Assembly: GCA_903891165.1 (NCBI GenBank)
Contig: CAITDR010000155.1
Span: forward strand, 1 to 59,408
Source of the DNA: an uncultured Pseudomonadota bacterium
GTDB lineage: Bacteria > Myxococcota_A > UBA796 > SXON01
Length of the DNA: 59,408 bases
Direction: 5' to 3'
The notes under the pieces are model-generated. The model saw only the letters and a list, made by a program, of their open reading frames with translations. It was not told the origin of the DNA and did no database searches. The first letter of the stretch is position 1. Each line of letters starts with the position of its first letter. The translations under genes were made by a program, and so were the position numbers. Below are positions 1-59,408 of this stretch, piece by piece.

Positions 1-293
1 AAGATCACCGCGTTGGTATGAAGCTTAAAGCTGCGGAAGAGTCGATTGCCGCGGTTGATGGCGAAGGCATACTCCACCAGCTGGTCAAATTGCGGATGCA
101 ACGTGGGCTCGCCCAGCCAGTGTGGGCAGAGATGTACCTCTTCCCCGGCCTTCTCCAGCCCTAAAAGAGCGTGGCGCCATGCCGAAAAGCTCATAAAGCG
201 CATCGGCACTCCGTGCGCTTCGTCCCGCAGGGACTGGCTGCACATCCGGCAGCGCAGGTTGCAGTGGTCGGTGAGCTCCAGGTTCAGGTTCAC
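1..293 (-). CDS. Radical SAM protein, N-terminal part (cut by window edge)
   Basis: The reading frame opens with a GTG at 293 that overlaps the TGA of the upstream gene (GTGA) and runs off the left edge, leaving 97 codons. The visible start contains CNLRCRMC (Cys11, Cys15, Cys18), the CxxxCxxC motif that holds the [4Fe-4S] cluster of radical S-adenosylmethionine enzymes, followed by a GEPTLHP stretch that matches the SAM-binding GGE-type strand. The fold, AdoMet cleavage chemistry and cytosolic location follow from the family. The substrate cannot be told. Translational coupling to the neighbouring radical SAM gene suggests that both act in one pathway. An upstream in-frame GTG two codons earlier is an alternative start. 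Confidence 0.8.
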   Translation of the reverse strand, partial: MNLNLELTDHCNLRCRMCSQSLRDEAHGVPMRFMSFSAWRHALLGLEKAGEEVHLCPHWLGEPTLHPQFDQLVEYAFAINRGNRLFRSFKLHTNAVI

Positions 294-1345
294 AGCCACT
301 CCCGGATGGCACGTTCGTGGGCGAGAATGTTTTCTGAGCACTCCGCGCAGCGTCCGGTGGGCTTTCCCCGCCGCATTCCGCCCCGCACGGCCTCCAGCAT
401 GGGAGAGGAATGCCAGTGCTCAGCCAGACTGCCGGAGGCTAGGGACTCCCCCTCCCCCGCCAGGACACAGCAGGGCGAAAGCCGGCCATCAGCCTGGATC
501 GTCAGATGGTGCCAGGCTTTCAGGCAAGGGGCCGCCCGCAGGCCGGAGCCAGAGAGGGGAGGAGCCGGAGGCGCCAGCCCGCGCTCCAGAGCGCGCTCCC
601 CGAGAAAAAGAGGCAACGTCGTCGGGAGAGAGAGGGCATCTGATAGGGCGATCCAGTCAGGTAAACTCTCCTGAAAGGATACTTTTTCTGCGGCTGAGAG
701 CGCCAGAGAATGCTGCTCGGGTCGATAGGCCACCAGTGCATCCACGTCCACCCGAAAGGCCCCCAAAGCCGCCGCGAGCCGCAAAATATCCCCTGTTTCT
801 CGCCAATTCTCCCGCGTGAGGACCATGTGCAATGCGATCCGGGGGAGACGACGCTCGCCGCGCAGGCGCCGCAGCTGACAGGCCGCACGGATGGTCTTGC
901 GAAAGGCGCCCGGCCGCCCCCGCAGCCGATCATGGGTAGCTGGAGAGGCTCCATCCACCGAAAAGTGAACCTCATCCCAGCCGATATCCACCAGGTCCTG
1001 AAGCAGGGCCCCGGGCATCAAGGTGCCATTGGTGGTCAGCATACCCTCCAGCCCAAGGGCCTTGGCCCGTCGCATGAGAGGCATGGTGGAGAGTGAAATC
1101 ATCGGCTCTCCTCCACCCAGAACCATCAAACGCCGTGCTCCAAGATGAGCCGCCTCCTCCAGCAGCGCCAGCCAACGCTCGGTCGGCAGTTCGCCCCGGG
1201 CCGGCTGGTGGCGTTCGGTGGTATCGCAAAAGCTGCAGTCCAGGTTGCAGCGCAGCGTGGGGTAGACCTCCAGCGTCCAGGGCCCCACCGGAGCCCCGGC
1301 CTCACGCGCCCGCACCCGCTCCGCGATAGCCGCTCGCTCGTCCAC
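290..1345 (-). CDS. Radical SAM/SPASM-domain protein
   Basis: 351 residues with a GTG start. CNLDCSFC (Cys33, Cys37, Cys40) is the radical SAM cluster motif and GGGEPM the SAM-binding motif. The C-terminal third carries further cysteines (APCLKAWH, SPCCVL and RCAECSE) in the arrangement of a SPASM/twitch auxiliary iron-sulfur domain, which is common in enzymes that modify peptides or other bound substrates. No precursor peptide gene is seen nearby, so the substrate is unknown. The stop overlaps the start of the next radical SAM gene, so the two are almost certainly co-transcribed. The divergent lipoprotein gene at 1424 leaves only 78 bases for both promoters. The radical SAM assignment is firm; the SPASM call is fairly sure. 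Confidence 0.85.
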   Translation of the reverse strand: MDERAAIAERVRAREAGAPVGPWTLEVYPTLRCNLDCSFCDTTERHQPARGELPTERWLALLEEAAHLGARRLMVLGGGEPMISLSTMPLMRRAKALGLEGMLTTNGTLMPGALLQDLVDIGWDEVHFSVDGASPATHDRLRGRPGAFRKTIRAACQLRRLRGERRLPRIALHMVLTRENWRETGDILRLAAALGAFRVDVDALVAYRPEQHSLALSAAEKVSFQESLPDWIALSDALSLPTTLPLFLGERALERGLAPPAPPLSGSGLRAAPCLKAWHHLTIQADGRLSPCCVLAGEGESLASGSLAEHWHSSPMLEAVRGGMRRGKPTGRCAECSENILAHERAIREWL

Positions 1346-1423
1346 GTCAGAAGCGTAGCGCGGCCCTGCCCTCTGCGCCTTGCCCCTGGCGTGCTGGGCG
1401 TACCTTCTGCTACCATCTGCCCT

Positions 1424-1858
1424 ATGAACCTGCTCGCCCTCTTCTTCCTCGCCTGCACCTCTTCCACCGGCTCCAAGGAGAGCCTGGACTCCAGCACGCC
1501 CGGCTTCTGCGAAAAAGTCTCCGATGGAGGCAGCTATGAAGCGGCAGACCGCGCCGGAAGCAGCTCCTCGGGGGATCTGGTGGTGAAGGTGATCACCGTT
1601 GAAGATGTGGACATTCGCAATCCTCTCTACATCGCTTTTAAGGACTACACCCTGGAGAATACCGATACGGGTGGCATCCAGCAGACCGGCCAGACCAGCG
1701 GCGACGGCATCGCCACGATTACCGGCCTGGGCCCAGGGAATTGGTCTTTCCAGGCATCCTTTGCACGCGGCAGCCGCATCTGTACGGCGGAGCTGTCCGT
1801 ACCGGTGACCGCCGGACAGCTGACCACGGGCTGCGTGGTCATGTCCTGTCCGGACTGA
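1424..1858 (+). CDS. Small predicted lipoprotein, Ig-like
   Basis: 144 residues from the ATG at 1424. MNLLALFFLAC is a very short signal sequence ending in a lipobox cysteine, with no positive charge before the hydrophobic run. A Ser/Thr-rich linker follows, then a domain with a TSGDGIATITGLGPGNW stretch that resembles a carboxypeptidase-regulatory-like or other Ig-like beta sandwich. A longer in-frame reading upstream exists but overlaps the radical SAM gene on the other strand and would bury the signal. Location is probably periplasmic, membrane-anchored. The gene ends directly against the convergent gene at 1859 with no intergenic base. Function unknown. Confidence 0.7.
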   Translation: MNLLALFFLACTSSTGSKESLDSSTPGFCEKVSDGGSYEAADRAGSSSSGDLVVKVITVEDVDIRNPLYIAFKDYTLENTDTGGIQQTGQTSGDGIATITGLGPGNWSFQASFARGSRICTAELSVPVTAGQLTTGCVVMSCPD

Positions 1859-2299
1859 CTATTCGTCGTAGCTGTGGTGCTGCTCGGGCGGCGGGGGCGG
1901 CGCCCGGACGGCAGCCTCGGGCACCCAATAGCCTGGGATCCACGAGCCTTCTTCGGAGTAGTAGCCCTCCATCCATACCCAGCCTGAGCGCACATCTTCA
2001 CGCCAGTAGCCCTCTACCCAGGAAGAACCTACCCAATGGCCGGCCACCCACTGGTAGCCCCCGCGCCGTTCCTCGGGTTCCCAGTGACCGGGCAGCCAGC
2101 GCCCATAGGGATCATAGTGGCCTTCGACCCAGTACCAGCCCGGACGATGATCAGGGATATAGGTGGGAATCCAGGGATTGACCCGCACCACCACCACCGG
2201 GCGCGGGGGAACAAAAACCGGGCGAGGAGGGTGATAGTGAGGCCGCGGTCGGGCGTCCGCCGTGGAGAACAGGGCAAGCAGGATCAGCGCGAGGTGCAT
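1859..2299 (-). CDS. Secreted WxxGxW/YxWxxG-repeat protein
   Basis: 146 residues from the ATG at 2299, which has GGAG seven bases upstream; a longer in-frame reading to 2392 lacks support. MHLALILLALFSTADA is a short signal peptide. After a proline-rich segment come repeated motifs such as WYWVEGHYDP, WLPGHW, YQWVAGHW, WVEGYW, WVWMEGYY and WIPGYW, typical of the YxWxxG/BcpO-related WxxGxW repeat family seen in many proteobacterial periplasmic or surface proteins of unknown role. It is transcribed divergently from the transporter-like lipoprotein gene at 2386. The repeat family is clear; the function is not known. Confidence 0.75.
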   Translation of the reverse strand: MHLALILLALFSTADARPRPHYHPPRPVFVPPRPVVVVRVNPWIPTYIPDHRPGWYWVEGHYDPYGRWLPGHWEPEERRGGYQWVAGHWVGSSWVEGYWREDVRSGWVWMEGYYSEEGSWIPGYWVPEAAVRAPPPPPEQHHSYDE

Positions 2300-2385
2300 G
2301 GAGAGCTCCAAAGAAAAATGCGGGGCACCTCCCTTGGACGCTGGAGATAGCCGGTTCATTCGACTTCGGGATAGGGGTGGCCCCG

Positions 2386-4059
2386 ATGGCAACCCTGCTG
2401 CTCCTCCTGGCCTGCAGCGCTCCCGCGCCTGAGGTACAGGCGCGCGGAAGTACCCGCACGCTCCATGTGGAAAGTACGATCCCCTTTGACGAAGTGCGCT
2501 TGCTCAGTCCCGACGGCAGCCTGCGTCTTCTCCGGCACCTGCCCGCGCCCACACGGCTGCTGGAGTTGCCCGTCGAGCTGCCTGCCGGGGAGTGGGTGGC
2601 GGAAGTAGATGGGATAAAAGCACCTTTTCAGGTATTGCCATCGTCTCCGGTGGCGCTTCAGGTACAACCGCAGCCGGGAAGCCCCTGGGAGGATGCACCG
2701 CCACGGATGACAGTGCCCGTCCTGCAGGGCAACACAACCGAGGTGGTTCTCGGACTTTTGTCTGGCCCTGGCGCCCCTTCTTCGGTGGAGCTGCAGCCGC
2801 TGGGGACAATTCCGCTGGTGAGCGGGCGCGAGCTGAAGACGATCCAGTTGGGTGCAGAGCCGGTCCAGTTGATCTTGGATCCCGGCGGGCCCCTGGAGCG
2901 CCCCCTGCGCCTGGAGCCACGGTTGTTGGAGCTGGGAGTTCTCCAAAAAAACATCTCCTTGGACCAACATTTTTTTCCGGCGGACGCAGAAGGGGACATC
3001 GATCCAGCGCGACCGGCCTTCCAGGTAAACCTGGGGGCAGCGCGGTGGGAGCCGCTGCGCGCGCGGCTGCGTACGGGGAGGCGCTCGGACCTGGAGGCGG
3101 CCTGGGCATGGTGGTCTTTTTTACTGTCGAACCACGGGGATCTTCCTCTGGATCTGGTAGTCACACTGGACTTCAAAGACGATGCTTTCCGCAGCCGCAG
3201 TCGCGATGGAGGAAGGCCCCAGGTGTCCGCGCTGGTACGTGTGCCCGCAGGGGGGGATAGTCGTGTAGCAATTCCGGTCCATGTGGACAAGGAGAAGGTT
3301 GAAAGTGATCACTATCCGGTAGACCTGAGCATCCGCCTGCCAGGCAGCGATCAGCGACTCCTCCATCAGGAGCTGGAACTGTTTGTAAGTCGGTCGGATG
3401 GATGGTCAGGGGCTGGTTTTTTATCAATGGTCCTGGCGGCGACGGCGGGAAGCCTTTGGGCGGCCCTGCGCCTGCGGCACTGGCTGAACAGCATCCCCAC
3501 CGCAGAGCTGATGATGATCTCCATGGTGGGAAGTGCACTTTTTGTGGTCGGGGCCGTGGCCGATCTGGTTACGGTGTCCATCTCCGCCCTGTCAGGACCT
3601 TTTTCCATCTTTCTTGCTGGACTTCCCAGCGAGGCCGCCCGTGTACTCCTCCTGGGCAGCCTGCTGAGCCTGCGCCCGCAGCCGGGAACCCTGAGCCTGG
3701 CGATTTTGGTGGGCTGGCTGATGCGGGGCTTGGCCCTGGGGGCCTTCACCCCCGTGGACCCACTTTTTGTCGGATCTTCCATATTTTTTGGAGAGCTGTG
3801 TGCTTGGGCGGCAGGGCTTACCCGCGGGCGGCCTTGGGCGGGACAACCGGGAAGCTGGATCCGCCTTTCTGCCGCCTTCTGCCTCCCTTCTCTGGCCTCG
3901 GCCTTGGGCGGCTTGACGGTCCATGCGGTGTTGTACCGGCTGTACTATGCGCCATGGTATCTGGTGCTGGTGGGAATCTTTCCAGGTCTACTCTATCCTT
4001 TTTTGTCGTCGCTCCTGGCTGCGCGCTTGGTGAACCGCCTGCGGCAGGTGGCGCCATGA
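2386..4059 (+). CDS. Lipoprotein domain fused to a multi-pass membrane protein, putative ECF-type S component
   Basis: 557 residues from the ATG at 2386 (a GTG at 2377 is the alternative). MATLLLLLAC is a short lipobox signal. Residues about 15-345 form a beta-rich exported region. From about residue 345 there are five to seven hydrophobic segments, as in integral membrane transport subunits, with a charged loop near ELCAWAAGLTRG. The next gene, overlapping by ATGA, encodes two fused ECF-like ATPases, so by context this is a candidate substrate-binding S component (YkoE/ThiW-like layout), carrying an extra exported domain at its N-terminus. Such a fusion is unusual. Substrate unknown. The membrane topology is seen in the sequence; the S-component role is inferred from the neighbour. 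Confidence 0.6.
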   Translation: MATLLLLLACSAPAPEVQARGSTRTLHVESTIPFDEVRLLSPDGSLRLLRHLPAPTRLLELPVELPAGEWVAEVDGIKAPFQVLPSSPVALQVQPQPGSPWEDAPPRMTVPVLQGNTTEVVLGLLSGPGAPSSVELQPLGTIPLVSGRELKTIQLGAEPVQLILDPGGPLERPLRLEPRLLELGVLQKNISLDQHFFPADAEGDIDPARPAFQVNLGAARWEPLRARLRTGRRSDLEAAWAWWSFLLSNHGDLPLDLVVTLDFKDDAFRSRSRDGGRPQVSALVRVPAGGDSRVAIPVHVDKEKVESDHYPVDLSIRLPGSDQRLLHQELELFVSRSDGWSGAGFLSMVLAATAGSLWAALRLRHWLNSIPTAELMMISMVGSALFVVGAVADLVTVSISALSGPFSIFLAGLPSEAARVLLLGSLLSLRPQPGTLSLAILVGWLMRGLALGAFTPVDPLFVGSSIFFGELCAWAAGLTRGRPWAGQPGSWIRLSAAFCLPSLASALGGLTVHAVLYRLYYAPWYLVLVGIFPGLLYPFLSSLLAARLVNRLRQVAP

Positions 4060-5594
4060 TCCGGCTGCGCCAAGCGAGCTACCGCTATTTGACCGGGGAT
4101 TTTCAGGTTGGACCTTTAGATTTGACGGTGGAGCCTGGCGAACGCCTGCTGATCACCGGGGCTTCGGGTTCTGGGAAGTCCACACTCCTTCGACTGATGG
4201 CGGGTCTCCTGCAGCGCCATGGAAAGGGGGAAGTGGGGGGAGAGACTCGGATTAATTTGGATGATCCTGGACGACTGGAAGCGGCAGCGCGGGTTTCCAC
4301 GCTGGGTTTTGTCTCCCAGGATCCTGAGGACGCGACGCTATGCGGGACGGTGGAGGATGAAGTCAGCTTCTCCCTGGAGAATCGGGGGGATGCCGCCATA
4401 GAAATCGGGAAACGTGTGGAGCAGTTGTTGACTGCGGTGAACCTGCCAGGCAAAAACCTCCAGGATCCTCGGCGTCTTTCTGGAGGTCAGCAGCAACGGA
4501 TGATGGTGGCGGCGGCACTGGCGGGAGGGGCACCCGTGCTGCTGTTGGACGAACCGCTGGCCCAGCTCGATCCCGTCGGCGCCGAGGAGCTGCTGCTGCT
4601 GCTGAAAAATTTGAGCGAAGGCGGGGTAGCGGTGGTGATGGTGGAGCACCGTCTGGAGCTGGCGCTCCCCTGGGCCAGCCGCTGTGTGGTGATGAAGGCG
4701 GGCCGGGTGGTGGCCGATCCACTGGCTACATCCATGCAACTTTCTCTGTGGGATCTGCAGGCTCCTACCATCGCTCGGGTGACGATGCTTGTGCCGCCCC
4801 CGTGGCGCGCCCGCGTCCACTGGCGTTGGTCCCCCCCAGAGGTGGGTTCTACCGCCTTGACCGCCGAAAATCTCAGCTTCGGCTGGCCCGGCTCCCCTCC
4901 ACTTTTTTCGCGGCTACAGCTCCACCTTCGGCGGGGGGAGCGGGTTGCGTTGATGGGGGCCAACGGGGTGGGCAAGAGCAGCCTGCTGCGGGTGCTGGCG
5001 GGGCATCAGCCGCCGCTAGCCGGTACAATTACCGGGGATCGCCCCATCGCGGTGCCTCAGAATCCCGATCTCTCCCTCTTCTGCGCCACCGTCGAGGAGG
5101 AGATCTGCTTTGCGATGGAAGAACGCGGAGTCCCTCGGGCGGACCAACGTGCAAAAGCTGCGATCATCGCGGAAAAGTTTGGGCTGGAGAAGCTCCTGGC
5201 CTCCCCTCCGCAGGCTCTTTCACGTGGGCAACGCTTGCGGGTGGCCGTGGCCGCGGCCCTGGGTGCAGAGCCGGGTCTGTTGCTCCTGGACGAGCCCACC
5301 GCCGGTCAGGATCTACCGCAGGTGGAGCGGATGTTTCGCGGTCTTCCTACGGAAATTGCACTCCTCTTCGCTTGCCACGATCCGGAAGTGGTGCTGCGAG
5401 AGGCCACGCGCCTTTGGGTGCTTTTCCCTGGCGGACTTTTGGACGGGCCGCCGCTGGAAACCCTCCAACGGGCCCTGGCACTGGGCTGCCCGCTGCGTCT
5501 TCCTCCGCTGGCGGAGATCGGTCTTCCTCTGGGAATTGACCCAACGAGCCTGGATGTAAGCCGCTTTGCGGCATTGCTTGAGTCTGACTCTTGA
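4056..5594 (+). CDS. ECF-type transporter ATPase with two fused ABC domains
   Basis: 512 residues; the ATG at 4056 overlaps the preceding stop (ATGA). Domain 1 has Walker A GASGSGKST (35-43), signature LSGGQQQR and Walker B VLLLDEP. Domain 2 has Walker A GANGVGKSS (about 301-309), the degenerate signature LSRGQRLR and LLLLDEP. Both have the short loops typical of EcfA/CbiO-type energy-coupling ATPases, here joined in one chain, as in YkoD-like proteins. It should sit on the cytoplasmic face and drive vitamin or metal uptake with an S and a T component. A T component is not adjacent; the only candidate in the window is at 20032. The second signature is altered (SRGQ), so the two sites may be unequal. 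Confidence 0.88.
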   Translation: MIRLRQASYRYLTGDFQVGPLDLTVEPGERLLITGASGSGKSTLLRLMAGLLQRHGKGEVGGETRINLDDPGRLEAAARVSTLGFVSQDPEDATLCGTVEDEVSFSLENRGDAAIEIGKRVEQLLTAVNLPGKNLQDPRRLSGGQQQRMMVAAALAGGAPVLLLDEPLAQLDPVGAEELLLLLKNLSEGGVAVVMVEHRLELALPWASRCVVMKAGRVVADPLATSMQLSLWDLQAPTIARVTMLVPPPWRARVHWRWSPPEVGSTALTAENLSFGWPGSPPLFSRLQLHLRRGERVALMGANGVGKSSLLRVLAGHQPPLAGTITGDRPIAVPQNPDLSLFCATVEEEICFAMEERGVPRADQRAKAAIIAEKFGLEKLLASPPQALSRGQRLRVAVAAALGAEPGLLLLDEPTAGQDLPQVERMFRGLPTEIALLFACHDPEVVLREATRLWVLFPGGLLDGPPLETLQRALALGCPLRLPPLAEIGLPLGIDPTSLDVSRFAALLESDS

Positions 5595-5660
5595 CCCGTA
5601 AAGACCTCACTACCTGATCATCGAGCCACAGCTTCCGACTGGTCGGTACATTTTCGGCAT

Positions 5661-5688
5661 TTGCGCGCGAAAATCTTGAGGTTATACA
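5661..5688 (+). promoter_or_regulatory. Possible sigma-70-type promoter
   Basis: TTGCGC at 5661-5666 and TATACA at 5683-5688 are separated by 16 bases and lie 20 bases upstream of the ATG at 5708. This is the only sizeable gap (113 bases) between the transporter ATPase and the hydroxylase gene, so a promoter is expected here. The -35 match is partial. Weak evidence. Confidence 0.3.
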
Positions 5689-5707
5689 TCGCTGGCTTGG
5701 AGGAGCC

Positions 5708-6304
5708 ATGCTCAGCGCAACCCCCGAATCCCCCCCGATGTTCGAGAACAAGCTTATCGACTTTTTCTCTCGGGTTCCCTGGTTTGCGGTCCCCATCGTC
5801 TTTCTGCCCCTGATCGGGGGTAGCTTTGCCTGGGGCCTTCTGCGCGCGGGGGCTACCCTGGTCCCCAGCATCGGTGCCTTTGCCATCGGGGTTTTTGTGT
5901 GGACCCTGACGGAATACTGGCTTCACCGGACCCTCTTCCACTGGACGCCCAACACTTCTTGGGGGCCCCGCTTTCACTTCATCCTGCACGGCGTCCACCA
6001 CGATCTGGTGAACGACCGCTACCGTCTGGTGATGCCGCCCGCAGCAAGTCTCGGCCTTGGTGTTCTCTTCTTTGGTCTTTGGTACCTGATCCTCGGGCCG
6101 GTCTGGGTCTACCCCTTCTTCGCAGGCAAAATGTTCGGCTATCTCGCCTACGACATGACCCACTACTACGTCCACCATGGTAAGGTCTATGGGAAGTGGT
6201 TCAAGCGCCTCCGCGCGCACCATATGAACCACCACCACAACAAAGAAGGAAGGAAATTTGGGGTCAGCACCACGCTTTGGGATCACGTCTTCGGCACCTG
6301 CTGA
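5708..6304 (+). CDS. Fatty acid hydroxylase / sterol desaturase family membrane enzyme
   Basis: 198 residues. Hydrophobic segments alternate with histidine clusters HRTLFH, HGVHHD, HYYVHHGK and HMNHHH, the di-iron ligand pattern of the fatty acid hydroxylase superfamily. The size, and an HxxxxH followed by HxxHH and a late HxxHH, fit the fatty acid 2-hydroxylase (FA2H/Scs7) branch without the cytochrome b5 domain. The expected reaction is O2-dependent hydroxylation of a lipid acyl chain in the inner membrane. GGAGG lies just upstream (5700-5704). Its stop overlaps the start of the SGNH hydrolase by one base, so the two are coupled. The exact substrate (2-hydroxy fatty acid, perhaps for sphingolipid or lipid A) is inference. 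Confidence 0.82.
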   Translation: MLSATPESPPMFENKLIDFFSRVPWFAVPIVFLPLIGGSFAWGLLRAGATLVPSIGAFAIGVFVWTLTEYWLHRTLFHWTPNTSWGPRFHFILHGVHHDLVNDRYRLVMPPAASLGLGVLFFGLWYLILGPVWVYPFFAGKMFGYLAYDMTHYYVHHGKVYGKWFKRLRAHHMNHHHNKEGRKFGVSTTLWDHVFGTC

Positions 6305-7272
6305 TGCGCTGGCCTCGTAGGCTTCTTTTCAGCCTTCTTCCCCTGCTGCTCCTGGTTTTTGGGGCGGAAGGGGCCTTGAGGGCATTGGGCTGGCCCAAGA
6401 AGGACAGTGGGCGCGAATTCACCCACTCCGAAATCTACTGGGTCGAAGACGCCTCGCTGCGAAAGCAGGCTTTTCCCCACAAAGAAACGGGCGGATCCTT
6501 CCGGGTCAGCACCGACGCCAACGGTCTCCGTTTCCCCTTGCACGCCGAGGAAAAGACGCCCGGCACCTTCCGGGTGATGACCTTGGGCTGCTCCACCACT
6601 TTCGGCTGGGGCGTGGACGATGAGGCAAGCTGGCCTGCGCGAGTCGAGGCGATCCTCCAGGAAGGTGGCCATAAAGTGGAGGTCATCAACGGCGGCCAGC
6701 CCGGCTACTCCTCCTTCCAGGGGCTCTGGCTCTGGGAGCAGACCCTCCACCGCTACCAGCCCGATCTGGTGATCTTCAGCTACATCGTCCAGGATTCGCG
6801 GAAGGTATCCTATTCCGACCAGTCCCAAGCAATCCTGCAGTCCAATGCTGACTTTCTCAAGCAGAACCTGCTCTATCGATCGGTTCTCTATCAGTGGTCC
6901 CTGAACCAGATCAACGGCTGGCGTATCGAGTCCAAGGACCGCAGCCAGACCGACTTCCGCGTACCCCTGGTGGAGTACAAGGACAACATCCGGGCGATGC
7001 TCAAAAATACCCAGGAAGTCGGTGCGAAGATGATGTTGTTCGGCTTTCCGCTGGAGCGGGAGGGCTACACCGGCGAACACCGCCGTATCATGCACGCGGC
7101 CGCAGATGTGCTGGCGCTGCCCATCTACGATCCGCAGCCGGAATTCGAACGAATTACATCCCAGCAGGTCCTGTATTTTCCGCAGGACCGCGGGCACGCA
7201 AATGCAGAAGGAAACAACTTGATCGCCCAGGGTATGGCCCAATTCCTGGTGGCGCAGAAGCTGGTTCCCTAA
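6304..7272 (+). CDS. Membrane-anchored SGNH/GDSL hydrolase-like protein
   Basis: 322 residues; the ATG at 6304 shares its A with the stop of the hydroxylase gene (TGATG). MRWPRRLLFSLLPLLLLVFG is a normal charged signal anchor. Block I is GCSTTFGWG (serine in a GxS context), then GGQPGYSSFQ (block II glycine) and a C-terminal DRGHANAEGN with Asp and His in the block V arrangement, so the catalytic triad appears complete. Members are periplasmic esterases or acyltransferase partners, often acting on polysaccharides. A paralogue is encoded at 18944. Coupling to a lipid hydroxylase suggests a lipid or glycolipid substrate (inference). Confidence 0.78.
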   Translation: MRWPRRLLFSLLPLLLLVFGAEGALRALGWPKKDSGREFTHSEIYWVEDASLRKQAFPHKETGGSFRVSTDANGLRFPLHAEEKTPGTFRVMTLGCSTTFGWGVDDEASWPARVEAILQEGGHKVEVINGGQPGYSSFQGLWLWEQTLHRYQPDLVIFSYIVQDSRKVSYSDQSQAILQSNADFLKQNLLYRSVLYQWSLNQINGWRIESKDRSQTDFRVPLVEYKDNIRAMLKNTQEVGAKMMLFGFPLEREGYTGEHRRIMHAAADVLALPIYDPQPEFERITSQQVLYFPQDRGHANAEGNNLIAQGMAQFLVAQKLVP

Positions 7273-7330
7273 GTCCGGCCCTTTTCAACGGCCCCCCCGT
7301 GTTTATCCACTCGCCCCGGAGTCTCCGCAC

Positions 7331-7633
7331 ATGATGTTCGTCATTCTGCTTGAGCTGAATGCCCGCAAAGAAGACCAGTACGCCGACCTGGAGCGGGCGA
7401 TCAAGGCCCTGGGCGACTGGTCCAACCGGGTGAAGGGCCAGTGGCTGGTACAGTCCCGCTTCCCGGCCGCTCAGATCCGTGACCTGCTAAAGCCCCATAT
7501 TGAGGCGGGTGACCGCCTGTTTGTGGCACGCCTGACTGGATCCTGGTCGGCCACCAACATGGGGACCGGCTTCCAGGAATGGATGAACCGCCGCAGCTAC
7601 GAGACGCCTCCCGGCCGTAGCGGCGCTCGCTGA
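7331..7633 (+). CDS. Small SinR/Cas2-like ferredoxin-fold protein
   Basis: 100 residues; start at 7331, with a second ATG at 7334. The pattern FVILLELN, then YADLERAIKALG, W..VKGQWLVQS, IRDLLKPHI, GDRLFVARLTG is that of a small stand-alone family often labelled SinR family in databases and related in fold to Cas2/VapD (beta-alpha-beta with a tryptophan in the middle). No CRISPR array, Cas1 or toxin-antitoxin partner is visible nearby, so a CRISPR role is unlikely. It lies between an SGNH hydrolase and fusA and is followed by a terminator-like hairpin. Function unknown; family recognition is from memory of the motif spacing. Confidence 0.65.
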   Translation: MMFVILLELNARKEDQYADLERAIKALGDWSNRVKGQWLVQSRFPAAQIRDLLKPHIEAGDRLFVARLTGSWSATNMGTGFQEWMNRRSYETPPGRSGAR

Positions 7634-7683
7634 AGCAGCAATCCGGCACCTCACCTTGCGCGGAGCGACCCTACAGGATAGTC

Positions 7684-7747
7684 GCGCCGCCCGCAGCGGC
7701 TTTCGTCTGCGTGCCCCAAGGGGCACACGAACGGCGGCCGGTTTTTT
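7684..7747 (+). terminator. Terminator-like nested hairpin upstream of fusA
   Basis: An outer stem GCCGCC (7686-7691) can pair with GGCGGC (7733-7738), and an inner perfect stem GTGCCCC/GGGGCAC lies at 7711-7726. Six T follow at 7742-7747, 25 bases before the fusA start. It could end transcription from the upstream genes or act as an attenuator in the fusA leader. No pairing energy was computed. Confidence 0.5.
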
Positions 7748-7772
7748 CCTGTAAGCATCGGATGGAACGCGA

Positions 7773-9899
7773 ATGATCTCGAACCTCAAGCTGATCCGCA
7801 ACATCGGTATCAGCGCCCACATCGACTCTGGCAAAACCACCCTCACCGAACGTATCCTCTTCTACACCAACCGGATCCACCAGATCCACGAGGTGAAAGG
7901 CAAGGACGGCGTGGGCGCCACCATGGACTTTATGGAGCTGGAGCGCGAGCGCGGTATCACCATCCAGTCCGCAGCTACCCATGCCTTCTGGTCGGGCTCA
8001 CACAAGTCCCCCACCACGGAAGGGCAGTACCCCGAGCACTTCATCAACATCATCGACACCCCCGGACACGTGGACTTCACCATCGAAGTCGAACGCTCCC
8101 TGCGCGTGCTCGATGGCGCGATCCTGGTGCTTTGTGGTGTGGCGGGTGTGCAGTCCCAGTCCATCACTGTGGACCGGCAGATGCGCCGCTACCGCGTTCC
8201 CCGCCTCGCATTTGTGAACAAGTGCGACCGCCAGGGTGCAAACCCCGTGCGCGCGCGGAACATGTTGGAGGAGAAGCTCCGCCTCAACGCCGTGATGATC
8301 CAGTTGCCCTGGGGCCTGGAAGAGAAGCACAAGGGCCATGTGGATCTGGTGACCATGAAGGCCTACCTCTTTGATGGGGACAACGGCCAGTTCATCACCG
8401 AGCACCCCATCCCTGAAGAGATGGCGGAAGAAGTAGCGAAGTATCGCGAAATCCTGCTGGACAAGGTCTCGATGTACAGCGACGAGCTGACCGAGCAGAT
8501 CCTGGAAGGCGAAGAACATGTGAAGGAAGAGACGGTAAAAGCCGCTATCCGCGCCGGCACCATCTCCCTGAAGCTGGTTCCCGTGCTCTGCGGCTCCGCC
8601 TACAAGAACAAGGGTGTTCAGCGGCTCCTGGATGCGGTCATCGACCTGCTCCCCTGCCCCACCGATGTGCCCAACGAAGCGGTGGATCCCACCAACAACG
8701 ACGCCAAGGTCGAGATCCCCTGTGACCCCAACGGCCCCATGCTCTCTCTGGCCTTTAAGCTGGAAGATGGTCGCTACGGTCAGCTCACCTACCTCCGCAT
8801 CTACTCCGGCTCCGTGAAAAAGGGCGACACCATCTACAACCAGCGTACCAAGCAGCGGATCCGCGTGGGCCGTCTGGTGCGTATGCACGCCAACGAGATG
8901 GAAGAGATCGAGGATGCAGGTGCGGGTGACATCGTTGCGCTGTTCGGCGTGGACTGTGCCTCCGGCGACACCTTCTCCGACGGCAATACCGAGCTGGCCA
9001 TGTCCTCGATCCACGTTCCTTCGGCGGTCATCTCCTTGACCATCAAGCCCAAGAACGCTGCTTCGACCTCGAATATGTCCAAAGCGCTCAACCGCTTCTC
9101 CAAGGAAGACCCCACCTTCCGCGTCAGCTCGGATCCCGACACCGGCGATACCATCATCTCCGGCATGGGCGAGCTGCACCTGGAAGTGTACGTCGAGCGT
9201 ATGAAGCGCGAGTACAATAGCGAGGTGCTCACCTCCCCGCCGCGCGTCGCCTACCGCGAGACCATCACCCAGCGGGCCGACTTCAACTACACCCACAAGA
9301 AGCAGACGGGTGGTTCCGGTCAGTACGGCCGGGTCGCTGGCTTTATGGAGCCCATCGAGACGGTGGACTACGAGTTCCTGGACGATATCGTCGGTGGCTC
9401 CATCCCCCGCGAGTACATTCCTTCTTGCGACAAGGGCTTCAAGAAGTGCCTGGAGAAGGGCGAGCTGATTGGCGCTCCTATCGTGAACATCCGCTGTGCC
9501 ATCAACGACGGCCAGTACCACGCGGTGGACTCCAGCGATATCGCCTTCCAGCTTGCTGCGATCGGCGGCTTCAAAGAAGGGTATGCCAAGGCCAAGCCGG
9601 TGGTGTTGGAGCCCATCATGCGCGTGGGTATCGAAGGACCTGGGGAATTCCATGGCTCGATGGTCGGTACCCTGATGCAGCGCCGTGGCATCATCATCTC
9701 CACTTCGGAAGGTAGCGGGGTTTCCCAGATTGAAGCCCATGTTCCGCTGGCGGAAATGTTCGGCTACTCCACCACCCTGCGTTCTGCAACTCAGGGCAAG
9801 GCCGAGTTCCAGATGACCTTCTCTCACTACGATCAAGCACCCCAGATGGTCATTGATCAGCTCGTGAAGAAGTACCAGGCCGAGAAGAAGAACGCCTGA
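7773..9899 (+). CDS. fusA: Elongation factor G, spd/mitochondrial EF-G1 type
   Basis: 708 residues. GTPase motifs are AHIDSGKT (15-22), RGITI (60-64), DTPGH (95-99) and NKCD (149-152). All EF-G domains are present, to a normal length. The region [16 protein letters not shown] followed by IQSAAT is the signature of mitochondrial EF-G1 and of the spdEFG1 group (spirochaetes, planctomycetes, delta-proteobacteria), unlike the common bacterial EF-G. A small insertion (about residues 74-89) precedes the DTPGH strand. In organisms with this type, translocation is assigned to EFG1 and recycling to EFG2. The gene stands outside a str operon. An ATPase gene follows after two bases, so they are probably co-transcribed. 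Confidence 0.95.
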
Positions 9900-9901
9900 G
9901 G

Positions 9902-11128
9902 ATGCTTCCACAGCCCCCCAGCGAACGCTCCCCCCTCCGCGCGCTCAATTCGGCGCTCGGAGGGGGGTTGCGTTTAGGAGAAGTCGGCCTCGTCTCTGGT
10001 AAAGCCGGAGTCGGGAAGAGTGCTCTTTTGGTGCAGCTTGCGCTGGAGCGCCTGCTGCGTCAGGAGCCGGTGCTGCACGTGGCCCTGCGCTACGGTGTGC
10101 AGCATGTGCGCGACCAGTACGAGAGTATCCTGGAGGGCAGCCTGCGCTCCATGCGGCCCCTGGATCGGGCCGAGGCCCTGCTACAGGTGGAACGTTGTCG
10201 CATCATTCATGCCGCACGGGATGGCGCTTTTTCGGCGGAGCGGCTCTATACCTTGCTGGCAACCCTGGCAGATGTGGTGGAGTTCCGACCGGTGCTGGTG
10301 GTCATCGATGGCTGGGATCCCCAGCCAGCCGACATTGAGGCCCTCCGAGGGAGTCGCTCTCGGAATTTCGCTTCATGGGTAGCTTTTACCCCCGTAGATA
10401 TTGCTTTCCCGCTGAACTTCCCAGGCGATGTGTTGATCGAGGTGGTGCCCGAGCGCACCCACCTGCGTCTGGTACCGCACCGCGTGCGGGAACAAACGGG
10501 CATGTTGCCGCTGCGTCTGGACGGTGCCCAATATGTGGCCCCCGCCGAAGAACGGACGGAGCGCCAAATCAAGCCGGAGGAATGTACACTTTTTACGGGT
10601 GGTGCGGCCGGTGCCGAGGCGACCTTCGGTCAGCTGGCCGAGCGTTGGGGGGTGAAGGAGGTCAACTTCACCTTCCGGGGCCACGTGCAGGCCCACAGCC
10701 GCGGAGCTGTGCCACTTACGGAGGCTGAGCTGGCCGCGGGTGACGTCTCGCTGGCCTATGTGGCCCGCAAATTGCGGCGTTCCTTTGGGGAGAATACCAT
10801 GCTGCGCCGGGTACTCCAAAGCCTCTGGCATCAGGTCAGCCGCGCCGAGCAGATTTTTGTCATCGGTACCATCCAGGAGGACGGCACCGTGACGGGAGGC
10901 ACCGGCTGGGGGGTGGAGCTGGCGCGGATGTGGAACAAGCGCCTTTGGGTCTTTGACCAGGAAAAAGACGCTTGGTACCTCTGGAATGGAGAGGACTGGG
11001 TAGTTGGCCTCCCCACGGTGGATGCCACCAACTACTGTGGGACCGGCTCCCGCAACCTGACCGAAGGCGCCATCCGTGCACTGGAAAGCCTCATGGAGCG
11101 CAGCTTTGGAGCCCGTGACTCATCGTAG
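9902..11128 (+). CDS. RecA/KaiC-like ATPase fused to a SLOG-like nucleotide-binding domain
   Basis: 408 residues. The N-terminal half has Walker A GKAGVGKSA (33-41) after the GGLRLGEVGLVSG strand typical of RecA/KaiC/DnaB-like ATPases, and a Walker B LVVIDGW (132-138). After a linker near residue 220, the C-terminal half has FTGGAAGAEATFG (231-243), GGTGWGV (332-338) and CGTGSRNL (379-386), the glycine-rich loops of a Rossmann-type SLOG/LOG-like (YpsA- or DprA-related) domain. It starts two bases after the fusA stop, so expression is likely tied to fusA. Function unknown: nucleotide sensing coupled to an ATPase is one idea (inference). The last bases overlap a palindromic repeat. Confidence 0.7.
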   Translation: MLPQPPSERSPLRALNSALGGGLRLGEVGLVSGKAGVGKSALLVQLALERLLRQEPVLHVALRYGVQHVRDQYESILEGSLRSMRPLDRAEALLQVERCRIIHAARDGAFSAERLYTLLATLADVVEFRPVLVVIDGWDPQPADIEALRGSRSRNFASWVAFTPVDIAFPLNFPGDVLIEVVPERTHLRLVPHRVREQTGMLPLRLDGAQYVAPAEERTERQIKPEECTLFTGGAAGAEATFGQLAERWGVKEVNFTFRGHVQAHSRGAVPLTEAELAAGDVSLAYVARKLRRSFGENTMLRRVLQSLWHQVSRAEQIFVIGTIQEDGTVTGGTGWGVELARMWNKRLWVFDQEKDAWYLWNGEDWVVGLPTVDATNYCGTGSRNLTEGAIRALESLMERSFGARDSS

Positions 11129-11134
11129 AGTCAC
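11115..11134. repeat. Palindromic repeat, copy 1 (imperfect centre)
   Basis: GTGACTC (11115-11121) and GAGTCAC (11128-11134) form a seven-base stem around ATCGTA. It overlaps the stop codon of the ATPase-SLOG gene and lies in the 25-base gap between two convergent genes. The same arms recur at 17170 and 37693. No T run follows on either strand, so it may be a weak or Rho-assisted terminator or another protein-binding site. Confidence 0.6.
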
Positions 11135-11153
11135 GTCGCAAGCCAGAGCCGTA

Positions 11154-12200
11154 CTACTCCGCCCATACCGCACAGAAGAGCAGATCTGTCCCATCTTTTT
11201 CCATCAGCACCGGTGTGGTGCAGTTGGGGAAGGGGGCGGTCTCCACATCGTAGATCGGACTGGGATCCACCTGCCCGCCGTTCTCACGCAGAAGTGTGCG
11301 GGTGACCGGAAGCAGCCCGTCGGGACGCTGGCCATAGAGGGCCAGCATGCCCTCCTCCTCCCGGCAGAAGGGAACGGAAGCCCGATCCCATAGGAAGGAC
11401 TTGGAAAAATTCTCCGGCCCCTCGGCGGTAGCTGCCTCGATCTGCAGCTCGGCAGTGGTGGCAAACAGCCACCAGCCCTGCCCGCCCGGATAGGGACAGA
11501 TCACCGGATCCAGCAGGTTGTCCGCGGTATACACTACCGCTTCCTCCTCAAAGCAGCCCCCTGCCCACCGCGCAGTGGCGATGGGATGTGGCCCGGCCGG
11601 GATTCCGTTGTTCTCACCTTCAACGCGGAGAAAGCGGTAATAGACCGCCTGTAGATTTCCGTCGGCGTCCAGCCAAAGCGACTGGTCGGTGGGCAAGACC
11701 TCCTCCTCCACCATCAGACGGTACCGGTGACTTCCCCAATTCTCCAGGTCCTTGGTGGAGAAAAATGCCAGCTCCCGTGTAATGGGCACCGTTACGCCCA
11801 TGGCCTCCGCGGGCAGTGCGTCGATGCTCACGCTCAAGAGCAGCCCATCTTCTGCAGGAAGAATGCCGAAGGAGGACACATGGATCGCCAGTACCCGGGG
11901 ATCCGCCTCCCAGGTCCGCTCCCCCACCTTGCGCGCCATTCGCAGCTCCCAGTGGGGCGTGCTGGGCAGCTCCGTCGGCAGCAGCAGTGCAGCATAGGGA
12001 CCCGCATCTTCCCAGAAAGAGGCTTCCTCCCACGGGAAACCAGCCACCTCCCGGTCGCAGACCCAGTCCTCCTTGGTGGGCAGCTCGCTGTCCACCGAAC
12101 CGGGCTCACTCTCCTGAACCGGCGGCTCTTCCACTTCCTTGCCTGGCTTCTCGGTGTTCCGACAAGCCAGCAGCAGGAGCAGTAGACCTACTGGCCCCAC
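11154..12200 (-). CDS. Predicted lipoprotein, possibly beta-propeller-like
   Basis: 348 residues with a GTG start at 12200 inside the end of the OmpA-type gene (13-base overlap). MGPVGLLLLLLAC is an uncharged short lipobox signal, followed by an acidic linker rich in Glu and Ser. The body has recurring strands such as ELAFFSTKDLENW, SLWLDADGNLQAVYYRF, DPVICPYPGGQGWWLFAT and TTPVLMEKDGTDLLFCAVW, which read like blades of a glycosidase-type five-bladed propeller, but no catalytic set could be assigned. It is the last gene of an operon with the DUF4398 and OmpA/TSP3 lipoproteins, so an outer-membrane-associated role is likely. Specific function unknown. Confidence 0.65.
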   Translation of the reverse strand: MGPVGLLLLLLACRNTEKPGKEVEEPPVQESEPGSVDSELPTKEDWVCDREVAGFPWEEASFWEDAGPYAALLLPTELPSTPHWELRMARKVGERTWEADPRVLAIHVSSFGILPAEDGLLLSVSIDALPAEAMGVTVPITRELAFFSTKDLENWGSHRYRLMVEEEVLPTDQSLWLDADGNLQAVYYRFLRVEGENNGIPAGPHPIATARWAGGCFEEEAVVYTADNLLDPVICPYPGGQGWWLFATTAELQIEAATAEGPENFSKSFLWDRASVPFCREEEGMLALYGQRPDGLLPVTRTLLRENGGQVDPSPIYDVETAPFPNCTTPVLMEKDGTDLLFCAVWAE

Positions 12201-13354
12201 GGCGAAGGCTGAGCGGGCTGCCCCGGAGGAACGGCCGGCACCACCGCGCCGGGACCGCCGGACACGATGTTGAACTCCACCCGCCGGTTGTTCTGCCGAC
12301 CCTCGTCGGTGCGGTTGGTGTCGATGGGGCGGGTCTCGCCGTAGCCCATGGTCACCATCCGGCTCGGCGCGATGCCACGCTGCACGAGATACTCAAAAAC
12401 CGCGTCTGCACGGGCTTTGGAGAGGCGCTGGTTGAGCGCATCGTCGCCGACGTTGTCGGTGTGGCCAGCAATCTCAATGCGCACCGAAGGGTAGTCCTTC
12501 AGCACCTGGGTCACATCGTCCAGCACGCCGAAGCTGTCGGACAGGATCGTAGCTTTGCCGGTGGCAAAGTTGATGCGCTGCTTGATCACAATCTGGTTGG
12601 CGGTGATCTCAACCCGGGTGGGCTTGCTGTCGGGGCAGCCATCCTCGTCCAGGTACTGGTTCACCGTCTCCGGCTGATCTACGCAGGTATCCTTGTCGTC
12701 GGTAACGCCGTCGCCATCGCGATCATAGACCGGACAGCCGTTCCGCTCGGGCAGACCGCGCTCGTTGGGGCACTGGTCCACGGTATCGGCGATGGTGTCC
12801 AGGTCGTTGTCCAGCTCGGGGCAACCATCGGCATCGTTGTAGCCGTCGCGATCTTCGGGGTCACGAGGGCATGCATCCAACGTGTCCACCACTCCGTCCG
12901 CGTCATCGTCCAGATCAGGACAACCATCGCCGTCTTTGAAGCCGTCCAGGTCCTCCATGTCCCGTGGACACTGATCGTCGGTGTCCACCACACCATCCTT
13001 GTCGGAGTCTCCCGGGGTCACCACGATGGGGCCGGGCGGCGGCTCCACGTAGACCGGCTCGGGAGGAGCGACCGGCACGGCTCCACAAGCAGCCGCGATC
13101 CGGGCATTCTCCAGGGAGACATCCATGTGCTGGCTGGCGCGACGCAGGTTAGCCTGCTGCATCTCCAGCTCGGCAAAAGCGAGGTTCGCCTCTGCGATTG
13201 CCCGCTCGCGAGGAGCACACTGCGTAAGGGTAGCGGCCTGAGCGAGCGCTTCTTTGGTGGCGCTGTGGTTGCTGCTCAACGCGGCCGATGAAACACAGCC
13301 AGGGAGCAGGAGCACCAGACCGAGAATGGAGAAACGAGACATCTTACGGCTCAT
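12188..13354 (-). CDS. OmpA-family lipoprotein with thrombospondin type 3 repeats
   Basis: 388 residues from 13354; the ATG at 13342 (MSRFSILGLVLLLPGC) is an equally good start and gives a cleaner lipobox. A helical N-terminal part is followed by four to five acidic calcium-binding TSP3 repeats (DSDKDGVVDTDDQCP, DDADGVVDTLDACP, DRDGDGVTDDKDTC). The C-terminal OmpA domain has NFATGKATI, IAGHTDNVG, LSKARADAVFEYL and NRRVEF, including the Asp and Arg that contact peptidoglycan. It should tether the outer membrane to the cell wall. It overlaps the upstream DUF4398 gene and the downstream lipoprotein gene, forming a compact operon. Confidence 0.9.
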   Translation of the reverse strand: MSRKMSRFSILGLVLLLPGCVSSAALSSNHSATKEALAQAATLTQCAPRERAIAEANLAFAELEMQQANLRRASQHMDVSLENARIAAACGAVPVAPPEPVYVEPPPGPIVVTPGDSDKDGVVDTDDQCPRDMEDLDGFKDGDGCPDLDDDADGVVDTLDACPRDPEDRDGYNDADGCPELDNDLDTIADTVDQCPNERGLPERNGCPVYDRDGDGVTDDKDTCVDQPETVNQYLDEDGCPDSKPTRVEITANQIVIKQRINFATGKATILSDSFGVLDDVTQVLKDYPSVRIEIAGHTDNVGDDALNQRLSKARADAVFEYLVQRGIAPSRMVTMGYGETRPIDTNRTDEGRQNNRRVEFNIVSGGPGAVVPAVPPGQPAQPSPWGQ

Positions 13355-13718
13355 CCAGGTCGATCACAGGTTCGTTCGTTGGCGGAGTGGTGGGCTGGGC
13401 CGGCGTCGGCAGCCGCTCCTCGGGCACCACTTCGCCCGCATCGGGGATCTGGATGCCATCCGTAGACTTTTTGTAGGCGGCCTGAGACCAGGACAGGCTG
13501 GTACGACAGAGCTGATCCACAGCGCCATAAGAGGAATAGCCATCCTCTTCCTTGGCTTTTTGCAGATACTCGCGTGCCAGCGTAATCTCGTAGAGGGCGC
13601 GCTCTTCGGCCCCCTCAGAGACTGCAGCTTGATACTCACGCTGGGCATTCACCAGCATAAAAGTAGAACGTCCGGCAGTACAGCCGGTCAGGAACAACAG
13701 AGGCAACAGCAGGCGCAT
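13344..13718 (-). CDS. DUF4398-like lipoprotein
   Basis: 124 residues from the ATG at 13718, chosen because GGGAGAAG lies just upstream and MRLLLPLLFLTGC then ends in a lipobox; a longer in-frame reading to 13751 adds an implausible leader. The body (NAQREYQAAVSEGAEERALYE, then ITLAREYLQKAKEEDGYSSY) matches the helical DUF4398 domain, commonly found beside OmpA-type proteins. The C-terminus is proline-rich. It overlaps the OmpA/TSP3 gene. Probably a periplasmic, outer-membrane-anchored partner of that protein. Confidence 0.75.
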   Translation of the reverse strand: MRLLLPLLFLTGCTAGRSTFMLVNAQREYQAAVSEGAEERALYEITLAREYLQKAKEEDGYSSYGAVDQLCRTSLSWSQAAYKKSTDGIQIPDAGEVVPEERLPTPAQPTTPPTNEPVIDLDEP

Positions 13719-13886
13719 CGGCGCTTCTCCCACGGAACCGCGGCGGACCACGGACCATCCCGGTATGTAACCGATCCCGTCTGCTTAAGAATAGCCTGAA
13801 TTCGGCTCTTGTGCATGGGGATTGACAAGGAGAGCTGCTTTCCGCATCCGCCCACTCGGATATATGCAGGCACTTTCGGAGCTTCG

Positions 13887-14525
13887 ATGGATCTTCTTGC
13901 CCAACTTCTGGCCCTGCCTCCCGGCGATGCCATTTTTGATCTGGATGGAACGCTGATCCGCGGCGATATTGGAGATTCGGTTTTCCGTCGACTGTTGGGC
14001 CGCCTTCCCCCTTCCGTTCGGGCGGTGCTGGGCACCCAAAACCCATGGGCCCGCTATGAGGAGATCGTCCGCGCCGACTTTTGTGCCGCTGGGGATCTGG
14101 CGGGAAAAGGACTTGCGGGAAGCACCATTTCCGAGGTGGAGGCACTTGTGGACGACGCCTTTGCCACCGGCGATGTCGTGGAGAATACACCCGTGGTGCA
14201 GCTCGCCCGGGCGCTGAGCAGCCACCACCGTGTATGGATCCTTACCGGAAGTGCCGAAGTGCTGGGCCGGGCGGTGGGCCGTCGTTTGGGGATCAGCCGC
14301 GTGGTGGGGCTACGCCTGCGGATGGAGGGCGATCGCTTTACGGACGAACTCCTCCCCCCTTGTACCTGCGGAGAAGGAAAGGTCAAAGCTGCCAGGCTCT
14401 GGATCGCCGAGCATCCTGTATTCGCGATTGGAGACTCACCCACCGACCTGCCCGTGCTGCGGATCGCGACGGTGGCGCGCGGACTTGGCCGCATCGCCGA
14501 CCAGGAATTTCCTGGTTTTTCCTGA
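13887..14525 (+). CDS. HAD-superfamily phosphatase (SerB-like)
   Basis: 212 residues from the ATG at 13887 with GGAG upstream; a longer reading to 13809 overlaps likely promoter sequence. The four HAD motifs are present: DLDGTL (nucleophile Asp and acid Asp), ILTGS, a lysine in GEGKVKAARL, and GDSPTDLPVL. A helical cap lies between motifs I and II, as in phosphoserine phosphatase-like and related HAD-IB enzymes. The substrate is a phosphomonoester of unknown identity. It abuts the convergent TPR gene with no gap. Confidence 0.8.
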   Translation: MDLLAQLLALPPGDAIFDLDGTLIRGDIGDSVFRRLLGRLPPSVRAVLGTQNPWARYEEIVRADFCAAGDLAGKGLAGSTISEVEALVDDAFATGDVVENTPVVQLARALSSHHRVWILTGSAEVLGRAVGRRLGISRVVGLRLRMEGDRFTDELLPPCTCGEGKVKAARLWIAEHPVFAIGDSPTDLPVLRIATVARGLGRIADQEFPGFS

Positions 14526-14849
14526 CTAGTCTTCCAGACTCTCCAGGCCGAGCTTCAGATCCTTCAGCTCGGCAAGGGTCTTCCCATCGCCACTCCGGCT
14601 GGTGGCGACCAAACCACGCTCGATCAGGGCCAGGGCACCCGGCAGATCCTCGCTCTCCTGCCTTGCCTTGGCATAGTGGTAATATCCAGGCCCATTTTCC
14701 GGGTACAGCTCAAGCAAGCGGTCGAAGGTGGCGAAGCACTCCTCCCAGGCCTGCGCCTTCCGCAATTCCATGCCCAGTGTATAGAGACCGAAGCGATCGG
14801 TGGGCTTCTTCGCTACATAGTCGCGCGCCGCGCTGAGACGATCCGCCAT
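14526..14849 (-). CDS. Small TPR-repeat protein
   Basis: 107 residues, no signal peptide. RFGLYTLGMELRKAQAWEEC, FATFDRLLELYPENGPGYYH and YAKARQESEDLPGALALIER read as two to three tetratricopeptide-like helix pairs with the usual small residue and proline positions. TPR proteins are protein-binding scaffolds, here probably cytosolic. GGAGG lies just upstream of the start. No partner is evident; the gene converges with the HAD phosphatase and diverges from the FG-GAP lipoprotein. Confidence 0.75.
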   Translation of the reverse strand: MADRLSAARDYVAKKPTDRFGLYTLGMELRKAQAWEECFATFDRLLELYPENGPGYYHYAKARQESEDLPGALALIERGLVATSRSGDGKTLAELKDLKLGLESLED

Positions 14850-14989
14850 AGCTCCTCCGCCTCCTCCCTAACGCCCCGCGGATGATTCTGAGGGTGTCGT
14901 CACCACCCGCTCAGAAATTTGCGCGCTTGAGCAGACAAGGCATTCCGAATGGACAGGAATGGGGTATCCTGTCATCGCTCGGAGGTTCC

Positions 14990-17152
14990 TTGAGGTACGC
15001 AATCCCGTTCACATTGTATCTGGTCGCTTGTGGAGGCGGTGTCAACACTGGGGGCAACAAGCTGCCGGAGTCCAAGCCCGAGGAGCTGGATAAGCCCGAG
15101 ATCGAGCTGGAAGTGACCGCACTGGACTTTGGCCATGTGGACTACGGCCAGCTGATCCCCGGCTCGGTGACCGTGACCAACCTCGGCGAACAAGACCTTG
15201 TGGTGGAGTCCATCTCCACCGAAGCCCCCTTCTACGTCTCGCCCTCCAACATGACCTTGCAGGGCGGCGCCAGCGGCCGCATCACCGTGAACGTGCAGCT
15301 GGTGGCCTACGGGGCCTTTGAAAGTGCCGTCACCATCGTCAGCAACGACGAAGACGAGGGTACACTGACGGTGGATCTGTCCGCCGCCGCCATCGACGAC
15401 GTGGACCAGGACGGCCACGCCCTGTTGGCCGCCGGGGGCGATGACTGCAACGACAACGACGCCGATGTCTATCCCGGTGCCGACGAGGTCTGGTACAACG
15501 GCGTGGACGAAAATTGCGACGGCGCCAACGACTACGATCAAGACAACGACGGCTACGAGACCGACGCCTACAACGCCGATCCCCAGTTTGGAGGCGGCGA
15601 TTGCCAAGATGTCAACACCGAGTACCATCCTGGCGCTCCCGATGTCCCCTACGACAATCGGGATACCAATTGCCTCGGCGATGACGACTGGGACTACGAC
15701 GGAGACGGCTACCAGACCGAGCAGTACGGCGTCGGCTCGGACTGCGACGACAATGATGCAGCCGTGAACCGCGATGGCATCGAAATCTTCAATGGGAAAG
15801 ATGAGAATTGCGACGACAAGATCGACAATGACTCTTCCCCCGAAGTGGCGGAGATCGTCTACACCGCCGCTGGCGCCACCGACCACACGGGCTACGCGGT
15901 GGCAACGGGCGACCTGAATGCAGATGGCAACGCCGAAATCGTGATCGGCTCCTACACCGCAGATACGACCCGAGGAACGGTCGCTATCTTCGACGGCACC
16001 AGCCCCAGCTCCGACGATGTGGACTATGCCGATGGCTACATCAGCGGCAACACCAACAGCGATCGTATCGGCGACTATGTGACCGTGGTTGGCGACTACG
16101 ACGGCAACGGAGTCAACGATCTGGCGATTGGCGGCTCTAATGTCAGCAGCGGTGCAGGTGCCGTGTACCTGATCGATGGCGATGATTCTCTGCGCAGCCG
16201 CACTACCCTGGCCGACTCCCTGGTGACCATCACTGGATCTTCGGGGAACTACCTGGGCCGTGGCATCGCCACCTCCATCGACCTGGACGGTGATGGTCTG
16301 GACGAGCTGATGCCCATGTATGTGACGGGCGGGGTGAACGCCGTCGCGCTTTCCTACGGGACTGCCACGGTAAATCCTACCCTTTCCACCAGCACCGTGG
16401 ACGCGCTCTTCCTCACCACCGGCACCGAGATGGCCTTCTACCGGAATGCTCCGGTAGGCACCGATATGGACGGCGACGGCTACGAGGACCTGCTCTTCTC
16501 CGACGGCATGGCCGATCAGGGCTTCTCCAACAATGGCGCCGCCTGGATTTTGTGGGGTCGCTCCCAGCACTATGGCAGTGGCAATGGCCTGACCACCAAC
16601 CTGACCGACGTCGCCACCACGGTGCTGTTGGGCACCAGCGACAGCGACTACGCTGCCTGGTGTACCCAAGCAGGGGACGACTGGGATGGCGACGGCGATG
16701 CCGAAATCTGGGCCTACTACCAGGGAGAAGGGCTCTACGTCTTTGAAGGTCGCCCGCGTGCCCAGCTCACAAGTCTGAGCACCAGCGATGCAGCGGTCTT
16801 CTACGACTGGGCCAGCTCCAGCACCGATGCCGAGCAGATTCGCCAAATGGGTGATTGGAGCGGCGACGGCTACACCGACATGCTGGTCTTCTTCGAGGAC
16901 AGCTCCAGCACCAACGGTGTGAGCGAGGTCTTCGTCTCCGACAACCGCTCCGGCACGATCACCCAGAAGAACGGCCGGGTGGGCACCTTTGAAGGGGACT
17001 CCGACTACACCAGCGGGAATGTTGGCTTTGGGCTCTCACCCTCCCCGGCAGACATCCAGGGGGACGGGGATCCTGATCTTGTGATCGGCGATCCTGACTT
17101 CAACGGGAGCGTAGGAGAGGCATACGTCTTGGTGAATCGCCAGATCGACTAA
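14990..17152 (+). CDS. Lipoprotein with HYDIN/ASPM-like, MopE and FG-GAP repeats
   Basis: 720 residues. A TTG start at 14990 is chosen because GGAGG sits four bases upstream and it gives a short lipobox signal (LRYAIPFTLYLVAC); the in-frame ATG at 14882 would place the signal 36 residues inside. After the anchor comes an Ig-like ASPM/SPD-2/HYDIN-type domain (LDFGHVDYGQLIPGSVTVTN), then three MopE-like acidic repeats (DDCNDNDADVYPGADE, DENCDG, DCDDNDAAVNRDG), then FG-GAP/integrin-alpha-like propeller repeats (GDLNADGNAEIVIGS, GDYDGNGVNDLAIGG, DMDGDGYEDLLFSDG). Probably a calcium-binding surface lipoprotein involved in adhesion or scaffolding (inference from domains). A strong palindromic terminator follows. 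Confidence 0.87.
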   Translation: MRYAIPFTLYLVACGGGVNTGGNKLPESKPEELDKPEIELEVTALDFGHVDYGQLIPGSVTVTNLGEQDLVVESISTEAPFYVSPSNMTLQGGASGRITVNVQLVAYGAFESAVTIVSNDEDEGTLTVDLSAAAIDDVDQDGHALLAAGGDDCNDNDADVYPGADEVWYNGVDENCDGANDYDQDNDGYETDAYNADPQFGGGDCQDVNTEYHPGAPDVPYDNRDTNCLGDDDWDYDGDGYQTEQYGVGSDCDDNDAAVNRDGIEIFNGKDENCDDKIDNDSSPEVAEIVYTAAGATDHTGYAVATGDLNADGNAEIVIGSYTADTTRGTVAIFDGTSPSSDDVDYADGYISGNTNSDRIGDYVTVVGDYDGNGVNDLAIGGSNVSSGAGAVYLIDGDDSLRSRTTLADSLVTITGSSGNYLGRGIATSIDLDGDGLDELMPMYVTGGVNAVALSYGTATVNPTLSTSTVDALFLTTGTEMAFYRNAPVGTDMDGDGYEDLLFSDGMADQGFSNNGAAWILWGRSQHYGSGNGLTTNLTDVATTVLLGTSDSDYAAWCTQAGDDWDGDGDAEIWAYYQGEGLYVFEGRPRAQLTSLSTSDAAVFYDWASSSTDAEQIRQMGDWSGDGYTDMLVFFEDSSSTNGVSEVFVSDNRSGTITQKNGRVGTFEGDSDYTSGNVGFGLSPSPADIQGDGDPDLVIGDPDFNGSVGEAYVLVNRQID

Positions 17153-17164
17153 GGATGTGCCCTT

Positions 17165-17203
17165 ACGACGTGACTCTGATCAGAGTCACGTCGTTGCTTT
17201 TTT
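17165..17203. terminator. Palindromic terminator, repeat copy 2
   Basis: A perfect 30-base palindrome at 17165-17194, whose core at 17170-17189 is GTGACTCTGATCAGAGTCAC, is followed by TGC and six T at 17198-17203. This is a good intrinsic terminator for the plus-strand lipoprotein gene, and the palindrome may also serve the converging membrane gene. The 20-base core is identical to the element at 37693-37712. Confidence 0.85.
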
Positions 17204-17222
17204 GTAAACCGCCAGCGGCGGC

Positions 17223-18218
17223 CTAGCGAAGCCTGTAAAGCACCCCGCTGGGGAAGACCTCTCCGGGCCCACAAAGCAGCTCCAGCAGCTCCAGCACCGC
17301 AGCCGCCTTACCGGGTGGATAGAGTTCCGGGTGGACCACCACAAAGGCCAGCCCTTGCGCCTTCAATAGCCGACGCCCCAGCTCCAGCTCCAAGAGCGGT
17401 AGGGTGGGATCCAGGCTGCGCACCGGGCTCCGCTCCAGGATCAAGAGCCGCAGAAGCAGTGGATTCTTCAGGAAGATTGTGGGGGTGGGGTCGTTGAGAC
17501 CATAGGGGATGGCCCGGCCGTGGTGCAGCTGTGCGAGGTCGTAGCGACTCCGGTCCAGCATCGCCAATGACGCTGGCAGGTCCAGCACGGCCCCCTCCTC
17601 CTCCCGCTGACCCAGCGCAAGGCTCACTTCGTCCGCACGCGTGTCCATCGTTGGTAGAGGATAAGGAGCAGGAGAAGCTACCAAAAATTCAGTTACAACG
17701 ACCGCCGTGGCCAGTGCCGCTACCCCTCCCCGCCTGGCCTGCGGTACCCTCCGAAGAGCGCGGGCGGCCAGCACGACGAGGCAGAGGGTGCAGAGGATCA
17801 CAAAACGATAGGGGTGCGAGATGCGCGCCAAAGCGGGCACTACATCGTAGAGCGCCAAAAAAGGAAGGGGAAGAAAGCTGTCTTCTCCCAACTTCACATA
17901 GCGACCATTCAGGTAGAGGAAGGGCCCCAGCGCCAGCACCCACGCGCTCGTCGCACCCAGAAGCCAGCCTTTCCCCTCACGAATCCCGAAGGCAGCCAGT
18001 GCCAGCAGGCCCGCGCCCAGGTAGACCACGACCACCATGTCATCGTCAAAAAGTACCTTCAGATCAGGAGAATACCAGCGGCCTGGATGAAAAAAGGCGA
18101 GGATGTCCACCATGTTGTGGCCCACCAGGCTGGCGTAGACAAATTCCGGATCGCGACCCACCATCGCATCCGCGGCTTCTAAGCTCTGCCGAAAAAAGGA
18201 AGGCAAAAGGGAGTACAA
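17223..18218 (-). CDS. Multi-pass membrane protein, C-terminal half (frameshifted)
   Basis: 331 codons open in this frame from a TTG at 18218, but this is not a natural start. The frame continues the protein encoded from 18945, which leaves its frame in a run of six T (minus strand) at 18192-18197. Removing one T would join the two into a single chain of about 573 residues. This half has about five hydrophobic segments and a soluble C-terminal domain (EEGAVLDLPASLAML, LAFVVVHPELYPPGK) like that of YfhO-type and other GT-C-fold membrane proteins. Likely role: lipid-linked sugar or polysaccharide processing (inference). Either a sequencing error, a mutation or slippage. Confidence 0.7.
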   Translation of the reverse strand: MYSLLPSFFRQSLEAADAMVGRDPEFVYASLVGHNMVDILAFFHPGRWYSPDLKVLFDDDMVVVVYLGAGLLALAAFGIREGKGWLLGATSAWVLALGPFLYLNGRYVKLGEDSFLPLPFLALYDVVPALARISHPYRFVILCTLCLVVLAARALRRVPQARRGGVAALATAVVVTEFLVASPAPYPLPTMDTRADEVSLALGQREEEGAVLDLPASLAMLDRSRYDLAQLHHGRAIPYGLNDPTPTIFLKNPLLLRLLILERSPVRSLDPTLPLLELELGRRLLKAQGLAFVVVHPELYPPGKAAAVLELLELLCGPGEVFPSGVLYRLR

Positions 18219-18945
18219 TGGCCGTTGCCACCGCTGCTGCTATCACCCATAGCTCGCCGATCTGCCTCAGCCGCCTGCCCCGCAGGCCGACGAGCGTCCA
18301 GAGCCCCAGTCCCAGCGCCATCCCGGCGGACAACAGACCATAATAGGGATTCATCCAGGTACAAAGACCTAAAAATATGCCCACCCACAGCGCCGTTTTG
18401 TGGTTGGGCTCCCGCTGCAGCACGATCAGCTCACTGAGCACCAGCGCCATGGGCCCCACGGCCAGCGTCTCTGAAATCCCGTTGTAGACCTGTCCCCATA
18501 GATGAGGTTGAAGCTGAAAAATGACGCCCGCGCCCAGCGCACCAGCGGCCGGTGCACCCGCCCTCAAGGCCAGCCGCCAGGCAGCAAAACCCGCCAGCCA
18601 GAAGTTGAGGAGGATGCCCAGGTTATAGGCCGCGGTGGCCCCAAAAATCCAGGTGACCGGCGCAAGCAGCGCCGCCATGGGCAGATCGATGAACCACAGG
18701 CTGCCCCCCTCCGGCCAGGCCTTTTCCTGGACCAACCAGGGAGGACGCAGCTCGGCCAGGGCACCCGCCACCTCGCCGTAGCCCCACAGGTGGTTGCCGG
18801 TATCCGCCCCCGGATGCCCGAGGGCTGCTTCCAGAGGAGACAGGCCAGTTAACGCAAAACACAGCCCCAGCAGAAGCAGGGGCACAGCAAGCGTCAGGAG
18901 CAGAGGGCGCACCACATCTCCAGCTATCCAGTTAGACGTCTCCAT
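18064..18945 (-). CDS. Multi-pass membrane protein, N-terminal half (frameshifted)
   Basis: The ATG at 18945 opens a frame whose first 250 residues or so carry many hydrophobic helices and an acidic first periplasmic loop (HPGADTGNHLWGYGE), as in GT-C-type membrane glycosyltransferases and YfhO-like proteins. After LPFAFLF the frame becomes low-complexity and arginine-rich, while the homologous-looking protein continues in the frame annotated from 18218; the break lies in T6 at 18192-18197. The last 40 or so residues given here are therefore artefactual. The start codon overlaps the ATG of the divergent SGNH gene by two bases (CATG). Confidence 0.7.
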   Translation of the reverse strand: METSNWIAGDVVRPLLLTLAVPLLLLGLCFALTGLSPLEAALGHPGADTGNHLWGYGEVAGALAELRPPWLVQEKAWPEGGSLWFIDLPMAALLAPVTWIFGATAAYNLGILLNFWLAGFAAWRLALRAGAPAAGALGAGVIFQLQPHLWGQVYNGISETLAVGPMALVLSELIVLQREPNHKTALWVGIFLGLCTWMNPYYGLLSAGMALGLGLWTLVGLRGRRLRQIGELWVIAAAVATAIVLPFAFLFSAELRSRGCDGGSRSGICLRQPGGPQHGGHPRLFSSRPLVFS

Positions 18946-20035
18946 GCGTCGCGCCTTCCGCCGGCCGATCTACGGCCTTGCCTTTGCCCTGGGGCTGTTG
19001 GCCCTTCTGGAGGGGGCCGCGCGCCTGTTTCCCGAGTCCAAGGCCCCCGAAGTTGTGGTCTTCAAGCCGCATCCGACACGGATCTGGGCGTTGGAGGAGG
19101 GTGACGATATGGCGGCAATGGTCCGGGTGCACATCGACGCCGATGGCCTCCGCAAGCCCGCTCGGCCCGGAAAGGAGGACGCTCCCGTTATTTTGACCGT
19201 CGGTGATTCCTCCATCTTCGGTCACGGGGTGCCCGATGGGGAGACACTGCATGATCATCTGCAGCAACAGCTGGAGGATGGAGGGCTTTCTACAAGGGTT
19301 CTTTGCGGTGCGGTGCCGGGCTATTCTACACTGCAGTCCGAACGCCTCCTGGAGGAAGTAGGCTGGGCCCGCAATCCTAAAATGTTGGTGGTAGCGAATC
19401 TGTGGAGCGACAACAATATCGATGGCTTCACCGACGCGGCGCTGATGGCCGCCCTTCAAAGTCCGACCGCTCAGGTCGAGCGAATGATGTCCATGAGCGC
19501 GCTGTTCCGGCAAACCCGGCAGCAGCTGAACCTGGCCCTGGGACGCCCCACCCGATGGAAGGTAAGCTGGCCCACCGCAAGTCGGCAGGGTGTACGCCGG
19601 GTTCCTCTCCCTGACTATGCTGCTGCTCTGGGTAGGATTTTTGAAGCAGCCCGAGAGCGGAAGGTGGCCGTGGTGGTTGTGGCGCTGTCCAACACCTGGC
19701 TTTTTGCCCATGGCCGCGACGCCGCCACCAGCTGGAAACCTTATTTTGAAGCTCAAAAAACGATGGCTGACGCATGGCAGGTTCCCATCCTGGACAGCCT
19801 GACCGCGCTCCATAAGACCGGCGCACCCGCGGGGGAGCTTTTTGTAGACGAGCTGCATCCTACCGGTAAGGGACATGCCGCGATCGCTGCTTTGATCGCG
19901 GATCTGCTGCTGAAACAGGGCTGGCCCCCTCCCCCGGTTCCGCCTGCCGCCCCCCCCTTCCTACCGCAGGATCCTGGCGGAGGCCAGCTGGAGCCCGACT
20001 CTCTTCAAGGCCGGATGATGATGGCCCAACCATGA
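18944..20035 (+). CDS. Membrane-anchored SGNH/GDSL hydrolase-like protein
   Basis: 363 residues from the ATG at 18944, which overlaps the start of the divergent membrane gene. MRRAFRRPIYGLAFALGLLA is a charged signal anchor. TVGDSSIFGHGV has the block I GDS, GAVPGYSTLQ block II, LWSDNN a candidate block III Asn, and DELHPTGKGH the Asp and His of block V. It resembles the hydrolase at 6304 in plan. The C-terminal 50 residues are proline-rich. The stop overlaps the start of the EcfT-like gene (ATGA), so they are co-translated. Probably a periplasmic esterase acting on an envelope polymer (inference). Confidence 0.8.
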   Translation: MRRAFRRPIYGLAFALGLLALLEGAARLFPESKAPEVVVFKPHPTRIWALEEGDDMAAMVRVHIDADGLRKPARPGKEDAPVILTVGDSSIFGHGVPDGETLHDHLQQQLEDGGLSTRVLCGAVPGYSTLQSERLLEEVGWARNPKMLVVANLWSDNNIDGFTDAALMAALQSPTAQVERMMSMSALFRQTRQQLNLALGRPTRWKVSWPTASRQGVRRVPLPDYAAALGRIFEAARERKVAVVVVALSNTWLFAHGRDAATSWKPYFEAQKTMADAWQVPILDSLTALHKTGAPAGELFVDELHPTGKGHAAIAALIADLLLKQGWPPPPVPPAAPPFLPQDPGGGQLEPDSLQGRMMMAQP

Positions 20036-20838
20036 AGCTGGATCCTCGGCTTTCTCTGGGCTTGGTGGTCACCTGGGGGATCGCAGGACTCTGCCTGGAG
20101 GGGCCGCTGCCGCTGGGGATGTTGGCGCTACTGCCGGTGGCTGCCCTTCTCCTGCAGTCCGCCACCGCAGCCTGGAGGGGCCGCATTTTTGTAGGAATTG
20201 GGATACTGTTGTGGTCCACATTGCTGTCTCAGGGCCTGTTCTGGGCTGGCTGGCCACGGACACCGCTGCTGTCGCTGGGACCCCTTCGCCTGTACCGGGA
20301 GGGGGTGGAGCACGGCTTGGTGCAGGGTCTGCGCTTTGTGGCCGGCCTCGCGGCGGGGGGCCTGCTGGCCGCCACAACGGCTCCCGACCGGTTGGTGCAG
20401 GCGCTTTTGGCGCTGCGGCTGCCTTTCGGCTTGGCTCTGATGGCCTCCACGGCGCTACGCTTTGTGCCCCTGGTTGCCGAAGAGTGGGCGGTAATCCGCC
20501 AGGCTCGGGCTGCCCGTGGACGCCCCCTATGGCGACGCTCGCCCTGGCGTTGGCTACGGGCAGAGCTGGAGCTGCTGGCCCCGCTCAGTGCCCGTGCGTT
20601 GCGTCGGGCACAGGTTCTTGCGGAAACCTTGGACTGTCGCGGTTTTCACCCGACGGCTCCCCGACGGGCAAGAGTACCACTCCAATTCCGAGGGCCGGAT
20701 CTACTGGTTCTAAGCTGTGTCCTGCCCACCCTCTCCTTGCTGGTGGGGGCACGTCTTCTCTATTCCCTGTACCGCTGGGAGCTGTACTACCACCCCAGTC
20801 TCCGGCCACTCTACAGCTGGGTCCGCAACTGGATGTAA
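20032..20838 (+). CDS. ECF transporter T component (CbiQ/EcfT family)
   Basis: 268 residues, ATGA-coupled to the SGNH gene. Several membrane helices are followed by the cytosolic helical region with ALRFVPLVAEEWAVIRQAR and, 40 residues on, LRRAQVLAETLDCRGF, which are the two Ala-Arg-Gly-type coupling motifs that grip the ATPases in CbiQ/EcfT proteins. In these systems EcfT links two ATPases to an S component. The double ATPase and putative S component are encoded at 2386-5594, about 14 kb upstream, so this T component may serve that module or several S components. Confidence 0.85.
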   Translation: MKLDPRLSLGLVVTWGIAGLCLEGPLPLGMLALLPVAALLLQSATAAWRGRIFVGIGILLWSTLLSQGLFWAGWPRTPLLSLGPLRLYREGVEHGLVQGLRFVAGLAAGGLLAATTAPDRLVQALLALRLPFGLALMASTALRFVPLVAEEWAVIRQARAARGRPLWRRSPWRWLRAELELLAPLSARALRRAQVLAETLDCRGFHPTAPRRARVPLQFRGPDLLVLSCVLPTLSLLVGARLLYSLYRWELYYHPSLRPLYSWVRNWM

Positions 20839-20902
20839 TATAGATTACGGATTTTTCTGGTTCCGGGGGCCGACCCAACGAGAACGGGAAAGGTTCAAGA
20901 GC

Positions 20903-21460
20903 ATGTCTCGCTGTGTGCTGGTGGTGGGCTTTGGACCCTTCGGGGAGGTGCGGGAGAACCCGGCCTCCGCCTTGGCGCGTGCGGTGGACGGCTATGAGGC
21001 TCGGGGAATCCGCCTGGTGGGGCGGGAAATCCCCGTAGAGTATGCGGCCGGCCCTGCTCAAACCTTGGCCTGGGTCCAGGAGCTGCGGCCGGTGGCGGTG
21101 GTGGGCATCGGCGTGGCCACCGGTCGTCCCTTTGCCCAATGGGAGCGCCGGGGGCGACGCCGTGGAGATTCCCGCATCTCCGATAACACCTCGCTGTTCC
21201 TGGAAGATTTGGAGCCAGGCGGACCGGAAACGGTTGAAGCCACCGCACCGGTCGAGGCGCTGGCACATGCAAGCGGACTGGGAATTTCCGAGGATGCCGG
21301 CGGCTATGTCTGCAATGCCTGGCTGTATCGGAGCCTGCGTAGCCTGGCACCGCTGCCGGTCGCCTTCCTCCACATCCCGGCCGAGGGATTGTCTCCCTCG
21401 GCCCTGTTGGATGGTCTCGTGGCGGCCTGGGGAGACCGCCAAAAAGCTACTTCTTCTTAG
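20903..21460 (+). CDS. Pyroglutamyl-peptidase I family protein
   Basis: 185 residues from the ATG at 20903. LVVGFGPFGEVRENPAS is the N-terminal signature of peptidase family C15. QWERRG supplies the likely catalytic Glu, AGGYVCNAWLYRSL the Cys, and AFLHIPAEG the His, so the triad appears complete. Family members remove N-terminal pyroglutamate in the cytosol. At 185 residues it is somewhat shorter than the usual 200-220. It overlaps the convergent gene by 14 bases. The symbol pcp would fit but is not given because the sequence is divergent. Confidence 0.8.
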   Translation: MSRCVLVVGFGPFGEVRENPASALARAVDGYEARGIRLVGREIPVEYAAGPAQTLAWVQELRPVAVVGIGVATGRPFAQWERRGRRRGDSRISDNTSLFLEDLEPGGPETVEATAPVEALAHASGLGISEDAGGYVCNAWLYRSLRSLAPLPVAFLHIPAEGLSPSALLDGLVAAWGDRQKATSS

Positions 21461-23252
21461 GCTTGTAGCTGTAGTCGAAGCTGACCCACAAGAGCTCGTC
21501 CAGCGCCAGGGTCTTCTCGAAGTAGCGCACATTTCCCGAGAGCGGAACGGTCACATTGACCGGATCCACGCCCTGGCCCAGGGTGGCGGCCTGCGCGTTC
21601 CCGGTCACGTTCATCTCCATCTGTGCCCGCTGGGCAACTTCAGGAGCAAGCTGGGGAATCTGGGGAGAGGCGGAGAACCAGTCCACATGCCGCAGGCTGC
21701 CCTCGTCGGACTTCTTCTTCACCACCAGATCCAGCGGCGTATACACGGTAAGCTGGACCATGGAAGAAGGTGCGTTCACCTTGGGGAGTTCCACCTTCAG
21801 CTCGCCGGTACCTACCGCCAGCTCACTCCCGCCCTCTACATAGACCAGATCCACGAGGAAGCCGGACAATGCACCGCTGGAGGCATCCGAACGCACCAGA
21901 GGCAGCAACACCCCCGCTTCCGAACGGCCCACCTTCACCGGACGTCCGGCGACGGTAGCACTCCAGATCTCCGCCCCCTCGGGCATCTGCAGCTTCAGAA
22001 ACTGGTTCCGGTTGTTACGGACGGCGTATTGCAGATGTACCATCCGGCGCCCTTCGGGGGTCACCAGCACATCTGCCATGGCAGCGTCTACCAGGGTTAC
22101 CAACATGGCTACATCGGGATGCGTCTTTACTTCCAAAGGCAGGCGTACATCCCCACCCCGCGCCTTGTAGGCCAACAGCACCGGGAAGTCGGTGAGCCCC
22201 AGGATTGCCGGGGGCAATTCGCGCACGTCGATGGGCACCGCACCGGTCGCCGTCCCCGCCACCAGCTCGACCGCCGACCGGGCATCCACCCCCACATAGG
22301 TTTTTTCGCGGGCAACACCGAGAACTTTCGGCAGAGGCACTTCTCCGGTCAGGGCACGTTCGTACTCAATCGTGAGGCGGTAGGCGCCCTCAGCGGCATA
22401 GTTCAGGGCCACCGCCACCGTGCCATCGGCCTCCATACTCCAGTCGCGTAGACCCGCTCCCTTCACGTCCACCACGGTCACATCTTTGGGAAGTTGAACG
22501 CGGAAGCTGTCCACACCCTGGTGCAACACCGTGTAGTTGATGGTAGCGACGCACTGCATCACCCCCTCGCCCACCCCGGCCAGCACCTGGCTCTCCGCAT
22601 AGATGCGGGCAGCCTGGGCGACGGCCTGGTTGGTCTCGGTCACCTGCCGCTTCCAGGAGATCACCAGCGCATTGTTGGCGGGGATCGCCGCATCTAAGCG
22701 ATAGACGTTGTTGGTCTTGGTGACCACCTGACCGCGGGCATTGGGTACGTCGAAGGTGACCGGATCGGCCGAGTTTACGGTAAAAGACAGCTCGGTGGCA
22801 CCGCTGGGCGCCAATTTCAGCGACATCCCGGTCTCGCCATCGGCACTCTGGACCGAAACGCCGAATTCCAGCTCGATGGTGAAGGCGCCGGGCGTGCTGG
22901 TGAGCAGGTTGTAGCTGTCGGATTGGATGAAGAGCGGCGCATCTTTGCCGTTGTAGGTCGCCTTCTTCAGCGCGGCGGAGGTGTTGAGCAGGGGGATGGT
23001 GGTCCAGCCCTTCTGCTTCAGGACCTGGCCCTTGATCACCACCTTGAAGGTGGCAAAAGCGTCGTCCCCTTCACCGACGGCGGTGCCGGTGTAGACAGCC
23101 CGATCCAGGGTGTAGTCCCGGGGTGCCACGGGGGGTGTCTCGGGGGGAGGTTTGGTCGCTTTATTGTACAGATCCTGGTATTGCTGAAGAGGCAGGGTGA
23201 CCTCCCCGGGATCGGCGGCGAAGGCGGTGAGCACCAGAAGGAGGAGGTTCAT
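21447..23252 (-). CDS. Secreted protein, paralogue of the upstream gene product
   Basis: 601 residues. The ATG overlaps the upstream stop (ATGA), which fixes the start; MNLLLLVLTAFA is a 12-residue uncharged signal. The mature chain is beta-rich. Blocks such as SFRVQLPKDVTVVDVKGAGL, HLQYAVRNNRNQFLKLQMP and the C-terminal YFEKTLALDELLWVSFDY align by eye with SFSVQLPPYMEEVQVQGSSL, STFYVRNERSQYLHLKPSP and AFYATQALLKAGEYPSITFTY in the upstream protein, so the two are tandem paralogues. Probably periplasmic or surface-exposed. No known family could be named and function is unknown. Confidence 0.7.
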   Translation of the reverse strand: MNLLLLVLTAFAADPGEVTLPLQQYQDLYNKATKPPPETPPVAPRDYTLDRAVYTGTAVGEGDDAFATFKVVIKGQVLKQKGWTTIPLLNTSAALKKATYNGKDAPLFIQSDSYNLLTSTPGAFTIELEFGVSVQSADGETGMSLKLAPSGATELSFTVNSADPVTFDVPNARGQVVTKTNNVYRLDAAIPANNALVISWKRQVTETNQAVAQAARIYAESQVLAGVGEGVMQCVATINYTVLHQGVDSFRVQLPKDVTVVDVKGAGLRDWSMEADGTVAVALNYAAEGAYRLTIEYERALTGEVPLPKVLGVAREKTYVGVDARSAVELVAGTATGAVPIDVRELPPAILGLTDFPVLLAYKARGGDVRLPLEVKTHPDVAMLVTLVDAAMADVLVTPEGRRMVHLQYAVRNNRNQFLKLQMPEGAEIWSATVAGRPVKVGRSEAGVLLPLVRSDASSGALSGFLVDLVYVEGGSELAVGTGELKVELPKVNAPSSMVQLTVYTPLDLVVKKKSDEGSLRHVDWFSASPQIPQLAPEVAQRAQMEMNVTGNAQAATLGQGVDPVNVTVPLSGNVRYFEKTLALDELLWVSFDYSYKPKKK

Positions 23253-26200
23253 TTTTTTGCCTCAGTACGGTAGGTAAAGGTGATGGAAGGGTATTCGCCC
23301 GCTTTCAGCAGTGCTTGCGTGGCGTAAAAGGCTGGTGTATCGAGAGGAAGGGCCAGAGTGACCGGCGTGGGGGTCTGCGCAAAAGAGACGGTGCGTGGTG
23401 CGGGCTTCAAGCCCGGGGCACGACCGCGCGCGGGGGCAGGGCCGGCCGCTGACCGGGGGGCCTCTTCCTTGTTTTTGGAGGCGCTTCTTTCGGATTCTCC
23501 CTTCTTGGCGGGGGCAGCGGAGCGGGAGCGGGTGGAGCCGGGAACCTGCTGGACCACCTGCTGGTAGCTGCGGCCGGAGACCACACGCACTTCCTGGACC
23601 AGATCTTCCGTCTGAATCGTCTCCTCGTCGTCCATCGCAACGGCACCGGTGTCCGGTTGGTTGGCATCCAAAAGGACTTCTTCGCCCCCGTAGGCTTCTT
23701 CGGCTACGGGAGTGGAGGTGCTGCGGGTGGTGCCAGGCAAACGGGAAAGTGCGCGTACCGGGTCCGCAGGAGGAGCCACGGCGGGAGGAGGAGGCGGCGG
23801 CGCGGGGGCCGGGCTGGGTGCATAGGCCGGCACCTTCGGGCTCGCCATGGGCTCCTCGGGTGCGAAGGAGTCGCGCAGCTGCACCAGGGGAGACAGGGTG
23901 GGCTCCTTCCGGTCCATGACCGTGCTCCCCTGCGGAGCGGCCAAATCACCGGAGACATCCAAGGACTCAAAGTCGATCTCGGTGCTTTCCTTGTAGCGGA
24001 CCGTGGGTTTGTCCTCGGCCTTGGCGCCCGCAGCGGCCCTGTCGTCCCGCTCCTTACTCCGGGTACCGACGCCTCCTCCCATACCTTCCGCCGTTCCACC
24101 GCCTCCAATTCCGGTGCCCCGCATGCCCAGTCCCCCCGCACCATTCACCGCTCCGCCCAGGGAGCCATTCAGAACGCCGCCCAGCACCCCGGCAACTTCT
24201 CCCTCTTCCACCCCATCAAAAACGCCGTCCGCGTCTACATCGGCGGTGATTGGCTCCTCCGGCGGTGCAACCAGTGCATCCCCAATGGTCACATCGGTAG
24301 GGATAAGGTTGACTATTTCAGGTTCGTAGTAGTGGAGATCGTCTTCCACCACCATCTCCGGTTCCGGTGACGGCACTTCTATCGGAGCATCCCAGTCGTC
24401 CGCGATGATCAGCTCCGACTCCGTCACCACGATCAGCTGGGGCTTCGAGGGCTCGGGCGCCTGAGCGACTGCCTCCTCCTCCTGCTTCTTCGCCTTGGCC
24501 TTTTTCACTTCTGCGAGAGTAGAGCTGGCCGATCCGTAGACCGCACGCTGCTCTTCTGAGCCCGCCTGCTCCATCCGCTGCAGGATCTCGGCGCTCCGGG
24601 TGACGTTCTCCAGCTCGCGCTCGGCGGTGTCGTAGTCTCCACGCTTCAGGGCTTCATCCGCCTTCTTTTCGGACTCCACCTGCTGATCGCGCATGTCGAA
24701 GCTGCGGGCGTTGGCCATCTCCCGCACCCGCCGGGCCTGAGCGTCGTCTTTGCCACTGTTGCTGGAGCTGATGGTGTTGTCCAGGAGCAGATCGATATTC
24801 GACTGGAGACGATTGGCATTTTCATCGTCGCCGCTCAGCTCCTCCACCTGATGCAGCCACACTTCGGCCTGCTCAAAGTCGTTGCGGCGGTAGGCGTCCA
24901 CCGCCTGGCGGAAGGCGTCCTGGGCCTGCTCGCGCTCGGGATCCCAGATCGGCACCGCCCCCGCCGGAGAAGGCTGGCGGGGCTGGAAGCCGCGCGGCAG
25001 GTGGACCTCCCAGACTGCCTGCTCCACCGGCGCATCGGCCGCCGGAAATACCAGATCATAGCTCCCTTTCTTCGTCTCCTCCCAGGCCAGCCCACGGCCG
25101 ATCCAGGTCACCTCCACCGGCAGGGCCAACATCCCCTGCACCGTCTCCAGAGAGCGCTCCAGGGTCACGTAGACCCCACCCTCTCCGTCGGAAAGCAGCT
25201 GCATCGCCGCGGATCCACGACGGGCGGTCATCGGGACAAAACCCGGCGAAGGCTTCAGGTGCAAATACTGACTACGCTCATTTCTGACGTAAAAGGTAGA
25301 ACGAAGCAGGACAACACCGTCCTGGTTGGCCACCGCAAGGTACTCGGCCCGCTCGATCACCGTATCTGGGCCACGATCCGGCGCAAATCGCTCCACCCGC
25401 AGCGTCGGCACGCCCCCCTGCCACCAGGCCAGCGGCGCCGTTTGAAGGAGCCCGGTCACCCACTCCGGAACGGAACGCCCCGATACCGTGCGCCCCGCAG
25501 AGGGCACCAGCTCGATCTCCGAGGATTTACCAAGGGTATGCCACTGTTCCACCCGACGTACATCCAAGGGCTGCGGCACCGGTGCCTGGAACTCCCCGAT
25601 CGGCAGGGGGCTGCGCCCCTCGACCAGTACCTCAAAGGCACCTTTGACAGCCTCTTTTGCCTCCAGCCGGAGGACGGAGCCTTCCTGCTTCCAGCTCGCC
25701 AGCGAGCTTCCTTGGACCTGAACCTCTTCCATGTAGGGCGGAAGTTGGACGGAAAAACTGCTTCTCTGGCCGCGCATCACCACAAAACGGATGCGCGTAC
25801 GGCTACGCAGCTCGCCGTCCTCCTCCCAGAAGGCGCTGCCCAGCTCGGCACGGGCCAGCGGCGGCTGGTTGGGCGGCGGGCCGGTGCGCGTCGGCACCGT
25901 GCGCACGTTCAGGACCGGAGAAGCGCGCAGGACACCATCGATCTCGCCATCCACGACCACATCCTGTCCGGGGGCAGCGACCACCACACGTTGCACGGCC
26001 GCCGGGTAGACGGGAAGGGAGAAGGCGCCGGACGACGTAGAGACGGTGCCAACAACGGTGACCGTTCGCTCGGTTGTCCCTGGGGAAAGGGTCAACAGGA
26101 GCCCTCCATCCACCGCGCTGACCGGCCCTTCCACCTGCAGTGGCACCAGCCCACCGCCCACCAGCCGCACCTCGGACCAGCCCGGCACCAGGGGCTGGAA

Positions 26201-26329
26201 GTGGTAGGTCACCGTGAGGTCGGCCAGCGGCTCGTCGGCCCGGAAGGCCACATTGTACTCAGCGCGCGCCGCGATCCAGGGTTGCGGAGGCAGCTCTTCG
26301 GCCAGTACCAATGGGGGGAGCAGGAGCAT
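23249..26329 (-). CDS. Large secreted protein with central Gly/Pro-rich region
   Basis: 1026 residues from the ATG at 26329, preceded by AAGGA; an in-frame start at 26350 is less likely. MLLLPPLVLA is a ten-residue signal with no charge. The N-terminal 500 residues are beta-rich and paralogous to the 21447 product. They are followed by a short helical stretch (EQAQDAFRQAVDAYRRNDFE, TPR-like), a Lys/Glu-rich helical segment, a glycine-rich tract (GGVLNGSLGGAVNGAGGLG), a proline-rich tract and a VSGRSYQQVVQQVPG motif like the plug of TonB-dependent Oar-type proteins. The C-terminus again resembles the neighbour. It ends GCA AAA AAA TGA, overlapping the next start. Possibly an envelope machine component; function unknown. 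Confidence 0.7.
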   Translation of the reverse strand: MLLLPPLVLAEELPPQPWIAARAEYNVAFRADEPLADLTVTYHFQPLVPGWSEVRLVGGGLVPLQVEGPVSAVDGGLLLTLSPGTTERTVTVVGTVSTSSGAFSLPVYPAAVQRVVVAAPGQDVVVDGEIDGVLRASPVLNVRTVPTRTGPPPNQPPLARAELGSAFWEEDGELRSRTRIRFVVMRGQRSSFSVQLPPYMEEVQVQGSSLASWKQEGSVLRLEAKEAVKGAFEVLVEGRSPLPIGEFQAPVPQPLDVRRVEQWHTLGKSSEIELVPSAGRTVSGRSVPEWVTGLLQTAPLAWWQGGVPTLRVERFAPDRGPDTVIERAEYLAVANQDGVVLLRSTFYVRNERSQYLHLKPSPGFVPMTARRGSAAMQLLSDGEGGVYVTLERSLETVQGMLALPVEVTWIGRGLAWEETKKGSYDLVFPAADAPVEQAVWEVHLPRGFQPRQPSPAGAVPIWDPEREQAQDAFRQAVDAYRRNDFEQAEVWLHQVEELSGDDENANRLQSNIDLLLDNTISSSNSGKDDAQARRVREMANARSFDMRDQQVESEKKADEALKRGDYDTAERELENVTRSAEILQRMEQAGSEEQRAVYGSASSTLAEVKKAKAKKQEEEAVAQAPEPSKPQLIVVTESELIIADDWDAPIEVPSPEPEMVVEDDLHYYEPEIVNLIPTDVTIGDALVAPPEEPITADVDADGVFDGVEEGEVAGVLGGVLNGSLGGAVNGAGGLGMRGTGIGGGGTAEGMGGGVGTRSKERDDRAAAGAKAEDKPTVRYKESTEIDFESLDVSGDLAAPQGSTVMDRKEPTLSPLVQLRDSFAPEEPMASPKVPAYAPSPAPAPPPPPPAVAPPADPVRALSRLPGTTRSTSTPVAEEAYGGEEVLLDANQPDTGAVAMDDEETIQTEDLVQEVRVVSGRSYQQVVQQVPGSTRSRSAAPAKKGESERSASKNKEEAPRSAAGPAPARGRAPGLKPAPRTVSFAQTPTPVTLALPLDTPAFYATQALLKAGEYPSITFTYRTEAKK

Positions 26330-26386
26330 GGGTTCCTTAACGTGGAACAAGTGGGAAGCTTACAGGCGACCGATGGTCACAATCGG

Positions 26387-26725
26387 TCACGCCGGGGGCT
26401 CTTCCCACTTTTTGCCGGGCTCCCAGCCCGGGTTGGTCTCGTCCCAGCCGGGGTCGGCCTGTTCGCCCTTCAGGTACCAGGGAGTGCCCTCGGTCGCTTC
26501 ATTCGGCGGGGCGTAGCCGGGGTCTTTGGTGGAGGGGGCCGAGGCGGAGGGAGGAGGAGGAGGCTGTGCGGCCGCCCGGGCACGCGCAGCGGCGGCTTCG
26601 GGCACCTCGTAGAGCGGATGGTCCGCAGCCTTAAAACCCGGCGGACGACCGGGATGATTGGCCTCCTCACGCGCCGAACGTATACCCTGCACCACCTTCT
26701 TCGCCATATTCCGGATCAGGCCCAT
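26387..26725 (-). CDS. Small proline/alanine-rich hypothetical protein
   Basis: 112 residues, no signal peptide. A basic helical start (MGLIRNMAKKVVQGIRSARE) is followed by a PPGFKAADHPLYEVPEA segment, a Pro/Ala linker and an aromatic tail (DPGWDETNPGWEPGKKWEEP). It is unlike any family known to me. The spacing to the neighbours (57 and 46 bases) and minus-strand orientation suggest it belongs to the same run of genes. A real gene is likely but not certain. Confidence 0.5.
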   Translation of the reverse strand: MGLIRNMAKKVVQGIRSAREEANHPGRPPGFKAADHPLYEVPEAAAARARAAAQPPPPPSASAPSTKDPGYAPPNEATEGTPWYLKGEQADPGWDETNPGWEPGKKWEEPPA

Positions 26726-26771
26726 CTGCCCTCCAGACCCGAATATAGCGCGTCTGAGGCGGAAAGGCCGC

Positions 26772-28031
26772 TCAGCAGGGCGGATTCATCTCGCCTGGCG
26801 TGCCCTGGAGACCCTCTGAACCGTATTCCGGCACTCCCTTGCACCACACATCCCCGTCGTCATTGTCGCCCGCATCAAAAGCAGAGGGATCCAGCGAAAT
26901 CGATTCTCCCGTTGGATGCGGGAAACTACCTTTGCTGAAGTCCACATCGTCAAGAAGATCACCATCCACGCGCAGCTTCAACAGCTCTCCGGTGTCGTTC
27001 AACTGCACGAGGTCGCCGTCGTAGAGCAGATCCGGTTGCACACCCCCATTGACAGAGAGATCGTCGCCAGTGCCCAGCAACACTACTTCGCCGGGAAGCA
27101 ACACCGTTCCCCCCGGAAGCTCCGCTTCGGTCGTGCCATCGTCCAGGCTGATGCCATCCAGAAGCAACGGGACCGTGCCGATGTTGGTCAGCTCGATCCA
27201 CTCCCCCTCCGGGTCGGACACCGGATCCGCATCCACCATCACCTCCGTGAAGATCAGATCTCCGGGCTGGGGCAGGCGCTCGTCTACCAGACCGTCGCAG
27301 TCCTGATCGATGCCATCCTCCTCCACTTCCTCGGCGCCGGGGTAGACATCGGGATCATCGTCGTTACAGTCGTCGCTATCAAAACCGTCCCCATCAAAAT
27401 CCGCCGCACAACTCCCAAAATCCTGGCCTGGGGTGCCGTAGTCCCCCGAAGTCATCTCGGTGGCCTCCGAACACCAGGCTGTCGCGACATCGTTGGTGTC
27501 GGGATCGGCAGCGATGGCCAGCCCCAAACTGTGGCCCTTCTTCAAGGGAAAGCTGAGATCATAGGTCAAGGCATCGACCAGACGATCTCCCCAGATCAAC
27601 TGGATGCTGGCCCCGTCGTTGCTCAGAGAAAAGGCCCCGCGATCGTAGACATGATCGGCCTGGATCCCGCCGTTCAGCTCGGCCGCGGCCGCTGCCAGCA
27701 CCACCCGTGCGCCGGGCTCCACCCGCAGGCTGGCGGGGAGGGTATAGCCCTCGTTCTCCCCATCCTGCAAGACCATACCCTGAAGATCCACAGGAAGATC
27801 GCCGATATTGAGTAGCTCCAGCCACTCCCCCTGCTCGTCCTGGACAATGTCGCTATCGATCATCAGCTCGGTGAGGACGATATTCCCAGGGGCTTCGCCG
27901 AGATCTTCCTTGCTGTCCGCACCCGAGTCGTCGCCACCACCGCTGTCGTCGGTGTTGGTCCCCACACTGTCATCGAATTTGCCACCGTTAAGGCCCGGCT
28001 CCAGGCCGCAGGCCAGAATGATCCAGATCAT
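26772..28031 (-). CDS. Lipoprotein with two lamin-tail domains and a MopE repeat
   Basis: 419 residues from the ATG at 28031, which overlaps the upstream stop (ATGA) and follows GGGAGAAG. MIWIILAC is only eight residues long; a GTG four codons upstream is possible. An Asp/Ser/Gly-rich linker follows. Two lamin-tail (LTD) domains (NIVLTELMIDSDIVQDEQGE, EWLELLNIGDLPVDLQGMVL; LIFTEVMVDADPVSDPEGEW, IELTNIGTVPLLLDGISL) flank one MopE-like acidic repeat (DDCNDDDPDVYPGAEE, DQDCDG). LTD proteins are Ig-like surface or DNA-associated modules. Probably calcium-binding and surface-exposed, in an operon with a predicted barrel and a DUF2252 lipoprotein. Confidence 0.82.
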   Translation of the reverse strand: MIWIILACGLEPGLNGGKFDDSVGTNTDDSGGGDDSGADSKEDLGEAPGNIVLTELMIDSDIVQDEQGEWLELLNIGDLPVDLQGMVLQDGENEGYTLPASLRVEPGARVVLAAAAAELNGGIQADHVYDRGAFSLSNDGASIQLIWGDRLVDALTYDLSFPLKKGHSLGLAIAADPDTNDVATAWCSEATEMTSGDYGTPGQDFGSCAADFDGDGFDSDDCNDDDPDVYPGAEEVEEDGIDQDCDGLVDERLPQPGDLIFTEVMVDADPVSDPEGEWIELTNIGTVPLLLDGISLDDGTTEAELPGGTVLLPGEVVLLGTGDDLSVNGGVQPDLLYDGDLVQLNDTGELLKLRVDGDLLDDVDFSKGSFPHPTGESISLDPSAFDAGDNDDGDVWCKGVPEYGSEGLQGTPGEMNPPC

Positions 28032-29014
28032 GGCTTCTCCCACCGCAGATCCACGTCCAATTGTACATAAAAGACATTCATATCCGTTGAGTCCCCCGCT
28101 CCTGCCGCCACGGCAACGTCCTCCCCGGCCCAGCGGTACTCCCAGCCTCCCAGCAGCCGTGCAGGTCCAAAAGCCACACCGCCCCCTACCCGCAGGCTAC
28201 CGGAGGTGGCCTTCTCCTCGCCCAGCTCCTCGCTGGCCAGATCTCCGCGTGCAAAGACCTGTAGCGGCCCCCAGGGTGCGCCGACCGCCCACAGACTGCC
28301 GCCCAGGGGCTCCCGACGCTCCTCCCCGTCCACCCCCCACGCTTTCAGGACTTCCAACCCCAATTGTACGCCGTTCTCCTCCCCCAAAAAGGCATGTACC
28401 TGGCCACCAACCCGATGGCTGGAAACCGCCTGGAGCCCGGTGAAGCCCTGCCGCCCATAGACGGCGAAGGCCAGGGCGGGAATCGGCCGGAGCCACAGAC
28501 TACCGGAGAGGTTTTTTTCTTCGTTACGCTCCCGTAGAAATGAACCTTCACCCGAGCTAAGGTCAGCGCGGACCACGAGCGGGCCGCGCCGGTAGCCGAC
28601 CCACAGTCCCAGATCGGAGCGGTTCATCCAGCCCGCCTCCTCCCCGAAGCTTGGTGCCACGGCCCGTAGCCAGCCACGTTCGGCGGCCACAATCCAGGGA
28701 TCGTCCACCAGCCCCACGCCAGCCAGAAAACCCCGGTGCTCAACCCGCAGCTCGATCAACTGAAAGGCAGGAACAATGGCCTCTCCGGCGATACCGATGT
28801 AGCCTTCCTCGCCGCCACTACGCACTGCTGTCGTCGCCACGTGGATCTGTGCGATGCTATAGCCACCGGCCAATTCCAACCGCGCGCGTGGCAGAGAAAA
28901 GCTGCGAGAAATGCCAAGATCGGGAAGCTGCTGAGAGAAGCGTCCCGCAAGCTCGGCACGCGCCGCGATGCAGTCTTCCGCGACCGTCTCCGTATAGGGC
29001 GCCAAGCAGCTCAT
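28028..29014 (-). CDS. Predicted outer-membrane beta-barrel-like protein without clear signal peptide
   Basis: 328 residues; the ATG at 29014 overlaps the stop of the DUF2252 gene, and an in-frame TGA lies four codons upstream, so no longer start exists. The chain alternates hydrophobic and polar residues in strand-length runs (ARLELAGGYSIAQIHVATTA, DLGLWVGYRRGPLVVRADLS, LGGSLWAVGAPWGPLQVFAR, VFYVQLDVDLRW), like a porin-type barrel, but the N-terminus (MSCLAPYTETVAEDC) has no hydrophobic signal. It is ATGA-coupled on both sides. The barrel call is from strand periodicity only. Confidence 0.55.
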   Translation of the reverse strand: MSCLAPYTETVAEDCIAARAELAGRFSQQLPDLGISRSFSLPRARLELAGGYSIAQIHVATTAVRSGGEEGYIGIAGEAIVPAFQLIELRVEHRGFLAGVGLVDDPWIVAAERGWLRAVAPSFGEEAGWMNRSDLGLWVGYRRGPLVVRADLSSGEGSFLRERNEEKNLSGSLWLRPIPALAFAVYGRQGFTGLQAVSSHRVGGQVHAFLGEENGVQLGLEVLKAWGVDGEERREPLGGSLWAVGAPWGPLQVFARGDLASEELGEEKATSGSLRVGGGVAFGPARLLGGWEYRWAGEDVAVAAGAGDSTDMNVFYVQLDVDLRWEKP

Positions 29015-30345
29015 CGCGGGAGGTCCTCAGCCGCGGCGGCGCCCAAGAGGGGCCCGTAGCGCTCAAGGGCCATCAAAAAGAGGGAATAGTCGTTGGCTAA
29101 AGCGGCATAATCGTTCTGAGCGTCACGGACCCGCTCCTCCACAAAGGCCTGCTCCCGCCCCCCAATCTCGCCTTCGAGGATGTCGATGGGTGCGCTCCCC
29201 TCCATACTGCCGCCCCGCAGGTGACAGCCCGCCAGCGCCGTGCCCAAAAAGCCAGCCAGACCCTCCAGATCCGCCTGCCCGATCAGGTGCTCCTCCCACA
29301 GCTTGGCGCTATCGTCGTGGTCAAAATTGTGCGACCATCCACTTAGCGATCCCTGCTTAAAGCTGATGCTACCCAAATCCATGCCGTCCAGCCAGGGATC
29401 GGCGTCCGGTCGGGTCCAGAGCCGCTGAGAGAGCTGGACCAGCCGGTCCGAGGGAGAGTCAAAAAGTTGGAAACCCAGCCGGGGCAGCAGCGGCGGATCC
29501 ACAAGCTCGCGCAGATTCAGGAGCACATCGTCCTCCGGACCCGTCGATCCCGTATCGGCCAATACAGTATAGCGGATGGCGGGGAAGGAGGCGATGCCGG
29601 TGCCGTAGCGCCGGACGGCATCCAGGATCCGGTAGCGACCTCCCACATTCAGCGCTTGGAGCTGCTCCTCCTCCTCTTCAGTCAGCCCCCGTGTGCCTTC
29701 ACCGTGGTCGATGCCCTCCCGGACCAGGCGACCCGCCACCACCTCTTCCTCCATCCTCAGGTTCAGGCGCCCCTCGGTCCAGGACTCCTGGAGCAGCCGC
29801 AGAACGATGCCCCCCCAGACTGGATCACTTGCAACAAAGCCCGGATCTCGCAGCTCGGCCACATAGGCCTCGGCCTGGATCCGGGCGAGCTTCTCCCGGC
29901 AGTCTTCACCGCAGCCCTGCATCTTCCAGGTGAAGACCTGCATTCCCAAAATAGAACGCCGGAGATCATAGAGCCAGGTGCCGTAGCCACCGGCATCCAG
30001 GTCCACCACTTCGATACTGGGGCCCGCAAGCACATCGTCGCCGGGCGGCAGGGTGCCGAAGTTCTCCGGGTGGGGATCTCCGATCACCAGCAGGCCAAAA
30101 CTGCGGGGATCCCGAAGGAACTCCGTGCTTTGGCGCTGGGTATCCGGCTGGGTCAGGTCCTGATAGTACAGGCTGGCGGTACCGCGCATGAAGTCGTAGG
30201 GATCCGCGGCCATCCGGTCAAATTTCTCCTCCACCTGCTCGGGATCCCGACCCAGCCAGATCTGGTTGTCGGCCACGATCACGTCCCGGAGCCGCGCCAG
30301 CCGCGCTTCATCCACCTCTGCTGCACAAGCCAGGAGCCACCACAT
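29011..30345 (-). CDS. DUF2252-family protein with lipoprotein signal
   Basis: 444 residues. An in-frame TAG four codons upstream of the ATG at 30345 fixes the start. MWWLLAC ends in a lipobox cysteine at residue 7. The body has the DUF2252 landmarks MAADPYDFMRGTASLYYQDL and GDPHPENFG (89-97) followed by VVDLDAGGYGTWLYDLRR, which resemble the catalytic and metal-binding segments of aminoglycoside-kinase-like folds. DUF2252 proteins are usually cytosolic and uncharacterised; an exported form has no obvious ATP source, so another activity is possible. First gene of an ATGA-coupled set with the barrel-like and lamin-tail proteins. Confidence 0.78.
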   Translation of the reverse strand: MWWLLACAAEVDEARLARLRDVIVADNQIWLGRDPEQVEEKFDRMAADPYDFMRGTASLYYQDLTQPDTQRQSTEFLRDPRSFGLLVIGDPHPENFGTLPPGDDVLAGPSIEVVDLDAGGYGTWLYDLRRSILGMQVFTWKMQGCGEDCREKLARIQAEAYVAELRDPGFVASDPVWGGIVLRLLQESWTEGRLNLRMEEEVVAGRLVREGIDHGEGTRGLTEEEEEQLQALNVGGRYRILDAVRRYGTGIASFPAIRYTVLADTGSTGPEDDVLLNLRELVDPPLLPRLGFQLFDSPSDRLVQLSQRLWTRPDADPWLDGMDLGSISFKQGSLSGWSHNFDHDDSAKLWEEHLIGQADLEGLAGFLGTALAGCHLRGGSMEGSAPIDILEGEIGGREQAFVEERVRDAQNDYAALANDYSLFLMALERYGPLLGAAAAEDLPR

Positions 30346-30405
30346 GCGCCTGGACTATCCGCGCTGCGTGACGGTCCGGTGTCGGGGCCGCCACAAGGGC
30401 GTGCC

Positions 30406-32001
30406 CTACTGGCTGATCATCTTGGTCAGCGACCCGTACTGACGCACCTTGAACCAGGTCAGCTCGCCGCGCTGGAAATACTTAAGCGCAACCTTGAACA
30501 TCCGTGCGTAGTTCGCAGCCCAGGCCAGGTAGAAGACCACCTCCACATGCTGCTTCCAGAACTCTCGCTCATCGATCAGCTTGCGGATCAACTTCTTTGG
30601 CACAGCGTTTTTGGAGGCAAGACTGTACAGCGCCAGATAGAAACGATCTTCGTCACTGCGTGGCCAGTCCATGGACACCCGGAACTGGTACCAGGCTTTG
30701 TTGTTGTGGCCCTCCACCTGATCCTGGGTAATGATGCCTTCGTTCAGCATCTTTTTGGTCAGCGCGGTGCCGGGGAAGAAATTAAGCGAGTAGAAGTAGA
30801 TGGAGTAGGGGCGCGGCAGCTCCAGAAGGAACTCTGCGGTTTCCAGCTTCATCTCTTCCGTGGCGAAGGGGTTGTCGATGATGACGTCGTAGACCACATC
30901 CAGCTTCATCTCGCGGTTGGCCTCGGCGAACTTCAGGATCGCCGTGTTGCCGGGGGAGCGATTGTGCAGCTCCTTACTCTCTTTACTGGAACCGGACTCG
31001 ATGCCGGTCTGCACCCGGATCAGCCCGGCATGCATCAGGCGTTTGAGCATGTCTGGCCGCATCATCGGCGGGATAAGCAGACATTCAAAGGGTACTCCGA
31101 TCTGGGTCGGGTAGTCCTTCAGAAACTGCTCCATCCACTCTTCGCCAAAGGCAAAGGAGGTGTCGTCGTCGATCTTTACCCGCGCAACTTTGGGGAAGCG
31201 CTCCTTCATATACAGAAGCTCGCCCAGGATGTGCGACACCGATCGGGCTCGATAAAACTGCTTTCCCTTCTCGTCGTAGACGTCACGTAGAATCGACACG
31301 TAGCAGTAGGAACAATTGTAGGGACAGCCGCGCGAGAAGTAGATCCGGTACTCCGCCGTCCGCTTCCACGGTTCCTCGATTTTGACTTTTCCCTTCTCGA
31401 TATAGAACTTATTCTCGTCCTCCACATCGGGATAGGGCAGCCAGTCCAGGTTTTGAATCAGGGGCCGAGGGTTATTTTTGTAGACCTCCCCGCCCTTGTT
31501 GGCCCAGATGTTAGGGATTTTTGTTGTATCCCCACCCTTGGAAAGGGCCGTGGCCAGATCCACCGCCGCAGGCTCTCCCTCGCCTACACAGAGATAGTCC
31601 ACATGGGGAATACATTCATCGGGAGAGGAGGTGGGGTGGATGCCGCCCCAGAGCACCGGCAACGTCGGAAAGCGCGCTTTGATGCGGTCGGTCACCTCTT
31701 TTGCCATCGGGAAGAGGCTGGACATAAAACCGATGCCCACCAGATCCGCTTCCTTGTCGCGGATAATGTCGAGCGCCTGCCCGATCTCCTTGTCCGATGG
31801 CATCTCCAGGCGATTGTGAACCCAATCGCGCAGGAAAATAATGTAGGTACGGAAACCCGCACGCTGGAGCGCGGAGGAGATGTAGCGGATACCCGCGTTC
31901 TCCACGCTGTAGATGGTCATCAGCACGACCGTAAAGGGCTTCCTGCCACCCTCGGCGGTCTGGGGGTTCTGGGGCCGGAGCCAGCTATTCTCTGCAACCA
32001 T
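30406..32001 (-). CDS. B12-binding-domain radical SAM protein
   Basis: 531 residues. The N-terminal Rossmann-like cobalamin-binding domain has ADLVGIGFMSSLFPMAKEV, VLWGGIHPTSSPDECI and YLCVGEGE but no DxHxxG. The radical SAM motif is CPYNCSYC (Cys226, Cys230, Cys233). The architecture is that of the large BchE/HpnP/methyltransferase-like class that modifies lipids, tetrapyrroles or other metabolites. AGGTG lies upstream of the start. It is eight bases downstream of a second such gene, so they form an operon. Substrate unknown. Confidence 0.87.
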   Translation of the reverse strand: MVAENSWLRPQNPQTAEGGRKPFTVVLMTIYSVENAGIRYISSALQRAGFRTYIIFLRDWVHNRLEMPSDKEIGQALDIIRDKEADLVGIGFMSSLFPMAKEVTDRIKARFPTLPVLWGGIHPTSSPDECIPHVDYLCVGEGEPAAVDLATALSKGGDTTKIPNIWANKGGEVYKNNPRPLIQNLDWLPYPDVEDENKFYIEKGKVKIEEPWKRTAEYRIYFSRGCPYNCSYCYVSILRDVYDEKGKQFYRARSVSHILGELLYMKERFPKVARVKIDDDTSFAFGEEWMEQFLKDYPTQIGVPFECLLIPPMMRPDMLKRLMHAGLIRVQTGIESGSSKESKELHNRSPGNTAILKFAEANREMKLDVVYDVIIDNPFATEEMKLETAEFLLELPRPYSIYFYSLNFFPGTALTKKMLNEGIITQDQVEGHNNKAWYQFRVSMDWPRSDEDRFYLALYSLASKNAVPKKLIRKLIDEREFWKQHVEVVFYLAWAANYARMFKVALKYFQRGELTWFKVRQYGSLTKMISQ

Positions 32002-32009
32002 TTCGGCAC

Positions 32010-33458
32010 CTATCTCGATTCAGCGTGCTGCGCGGGGGTGGAGCGGGGAACATCGGGCTTCAACATGCGTAAGCCGGCGTTGGCCTTCCGCAAAAAGTCC
32101 TGGGGGTTCCGGATCTGGAGGAGGTTTCGCGCCACAAAGGTGGGACGCCAGTAAAAACGTCGGTAGGCATGATTGAGCATATCGCGCAATTCAGCGCGGG
32201 AAAAGTGCTCGTCCCAAACCTGGGCTTTGAAATCTTCGCGCGGCGCGCGCATAAATTCCAACCAGGGATTCAGGTCCAACACCCCGTCGCGAAGACCCTC
32301 GTCGTAGAGGGTGGTCCCGGGAAAAGGAGTCAGAACGTTGAACATCACAAAGTCGGGGTCCAGCTGGATGGAGTAGCGGATGGTGTCCATCACGTCCTGC
32401 CGGCTGCGCTCGGTGGGGGTCCCGATCATAAAGTAGGCCACCGTGCGGATGCCCACCTTCCGGCAGAGCTTGAAGGCATGCTCGATCTCCCGGACGGTTA
32501 CGTCCTTCTTCAGCCGCAAAAGCCCCTCTTCGGTGCCCTGCTCTACCCCGAACTGGATACGTCCACAGCCCGCTGCGTGCATCTTCCGCAGCAGCTCCTC
32601 GTTCATCCCCTTCACGCGAAAACGCACCGTCCACGAAAATTTCAGCCCGCGCTTCAGGATTTCGTCGCAGAGGTCCATCACCCGCTGGTTGGTGATGTTG
32701 AAGGTGTCATCTACAAAATAGATTTCTGTGATACCCAGCTTGATGCAGGCTTCGATCTCGTCGCAGGCCCGCGAGGGCGACATCACGCGGTAGCGATGCC
32801 GCGGGGTATTGCAGAAGGTGCAGCGATAGGGGCAGCCACGCGAGCTGATCATCGTCGTGAAGATGCCGCCGCCGCCCATGACATCGTAGTAGCGCTGATA
32901 GTCCACCAGCGTACGATCGGTGAGCGGGTAGTCATCCAGGTTGTTCGAGAAATAGACGTCCTGCTCCGGCACCGGATCGTCGGGATGCGCCATCACGCCG
33001 GGGATACCCCGGGCCTCGCCACCCTGTTCCCAGATGTTGCACAGGTCCAGAAGGGGTTTCTGCCCCTCTCCCTTTACGGCTGCATCTACACCCGGCAAGG
33101 CCACACACTCGCGTGGAAAGTCCGAAACATGGGGCCCACCGATCACCACTTTTTTGACCGAGGGTACCCGGCGTGAGGCCTGTACCGTCTTTAACACATC
33201 CACCAACTGGACCGTAAAGGCGGTGATACCAATCACCTCCGGCTGGAAAGCAGCAATCCGCCGCTCCAGCTCGTCGTAGGCCAGATTATCCAGCTGCGCA
33301 TCCAAAATAGCGACTTCGTGATGGCTCTTTTCCTTCAAAAAGGTAGCGATCGCCATCAGCGCCAGCGGAGGGTAGGAAAGGTTCTCCGCGGAGACCGCCT
33401 CGGGGACCTCGCTCTCAACGGTATGATGTGCCGGGGGACGGACAAGCATGACGCGCAT
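32010..33458 (-). CDS. B12-binding-domain radical SAM protein
   Basis: 482 residues. N-terminal B12-binding-like domain (PEVIGITAFTVQLVDVLKTV, VVIGGPHVSDFP, GVDAAVKGEGQ) and radical SAM motif CPYRCTFC (Cys209, Cys213, Cys216), followed by QFGVEQGTEEGLLRLKK and FMIGTPTERSRQ segments typical of this class. GGAG precedes the ATG at 33458. The pair with the downstream gene suggests sequential steps on one substrate. No precursor or biosynthetic partner defines it. Confidence 0.88.
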   Translation of the reverse strand: MRVMLVRPPAHHTVESEVPEAVSAENLSYPPLALMAIATFLKEKSHHEVAILDAQLDNLAYDELERRIAAFQPEVIGITAFTVQLVDVLKTVQASRRVPSVKKVVIGGPHVSDFPRECVALPGVDAAVKGEGQKPLLDLCNIWEQGGEARGIPGVMAHPDDPVPEQDVYFSNNLDDYPLTDRTLVDYQRYYDVMGGGGIFTTMISSRGCPYRCTFCNTPRHRYRVMSPSRACDEIEACIKLGITEIYFVDDTFNITNQRVMDLCDEILKRGLKFSWTVRFRVKGMNEELLRKMHAAGCGRIQFGVEQGTEEGLLRLKKDVTVREIEHAFKLCRKVGIRTVAYFMIGTPTERSRQDVMDTIRYSIQLDPDFVMFNVLTPFPGTTLYDEGLRDGVLDLNPWLEFMRAPREDFKAQVWDEHFSRAELRDMLNHAYRRFYWRPTFVARNLLQIRNPQDFLRKANAGLRMLKPDVPRSTPAQHAESR

Positions 33459-33545
33459 AGGAAAGCTCCAACTCCCATGATGTCCCCATGAGGGCCCCAG
33501 GTCAAACCCGGAGTGCAGGCGAGTGGCAGAGGTGTAGTCTCCGCT

Positions 33546-34094
33546 TCATCCCGCTAGCAGGGTGCGGACTTCCGCGAGGCGATCCTCCAGCTCCAGGCTG
33601 GTCACCGGCCACACCCTCGGCAGGCGCCCCTTCGGATCCGGCTGGCGCAAAACGCCCTCGATCAAAAGCTGCAGGTGTAGCTGCACGTAGCGGTCGGCGG
33701 TGCGAACGCCGTCGGCGACCAGAGGAATCTGTCCCCAGGGGAGGAGGAAAATGTGGTCATAGCGCAGGGGATCCAGGGTGATGGCCAAGTGCTGCCGGGT
33801 AGCCTCGTCGTCGCGGGCAAAGCGGTAGTAGAGCCAGAAAGCAGCATGATCGTAGGAGCAGCGGTCGGAGACAAATCCGTTGGTCGCCCGCGCCTCCGCC
33901 TCCGAACGGTCCTCCCACAGCTGCAGGACCAGGTTCCGCAGCCCATCTGCACCCAGCGCATGCAAGTCCAAGCCAGTTCTCTCCAAAAACTCCCGCATTC
34001 CTTCGCCAATCAATGGCAAACCTAACTCATCGGCAAGACGCCGAGCGAGGGTGGACTTTCCTGTACCTGCCGAGCCGGTGATCGCCAGACGCAT
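33546..34094 (-). CDS. NadR-like AAA/P-loop kinase
   Basis: 182 residues from the ATG at 34094; a longer in-frame reading to 34238 would run under the divergent gene. MRLAITGSAGTGKSTLARRL is a P-loop at the very start, then LPLIGEGMREFLERTG and FVSDRCSYDHAAFWLYYRFA, the pattern of the AAA_28/NadR ribosylnicotinamide-kinase-like group. Likely a small-molecule (perhaps nucleoside) kinase in the cytosol. It diverges from the FHA gene across 103 bases. The substrate is not predictable. Confidence 0.72.
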   Translation of the reverse strand: MRLAITGSAGTGKSTLARRLADELGLPLIGEGMREFLERTGLDLHALGADGLRNLVLQLWEDRSEAEARATNGFVSDRCSYDHAAFWLYYRFARDDEATRQHLAITLDPLRYDHIFLLPWGQIPLVADGVRTADRYVQLHLQLLIEGVLRQPDPKGRLPRVWPVTSLELEDRLAEVRTLLAG

Positions 34095-34197
34095 GGAGTT
34101 GCTATATCCCGGAATCTCCCGCCACCGGGCAACCGTCTGGAGCCCCGCAGGGCACAGGATTATGATATAGCCGCCGGGCGAAGGCGAAGGAGCAGCT

Positions 34198-36858
34198 ATG
34201 TCGGAATGGGGTGACATCATCTCCCGGATTTTCTCCACCGGTCGGACCCAGGGTCTGTCCGGGAGCGCAGAAGCGGTACTTGATCCGGATCCCGCCAGCG
34301 GTTTTTATGCCTCCCGGCTCCGCAAACACCGCACCGACGGGGATCTGGTCGCGGACCCCAACCTCCTGTGGACCACTCCCTCCTTTGGCGGTCGGAAGGG
34401 CAGGCTTTTGGCCCACGTGGCCAGCGAACGCAGCGAAGGTGTAGCCTCCTATACCGATATTTTGGTGGTGGTGAACCAGGACGACGCCAAACGGGCCGCG
34501 GCCTGGAACGGGGGGGAGCCCTGGGCGGAGCGCGCCGGAGGGGTGGTGTCGGCCGCCTTCGATCGCTTTTGTGTTAAAGAGGGCTTTCATCTTCCCTTTC
34601 AGCTTCGTCCTCTGCGCTTCTGGTTTGTAGCGGACGGCAGCCGGGACATGCTCTCCCAGTCTTTTGGCTTGGAGCCTGGAGAATTTGCTACGGGACTGCT
34701 ACCCAACCTCTACATCGGGCCTGCCTCCACCAGTCGTCCGGTGTTGTCCATCCACCTCAACCTACCTGGCGTTTGGGATGGTTATAAGGAAGTGGGGCGG
34801 CTCCATAACGACCAGCTTCTCTACACACTCGGTCGTCACTGGCTCGACAACTACCACCATGCCGCCCTAAAGGAACCCGGCATCTACCGGCTGCAGCAGT
34901 TTGCCAACGGCACCCTGGTTCACGAAGTGAGCCCTGAGCTGCAGGACCGCTACATGGTCCGCTCCGATAAGGTCGATGGCGCCTCGGTAATTACCGTCGC
35001 CGAGCGCACAGGGCGCCCTGTGGCCTACCTGGTGCTTGCAGTGATCGAGGCGGGCGAGACCACCACGCCGGGTGGCCCTCTTGGCCCCAATGCCCAGGCC
35101 TCCGCCGAATTTGCGGCGAAGATGCCTAAGGCCAGCAGCCTTCCCGAGACCCGCTCCGACACCAGCCGCAAGACGGTGGTGCCCACCGAGAGCCAGCAGC
35201 GGGTCTTGACGCTGCAAGAGCGGGGCGCGCTGCTGCAGAAGGTACATTTCGGCGGGGTGATGGAGGGCTATGACGTCTACATCGGCTCGAACGGGCAGAT
35301 GGCCACGCTCATGCCGTCGCCACGCGCAACCATTCAGGTGCGTGGGCGCCGTGTGCAGTTGCTGTCGCAAAGCGAAGGTGTACGGGTGGGTGATCGCGTG
35401 ATCCCCGTGGGAACAGCGGTCCCCATGCAGGGAGAGATGCGCATCGAAGTGGACGGCCACCCGCTGGAATACCGGGATCTGGCCGATGTCAGCACCGAAG
35501 GCTGGCCCTACCTCGCAGAGGTGCGGCGTCCCGGTGCCGGCACCTACCTGGAGTTCGGGGAAGCGGTGCAGATCGGACGGGATCGCCGGTGTAAAGTCCG
35601 CCTTCCCGACGAGCCCCACAACGACAACATCTCCTGGTTGCCGTCGGTGGACAACGGAACCACGATCACGTCGCGGAACGGGCAAATCCCCAAGTCCCGC
35701 TTCTATACGGACTCGATCATGGTGGCCTCTGAGCACCTGGAGATCGATCTGGCCGCCGAGCCGCTGGCCCGCTCCAAAGCACGGCAATGCTACAGCTATG
35801 TGCGGCGGGGAACGCGGATTCTGGCGCTGTTCCCACGCGAGGGTAATCCGGGTGTGAAGGAGCTGCCGCTGGAGCCTGGCGACGAATTAATGGTGGGGAA
35901 CTGCCTTTTTCAAGCCACCTGGCCCCCCCGTGCAGAGGCCCCGGTGCGCACCGCGCCTGCCCCGCCCCCCAACTTCCTGGCCGCCATCGAGCTGCCCAGC
36001 GCGAAGATGCTGGGCGAAAAAGGGCCTCCTCCCAAGCGGATGCAGCTCGACACCCTGTCGCAGGACTCGATCAGCTTTATGGGCTCCCGCCCGGTGCAGC
36101 CCAAAAAGTTGGAGCCGGTGCCCCCTCCCCCCGCACTTCTGGACATTTCCATCGAGGAGGATCCGGTGGTTGCGGTGGAAGAAGCCTGGTGCAAGACGGA
36201 ATCCAGCCGCCCCGGACGGCTGGTACAGGTGGGCTGGGTGATCGGCCCCGAGCTGGTGGTGGGCAACAACCGCGAGGCGGGAGCGGTGATCCCTGAGCTG
36301 GCTACTGTTCCCGATCAACCTTTTATGAAGCTGGACTACTTCAAAATCCGAGTCAGTCCGTCGGTCCATGTGGAGCTGCTACAGCCCGGCGAGGCCCGGT
36401 TGACCGAAGGGGGTGCAGAGGTGCAGAGCAGCCGGCAACCGCTGGCCTGTCGGATGTGGGTGACCCGTCGGGATGCCAACTTTGAGCCTGATTTTGACGT
36501 AGAGCTGATGATGGCGTCGATGGCCGGGCTGCCCACGGGGCGCTCCTGGGTCCTGCAAGTGGACCTGTCGCGGCCCCGGGTGGCAGCCCTCTTCACCACG
36601 GGGGTGGCGTTGGGTCAGACTCGGCAGGTACGCCTCAACAACCTGGATTGTACCCTGGACTTTGACGGAAAGAGCCTCACGCTTGGCAAGTACACCGGCT
36701 CACTCGCCGATGTGGAGGGGGGCATCATGGGTCTCGCCCTGGGCGATGGCAAGGGTCCCATGAAGGCTTTTCCGGGCGATGGAAGTAGTGTTGTGCTGAA
36801 TCCCGGGAACCTCTTGCTGGTGGCCGGGCACCTGTTCCGCTTTCAGGTGGGCGGATGA
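34198..36858 (+). CDS. Large FHA-domain protein
   Basis: 886 residues, no signal peptide. About residues 445-580 carry an FHA-like fold: FGEAVQIGRDRRCKVRLPDE supplies the GR..C strand, VASEHLEIDLA the S..H turn, then GTRILALFPREG and GDELMVGNCLFQATW. The N-terminal 260 residues and C-terminal beta-rich part (RVSPSVHVELLQPGEARL, LNNLDCTLDFDGKSLTLGKY) are unassigned. FHA domains bind phosphothreonine. The next gene, ATGA-coupled, encodes a PP2C phosphatase, so this is probably its phosphoprotein partner in Ser/Thr signalling. No Ser/Thr kinase is in the window. Confidence 0.7.
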   Translation: MSEWGDIISRIFSTGRTQGLSGSAEAVLDPDPASGFYASRLRKHRTDGDLVADPNLLWTTPSFGGRKGRLLAHVASERSEGVASYTDILVVVNQDDAKRAAAWNGGEPWAERAGGVVSAAFDRFCVKEGFHLPFQLRPLRFWFVADGSRDMLSQSFGLEPGEFATGLLPNLYIGPASTSRPVLSIHLNLPGVWDGYKEVGRLHNDQLLYTLGRHWLDNYHHAALKEPGIYRLQQFANGTLVHEVSPELQDRYMVRSDKVDGASVITVAERTGRPVAYLVLAVIEAGETTTPGGPLGPNAQASAEFAAKMPKASSLPETRSDTSRKTVVPTESQQRVLTLQERGALLQKVHFGGVMEGYDVYIGSNGQMATLMPSPRATIQVRGRRVQLLSQSEGVRVGDRVIPVGTAVPMQGEMRIEVDGHPLEYRDLADVSTEGWPYLAEVRRPGAGTYLEFGEAVQIGRDRRCKVRLPDEPHNDNISWLPSVDNGTTITSRNGQIPKSRFYTDSIMVASEHLEIDLAAEPLARSKARQCYSYVRRGTRILALFPREGNPGVKELPLEPGDELMVGNCLFQATWPPRAEAPVRTAPAPPPNFLAAIELPSAKMLGEKGPPPKRMQLDTLSQDSISFMGSRPVQPKKLEPVPPPPALLDISIEEDPVVAVEEAWCKTESSRPGRLVQVGWVIGPELVVGNNREAGAVIPELATVPDQPFMKLDYFKIRVSPSVHVELLQPGEARLTEGGAEVQSSRQPLACRMWVTRRDANFEPDFDVELMMASMAGLPTGRSWVLQVDLSRPRVAALFTTGVALGQTRQVRLNNLDCTLDFDGKSLTLGKYTGSLADVEGGIMGLALGDGKGPMKAFPGDGSSVVLNPGNLLLVAGHLFRFQVGG

Positions 36859-37688
36859 TCTTTCGGGTGGGGGTGGAGAGCAGCGTCGGGATCGGCGCAG
36901 CGCATGGTGGACGTTCACGGAACGAAGATAACTACCTTGTTGCTACCGAAGGCCAGGTACGCTGGCGCGAGGAAAGCCCCCTACCCGCCCAGCCCTGGAA
37001 TGGCCCCGGCCTGATGATCGCCGTGGCCGACGGGATGGGTGGTCATGCCGATGGCCACCTCGCCTCCCTGCACGCGGTGCGGGCGGTTGCAGCCTGGCCG
37101 GTGGACCAGGTGGATGGCGGCCTGGAAAGCCTACTTCAACGCTGGATCATCGAGAGCCACCACGAGATCCGCGCGACCATGATCTGGCCCATCCAGATGG
37201 GGACGACCCTGGTGGTCGGTTGGATCAAGGATCATGCACTCTCCTGGTGCCATGTGGGTGATTCGCGGATGTACGTGCTGCGCCAGGGGCTGCTGCACCT
37301 GATCACCCGGGATCATACGCGGGCAGAGTTCGCCGAGCGGGACAAGCGCCCGAGCCCGCCGCACCCGCAATTGCTCTCCCAGAATTTCATCTTTGGAAGC
37401 CGAGGACTGGGCAACGATGCGGGGCTGCGTATCGACAAGGGTGTGGACACCGGCACCATCCGCCTGGAGGCCGGGGACCGCATCCTGCTATGCTCGGATG
37501 GGGTGAGCAGCTGGGTGGAGGAGGCCGAGCTGGGCCTGGTGTTGGCCCAGGCCGGGGACCCGCAGCTGGCGGCGGCAACCGTCGTGCAGCAGGCCATGGC
37601 CGCCCAGTCCGACGACAACCTGACGGCGGTGGTGGTTTTTGCAGAGCATGGTGGAATGAAACCCGGGGCCACCATCATCCCCACCTGA
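36855..37688 (+). CDS. PP2C-family serine/threonine phosphatase
   Basis: 277 residues, ATGA-coupled to the FHA gene. Conserved metal and phosphate motifs are all present: RNEDNY (22-27), ADGMGGHADGHLAS (from 58), WCHVGDSRMYVLR, LITRDHT, LLCSDGVSSWV and SDDNLTAVVV. This is a soluble, manganese-type PPM/PP2C catalytic domain without extra domains. It should dephosphorylate Ser/Thr, possibly the neighbouring FHA protein or its ligands. A palindromic repeat follows the stop. Confidence 0.9.
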   Translation: MIFRVGVESSVGIGAAHGGRSRNEDNYLVATEGQVRWREESPLPAQPWNGPGLMIAVADGMGGHADGHLASLHAVRAVAAWPVDQVDGGLESLLQRWIIESHHEIRATMIWPIQMGTTLVVGWIKDHALSWCHVGDSRMYVLRQGLLHLITRDHTRAEFAERDKRPSPPHPQLLSQNFIFGSRGLGNDAGLRIDKGVDTGTIRLEAGDRILLCSDGVSSWVEEAELGLVLAQAGDPQLAAATVVQQAMAAQSDDNLTAVVVFAEHGGMKPGATIIPT

Positions 37689-37692
37689 CGAC

Positions 37693-37712
37693 GTGACTCT
37701 GATCAGAGTCAC
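37693..37712. repeat. Palindromic repeat, copy 3 (perfect)
   Basis: GTGACTCTGATCAGAGTCAC is a perfect 20-base palindrome, identical to the core at 17170-17189. It fills most of the 28-base gap between the convergent PP2C and ferredoxin genes. Only a short TATTT follows on the plus strand, so it is a weaker intrinsic terminator than copy 2. Confidence 0.75.
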
Positions 37713-37716
37713 TATT

Positions 37717-38655
37717 TCAGGACACCGCGGCGTACTCCTCACCCGTCGCCAGACCGCGTGCTTCTGCCTCCTCCGGCGGCACCCAGTGGATACAGGTGAC
37801 CGGGCACTCATCAATGGCATCCTGGATTAGATCCATAGGTCCATCCTGGGCAATTGGGGTCGCCTTGTCGCCATCGGGCAGATAAAACACCTTGTCGGTC
37901 TGCTCCACACAGGTGCCGCAGGCGATACACTCGATCTGGTCCACCGTGAGGACCCGTTTAGCTGCTTTGGCCCTGGAGGATTCGTTATCCACCGGCCCCC
38001 AATAGGCAGCCCCATCGGGGGCCACATTCAGCCCTTCCCCACCGGAGAGGCTCTGGAGGCTGCGGCCCGCCGCACGCGCCCGCGCCGCATAGCCGGCCAT
38101 GTCGGTGGAGCCGGTGTCGGCGTGCACCATCCGCCCCCCCTGAAGGGCCAGCCGCACTGCATCCGCCATGGACGGAGTTTTTTCTTCGTGCGTATCGGCA
38201 GCGGCCATATGTTCGACCGGAGCTGAGGGAGGAGATGCAGCCCCGGCGGGAGACAACATCACCTCGGCGAGAGTATCGACAAGTCCGGCCACTTCGGAGA
38301 GTAAAACCGGGCTGTCTACCAGGGGAGGCAGGGCAGTGACTGAAGACTCTGCGGCCAAGCTGGCGGCTCCGGTGGGGCTGCCACTAGAGGCCGCCGAAGA
38401 TCCGCCCCCCGCCGAAGAAGCTCCCCCTGAGCCCGACGACTGGCGAAGTGCAGCCACCTCCTCCTTCAACCCCTGCACCTCCTTCCGCAGCTCGCGCAGG
38501 CCAACCATTTCGTCGCGCAGGCCACGCAGATCACCGGCCAGATCGCGCACCCGATCCTCTACCGTCGTCAAGAGATCCCGAAACTTCTTCAGGTCAGCTG
38601 CGGGATTTTCGGCACCGGTGGCCCGCCCCAGACTCTGTTTGAGAGAGGACAACAT
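37717..38655 (-). CDS. Coiled-coil protein with C-terminal ferredoxin domain
   Basis: 312 residues. Residues about 20-72 form a coiled coil (heptads of Leu, Val with Arg/Glu), then a Ser/Gly/Ala-rich linker, then at 243-249 CIACGTC and at 284-288 CPVTC, the cysteine pattern of a small one-cluster ferredoxin (CxxCGxC ... CPxxC). The expected location is cytosolic, with electron transfer through a [4Fe-4S] or [3Fe-4S] cluster and the coiled coil giving oligomerisation or a partner site. It follows a thioredoxin-like ferredoxin gene by nine bases. The fusion is uncommon. Confidence 0.8.
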   Translation of the reverse strand: MLSSLKQSLGRATGAENPAADLKKFRDLLTTVEDRVRDLAGDLRGLRDEMVGLRELRKEVQGLKEEVAALRQSSGSGGASSAGGGSSAASSGSPTGAASLAAESSVTALPPLVDSPVLLSEVAGLVDTLAEVMLSPAGAASPPSAPVEHMAAADTHEEKTPSMADAVRLALQGGRMVHADTGSTDMAGYAARARAAGRSLQSLSGGEGLNVAPDGAAYWGPVDNESSRAKAAKRVLTVDQIECIACGTCVEQTDKVFYLPDGDKATPIAQDGPMDLIQDAIDECPVTCIHWVPPEEAEARGLATGEEYAAVS

Positions 38656-38664
38656 CGGTTTTTC

Positions 38665-38991
38665 CTAGGCTTCGCGGAGCATCAAGCGCTCCACCGGCAC
38701 ACCGTTTACAAAATGGGAGGTCACCAACTCCTGCACATCCGCAGGCCGAAGGCCAGCATACCAGACCCCCTCGGGGTAGACCACCAGCGTCGGCCCCTGC
38801 TGGCAGGGCCCAAGGCAGGAGGAAGTATTCACCTTCACCGCCTCAAAAAGCTCCTGCCGCTCGATCTCCTCGCCCAGGGCCAGGAGCAGATCATTACAGC
38901 CGCGCTCCCCACAGCTACCCTTGGGGTGGCCGGGTGGACGCTTATTGTTACAAACGAAGAGGTGGTACTTCCAGCTAGGCATCCACGTCAT
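38665..38991 (-). CDS. Thioredoxin-like [2Fe-2S] ferredoxin
   Basis: 108 residues from the ATG at 38991 (ATG at 38982 or TTG at 39027 are possible). YHLFVCNNKRPPGHPKGSC, then VNTSSCLGPCQQGP and YPEGVWYAG, carry the four cluster cysteines (14, 27, 59, 63 from this start) of the thioredoxin-like [2Fe-2S] ferredoxin family, related to the NuoE fold. An electron carrier in the cytosol. Together with the next gene it forms a two-ferredoxin operon. Confidence 0.86.
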   Translation of the reverse strand: MTWMPSWKYHLFVCNNKRPPGHPKGSCGERGCNDLLLALGEEIERQELFEAVKVNTSSCLGPCQQGPTLVVYPEGVWYAGLRPADVQELVTSHFVNGVPVERLMLREA

Positions 38992-39098
38992 GATAGCCGC
39001 CGCGCGGCTTGCTTGTCGGTAGTGCAACCCTCATTTTGCGGTGCCTTCTTCCCAGGCCGCAGCGATCACCCGCGCGACCAGCACCCGGGCCACGCTGC

Positions 39099-39884
39099 TC
39101 AACCCAGACCCAGCTTCTGCAACCATCCCAGCGCCGCTGTCGCCACCTCTTCCCACCCGGCTTGGCCCACAATCCAGTGTGTACGCCCTGGAAAGGCAAT
39201 CAACTCGGTAGCCGAAGGCGAGCGGGACTGGAGCTTGTAGGTGGAGCGCACCATGTCGGCCGTAACGGTCCGGTCCTCCTCTCCCGCAATCAAAAGTAAG
39301 GGAGGACGTTTGGGATTCCCGAAATTGATCTCCATGGTACTGGTGAACGGAGCCACCGCCCCCTGCATGTAGGGCTTGCCAGGTGTGGGGACACAAAACT
39401 CCTCGTAGACCCGACGTTGCTCCGGCTCAGGAAGATTGTGTACCCAGCCCCAGGCAAAATCCGCAAAGGACATTGTGATCACCTTGTTCTGCGCACCCCA
39501 GGTGGAGACCACCGGAAAGGCCGCTTTCAGAGCATTCACCGAGGGAAATACCCCCTTTGGTGGTGCCGGATCGATGGCCACCCCGGCCGATCCCAACCCC
39601 CGATCCAGGAGCATCTGCACAAAAAGTCCACCAAAAGAATGGCCGATCAGAATCGGCGGCTCCGGCTGAGCACGGACAATCGCCTCGTAGTGCGCCAGGA
39701 TCTCGCTCACTCCCACCCCGGCCAGCTCCGGCACCGAGGAGGCCTGGAGTTGTTTGACCGGTCGGTCCTGAAAAGGCCAGGAAGGTACGAGAACCTTGTA
39801 GCCCTTCGCCTCCAAAAAGGTCTTCCAGGGCTCCCAAGAGGCGGGGGTCATCCACGCACCGTGGATCAGAACAATGGTCTTCAT
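39099..39884 (-). CDS. Alpha/beta-hydrolase
   Basis: 261 residues. MKTIVLIHGAWMTPASWEPW gives the HG oxyanion segment, LIGHSFGGLFVQ the nucleophile elbow (Ser), GEEDRTV the Asp-region and RTHWIVG the His. There is no signal peptide, so it is cytosolic. The substrate (ester, amide or other) cannot be told. It diverges from the GT51 gene across 66 bases. Confidence 0.82.
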   Translation of the reverse strand: MKTIVLIHGAWMTPASWEPWKTFLEAKGYKVLVPSWPFQDRPVKQLQASSVPELAGVGVSEILAHYEAIVRAQPEPPILIGHSFGGLFVQMLLDRGLGSAGVAIDPAPPKGVFPSVNALKAAFPVVSTWGAQNKVITMSFADFAWGWVHNLPEPEQRRVYEEFCVPTPGKPYMQGAVAPFTSTMEINFGNPKRPPLLLIAGEEDRTVTADMVRSTYKLQSRSPSATELIAFPGRTHWIVGQAGWEEVATAALGWLQKLGLG

Positions 39885-39950
39885 TCAAACCTTCTAACCT
39901 CAGACATAGCCGCCTGTGACGGGTTATTTCCCGAACCGTGGAGATCGGGA

Positions 39951-41468
39951 ATGTCGCGTTGGCGCTGGTTGCTGCCCCCCCTGCTCCTGGTTGCAGGCAT
40001 CGCCGCTCTGCCGCTGGGCCTGCCCACCCTGGCCCAGAGCCGCGGGGTGGCGCTGGAGCGGGCCTTCTGGTGCGGGCAAGGCCTGTGCTTCCAGGGTATC
40101 AAAAGGGGCGCTATCACCGCTGACTATGCGTGGATCGGTGTGGACCGAAGGTTGGTACTGTTGCGACCCTTGCTGAGCCTGAAGGAAGGGGGCGGCGAAC
40201 AGGCCCCGCCGGTACCAAACACGGCCTCTTTTCTGACTGGTGTGGAGGTACGGGACGCGCGGGTGAGCGGAATCCCCTTCGATATTCCACCTCTTTCGGG
40301 GATGGTCCTGCCCGAGCGGCACTTGGAGGGTGATCAAATCCGCATCGACGGTGACCGGGTGACCGCCGCGCTCCAGAGCCCCTACGGGCCGGTGAGGCTG
40401 CAGGTAGAGAAGGTGGGCGGCGAGCTGGTGATCGAGGCCAGCTGCAGTCCCTTTCGCTATCAACACCCCCGCCTGTCCGAATATGCGCTGGAATTAGAGA
40501 GCGTTCATCTACAAGGAAAACTGAATGAGGCCTCATTCAGTGGCGAGGTCCAGTCGGGAGGAGTACATGTACGGTTGGAGGTAGAACGTCCGGAGAGCTT
40601 CGAACAACGGATCCTGCAGGGCAACTTTCAGCTCCAGGCTACCCCGGTGCAGGATCTCTATGACCTCCTGGGCTCGGTGGTACCAGAAGCAAAACATGCG
40701 GTGATCCGCGGAAACTTCAGCGCGGAGGGTACTTTTCGCTGGCCGCTCGGAGAGGGAGACCCGGAAGTGGAGTTGCGCCCCTCCCTGTCCGATCTGGCAG
40801 TGGACGGCCTGATTGACCGCCGCTTCCTCCACGGATCCTTCACCTTCCAAGCTCGGAATGCGGCAGGCAAGCCCATCGAGGTGGAAAAGGGAGAGGGCAG
40901 CCCGGGCTGGTTGTCACTGGCCGAGCTGGGTGAGGTCCTTCCTGCGGCGGTGATCGCTGCGGAAGACGCCAGCTTCTACCGCCATCCTGGCTACGATCTG
41001 GAGGGGATGGTCGCCGCGGCTGAAGAGAACCAGAAAGCCGGTACGATCCGCAAAGGTGGGAGCACGCTCACGCAACAATTGGCGAAGAACCTGTTTTTAG
41101 ATGGAGAGCGCACCTACAGCCGGAAGCTGCGCGAGCTGCTCTATGCGGTGGAGCTGGAGCGGGAGCTGGGAAAAGGCAGGATCCTGGAGCTATATCTGAA
41201 TGTGGTGGAGTGGGGGATGGACCTGAGAGGGGCCACGGCCGCCGCACGGACCTACTTTTTGAAGTCTCCCAAAGGACTGTTGCCGGAGGAGGCAGCCTGG
41301 ATGGCAGCCATTTTGCGCGAACCGAAAACAGCCTGGAAAGAGCAATACCTTCCGCTCCGCCCAAACATGAAGCGCACACAATTGATATTGCAGAACATGG
41401 TGACGCTGAGTGCAGAAGAGCGCGGCGCCGCGCTGGGGCGGGAGGTACATCTGGTGCCGCCGGAATAG
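39951..41468 (+). CDS. Peptidoglycan glycosyltransferase (GT51) with long N-terminal domain
   Basis: 505 residues from the ATG at 39951, GGAG seven bases upstream. MSRWRWLLPPLLLVAGIAAL is a charged membrane anchor. Residues about 60-310 are beta-rich and AsmA/DUF748-like in feel (repeated amphipathic strands). GT51 motifs follow: EDASFYRHPG (338-347), GGSTLTQQLAKNLFLDG (from 369), RKLRELLYAVELE, GRILELYLNVVEWG and AARTYFLKSPKGLLPEEAAW. It polymerises lipid II glycan strands at the outer face of the inner membrane. No transpeptidase domain is present. The N-terminal extension is unusual for a monofunctional enzyme. Confidence 0.87.
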   Translation: MSRWRWLLPPLLLVAGIAALPLGLPTLAQSRGVALERAFWCGQGLCFQGIKRGAITADYAWIGVDRRLVLLRPLLSLKEGGGEQAPPVPNTASFLTGVEVRDARVSGIPFDIPPLSGMVLPERHLEGDQIRIDGDRVTAALQSPYGPVRLQVEKVGGELVIEASCSPFRYQHPRLSEYALELESVHLQGKLNEASFSGEVQSGGVHVRLEVERPESFEQRILQGNFQLQATPVQDLYDLLGSVVPEAKHAVIRGNFSAEGTFRWPLGEGDPEVELRPSLSDLAVDGLIDRRFLHGSFTFQARNAAGKPIEVEKGEGSPGWLSLAELGEVLPAAVIAAEDASFYRHPGYDLEGMVAAAEENQKAGTIRKGGSTLTQQLAKNLFLDGERTYSRKLRELLYAVELERELGKGRILELYLNVVEWGMDLRGATAAARTYFLKSPKGLLPEEAAWMAAILREPKTAWKEQYLPLRPNMKRTQLILQNMVTLSAEERGAALGREVHLVPPE

Positions 41469-41487
41469 GCTGCCGCACGAGGAGCCG

Positions 41488-42492
41488 ATGCTGCTGAACC
41501 TGCTGTGGGCCCTGGGGCGCCCGATCCTGTTCCAGATGGATGCGGAAGAAGCCCACGAATTGACGCTGCGATGGTTGCCTACACTCACGCCGTTGCTGAA
41601 GCTGCTCTCCTCCCCTCCCCGGCAGCCCTGTAAGGTGGGGCCGCTGCAATGGGGCAATCGGGTCGGTCTTGCCGCCGGTCTGGACAAAAATGGCGTCGGT
41701 ATTGAAGGGTGGGAGGCGCTGGGCTTTGGCGCCATCGAAGTGGGGACGGTGACCGCGATTCCCCAGCCCGGAAACCCCAAACCGCGCCTGTTCCGGCTGA
41801 AGGAGGAGCGCGCCATCATCAACCGGATGGGCTTTAATAACCTGGGTGCCGAGCATTTGGCGCTGCGGCTGAAAGGGCTACGGGATCGGGACGCTTGGCC
41901 ATCCGTTCCTGTAGGGGCAAACATCGGAAAGTCAAAAATTGTTCCCAATGAGGATGCCGCGCAGGACTACAAAAAAAGCCTGGCATGGCTACGGGGGATG
42001 GCGGACTATTTCACCATCAATGTCTCCTCGCCGAACACACCGGGACTGCGGGCGCTCCAGGATCGGGAGCCACTGGCAAGGCTGCTGGAGGCCATCGTCC
42101 CCGATGCCCATGGAACACCGGTTTTCCTGAAAATTGCCCCCGACCTGGAGCCGGAAGCCCTGGCCGATGCCGTGGAAGTGGCGATCACGACGGGCTGCGC
42201 GGGGATCATCGCAACCAATACAACGTTATCCAGGCCAGGAAGCTGCGGAAGAGTAGAGGAAGCGGGTGGACTCTCTGGCGACCCGTTGTGGCCGCTGGCA
42301 CGCGAAAAGATCGGTGGGCTACTCCAGGTGGCGAACGGGAGGTTGCCGGTGGTGGGGGTGGGCGGGATCCACAGCCCCGCACAGGTACAGGAACTGCTAT
42401 GGCTTGGCTGTGCGGCCGTTCAGATCTACAGCGGGATGATCTACGAAGGCCCCGGCCTGCCCGCCCGGCTGGGGGCGGCAGGTTACAAGTAG
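41488..42492 (+). CDS. pyrD: Dihydroorotate dehydrogenase (quinone), class 2
   Basis: 334 residues from the ATG at 41488, with GAGGAG upstream. GLAAGLDKNGVGIEGW, FGAIEVGTVTAIPQPGNPKP, NRMGFNNLGAEHL, INVSSPNTPGLRALQ (catalytic Ser), LKIAPDLE and VGVGGIHSPAQVQELL are the FMN and orotate motifs of class 2 enzymes. The N-terminal helical hairpin (LLNLLWALGRPILFQMDAEE) is the membrane/quinone-facing part. It oxidises dihydroorotate to orotate in pyrimidine synthesis at the inner membrane. It follows the GT51 gene by 19 bases. Confidence 0.95.
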   Translation: MLLNLLWALGRPILFQMDAEEAHELTLRWLPTLTPLLKLLSSPPRQPCKVGPLQWGNRVGLAAGLDKNGVGIEGWEALGFGAIEVGTVTAIPQPGNPKPRLFRLKEERAIINRMGFNNLGAEHLALRLKGLRDRDAWPSVPVGANIGKSKIVPNEDAAQDYKKSLAWLRGMADYFTINVSSPNTPGLRALQDREPLARLLEAIVPDAHGTPVFLKIAPDLEPEALADAVEVAITTGCAGIIATNTTLSRPGSCGRVEEAGGLSGDPLWPLAREKIGGLLQVANGRLPVVGVGGIHSPAQVQELLWLGCAAVQIYSGMIYEGPGLPARLGAAGYK

Positions 42493-42495
42493 GAG

Positions 42496-42774
42496 ATGCG
42501 TCTGGCTCTGCTGCTCTTGGTTGTTGGCGGGTGCAAAAACCCGCTGAAGGACTCCGCCATCCCGCGCCCTTGCGATGCGCGGCAGGTCTACTATGCGGAC
42601 CAGGATGGGGATGGAATAGGCACGGATCAGACTCCCTATATAGGCTGTGATGCGCCGCAGGGTTTTGTGGAGACTGCAGGCGACTGCAACGATCAGGATG
42701 CCAGCGTAGGGGAAAACTGCGGGGACTCCGGCGGGGACAGCAGCGGGGATAGCGGCGCGGACAGCGGCGCATGA
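42496..42774 (+). CDS. Small predicted lipoprotein with MopE-like half repeat
   Basis: 92 residues from the ATG at 42496, three bases after the pyrD stop, with AGGAG touching the start. MRLALLLLVVGGC is a short lipobox signal. The middle has YYADQDGDGIGTDQTPYIGC and ETAGDCNDQDASVGENC, a truncated MopE-like acidic repeat. The tail is a Gly/Asp/Ser run (GDSGGDSSGDSGADSGA). Its stop overlaps the plsB start (ATGA). Envelope location; function unknown. Confidence 0.65.
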   Translation: MRLALLLLVVGGCKNPLKDSAIPRPCDARQVYYADQDGDGIGTDQTPYIGCDAPQGFVETAGDCNDQDASVGENCGDSGGDSSGDSGADSGA

Positions 42775-45239
42775 AGGAGGAGGCTCTACCCTCAGATCGA
42801 TTTGGTGCGGGGATGAACCAGCGCTTTGGTCTGCTCTACCACCTGTCCGGTTTTTCAGTTGCCTTGCGACGGATGCGGATGGAGCAACACTCTGCCGAGC
42901 GCATCCGCAAGGCAGCGCAGGAGGGCAGCATCGTCTATGCGCTGCACACGCCCTCGCTGGTAGACTGGGTCGCGCTGAACCAGGTATTGGTCAACCAGGG
43001 GCTTCCCCTGCCGATCTATACGCACGGCATTAAAGGCAGCTGGCTGGGTCCCCTGGGCGAGTGGCTCCAGCGGGCCTGGGGACGCTTCCAGAGTGGCCCT
43101 GCGGAGGATCCCGTCCGATCGGGCTGGCTGGCCCAGCGTATCGCGGAGGGCAAGCCCAGCTGCGTCTTCCTGGCGCGGCGACCCGAGCTGCACCTGCCTT
43201 TCACGGAGCCCGCCGAAGACCCGCTGGAGGCCCTGGAGCAGGCACAGGCGCGCACGGAGCGCCCTGTCCTGGTGCTGCCAGTGGTGGTGCTGTGGGAGAA
43301 GGCGCGGCCGCAGGGGGTGGTCGGGGAATTTGTGGCAGGGCTGGAGGAGCTTCCCGGTCCTTTTTCGCAGCTGTGGTCCCTGTCCAACGCCAGCGACCCC
43401 CTGGTTCAGGTGGGCGAGCCGGTGTCTCTGGCGGAGATCCGGGAACGTTTTGGAACGGAGACGCCGTCGCGGCAGAGACGGAGGCTGCGGCTGCTGCTCC
43501 GCCGCTACCTGTACCGGGAGGCCCAGGTGGTTTTGGGACCACGGACCCGGGCTTGGGGAGAGGTACGGCGCCAGGTGCTGCAGTCACCGGAGTTAACGAC
43601 GCTGGTCAGCCAGCAGGCTCGGGCTACAGGCGCCCCACCGGCCACCATCGCCGCGCAGATTGGGCGCACCTACGACCGGATGGCCGCACGCTTCTCGGGC
43701 TCTTACCTCCGGCTGGCAGCCTGGATCACCCGGCAGATCTGGCAGCGGATCTACTCCGGGATCGACATCCGCCCCGAGGATCTGGAGCGGGTGCGCGAGG
43801 CGATGCGGAAGGGGACGCCGGTGCTGGTGCCTTGCCACCGTTCACACCTGGACTATATGTTGCTGTCCAGTATTCTCTACGATCACGACATCGCCGTGCC
43901 CCATGTAGTGGCAGGAGACAACCTCGCCTTCTGGCCGTTGGGCGCAGTGTTCCGTCGTATGGGCGCCTTTTTCATCCGGCGCAATTTTGCGGGGGATACG
44001 GTCTTTCCGGTGTTGTTCGCACGGTACCTGAAGGAGCTGCTACGGATGGAGGTGCCGGTCGAATTTTTTATCGAGGGCGGACGCTCTCGAACCGGAAAAT
44101 TGCTCCCTCCCAAGCTCGGGGTGCTGCGAATGGTGGTGGAGGCCGCCGTGCAGAGCCAGAGTGGCCGAGAAGTCAGCCTGCTGCCCGTCTACATCGGCTA
44201 CGCACGAATTGCCGAGGAAAAAGTCTTTGAACGGGAGCTTTCTGGCTCCAGCAAGGAGCCGGAGAGCATCCAGGGTGTAATGAAGGCTACACGTGTACTG
44301 AGGGAGCGCTACGGGCGCGTCTACGTACGTGTGGGCGAGGCGATCTCTGCAAAAGAGGCTGCGGGAAGTTGGGCGACTCTCTCGTCTGAAGAGCGCCTTA
44401 ACCGCCTACAACACACCGGAGACCGGCTGTTAGCACGGATCGACGAAGAGACATTGATCCTCCCGGTGGCTCTAACCAGTCTGGCTATTCTTGCACATGG
44501 AAGGCGGGGAATTCGTCATGAAGACATCGTGGATCGCACGACGCGCTTCCTGGGCTACTTGCGCTCGCTGGGGGTGAAAGAGCCGAGGGGATTGCGTCGT
44601 GTCGCTGATCTGGTGGACGAATCGACAAGAGTGCTGGTAGCAAGCCGGATGTTGGAGGCTCACGAGGGGGATGGCACCCGGGTGTACGCGATTCCGCCGC
44701 ACGGAAGAATCCGTATGGAGTACTACAAAAATACCCTGTTGGCACCGCTGGCCACACTCTCTTGGTACTGCAGTGGCATCCGGGCCTTGGGCCAGGATCT
44801 TCCTGACTTCAACGAGGTGGACCGGCTCTTCGATCGGCAGGCCGAGGTCTTCAACCGGGAGTTCATCTTTGACCCAGACCTGAGTGTGGCACAGCTACGG
44901 CAGCGGGCGCGGGAAAAGCTGGTGGAATGGGAGCTGGTGGTGGCGGAGGGAGAGGACCTGCGCGTGCGGGATCGCAGCCGAATCGGGGAGCTTGCCAACC
45001 TGAGCACGAATCTGCTGGAGTCCTATCTACTGGTGCTACGGGTACTGGAAAAAGGGGCGACAGACATTCCCAAAGCAGCGCTAACCCTCGGAAAAACGCT
45101 GCTGGCGGTGGACGAACTCCAGCGGCCGGAGGCGCTCAACCTCCAGAACCTGCAGCACGCTGCCAAAACCATGGGAAGGCACCCCAACCCTGAAGCGGTC
45201 CGGAAGGATCTTTCCATACTTCTGGATGGAAAGGCGTGA
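42771..45239 (+). CDS. plsB: Glycerol-3-phosphate acyltransferase (PlsB family)
   Basis: 822 residues, ATGA-coupled to the small lipoprotein gene. Acyltransferase motifs are HRSHLDY (His356 to Asp361), FFIRRNFAGD and FIEGGRSRTGK, then an LLPVYIGYARI block. The length and order match PlsB, which acylates the sn-1 position of glycerol 3-phosphate at the inner membrane to start phospholipid synthesis. The N-terminal 280 residues are also present, as in full-length PlsB. Confidence 0.92.
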   Translation: MKEEALPSDRFGAGMNQRFGLLYHLSGFSVALRRMRMEQHSAERIRKAAQEGSIVYALHTPSLVDWVALNQVLVNQGLPLPIYTHGIKGSWLGPLGEWLQRAWGRFQSGPAEDPVRSGWLAQRIAEGKPSCVFLARRPELHLPFTEPAEDPLEALEQAQARTERPVLVLPVVVLWEKARPQGVVGEFVAGLEELPGPFSQLWSLSNASDPLVQVGEPVSLAEIRERFGTETPSRQRRRLRLLLRRYLYREAQVVLGPRTRAWGEVRRQVLQSPELTTLVSQQARATGAPPATIAAQIGRTYDRMAARFSGSYLRLAAWITRQIWQRIYSGIDIRPEDLERVREAMRKGTPVLVPCHRSHLDYMLLSSILYDHDIAVPHVVAGDNLAFWPLGAVFRRMGAFFIRRNFAGDTVFPVLFARYLKELLRMEVPVEFFIEGGRSRTGKLLPPKLGVLRMVVEAAVQSQSGREVSLLPVYIGYARIAEEKVFERELSGSSKEPESIQGVMKATRVLRERYGRVYVRVGEAISAKEAAGSWATLSSEERLNRLQHTGDRLLARIDEETLILPVALTSLAILAHGRRGIRHEDIVDRTTRFLGYLRSLGVKEPRGLRRVADLVDESTRVLVASRMLEAHEGDGTRVYAIPPHGRIRMEYYKNTLLAPLATLSWYCSGIRALGQDLPDFNEVDRLFDRQAEVFNREFIFDPDLSVAQLRQRAREKLVEWELVVAEGEDLRVRDRSRIGELANLSTNLLESYLLVLRVLEKGATDIPKAALTLGKTLLAVDELQRPEALNLQNLQHAAKTMGRHPNPEAVRKDLSILLDGKA

Positions 45240-45595
45240 AGGCGGACCAGCTCTTTGACGGAGAGGCACCTCCGCCTCCTCCGCCTGACCCGACCGTGGC
45301 CATCCAGCGGCTACTGTGGATCGCAGTCCCCCTCAACCTGATGGGGCCCTGCCTATTTACGGGCGTTCCCGGCGCCGCACTCTCGCTCTGGGCCTGGTAC
45401 CGTGCCGACGAGGAGCTGGCGCGGCTGGAGGCGGGAGGGCTCCCGGCCGCTCTGAGGCCAAGATTGGTTCAGATCCGATGGCTCTCCTCGCTCAACCTGG
45501 GCCTCTGTGGATCACTCCTGCTGCTCCAACTGGGCCTTTTTGGTATTGGAGCATACCAAAGCCTGCTGGAAGTCCTCGGCGGGATGATCAGCTGA
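45236..45595 (+). CDS. Small two-helix membrane protein
   Basis: 119 residues with a GTG start overlapping the plsB stop (GTGA). A proline-rich cytosolic start is followed by two hydrophobic segments (LLWIAVPLNLMGPCLFTGV and LNLGLCGSLLLLQLGLFGIG) separated by a charged loop. The coupling suggests a role near PlsB or in the membrane. No family recognised. It overlaps the convergent gene by eight bases. Confidence 0.6.
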   Translation: MKADQLFDGEAPPPPPPDPTVAIQRLLWIAVPLNLMGPCLFTGVPGAALSLWAWYRADEELARLEAGGLPAALRPRLVQIRWLSSLNLGLCGSLLLLQLGLFGIGAYQSLLEVLGGMIS

Positions 45596-46730
45596 CCTCC
45601 GTGCTCCCTTCGCGTCCCAAAACCCGCTTCGCCAGGAAGGCCACAGCCCCCAAAGAGAGGAACACGCAGAGCAGCTTCAGGGGGTGGAAGGCATTGTACT
45701 TCAAGCCGTGGACCAGCGTTTCTCCGAAGGTATAGGCGGGCTTCCCATTGTCCGGGCCGGACCAAGCGATTGCCGAGAGCGTCTCGTTCAAGGCCGCCTG
45801 GAGAGCCTCGCCGCTGCCCGCGGCCCCCAGAACCTTGGCGACCAGCACCTTGTCTTCGTAGGGAATTACCACGGTGCGCATATCATAACCGGCCAGCTCC
45901 GGGCTGAAGCCCACCGCGTTGCGGTCCCCGACGGTGAGCAATGCACCGGCCGCCACCTTATCGGCGGCCTTCCCATAGAGGCCCTGCCGAAAAGCGGGCT
46001 CACGATCCGGGAAGCTATCCAGATCCAAGGGACCAAAACGCCAATCGCGGGTACAAAGGGTGAGGACGTCGGGCGCACCAATGGGCAGCGGGTGGATCGC
46101 GGTCACGCAGCGGGTAGAGTCCGCTTCGCCCGTCAGCTTCGTACGTTCCTCCATCTCTTTCCCCTCCGACGCCAAGGGAAGGCGCCAGCCAGAGGGGAAG
46201 GTGACCTTGCCATAAGGAGCGTCCACCGGCCCCGCAGAGGTGGCCGCGGGGGGGTTGATCTGGCGGATTGCGGCCAGGATCTGCTGACGAGCCGCGCGTA
46301 TTTTTGCCTCAGACTCGGCGGGGCCGTAGACCGCCACATGCACCATCTTGCCATCCCCGGGAAAGGACGCCCCCATCAGGATCCCGCGCGCATTTACACG
46401 ATCAAAGTTGAAGCGTACCGTGAGGAGAGCCGTTGTTCTCCCCTGCACCTCCTGGATCTGGATGTTCTCCATGCGGATGTTTTTGGCCCGCTCCAGCGCC
46501 TCCAGACGGTCGCGGTAGAGTGCGGCCTGAGATCGCCCCACCTCCTCCGTGAGTTCCTGCTGCCAGGGGCTGTACCAGATCTCCATGGCCATGGGGCCAG
46601 AGGTGTTGGTGGAGCGGAAATCCCAGTTGGTCCAGCGGGCCGTTTCCCAGCCGGGAAGTTCAAAAACCACACCCGCATCATTCAAATCAAATGGCGCGGC
46701 AAGGGCGAGGGAGAGGAAGAGGGAGAACAT
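45588..46730 (-). CDS. Secreted protein with C-terminal membrane helix
   Basis: 380 residues from the ATG at 46730, with GGAG six bases upstream; an in-frame GTG at 46790 would add a G-rich leader. MFSLFLSLALA is an 11-residue signal. Two related-looking alpha/beta segments follow (VFELPGWETARWTNWDFRST; VTFPSGWRLPLASEGKEMEE), then a hydrophobic helix (PLKLLCVFLSLGAVAFLAKR) and a charged tail, giving a membrane-anchored periplasmic domain. No family recognised. Confidence 0.6.
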   Translation of the reverse strand: MFSLFLSLALAAPFDLNDAGVVFELPGWETARWTNWDFRSTNTSGPMAMEIWYSPWQQELTEEVGRSQAALYRDRLEALERAKNIRMENIQIQEVQGRTTALLTVRFNFDRVNARGILMGASFPGDGKMVHVAVYGPAESEAKIRAARQQILAAIRQINPPAATSAGPVDAPYGKVTFPSGWRLPLASEGKEMEERTKLTGEADSTRCVTAIHPLPIGAPDVLTLCTRDWRFGPLDLDSFPDREPAFRQGLYGKAADKVAAGALLTVGDRNAVGFSPELAGYDMRTVVIPYEDKVLVAKVLGAAGSGEALQAALNETLSAIAWSGPDNGKPAYTFGETLVHGLKYNAFHPLKLLCVFLSLGAVAFLAKRVLGREGSTEVS

Positions 46731-46792
46731 GGGTGCTCCGGAGGGAGGGGCATCTATCCGGTGTCCCCTCCCCTTCCCCCGTCCCCACACCA

Positions 46793-46825
46793 GAAAAACG
46801 AAAAGGGACGGCGAGGCCGTCCCTT
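46793..46825 (-). terminator. Rho-independent terminator of the ribosomal operon
   Basis: On the minus strand a ten-base stem (AAGGGACGGC, loop CTC, GCCGTCCCTT) at 46803-46825 is followed by a T-rich tract at 46793-46804. It lies 18 bases after the rplQ stop and ends the long operon. Confidence 0.92.
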
Positions 46826-46842
46826 GCTGCGACCGAATCCGC

Positions 46843-47313
46843 TCAGGCGGAGGCGGTCACATCCGCTTCCGGAGCGGCAGGCTCCGGCTGCGGGGCCACA
46901 TAGGGCTCCACCAGCTCAATCAGCACCATGGAAGCCTGATCACCAGGCCGGGAGCCCAGCTTCAGGATCCGGGTATAGCCACCGGGGCGGGTCAAAAACC
47001 GCTCCGAGTAGTCGCTGAAGATCTTCTGGAGCACATCGCGGTCGGTGATCCAACGGCGGGCCATACGGATCGCGTGGACACGATTTGCGCGTGCTACCCG
47101 AAGTTCCTCTCCCTCCAGCCCTTCCAGGCTGCTAAGAGGAATCCGCTTCGAAAGTGTGATGATCCGGTCGGCCACCTTACGAAGCTCTTTTGCGCGAGCC
47201 TGGGTGGTCCGAATGCGACCGTGCTGCATGAGCGAAGTCACAAGGTTGTTGATCATCGCATCACGGTGAGCAGAGCCCAAGCCCAGCCGGCGACCAGCTT
47301 TTAGATGACGCAT
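46843..47313 (-). CDS. rplQ: 50S ribosomal protein L17
   Basis: 156 residues. [20 protein letters not shown] is the diagnostic bL17 start, then [21 protein letters not shown] late [19 protein letters not shown] matches the conserved C-terminal strand. The tail after VEPYVA is Pro/Ala/Glu-rich and about 20 residues longer than the usual core. It is the last gene of the operon, following rpoA by 23 bases, and is followed by a terminator. Confidence 0.97.
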
Positions 47314-47336
47314 CTTCTACTCCATCCCTGTCTTAA

Positions 47337-48341
47337 TCAGGCGTGGTTCTTGGGAAAGTTGTGGAGTTTCATTCCAAGCGACAGCCCAAGCTCGCTCAGA
47401 ATCTCCTTGATCTCATTCAGGGATTTCCGCCCGAAGTTCTTGGTCTTGAGCATCTCGGCTTCGGTCTTCTCGACCAACTGCCACACAAACTCAATTCCCG
47501 CGTTCTGGAGGCAGTTGGCGGAACGGACGGAGAGGTCCAGTTCATCAACGCGCTTGAAGAGCGCCTCGTTGAACTCTTCCCCGGAGGCCGCTTCCTCTCC
47601 CTGTACCGGCTCATCTTCTTCGACGAAGTTGATGAAGGGCTGGAGCTGCTCCTTGAGGATTTTGGCGCTGTATGCGACAGAATCCTCGGGCGTCACCGCA
47701 CCGTTGGTCCAGACTTCCAGGGTCAGCTTGTCGAAGTCGGTACGCTGTCCGACACGCGCGTTGGTCACGGTGTAGCGAACGCGGCGAATCGGAGAGTGAA
47801 TGGAGTCGATGGGGATGGTGCCCAGGGGCATATCCGGAGACTTGTTACGGTCGGCCGGGACATAACCCTTGCCCATCTTGATGGTGAACTCCGCATGGAG
47901 GCGGGCGTGTCCGGTGAGGGTGGCGATGGGGTGCTCAGGATTGAGCACCTCAGCGGCGCCTTCAAAACGGATGTCGCTACCACGAACCACGCGGATTTCC
48001 CCAGCAACACCTTCCACATCAATGCTGGCCCGGAAAGGCTCCATCCGATCGGTACGGATGAGCACGCCCTTCAGGTTCAGGATGATGTCGGTGACATCTT
48101 CGATCACGCCGGGGATGGCGGAGAACTCGTGGAGCACTCCCTCCATCTTGACGGAGGTGATCGCTGCACCCTGGAGGCTGGACAACAGCACCCGGCGAAG
48201 TGCATTCCCTAGGGTGATACCGAAACCACGCTCCAAGGGCTTCACTACGAACTTGCCGTAGGTATCCCCGGAGGAAGAATCCCGTTCGATGCGGCGGGAC
48301 TTGATTAAGCTCCGCCAATTGCTATACATAAACTCATTCAT
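47337..48341 (-). CDS. rpoA: RNA polymerase alpha subunit
   Basis: 334 residues. The N-terminal assembly domain has [20 protein letters not shown] and the C-terminal domain has [20 protein letters not shown] and [20 protein letters not shown], which bind UP-element DNA and activators. The length is normal. AGGGAG lies six bases upstream of the start. The 82 bases between rpsK and this gene hold a structured element where rpsD is found in many bacteria. Confidence 0.98.
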
Positions 48342-48353
48342 AATGCACTCCCT

Positions 48354-48392
48354 GCCGGACTTCTATCGCCATAGCGGCGTTCATCGTCCGGC
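48354..48392 (-). promoter_or_regulatory. Structured element in the rpsK-rpoA gap
   Basis: In the transcript (minus strand) GCCGGAC pairs with GTCCGGC (seven base pairs), enclosing a symmetric six-by-six internal loop (GATGAA and ATAGAA) and an inner stem CGCC/GGCG with loop GCTAT. It lies just upstream of the rpoA Shine-Dalgarno. It could be a protein-binding site, for example for S4, whose gene is missing here (inference), or an RNA processing site. Confidence 0.45.
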
Positions 48393-48423
48393 GTTGATCA
48401 GGGACAGCCGAAGGAGCGTTCGC

Positions 48424-48813
48424 TCAGACGCGACGCCGCTTCGGAGGACGGCAGCCGTTATGAGGGATAGGGGTTACGTCCACGATCATCGTGACCTTCA
48501 AGCCCGCGGCCTGAACAGCACGAAGCGCAGACTCCCGGCCTGCGCCAGGCCCCTTGATGACGACGCCAGCGGTCTTCATGCCGTGGTCAATCGCTTTCCG
48601 CGCTGCATCTTCCGCGACCAGCTGAGCCGCAAAGGGGGTGGACTTGCGAGAGCCCTTGAAACCCTTCACACCTGCACTGGACCACGCGACGGTATTCCCG
48701 GCCGGATCGGTGATGGTGACGATAGTATTGTTGAAGGTTGACTGAATGTGCACCACACCAGAGGGCACATTCTTCTTCGCCTTCTTGACAACTTTCTTTT
48801 TATTGACGCTCAT
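48424..48813 (-). CDS. rpsK: 30S ribosomal protein S11
   Basis: 129 residues. [40 protein letters not shown] and [15 protein letters not shown] are the uS11 core and the invariant tail that lines the platform of the small subunit. It follows rpsM by eight bases. rpsD does not follow, unlike the usual alpha operon. Confidence 0.98.
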
Positions 48814-48821
48814 GGTTCACC

Positions 48822-49190
48822 CTACTTCTTCTTCGCGGTGACGGCGCGACGGGGACCTTTGCGGGTCCGTGCGTTGGTATGGGTACGCTGGCCACGGACC
48901 GGGAGGCCGCGCTTGTGGCGGCTGCCGCGATAGGTACCCAGGTCAATCAACCGCTTGATGTTCATAGCGACTTCCTTGCGGAGTTCGCCTTCCACGCGGT
49001 ATTCACGCTGGATAACGTCGCGAATCTTCGCCACGTCCTGTTCAGTGAGATCCTGAGTGCGGGTAGCGAGATCTACCTGAGCCTTCTCAAGGATATCCAC
49101 TGCGTTCTTCCGACCAACGCCGTAGAGGTAGGAAAGCGCAATATCAATGCGCTTGTTCCGAGGGAGGTCAACACCTTCAATACGTGCCAT
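48822..49190 (-). CDS. rpsM: 30S ribosomal protein S13
   Basis: 122 residues. [29 protein letters not shown] and [20 protein letters not shown] are the uS13 helix-turn and basic tail that contact the head of the 30S subunit and tRNA. It starts four bases after the rpmJ stop. Confidence 0.98.
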
Positions 49191-49194
49191 TGCC

Positions 49195-49308
49195 TCACCC
49201 CTGCCGCTGCTTGTGCTTTGGCGTCTCGCAGATCACCCGAACCACCCCACGGCGGCGAATGACCGTGCACTTGTCACAGATCGCTTTGACGGATGCCTTC
49301 ACCTTCAC
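49195..49308 (-). CDS. rpmJ: 50S ribosomal protein L36
   Basis: 37 residues with a GTG start, GAGGAG six bases upstream. The chain reads [32 protein letters not shown] and QRQG; the Cys, Cys, Cys, His zinc ligands of bL36 (CDKC, then C and H) are intact, so this is the zinc-binding form. It lies between map and rpsM, with no infA gene between map and rpmJ. Confidence 0.95.
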
Positions 49309-49335
49309 CTGAATCTCCTCGCCGGCAATGCCGGT

Positions 49336-50118
49336 TCAACGGATGGAACCACCTTCATTCAAGGTGGTAAGTATTTCCGGCCCCGAAGGCGTGATGGCAA
49401 CGGTATGCTCAAAATGGGCAGCCAAGCTGCCGTCTTCTGTTACCACTGTCCACTTGTCTTCGAGAATCCGGGTCTTCCCCTTACCGAGTGTGATCATCGG
49501 CTCGATCGCCAACACCATTCCCGGTTTCAACAAATAACCTGTGCCTGCCTTCCCAAAATTGGGAACGCTGGGCTCTTCGTGCAAGTTCCTCCCAATTCCA
49601 TGCCCAACAAACTGGGTGACTACACCATACCCTCTTGGCTCCACATATCCCTGGATAGCGCAGCCGATATCTCCAATGCGCCCACCCGGGCGCGCCAAAC
49701 GGACGCCCTCATATAGTGATTGCTCTGTATCGTCAAGCAACTTCTTGGCACGGGCAGAGGCCCCCGGCATCGGCACCGAAAATGCCAGATCCGCATAGTA
49801 GCCGCTGGCATCCACGAGGCCGAAGTCCAAGGTGACGATGTCACCCTCCCGAAGAAGTCGTTTCCCCGGAATGCCGTGTACCACCTGCTCGTTGATGGAG
49901 ATGCAGATCGTTTTCGGGAAAATAGCCTTGCCGACCTTGTAGCCTTTAAAGGCGGGTCGAGCACCCAGCCCCCGGATCGCCTCCTCCGTCAGGCGATCGA
50001 CCTCATCGGTAGACACCCCCACCTGGACCACCGGGCGCACACGCTCAGCTACTTCTGCGAGCTTTCTTCCCGCCACCCGCATCGCCGCGAGCTCGTGCCA
50101 GTCCTTAATAGGGATCAT
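49336..50118 (-). CDS. map: Methionine aminopeptidase, type I
   Basis: 260 residues from the ATG at 50118; the longer frame upstream overlaps adk. The metal ligands are visible in DIVTLDFGLVDASGYYADLA (two Asp), FVGHGIGRNLHEEPSVPNFG (His), LAIEPMITLG (Glu) and AAHFEHTVAIT (Glu). It removes the initiator methionine in the cytosol. It follows adk by 11 bases, as in many spc operons. Confidence 0.96.
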   Translation of the reverse strand: MIPIKDWHELAAMRVAGRKLAEVAERVRPVVQVGVSTDEVDRLTEEAIRGLGARPAFKGYKVGKAIFPKTICISINEQVVHGIPGKRLLREGDIVTLDFGLVDASGYYADLAFSVPMPGASARAKKLLDDTEQSLYEGVRLARPGGRIGDIGCAIQGYVEPRGYGVVTQFVGHGIGRNLHEEPSVPNFGKAGTGYLLKPGMVLAIEPMITLGKGKTRILEDKWTVVTEDGSLAAHFEHTVAITPSGPEILTTLNEGGSIR

Positions 50119-50129
50119 GTAGTCGACCT

Positions 50130-50762
50130 TCAGGCCCCAAGGGCCTGAAGAATCCGCTGACCCACCTGCTCCACGGCACCCACGCCGTCCACCACATAAA
50201 CAGGAAATGCAGAGCGGAGAACACCGAGCACGGGAGACGTGTCTCGAGTATACGTTTCCAAGCGAGCGCGCACAACCACCTCCTGGTCGTCCGGCCGCTG
50301 CACAATGCTGGCGGTTCCACAAGCACGGCAAAGGGCCGGTGGTGGATCGTAGGTCTCGTGGTAGGTGGCTGAGCACTTTGAACAGACACGGCGTCCAGCA
50401 ATCCGAGCGATCAAAACTTCCGTGGGAACTTCGATGCTGACCACCTGCGCCGCCTTTCCCTTCGAAGCCCCAATCAGCCAGTGCGCCTGTGCCAGCGACC
50501 GCGGGAAACCATCAAAGAGAACCCCGCCTGCACAATCCAGAGCTGCAATCCGGTCAGCGACCATTTCGCAGGTCAACTCGTCCGGCACCAGCTGCCCCTT
50601 CTCCATAAATCCCTTCGCCGCCAACCCGAGGGGGGTACCCTCTTTAAGGTTCTTGCGAAAGATGTCACCGGTGGCCACATGGGGCACCCGGAAATGACCC
50701 GCCAGGAAAGTAGCTTGTGTTCCCTTCCCGCATCCAGGGGGGCCAAAGAGCATGCTGATCAT
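50130..50762 (-). CDS. adk: Adenylate kinase
   Basis: 210 residues; the ATG overlaps the secY stop. Walker A is GPPGCGKGTQ (7-16), the AMP-binding part is ATGDIFRKNLKEGTPLG and FDGFPRSLAQA, and the lid carries a zinc-knuckle type CSKCSATYH and CRACG. The zinc-type lid is typical of Gram-positive and many other bacteria. It interconverts ATP, ADP and AMP. Confidence 0.97.
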   Translation of the reverse strand: MISMLFGPPGCGKGTQATFLAGHFRVPHVATGDIFRKNLKEGTPLGLAAKGFMEKGQLVPDELTCEMVADRIAALDCAGGVLFDGFPRSLAQAHWLIGASKGKAAQVVSIEVPTEVLIARIAGRRVCSKCSATYHETYDPPPALCRACGTASIVQRPDDQEVVVRARLETYTRDTSPVLGVLRSAFPVYVVDGVGAVEQVGQRILQALGA

Positions 50763-52084
50763 AGAGCCTCTCGGGAACCTGTGGTGAGGTAGCGACGACG
50801 CCCCCCCGTGCGAGGTCCCTGGAGTCCATCATACTGCCGGGTCAGAAGCTGGGCCTCGATCTGCGCGACGGTATCCAGAGCAACGCCCACCACAATGAGA
50901 AGCCCCGTGCCCCCGAAGTGGAACGGAATCCCGCCCTGGCTCGTGAGGATCGTAGGGAGTATGCAAACACCCGCGAGATAAAACGCTCCCGCTCCGTTGA
51001 GGCGCATCAGAAGACGATCGATGTACTCGGCCGTCTGACGCCCAGGACGAATCCCAGGGATGTAAGCGCCGCTCTTCTTCAGATTGTCCGCAACATCCAC
51101 CGGATTGAACATAATCGCGGTATAGAAGTACGAGAAGAATACAATAAGAGCAACGTAGGAATAGTTATAGAACCAAGCTCCCGGCTGAAGCAAGGCCGCA
51201 AACCCCTGGACGTTCTCGTTCTGCCAGAAGTTCAACACCGTCGCCGGGGCCATGAGAAGGGAGGACGCAAAAATCGGCGGAATGACGCCCGTCGTATTGA
51301 TCTTCAGCGGCAGGTGGCTCGTCTGGCCACCGTAAACGGTGCGCCCGATCACCCGCTTGGCATAGTGGATGGGAACACGGCGTTGCGCGCGCTCGATCCA
51401 GCAAATCGCACCCACGACAGCCACCATCAGAACCAAAAGTCCTGCCGCATCTGTCAGCGCGAGCTCATTCGCCTGTATCTTCTTAACCAGGGTAAAGGCC
51501 GACTGCGGGAGCTGGGATACAATCCCTGCTGTAATGATAAGACTGGAACCATTGCCGATGCCACGCTCTGAAATCTGCTCTCCGAGCCACATGACAAAAC
51601 AACTACCAGCCGTCATCGTCAAGATGGTGATGATGCGGAACTGCCAGCCAGGATTGAGCACCATGTTGTTGGACATCTGTTCCAACTGCATCGCCGCCAG
51701 CCCAGACTGAACGACCGCCACAACAATCGTTCCGTAGCGGGTGTACTGGGTGATCTGATTACGGCCCTGCTGACCTTCCTTGGACAAACGCTCCAAAGGA
51801 GGGAAGACCACGGTGAGAATCTGCACCATAATACTGGCCGTGATGTACGGCATCACGCCAAGGAAAAACACACTATACTGCTGAAGGGCGCCGCCACTGA
51901 ACATATCGTAAAGCCCGAACATCGTATCGCTGTTCGAGGTTACAAACTGCTTGAGCGCTTCCCTGTCAACACCCGGCGCCGGTATGTGGACACCCAGTCG
52001 GAAAACGGCAAGCATGCCGAGCGTAAATAACACTCGGCTGCGTAAATCCGGCATCTGATAGATAAGAAGGAGCCAGCGGCTCAC
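50759..52084 (-). CDS. secY: Protein translocase subunit SecY
   Basis: 441 residues. A GTG start at 52084 overlaps the rplO stop (GTGA); the longer reading upstream runs into rplO. VLFTLGMLAVFRLGVHIPAP is the first membrane helix, GVMPYITASIMVQIL the second, and GRNQITQYTRY and ERAQRRVPIHYAKR the cytosolic loops that contact the ribosome and SecA. Ten membrane helices are expected. It is the channel for the many exported proteins here. Confidence 0.97.
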   Translation of the reverse strand: MSRWLLLIYQMPDLRSRVLFTLGMLAVFRLGVHIPAPGVDREALKQFVTSNSDTMFGLYDMFSGGALQQYSVFFLGVMPYITASIMVQILTVVFPPLERLSKEGQQGRNQITQYTRYGTIVVAVVQSGLAAMQLEQMSNNMVLNPGWQFRIITILTMTAGSCFVMWLGEQISERGIGNGSSLIITAGIVSQLPQSAFTLVKKIQANELALTDAAGLLVLMVAVVGAICWIERAQRRVPIHYAKRVIGRTVYGGQTSHLPLKINTTGVIPPIFASSLLMAPATVLNFWQNENVQGFAALLQPGAWFYNYSYVALIVFFSYFYTAIMFNPVDVADNLKKSGAYIPGIRPGRQTAEYIDRLLMRLNGAGAFYLAGVCILPTILTSQGGIPFHFGGTGLLIVVGVALDTVAQIEAQLLTRQYDGLQGPRTGGRRRYLTTGSREAL

Positions 52085-52548
52085 GAAGCCGCCTCGGCTC
52101 CAGCAGAGGCTACCGTGCCACCCGCGGCCTCCACCTTCGCCCGCGCACCGGCGCTGCAAGCAGAGAGGTCCACATGGAGGGAGACCTTCAGCTCACCACG
52201 ACCAAGCAGCTTGACGCCATCCTTGCCAATGCGGGAGATGATGCCAGCAGCCTTCAGATACGCTGCATCCACCTTCGTCCCGGCAGGAATACCATCGAGC
52301 GCACTCACATTGAGCTCGGCGTAGTCCTTCGCGAAAATATTGGTGAAGCCAAACTTCGGAAGGCGCCTACGAAGGGGAATCTGTCCACCCTCAAAGCCCT
52401 TACCCTTGGACGCACCAGCACGAGCCTTCTGGCCCTTGGTTCCCTTACCGGCGGTCTTACCCAGACCCGACCCCTGACCTCTTCCGAGCCGCGTCCGCGG
52501 CCTGGTGGACCCTGGGACCGGCTTCAGATTGGAAAGTTCATTTGCCAT
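52081..52548 (-). CDS. rplO: 50S ribosomal protein L15
   Basis: 155 residues. RTRLGRGQGSGLGKTAGKGT, KGFEGGQIPLRRRLPKFGF and a C-terminal KLLGRGEL are the uL15 features. The N-terminal Gly/Lys/Arg extension threads through the large subunit. It couples to secY by a GTGA overlap. Confidence 0.97.
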   Translation of the reverse strand: MANELSNLKPVPGSTRPRTRLGRGQGSGLGKTAGKGTKGQKARAGASKGKGFEGGQIPLRRRLPKFGFTNIFAKDYAELNVSALDGIPAGTKVDAAYLKAAGIISRIGKDGVKLLGRGELKVSLHVDLSACSAGARAKVEAAGGTVASAGAEAAS

Positions 52549-52558
52549 GGAAGCGTCC

Positions 52559-52747
52559 TCAGCTCTGGATGTTCTCTTCCACCTGCACCAGGTGGAGTAC
52601 CGACTTGATCATTCCACGCACCGCTGGTGTATTTTCCAGCTCGCGGGAACTTCCGATTTTGCGCAACCCCAACCCACGGACCGTAGCCCGAACGCGTTCG
52701 GCGCAACCAATAGTGCTCCGGAGGAGCGTAACTTTGAGATTTGCCAT
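52559..52747 (-). CDS. rpmD: 50S ribosomal protein L30
   Basis: 62 residues from the ATG at 52747; an open frame continues to 52867 but overlaps rps[21 protein letters not shown] and [20 protein letters not shown] match uL30, including the conserved helix that follows the first strand. It lies in the standard place between rpsE and rplO. Confidence 0.93.
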
Positions 52748-52757
52748 CTCCCCTCCC

Positions 52758-53303
52758 CTATGCCGGCCGAAGCTGAGAGTGCTTATACCCGGCCACCACG
52801 TGATCCACAGAAAGCCCGCGACGAGCAGCAACCTGCTCTGGAGATTCCATCTGGTTAAGGGCTGCAAAAGTGGCCCTCATCACGTTGTGGGGATTTGAAC
52901 TTCCCAGGCTCTTCGTAAGAATGTTGTGGTAGCCTGCCGCATCCATGATGGCGCGAACCACCGGACCGGCAATAACCCCAGTACCAGAGCTGGCGGGCCG
53001 AATCACTACGCGCCCCGCACCGTACTCACCCACGACCTCGTGAGGCACGGTGGAGTTTACGATCGGCACGCTAATCATCTCTTTGCGAGCGCGCTCGGTA
53101 GCCTTGCGGACTGCCTCCGGCACTTCGTTAGCTTTGCCGTGGCCGACTCCAACGCGACCCTGGCCATCGCCAACCACAACGAGCGCGCTGAAACCAAACC
53201 GACGACCACCCTTCACGACCTTCGCTACGCGATTTACGTGGATGGTCTTCTCAATGAGGGTGACCTCCTCAGAGGCCCTCTTGGGACGAACGTTTTTGTT
53301 CAC
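52758..53303 (-). CDS. rpsE: 30S ribosomal protein S5
   Basis: 181 residues. [40 protein letters not shown] and [20 protein letters not shown] are the uS5 double-stranded-RNA-binding fold and loop that affect decoding fidelity. Confidence 0.98.
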
Positions 53304-53320
53304 GATACCCTCACCGACAG

Positions 53321-53689
53321 TTAGAACTCAAGGCCAGCTTCACGAGCAGCGTCAGCAAGTGCCTTCACACGCCCATGGTACAAGAAGCCATTACGATCGA
53401 AAACTACCTTCGATACGGACGCAGCCAGAGCTTTCCCTGCTGCCAAGCGACCAACTTCCTGCGCCGCAGAAATATTGCCGCGATGTCCCTCAAAGGATTC
53501 CATCTCCGACGACAACGTCGAAGCCGACACCAGTGTGTGCCCCGCATCGTCATCGATGATCTGCACGTACATATGCCCCGCAGCGCGGTATACCGTCATA
53601 CGAGGACGCTCAGCGGTTCCGTGGACCTTCTTCCGAATGCGCTGCTTACGCCGAGAGCGACCAACCTGACTATTCTTCACACTCATCAC
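53321..53689 (-). CDS. rplR: 50S ribosomal protein L18
   Basis: 122 residues. [40 protein letters not shown] and [20 protein letters not shown] are uL18 motifs. It binds 5S rRNA together with L5 and L25. Confidence 0.97.
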
Positions 53690-53693
53690 AACC

Positions 53694-54236
53694 TCACTTC
53701 TTGGCGGTCTTGCCCTGCTTCAGGCGGACTTTCTCTCCCTCAAAGCGGACACCCTTGCCCTTGTAGCTATCCGGAGGCCGGAGCATCTTCAAGCGCGCAG
53801 CCGTCTGCCCCACCGCCTCACGGTCGCAGCCCCGAACAACCAACTTCACACCCTTATCCGCAACCTCAATGGTCACGCCGTCGGGGAACGGGAAGTCGAT
53901 CTGGTGGCTGTAGCCCAGAGACAGGATCAGGGTCTTGCCCTTCACCTCACTCTTGAACCCGACCCCTTGGATATCGAGCCGCCGCTCAAAGCCTTTGGTC
54001 ACTCCCACCATCATGTTGTTCACAAGGGCGCGGACCAACCCGTGGTTCGACCTCGCTTGGCGGTCTTCACCAACACGCACCACGACAAGCTCGGCACCGC
54101 TACGGTCAATACGAACACCCGAGGCGATGCTGCGAGACAGCTCACCTTTGGGTCCCTTGAGACGAACGGATCCATCTGCGATGGTAACGTCTACAGACGG
54201 TGGAACGACCACCGGCAGCTTCCCAATTCGAGACAT
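53694..54236 (-). CDS. rplF: 50S ribosomal protein L6
   Basis: 180 residues from the ATG at 54236; the longer frame overlaps rps[21 protein letters not shown] begins uL6, [19 protein letters not shown] and [20 protein letters not shown] follow. It lies near the factor-binding site. Confidence 0.97.
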
Positions 54237-54249
54237 CGGTAAACTCCCT

Positions 54250-54636
54250 TTACCAGACGTAACAGAGCACTTCACCACCGACACCCGCCTGACGGGCGGC
54301 ACGGTCGGTGAGTACTCCGCGAGGGGTAGTGAGGATCGCGACTCCGAGTCCATCCCGGACATACGGAATCTCGTCCTTACCAACATAGGTGCGACGCCCA
54401 GGAGTGCTAACGCGCTTCAGGCCCTGGATCACCGCACGGCGTCCCTGGTCGAACCGCAACTGCACACGAAGCGTGCGTCCGTCATCCTGAACGCCACCGA
54501 TGAAGCCTTCTTGCTCCAGAATCCGAAGAATCTGAACTTTGAGGCCCGAACGGGGCATCGCGACTGTTTCATGACCAACAAGCCCAGCATTTCTAATGCG
54601 GGTGAGCATGTCGGCTACAGGATCCGTCATTGCCAT
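54250..54636 (-). CDS. rpsH: 30S ribosomal protein S8
   Basis: 128 residues; a second ATG two codons in is the classical start ([15 protein letters not shown]). [20 protein letters not shown] and [20 protein letters not shown] are uS8 signatures. In E. coli S8 represses the spc operon; no equivalent leader was identified here. Confidence 0.97.
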
Positions 54637-54648
54637 AGGAACCTCCGC

Positions 54649-54834
54649 CTACCAGCTCGCCTTCATTACACCCGGAATCTCGCCCTTCAGGGAGAGGCCA
54701 CGGAAGCAAATACGGCACATGTTAAAATCACGCAGAAAGGCACGAGGCCGACCGCACAGAGGACACCGATTGCGGCGTCGCACGCTGAACTTCGGCGTGC
54801 GCTTGGCCTTTGCCATAGACGATTTCTTCGCCAT
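54649..54834 (-). CDS. rpsN: 30S ribosomal protein S14, zinc-binding type
   Basis: 61 residues. [20 protein letters not shown] and [13 protein letters not shown] give the four zinc cysteines of the short type-Z uS14, which lies in the subunit head. The short zinc form, rather than the longer 100-residue zinc-free form, is the one used in this operon. Confidence 0.96.
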
Positions 54835-54846
54835 CGCAGCTATCTC

Positions 54847-55389
54847 CTACTGCCGGAAAGGCATGCCGAGGTGCTTGAGAAGCGCCTTGGCTTCCCGATC
54901 ACTCGGCGCCGTGGTCACGAAGGCGATGTTCATCCCAGTCACCTTCTGTACCTTATCATAGTTGATCTCAGGGAAAATGATTTGCTCATTAAGCCCGAGA
55001 GAGTAATTGCCACGCCCATCAAAGGCTTTCGGGCTCACACCGCGAAAGTCACGCGTCCGAGGAAGCGCAACATTTACGAGACGATCCAGGAACTCCCACA
55101 TCCGATCACCCCGGAGGGTAACCCGAGCACCAATGGGCATCCCTTCGCGCAACTTGAAGTTGGCGATACTCATACGGGCACGGCGCATCTGAGGCTTTTG
55201 ACCCGTGATGGCTGCCAACTCTTCGGCCGCATTCTCCAGCAGCCGAACGTTCTGCGTGGCCTCCTTAATCGAGGTATTCACCACGATTTTCGTGAGACGC
55301 GGAACCTGCATTACATTTCCGTAGCTGAACTCGGCCTTCAAGGCCGGCACCACGGTGGAGCGATATTGCTCCAAAAGCCTAGGCGTCAT
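54847..55389 (-). CDS. rplE: 50S ribosomal protein L5
   Basis: 180 residues. [39 protein letters not shown] and [20 protein letters not shown] are uL5 motifs. It binds 5S rRNA and forms a bridge to the small subunit. Confidence 0.98.
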
Positions 55390-55408
55390 ACCACCCTCTC
55401 CAGTCTAA

Positions 55409-55726
55409 TCAGATCTTCTCGCCGGACTTGCGATCCACACGAACAAGCCCGTCATCGGTGTGCCGCATCGAAACCTTCCGGGGTTTCTTTGCAACATCAT
55501 CCCACAACGCGACGTTAGAAACGTGCACCGAAGACTCACGCTCCACAATCCGACCGGGCTGATCGCCCTGGCCCTTCATGTGCCGCTTGATCATCGCCAC
55601 ACCTTCCACCACCACGCGATTTTCGGTAGGACGCACTTCCAGGACTTTCCCGTGGCGTCCCTTGTTCTTCCCGCTGATGACCACCACCTGGTCGTCCTTG
55701 CGGATCTTCAGCTTCACCTTCGACAT
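55409..55726 (-). CDS. rplX: 50S ribosomal protein L24
   Basis: 105 residues. [20 protein letters not shown] is the KOW motif and [20 protein letters not shown] the conserved following strand. An early assembly protein at the exit-tunnel side of the large subunit. Confidence 0.97.
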
Positions 55727-55733
55727 TTTTGCC

Positions 55734-56102
55734 TCACAGCACTTCTGGCGCGAGCGCCACGATTTTCATGTACTGCCTCGCCCGAAGCTCCCGAGCCACC
55801 GGTCCGAAGATACGGGTACCCATGGGCTCGCCCTTCTCATCGAGGAGCACCGCCGCGTTGGCATCGAAGCGGATGTAGGTGCCATCAACGCGACGAACTT
55901 CTTTCGCCGTGCGTACAACAACAGCCTTTGCAACCTCTCCCTTCTTGACCTTACCATTGGGAGATGCCTCCTTGACACTCACAACAATAACGTCGCCGAG
56001 GGAGGCATACTTGCGCTTCGAACCGCCCAGCACCTTGATGCACTGGACCCGACGCGCTCCTGAATTGTCTGCCACGTCGAGCGTGGTCTGCATCTGAATC
56101 AT
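55734..56102 (-). CDS. rplN: 50S ribosomal protein L14
   Basis: 122 residues. [40 protein letters not shown] and [20 protein letters not shown] are uL14 signatures. It forms intersubunit contacts and bridges to 16S rRNA. Seven bases separate it from rplX. Confidence 0.98.
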
Positions 56103-56117
56103 AACCGCCTCCGCTCG

Positions 56118-56381
56118 TCAGATAGCCACAACACGATCAACCACCACCCAGCGCTTGGTGCGCGAAAGGGGTCGGGACTCTTCGATCACCACGACATCGT
56201 TCACGGAACACGCATTCGCCTCATCGTGCGCTGCGAACTTCCGAATCCGAGTGATGTACTTCCGGTACCGGGGGTGCTTGTACTTACGCTCTACAGCCAC
56301 CACTACCGTCTTGTCCATCTTGTCGGAGACGACACGACCGCGCAGCCGGCGCTTCCCGCCCTGTCCAGTCTCTTCGGACAT
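56118..56381 (-). CDS. rpsQ: 30S ribosomal protein S17
   Basis: 87 residues. [40 protein letters not shown] and [20 protein letters not shown] are the uS17 OB-fold. GGAGG lies upstream of the ATG. The 89 bases between rpmC and this gene are unusually long for this operon. Confidence 0.97.
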
Positions 56382-56470
56382 CAGATTGCCTCCATGTTCT
56401 TCAAAATCAGTAGAGCGAGGTCTCCGCAGGGCGGACGCAACACTCCGAAAAGCCTTTTGGCGCCGCAGCC

Positions 56471-56794
56471 TTAACTAGCCTGCTCGCTTCCGTCAAGAAG
56501 GGACTTCAAGAAGTCGGTTCCTTCACCGCCAGAAGCAGCGGGGGATGGCCGAACATAGCTCGCCCGGTACTTCTCCTTGAGAGCGCCCAAGGAAAGGCCC
56601 GCTTCGCGCTCCCGAGTGGTAAGCACCGTCTGGGCACGAGCCACAGAGCGTCGCACAACCCGAAGAGAGGCGGTGTTGACCAGCTTGCCGAGACGATGAC
56701 GTAGGAGTGCCCCGGTCAGTTCGTCCTGCCAGGCCATCTCCTGGTGCACGAGGCTCTCATCAGAAAGAGCATTGATATCGGAGAATTCCATCAA
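56471..56794 (-). CDS. rpmC: 50S ribosomal protein L29, extended
   Basis: 107 residues, against 60-70 in most bacteria. [20 protein letters not shown] and [20 protein letters not shown] give the two-helix uL29 core. After about residue 70 come a basic/helical and a Ser/Gly-rich tail ([30 protein letters not shown]). The start overlaps the rplP stop (ATGA). L29 sits at the tunnel exit near nascent-chain factors, so the extension would lie there. Confidence 0.9.
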
Positions 56795-57210
56795 ACACCT
56801 CCATCACGACGCACAAACCGGGTCTCGAGCGGCAGCTTGTGGCTGGCCAGCCGAAGCGCCTCCCGCGCTACCTCTTCAGGTACACCCTCGATTTCATAGA
56901 GAATCCGACCCGGCTCGACCACGGCAACCCAGTACTCAGGGTTGCCTTTGCCCGTTCCCATTCGGGTCTCGGCCGCCTTCTTGGTCACCGGCTTCTGAGG
57001 ATAGACCCGGATCCAGATCTTCCCACCACGCTTCACATGACGCGTGAGCGCAATACGCCCCGCTTCCAGTTGACGAGAGGTGATCCATCCTGGAGCGAGG
57101 GCCTGCAACCCAAAGTCTCCGTAGCTTACATCAGATCCACGGTAGGCCAGGCCGTTCCGACGACCTTTCTGCACTTTCCGGAATTTTACACGCTTGGGGC
57201 TCAGCATCAC
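56791..57210 (-). CDS. rplP: 50S ribosomal protein L16
   Basis: 139 residues; ATG at 57210 or 57207. [40 protein letters not shown] and [20 protein letters not shown] are uL16 hallmarks, including the conserved basic arm reaching the peptidyl-transferase region. Confidence 0.98.
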
Positions 57211-57215
57211 TCACC

Positions 57216-57863
57216 TCAGAGCGAACGGTCCTCGTCGCCAGGAAGGATCTCACCTTTGAAGATCCATACCTTGACGCCGATGACACCGTAGGTCGTTTTT
57301 GCTTCGGCAAAACCATAGTCAACGTCGGCCCGAAGGGTATGAAGAGGCACGCGCCCCTCGCGATACCACTCGGTCCGGCTCATTTCGGCGCCACCGAGAC
57401 GCCCGGCACACATCACTTTGATCCCCTTGGCACCGGCCTTGCGGGACTGGGTCACGGCTTTCTTCATCGCGCGCCGGAACGAAACCCGCTTCTCAAGCTG
57501 GGTAGCGATATTCTCAGCAACGAGCTGCGCATCGGTATCCACCTTGCGCACTTCCATGACGTTCAGGAAGACTTCGGTCTTGACCATCTTCTGCAGCTCA
57601 AGGCGCAGTTGGTCCAGACGAACCGCCTTCTTGTCGATAATCACTCCCGGCTTCGCCGCGTGAATATAGACCTTGGCCTTGTTGGCGGCCCGCTCGATTC
57701 GGATCCGGCTGACGCCGGCAAGCGCCAGCTTCCCCTTCAAGAAGCGACGAATCTTAATATCTTCATGCAGGAACCGCTGATAGTCGCGTTCGGCATACCA
57801 GCGAGAATCCCATGGGCGGGTGATACCTACCCGAAACCCGATAGGGTTGACTTTCTGACCCAT
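57216..57863 (-). CDS. rpsC: 30S ribosomal protein S3
   Basis: 215 residues. [20 protein letters not shown], the KH-domain region [20 protein letters not shown] and the C-terminal [20 protein letters not shown] are uS3 motifs. It forms the mRNA entry channel. It is ten bases after rplV. Confidence 0.98.
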
Positions 57864-57872
57864 CTTTTCCTC

Positions 57873-58208
57873 CTACCGAGTTCCCACGGTAACCGTAATG
57901 TGTGCAGTCTTCTTGACCACCGGGGTGGCCCTTCCCTGCGCGCGTGGACGAAAGCGCCGCATCCCCGGACCTTGATCCACCAGGATGGTCTGAACGCGGA
58001 GGGAGTCCACATCCAGGCCCTCGGTCTGCTGCTCTGCATTCGCCACGGCCGACTCAATCAGCTTGCGAATCAGAGGGGCGGACTTCTTGGGAAGGAAGGC
58101 AAGAATACGCACGGCCTCCCCAACGGCCTGTCCGCGAACCATGTCGGCGACCAAGCGAGCTTTCTGTGCGGAAATCCGCGCAAAACGAAGAGTAGCTGTT
58201 CCTTTCAT
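57873..58208 (-). CDS. rplV: 50S ribosomal protein L22
   Basis: 111 residues. RFARISAQKARLVADMVRGQ, LIRKLIESAVANAEQQTEGL and PRAQGRATPVVKKTAHITVT are uL22. The extended hairpin reaches into the exit tunnel and is the site of macrolide resistance mutations. Confidence 0.98.
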   Translation of the reverse strand: MKGTATLRFARISAQKARLVADMVRGQAVGEAVRILAFLPKKSAPLIRKLIESAVANAEQQTEGLDVDSLRVQTILVDQGPGMRRFRPRAQGRATPVVKKTAHITVTVGTR

Positions 58209-58232
58209 GGATACTCCAAGCCGTGAACCGGC

Positions 58233-58508
58233 TCACTTCACCTTGGTCTTGCGGTCCGCCGCATGGCCAAAGAAGGTACGGGTGAGCGCAAACTCACCGA
58301 ACTTGTGCCCGACCATCTGCTCGGTCACATAGACGGGGTGAAACTTACGCCCATTGTGCACCGCGAAGGTGAGCCCGATAAAATCCGGGATGATGGTAGA
58401 ACGCCGACTCCAGATCTTGATGAGCCGATTGGCGCTCCCCTTGGCGGCTGCCGCCTTGGAGATGAGGTACTGGTCCACAAAGGGACCCTTTTTGACCGAA
58501 CGGGCCAT
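58233..58508 (-). CDS. rpsS: 30S ribosomal protein S19
   Basis: 91 residues. [40 protein letters not shown] and [20 protein letters not shown] are the invariant uS19 segments. It lies in the head of the small subunit near S13. Confidence 0.98.
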
Positions 58509-58517
58509 AGAAACTCC

Positions 58518-59345
58518 CTACTTTTCGCGACGCTTGACGATAAACCGGTTGGACGGCTTCTTGCGAGAACGGGTCTTGTAGCCCTTGGTGGGTTTACCCC
58601 ACGGAGACACAGGATGACGCCCGCCCTTGGTACGCCCTTCACCACCACCGTGGGGATGGTCGATCGGGTTCATCGCAGTGCCGCGGACCTGAGGGCGCCA
58701 GCCCATCCAGCGCGCGCGACCAGCCTTTCCAAGAATCTCGTTTTCGTGATCCAGGTTGCCCACCTGTCCGATGGTGGCCCGGCATTGACCCAGGACCTGA
58801 CGCAGCTCGCCACTGGGGAGGCGGAGGAGGACATACTTGCCTTCCTTGGCCATCACCTGCGCGAAGGCACCGGCCGCCCGGCACATCTGCGCACCAGCTC
58901 CAACCTTCAGTTCCACATTGTGGACCTGAACACCCAGAGGAATACTCTCCAGGCGGAGATTGTTCCCGGGGCGGATGTCGGCGGTGTCGCTCGCCACGAC
59001 CACGTCACCGACGGACAGGCCGTCTGGAGCGAGAATGTAGCGCTTCTCACCATCCGCGTACGAGAGGAGCGCAATCCGGCAGGTGCGGTTGGGATCGTAC
59101 TCGACCGTCGCAACCTTTGCGGACACGTTCAACTTCTCGCGGCGAAAATCCACCATACGGTAGCGCCGCTTATGGCCGCCGCCCATGTGGCGGCTGGTGC
59201 GATGGCCGAGGTTGTTACGCCCGCCAGTCCCCTTGAGGGGACCGGTGAGCGCCCTCAATGGCCGGTCAGTAGTGACTTCGGCAAAGTCGGGCGCGATCTG
59301 GAACCGCCGGCCAGGGGTGACCGCGGAAAAACGTTTGGTACCCAT
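58518..59345 (-). CDS. rplB: 50S ribosomal protein L2
   Basis: 275 residues. [40 protein letters not shown] and the late [20 protein letters not shown] with the conserved histidine near the peptidyl-transferase centre are uL2. It follows rplW by three bases. Confidence 0.98.
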
Positions 59346-59348
59346 AGC

Positions 59349-59408
59349 TCAGTTCTCCAAGAAGCTGAGGGTGTTACCCTCGGCAAGCCGCACATAGGCC
59401 TTCTTCCA
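59349..59408 (-). CDS. rplW: 50S ribosomal protein L23, C-terminal end (cut by window edge)
   Basis: The last 19 codons before a TGA read WKKAYVRLAEGNTLSFLEN, the C-terminal strand of uL23. The position directly upstream of rplB supports it. The rest lies outside the window. Confidence 0.85.
   Translation of the reverse strand, partial: WKKAYVRLAEGNTLSFLEN

Follow-up and report, generated by a model that had tools for sequence, protein, structure and literature searches.

A KaiC-like ATPase encoded behind spdEFG1-type fusA genes and fused in many Myxococcota to a SLOG domain

Introduction

Where canonical elongation factor G (EF-G) is missing, translocation and recycling are split between two factors, spdEFG1 and spdEFG2 (PMC3150367, PMC4342817). 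The mitochondrial translocase has its bacterial sister in spdEFG1. SLOG domains, which bind or process nucleotides, include families of phosphoribohydrolases (PMC9503650). In phages, SLOG domains have been proposed to act on NAD-derived signals (PMC9503650), and those that are DprA-like to bind ssDNA (PMC7824862).

The window analyzed here, a stretch of DNA of 59,408 nucleotides, contains a gene whose predicted product joins a KaiC-like P-loop domain to a SLOG domain directly behind an EF-G gene (fusA). The fusion shares with the KaiC-like, RadA and DnaB ATPases a P-loop core, Walker A and B motifs and the order of elements, but differs from them in that the catalytic Glu/EE motif is not conserved, in that no accessory domain of DnaB, RadA or KaiC is present, and in that its matches to these families fall far under the NCBIfam cut-offs. 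Thoeris ThsA (SIR2-SLOG) likewise fuses a SLOG nucleotide-ligand domain to another catalytic domain (PMC9503650), whereas the fusion described here has no SIR2 domain, TIR partner or defence context. A sequence-only reading of the window had picked out this gene as a combination that it did not recognise, and we also found no name for the fusion family in Pfam, NCBIfam or PADLOC, and no paper on a link between fusA and a KaiC-like gene or between EF-G and a RecA-like ATPase in Myxococcota in a search of freely accessible journal literature. The domain superfamilies are known; the architecture and the linkage to fusA are apparently undescribed, although an earlier mention may exist.

Results and Discussion

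An intact fusion gene follows a fusA gene of the spdEFG1 type

When compared with the PDB, the product of the upstream fusA gene scored highest against human mitochondrial EF-G1 (746 bits), ahead of Thermus EF-G (688 bits) and E. coli EF-G (682 bits). This ranking, with mitochondrial EF-G1 ahead of the canonical factors, identifies it as an spdEFG1, which agrees with the spd-type fusA named in the sequence-only reading, and it was the sole near-full-length EF-G found in this 84%-complete assembly. The stop codon of fusA (tga, 9897-9899) and the ATG of the fusion gene at 9902 are separated by two bases, as had been read; this gap leaves no room for a promoter, and a sigma-70-like site was not found in the region. 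The fusion reading frame begins with ATG and contains zero internal stops, and full-length homologues with 39-59% identity were recovered from most genomes of the same order and, within the same family, from nearly all. As the frame is intact and relatives carry homologues at this level of identity, we conclude that the gene is real and conserved. Matches to some part of the protein were found in 72 of 94 relatives, some of them to the P-loop of RadA-like proteins only. We also considered a one-genome oddity or an assembly artefact and rejected both, as the fusion is carried by most relatives, complete Sorangium chromosomes included. In Sorangium cellulosum (L113, L115) it likewise lies behind spdEFG1.

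The full-length structure model contained two well-folded domains and a disordered linker at residues 213-219 (pTM 0.53), rather than a single known fold running across both halves. With this pTM and a disordered linker, the relative orientation of the two domains is not fixed by the model. The two halves had been read as separated by a linker near residue 220; the separation holds, while its place is better put at residues 209-222. The positions given earlier for the Walker motifs and the glycine-rich loops hold as well (Table 1), and in an alignment of 20 sequences most of these positions fell in invariant or nearly invariant columns, with no case of homologues in which neither motif set is conserved. 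Downstream of the fusion gene, the opposite strand of the window carries an OmpA/thrombospondin-3 lipoprotein gene (12188-13354) and a DUF4398 lipoprotein gene (13344-13751); the OmpA gene is also close by in some relatives (L003, L006, L010).

Table 1. Features of the fusA/fusion locus, in positions of the window and residues of the fusion protein.
Feature	Residues	Position	Strand	Basis
fusA, EF-G of spdEFG1 / mitochondrial EF-G1 type		7773..9899	+	all EF-G domains
KaiC-like ATPase / SLOG fusion gene	408 aa	9902..11128	+	open reading frame; homologues
RecA/KaiC/DnaB-like P-loop domain	1-208	9902..10525	+	Pfam, PDB, Foldseek; profile match over 1-216
Walker A, GKAGVGKSA	33-41	9998..10024	+	motif conserved in homologues
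KaiC/DnaB catalytic Glu position (R-Y in window)	63-64	10088..10093	+	alignment to phage DnaB and RadA
Walker B, LVVIDGW	132-138	10295..10315	+	acid conserved
Inter-domain linker	209-222	10526..10567	+	pLDDT <50 at 213-219; variable in alignment
SLOG (cpYpsA-like) domain	223-403	10568..11110	+	profile match over 181/181 positions; model; Foldseek
SLOG motif 1, TGGAAGAE	232-239	10595..10618	+	consensus SGGAxGAE; aligns with SGGQTGVD of cpYpsA
SLOG motif 2, GGTGWGVE	GGTGWGV at 332-338	10895..10918	+	GGTGWxxE conserved
SLOG motif 3, CGTGSRNL	379-386	11036..11059	+	consensus GTGTRxL

The N-terminal half is a KaiC-like P-loop domain without a conserved catalytic glutamate

The RecA/KaiC-like character read from the N-terminal half was borne out by a Pfam match to AAA_25 (2.1e-07, above the cut-off), by a profile of 14 N-half homologues that matched a phage DnaB-like helicase (5.6e-09) and RadA (7e-08) in the PDB, and by Foldseek, for which KaiC was the best fold match to the structure model. 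The Walker A signature GxGK[ST] occurs in 85/90 homologues (58 of the 59 fused and 27 of the 31 stand-alone ones), and residue 136 of Walker B is D or E in 89/90. The domain thus has both Walker motifs of KaiC/RecA-like P-loop ATPases but not their catalytic glutamate, since at the corresponding position after strand 2, a column taken from alignments with phage DnaB and RadA, E is found at residue 63 in just 10 of 90 homologues. As Walker A is kept and the glutamate is not, we favour a switch or an oligomeric scaffold over a fast motor; some rows of the alignment have an acid at the next position, and ATP hydrolysis may persist in these homologues.

The C-terminal half belongs to a new SLOG family whose nearest relative is cpYpsA

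Modelled alone, the C-terminal domain gave a pLDDT of 92.5 and a pTM of 0.89, and Foldseek matched this model to 3imk, a putative molybdenum carrier of the cpYpsA fold (prob 0.99, TMq 0.52). Models of phage DprA-like and Mo-carrier-like proteins aligned to it with TM 0.76-0.87. The modelled domain is a Rossmann-like alpha/beta sandwich of SLOG topology, the glycine-rich loops SGGxTG and GG(T) of the superfamily are present, and nucleotide binding is predicted. No Pfam cut-off was reached by the C-terminal half (the YAcAr family, PF10686, gave 15.6 bits against a cut-off of 28.2), and hmmscan of the fusion protein returned no match to PF12694 (cpYpsA). Using hhalign, the SLOG family aligned to 17 cpYpsA domains drawn from PF12694 hits with a score of 27.7 and with colinear SGGxTG and GGT motifs, versus 19.6 or less when columns were shuffled (40 versions) and 17.5-18.4 with two unrelated families. 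The SLOG-like identity proposed for this half therefore stands on fold, phage relatives and profile match together, and we assign it to a new family of SLOG domains that is nearest to cpYpsA, the circularly permuted YpsA type, and is not a member of PF12694. A search for cpYpsA in close relatives gave no match, as did its control.

The motifs SGGxxGA[ED] and GGTxxxxxxA...KPxxVxD of cpYpsA and the putative molybdenum carriers (PF12694; PDB 3imk) are colinear with the SLOG domain of the fusion, which differs in having an extra helical insert, tryptophan-rich strands, the GTGTRxL motif and an attached P-loop domain, and in the E of motif 2, which is absent from cpYpsA. Motif 2 (GGTGWxxE) is invariant in 41 cellular SLOG sequences, while motif 1 is usually SGGAxGAE and T232 of the window is a deviation. 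A second KaiC-like domain was considered for this half and rejected, as it has no Walker A and matches SLOG folds when taken alone; the two-domain KaiC alignments that Foldseek returned for the fusion model had an rmsd of 16-23 Å.

The ATPase domain is linked to spdEFG1 across at least four phyla

Among 98 distinct ATPase loci, defined as those with at least 400 bases of upstream sequence, 93 lie immediately behind a fusA gene on the same strand (52 with a fused and 41 with a stand-alone ATPase); four of the remaining five come from one genus and the fifth lies at a contig end. The gap between the two genes is mostly 0-50 nt elsewhere, and the spdEFG1-ATPase pair was found in Myxococcota, Acidobacteriota, Fibrobacterota and Thermodesulfobacteriota. 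In other Myxococcota families the halves are split, with an ATPase of about 229 residues directly behind spdEFG1 and a SLOG gene of about 183 residues elsewhere. Conservation of the position behind fusA thus reaches far beyond the window, but what had been read as a coupling of the whole fusion to fusA holds for the ATPase, the SLOG domain being added by fusion and not itself the coupled part. The old conserved unit is spdEFG1 with the ATPase, to which SLOG is joined as a fused partner in many Myxococcota. In one genus of the same family (g2) the fusion gene lies away from fusA (L155, L156), which is found elsewhere (L223, L224), and one genome (G088) has two spdEFG1 genes (on C128 and C14) with the ATPase behind just one. 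Distances between fusA proteins and between ATPases correlate over 78 loci (r=0.79), a value that plain vertical inheritance would give equally.

We compared gene content in 53 genomes that were searched with the EF-G of the window as query. The ATPase occurred in none of the 28 genomes in which only lower-scoring EF-Gs of other types were found and in 10 of the 24 with spdEFG1, being absent from 14 (13 of them Myxococcota); one genome had no EF-G match. In this set spdEFG1 was called from bands of score and identity, and the genomes include several incomplete metagenome assemblies. As the ATPase was never found with other EF-Gs alone, it appears to need spdEFG1 and not the reverse; with 14 of 24 spdEFG1 genomes lacking it, the ATPase is not essential to spdEFG1. 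No residues of spdEFG1 were found that tell ATPase-bearing loci from the rest, and no consistent replacement gene stands behind spdEFG1 at loci without the ATPase.

The SLOG domain is a partner of the ATPase in Myxococcota

In the 226 Myxococcota genomes that lack the fusion, both halves occur as separate genes in 26, only the ATPase in 17, only SLOG in 7 and neither in 176, a co-occurrence with a Fisher value of 1e-16 that is uncorrected for phylogeny. Fusion and co-occurrence together argue that SLOG is a functional partner of the ATPase. In a quick, unrooted SLOG tree with one very long, uncertain branch, three changes account for the fused state, and the tree is compatible with one old fusion. 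The stand-alone SLOG family gave 566 hits in many phyla in a single scan, without conserved neighbours beyond those at the level of lineages. It was also found in genomes in which spdEFG1 was not detected, from which it follows that its ligand is not specific to spdEFG1. In gp6 and related Acidobacteria (L092, L109, L120) the SLOG gene and a RarA-like AAA ATPase gene on the opposite strand overlap by about 22 nt, and in three further acidobacterial loci (L081, L117, L118) a gene of the LigD 3'-phosphoesterase type lies directly 5' of it. In L106, what looked like a fusA next to SLOG proved to be an antisense frame and was discarded.

SLOG homologues were also found in 70 phage records and belong to PHROG 768 (DprA-like). 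These are homologous along the entire SLOG domain, with 24-34% identity and predicted structures at TM 0.85, but are single-domain proteins or lie inside virion RNA polymerases and giant phage proteins, with no ATPase partner seen, and have Q in place of the motif-2 E in the forms aligned.

A candidate accessory or regulator of EF-G1-dependent translation

Gene linkage ties the KaiC-like domain to spdEFG1 in at least four phyla, and in Myxococcota its partner, by fusion or by co-occurrence, is a cpYpsA-like SLOG domain. We tentatively prefer to read the gene as coding for an accessory or regulator of EF-G1-dependent translation that is co-expressed and binds nucleotides. The P-loop domain would bind ATP or another NTP, and the GGTGWxxE pocket of the SLOG domain would hold a small ligand derived from a nucleotide. 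Occupancy of both sites might alter how the protein acts on EF-G1 or on ribosomes engaged in translation, and elongation could in this way be adjusted to a nucleotide or energy signal; where the halves are separate genes, SLOG would work in trans. The nucleotide sensor of translation or energy state that the sequence-only reading had suggested is likewise an inference. The case for a function with EF-G1 comes entirely from gene context, and adjacency is not the same as physical interaction; the 14 of 24 spdEFG1 genomes without the ATPase and the relocated fusion gene of one genus count against this reading. A bolder version, which we consider unlikely, is a translation module in which spdEFG1 has a dedicated KaiC-like switch that was fused in Myxococcota to a SLOG sensor, gating the translocase by a nucleotide-derived signal. 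If true, such gating would constitute a class of translational control not known before. More generally, a P-loop partner beside spdEFG1 in four phyla points to a layer of EF-G1 control or assistance of which we found no description, and an ATPase behind an EF-G gene in at least four phyla suggests an unrecognised partner of protein synthesis. For the stand-alone SLOG family, which has no known function, the fusion is a first handle on its role.

A doubtful alternative is that SLOG is a nucleotide salvage or clean-up enzyme with the P-loop as a regulatory platform, the position behind fusA providing growth-rate-linked expression only; the same low likelihood attaches to the activity that it might have, that of a LOG-like N-glycosidase on nucleoside monophosphates or ADP-ribose derivatives. 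The GGTGWxxE motif, kept in 41/41 cellular sequences, speaks for an enzyme, as does its resemblance to the GGxGTxxE motif of LOG proteins. So do the wide spread of stand-alone SLOG through phyla where no neighbour is conserved, a pattern like that of a housekeeping enzyme, and the phosphoribohydrolases among SLOG families (PMC9503650). However, the E of this motif is Q in the aligned phage relatives and absent in cpYpsA, and the pocket may only bind; the presence of the ATPase behind spdEFG1 specifically, in four phyla, is left unexplained.

DprA loads RecA, and DprA/Smf resembles the fusion in belonging to the SLOG superfamily and pairing with a RecA-like domain. A RecA-like/DprA-like pair might accordingly serve DNA recombination or ssDNA handling, with adjacency to fusA incidental, which seems improbable. 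It would fit with the annotation of the phage relatives as DprA-like DNA recombination mediators, the N domain being nearest by sequence to DnaB-like helicase and RadA, the RarA-like or LigD-like genes that adjoin SLOG in some Acidobacteria, and the failure to find DprA (PF02481) in the 84%-complete assembly of the window. However, the fusion protein has no PF02481 match and a separate true DprA is present in 52 of 58 relatives and in 27 of 27 good genomes, from which it follows that the fusion is not the DprA of its relatives. In addition, the phage name was given for resemblance in fold, the protein lacks the catalytic Glu, the ATPase when alone consists of no more than a core of about 229 residues, and the link to spdEFG1 is far too conserved for incidental adjacency.

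Still less probable is a role in anti-phage defence or conflict, in which the protein would sense a nucleotide signal and stop translation via EF-G1. In its favour, SLOG domains are part of conflict systems such as Thoeris (PMC7272460; PMC9503650), and phage homologues lie in giant, probably injected proteins as expected of counter-defence. Against it, the gene is largely vertical, mostly single-copy and fixed beside a translocase gene across families, effector domain and mobile context are absent, the only matches of the fusion protein among PADLOC defence models were weak ones to generic ATPases (E of 0.02 or worse), and there is no sign of a defence gene.

Two phage homologues illustrate these settings. 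In Klebsiella phage Pylas the SLOG domain lies inside the virion RNA polymerase gene (L186:6001-6516) and is probably part of an injected protein, and in crAss-like phage cr113_1 (NC_055896.1, L187:4001-4522) it is found at the end of a giant protein, where three in-frame TAG codons are consistent with TAG encoding glutamine and were taken as Q in the alignment.
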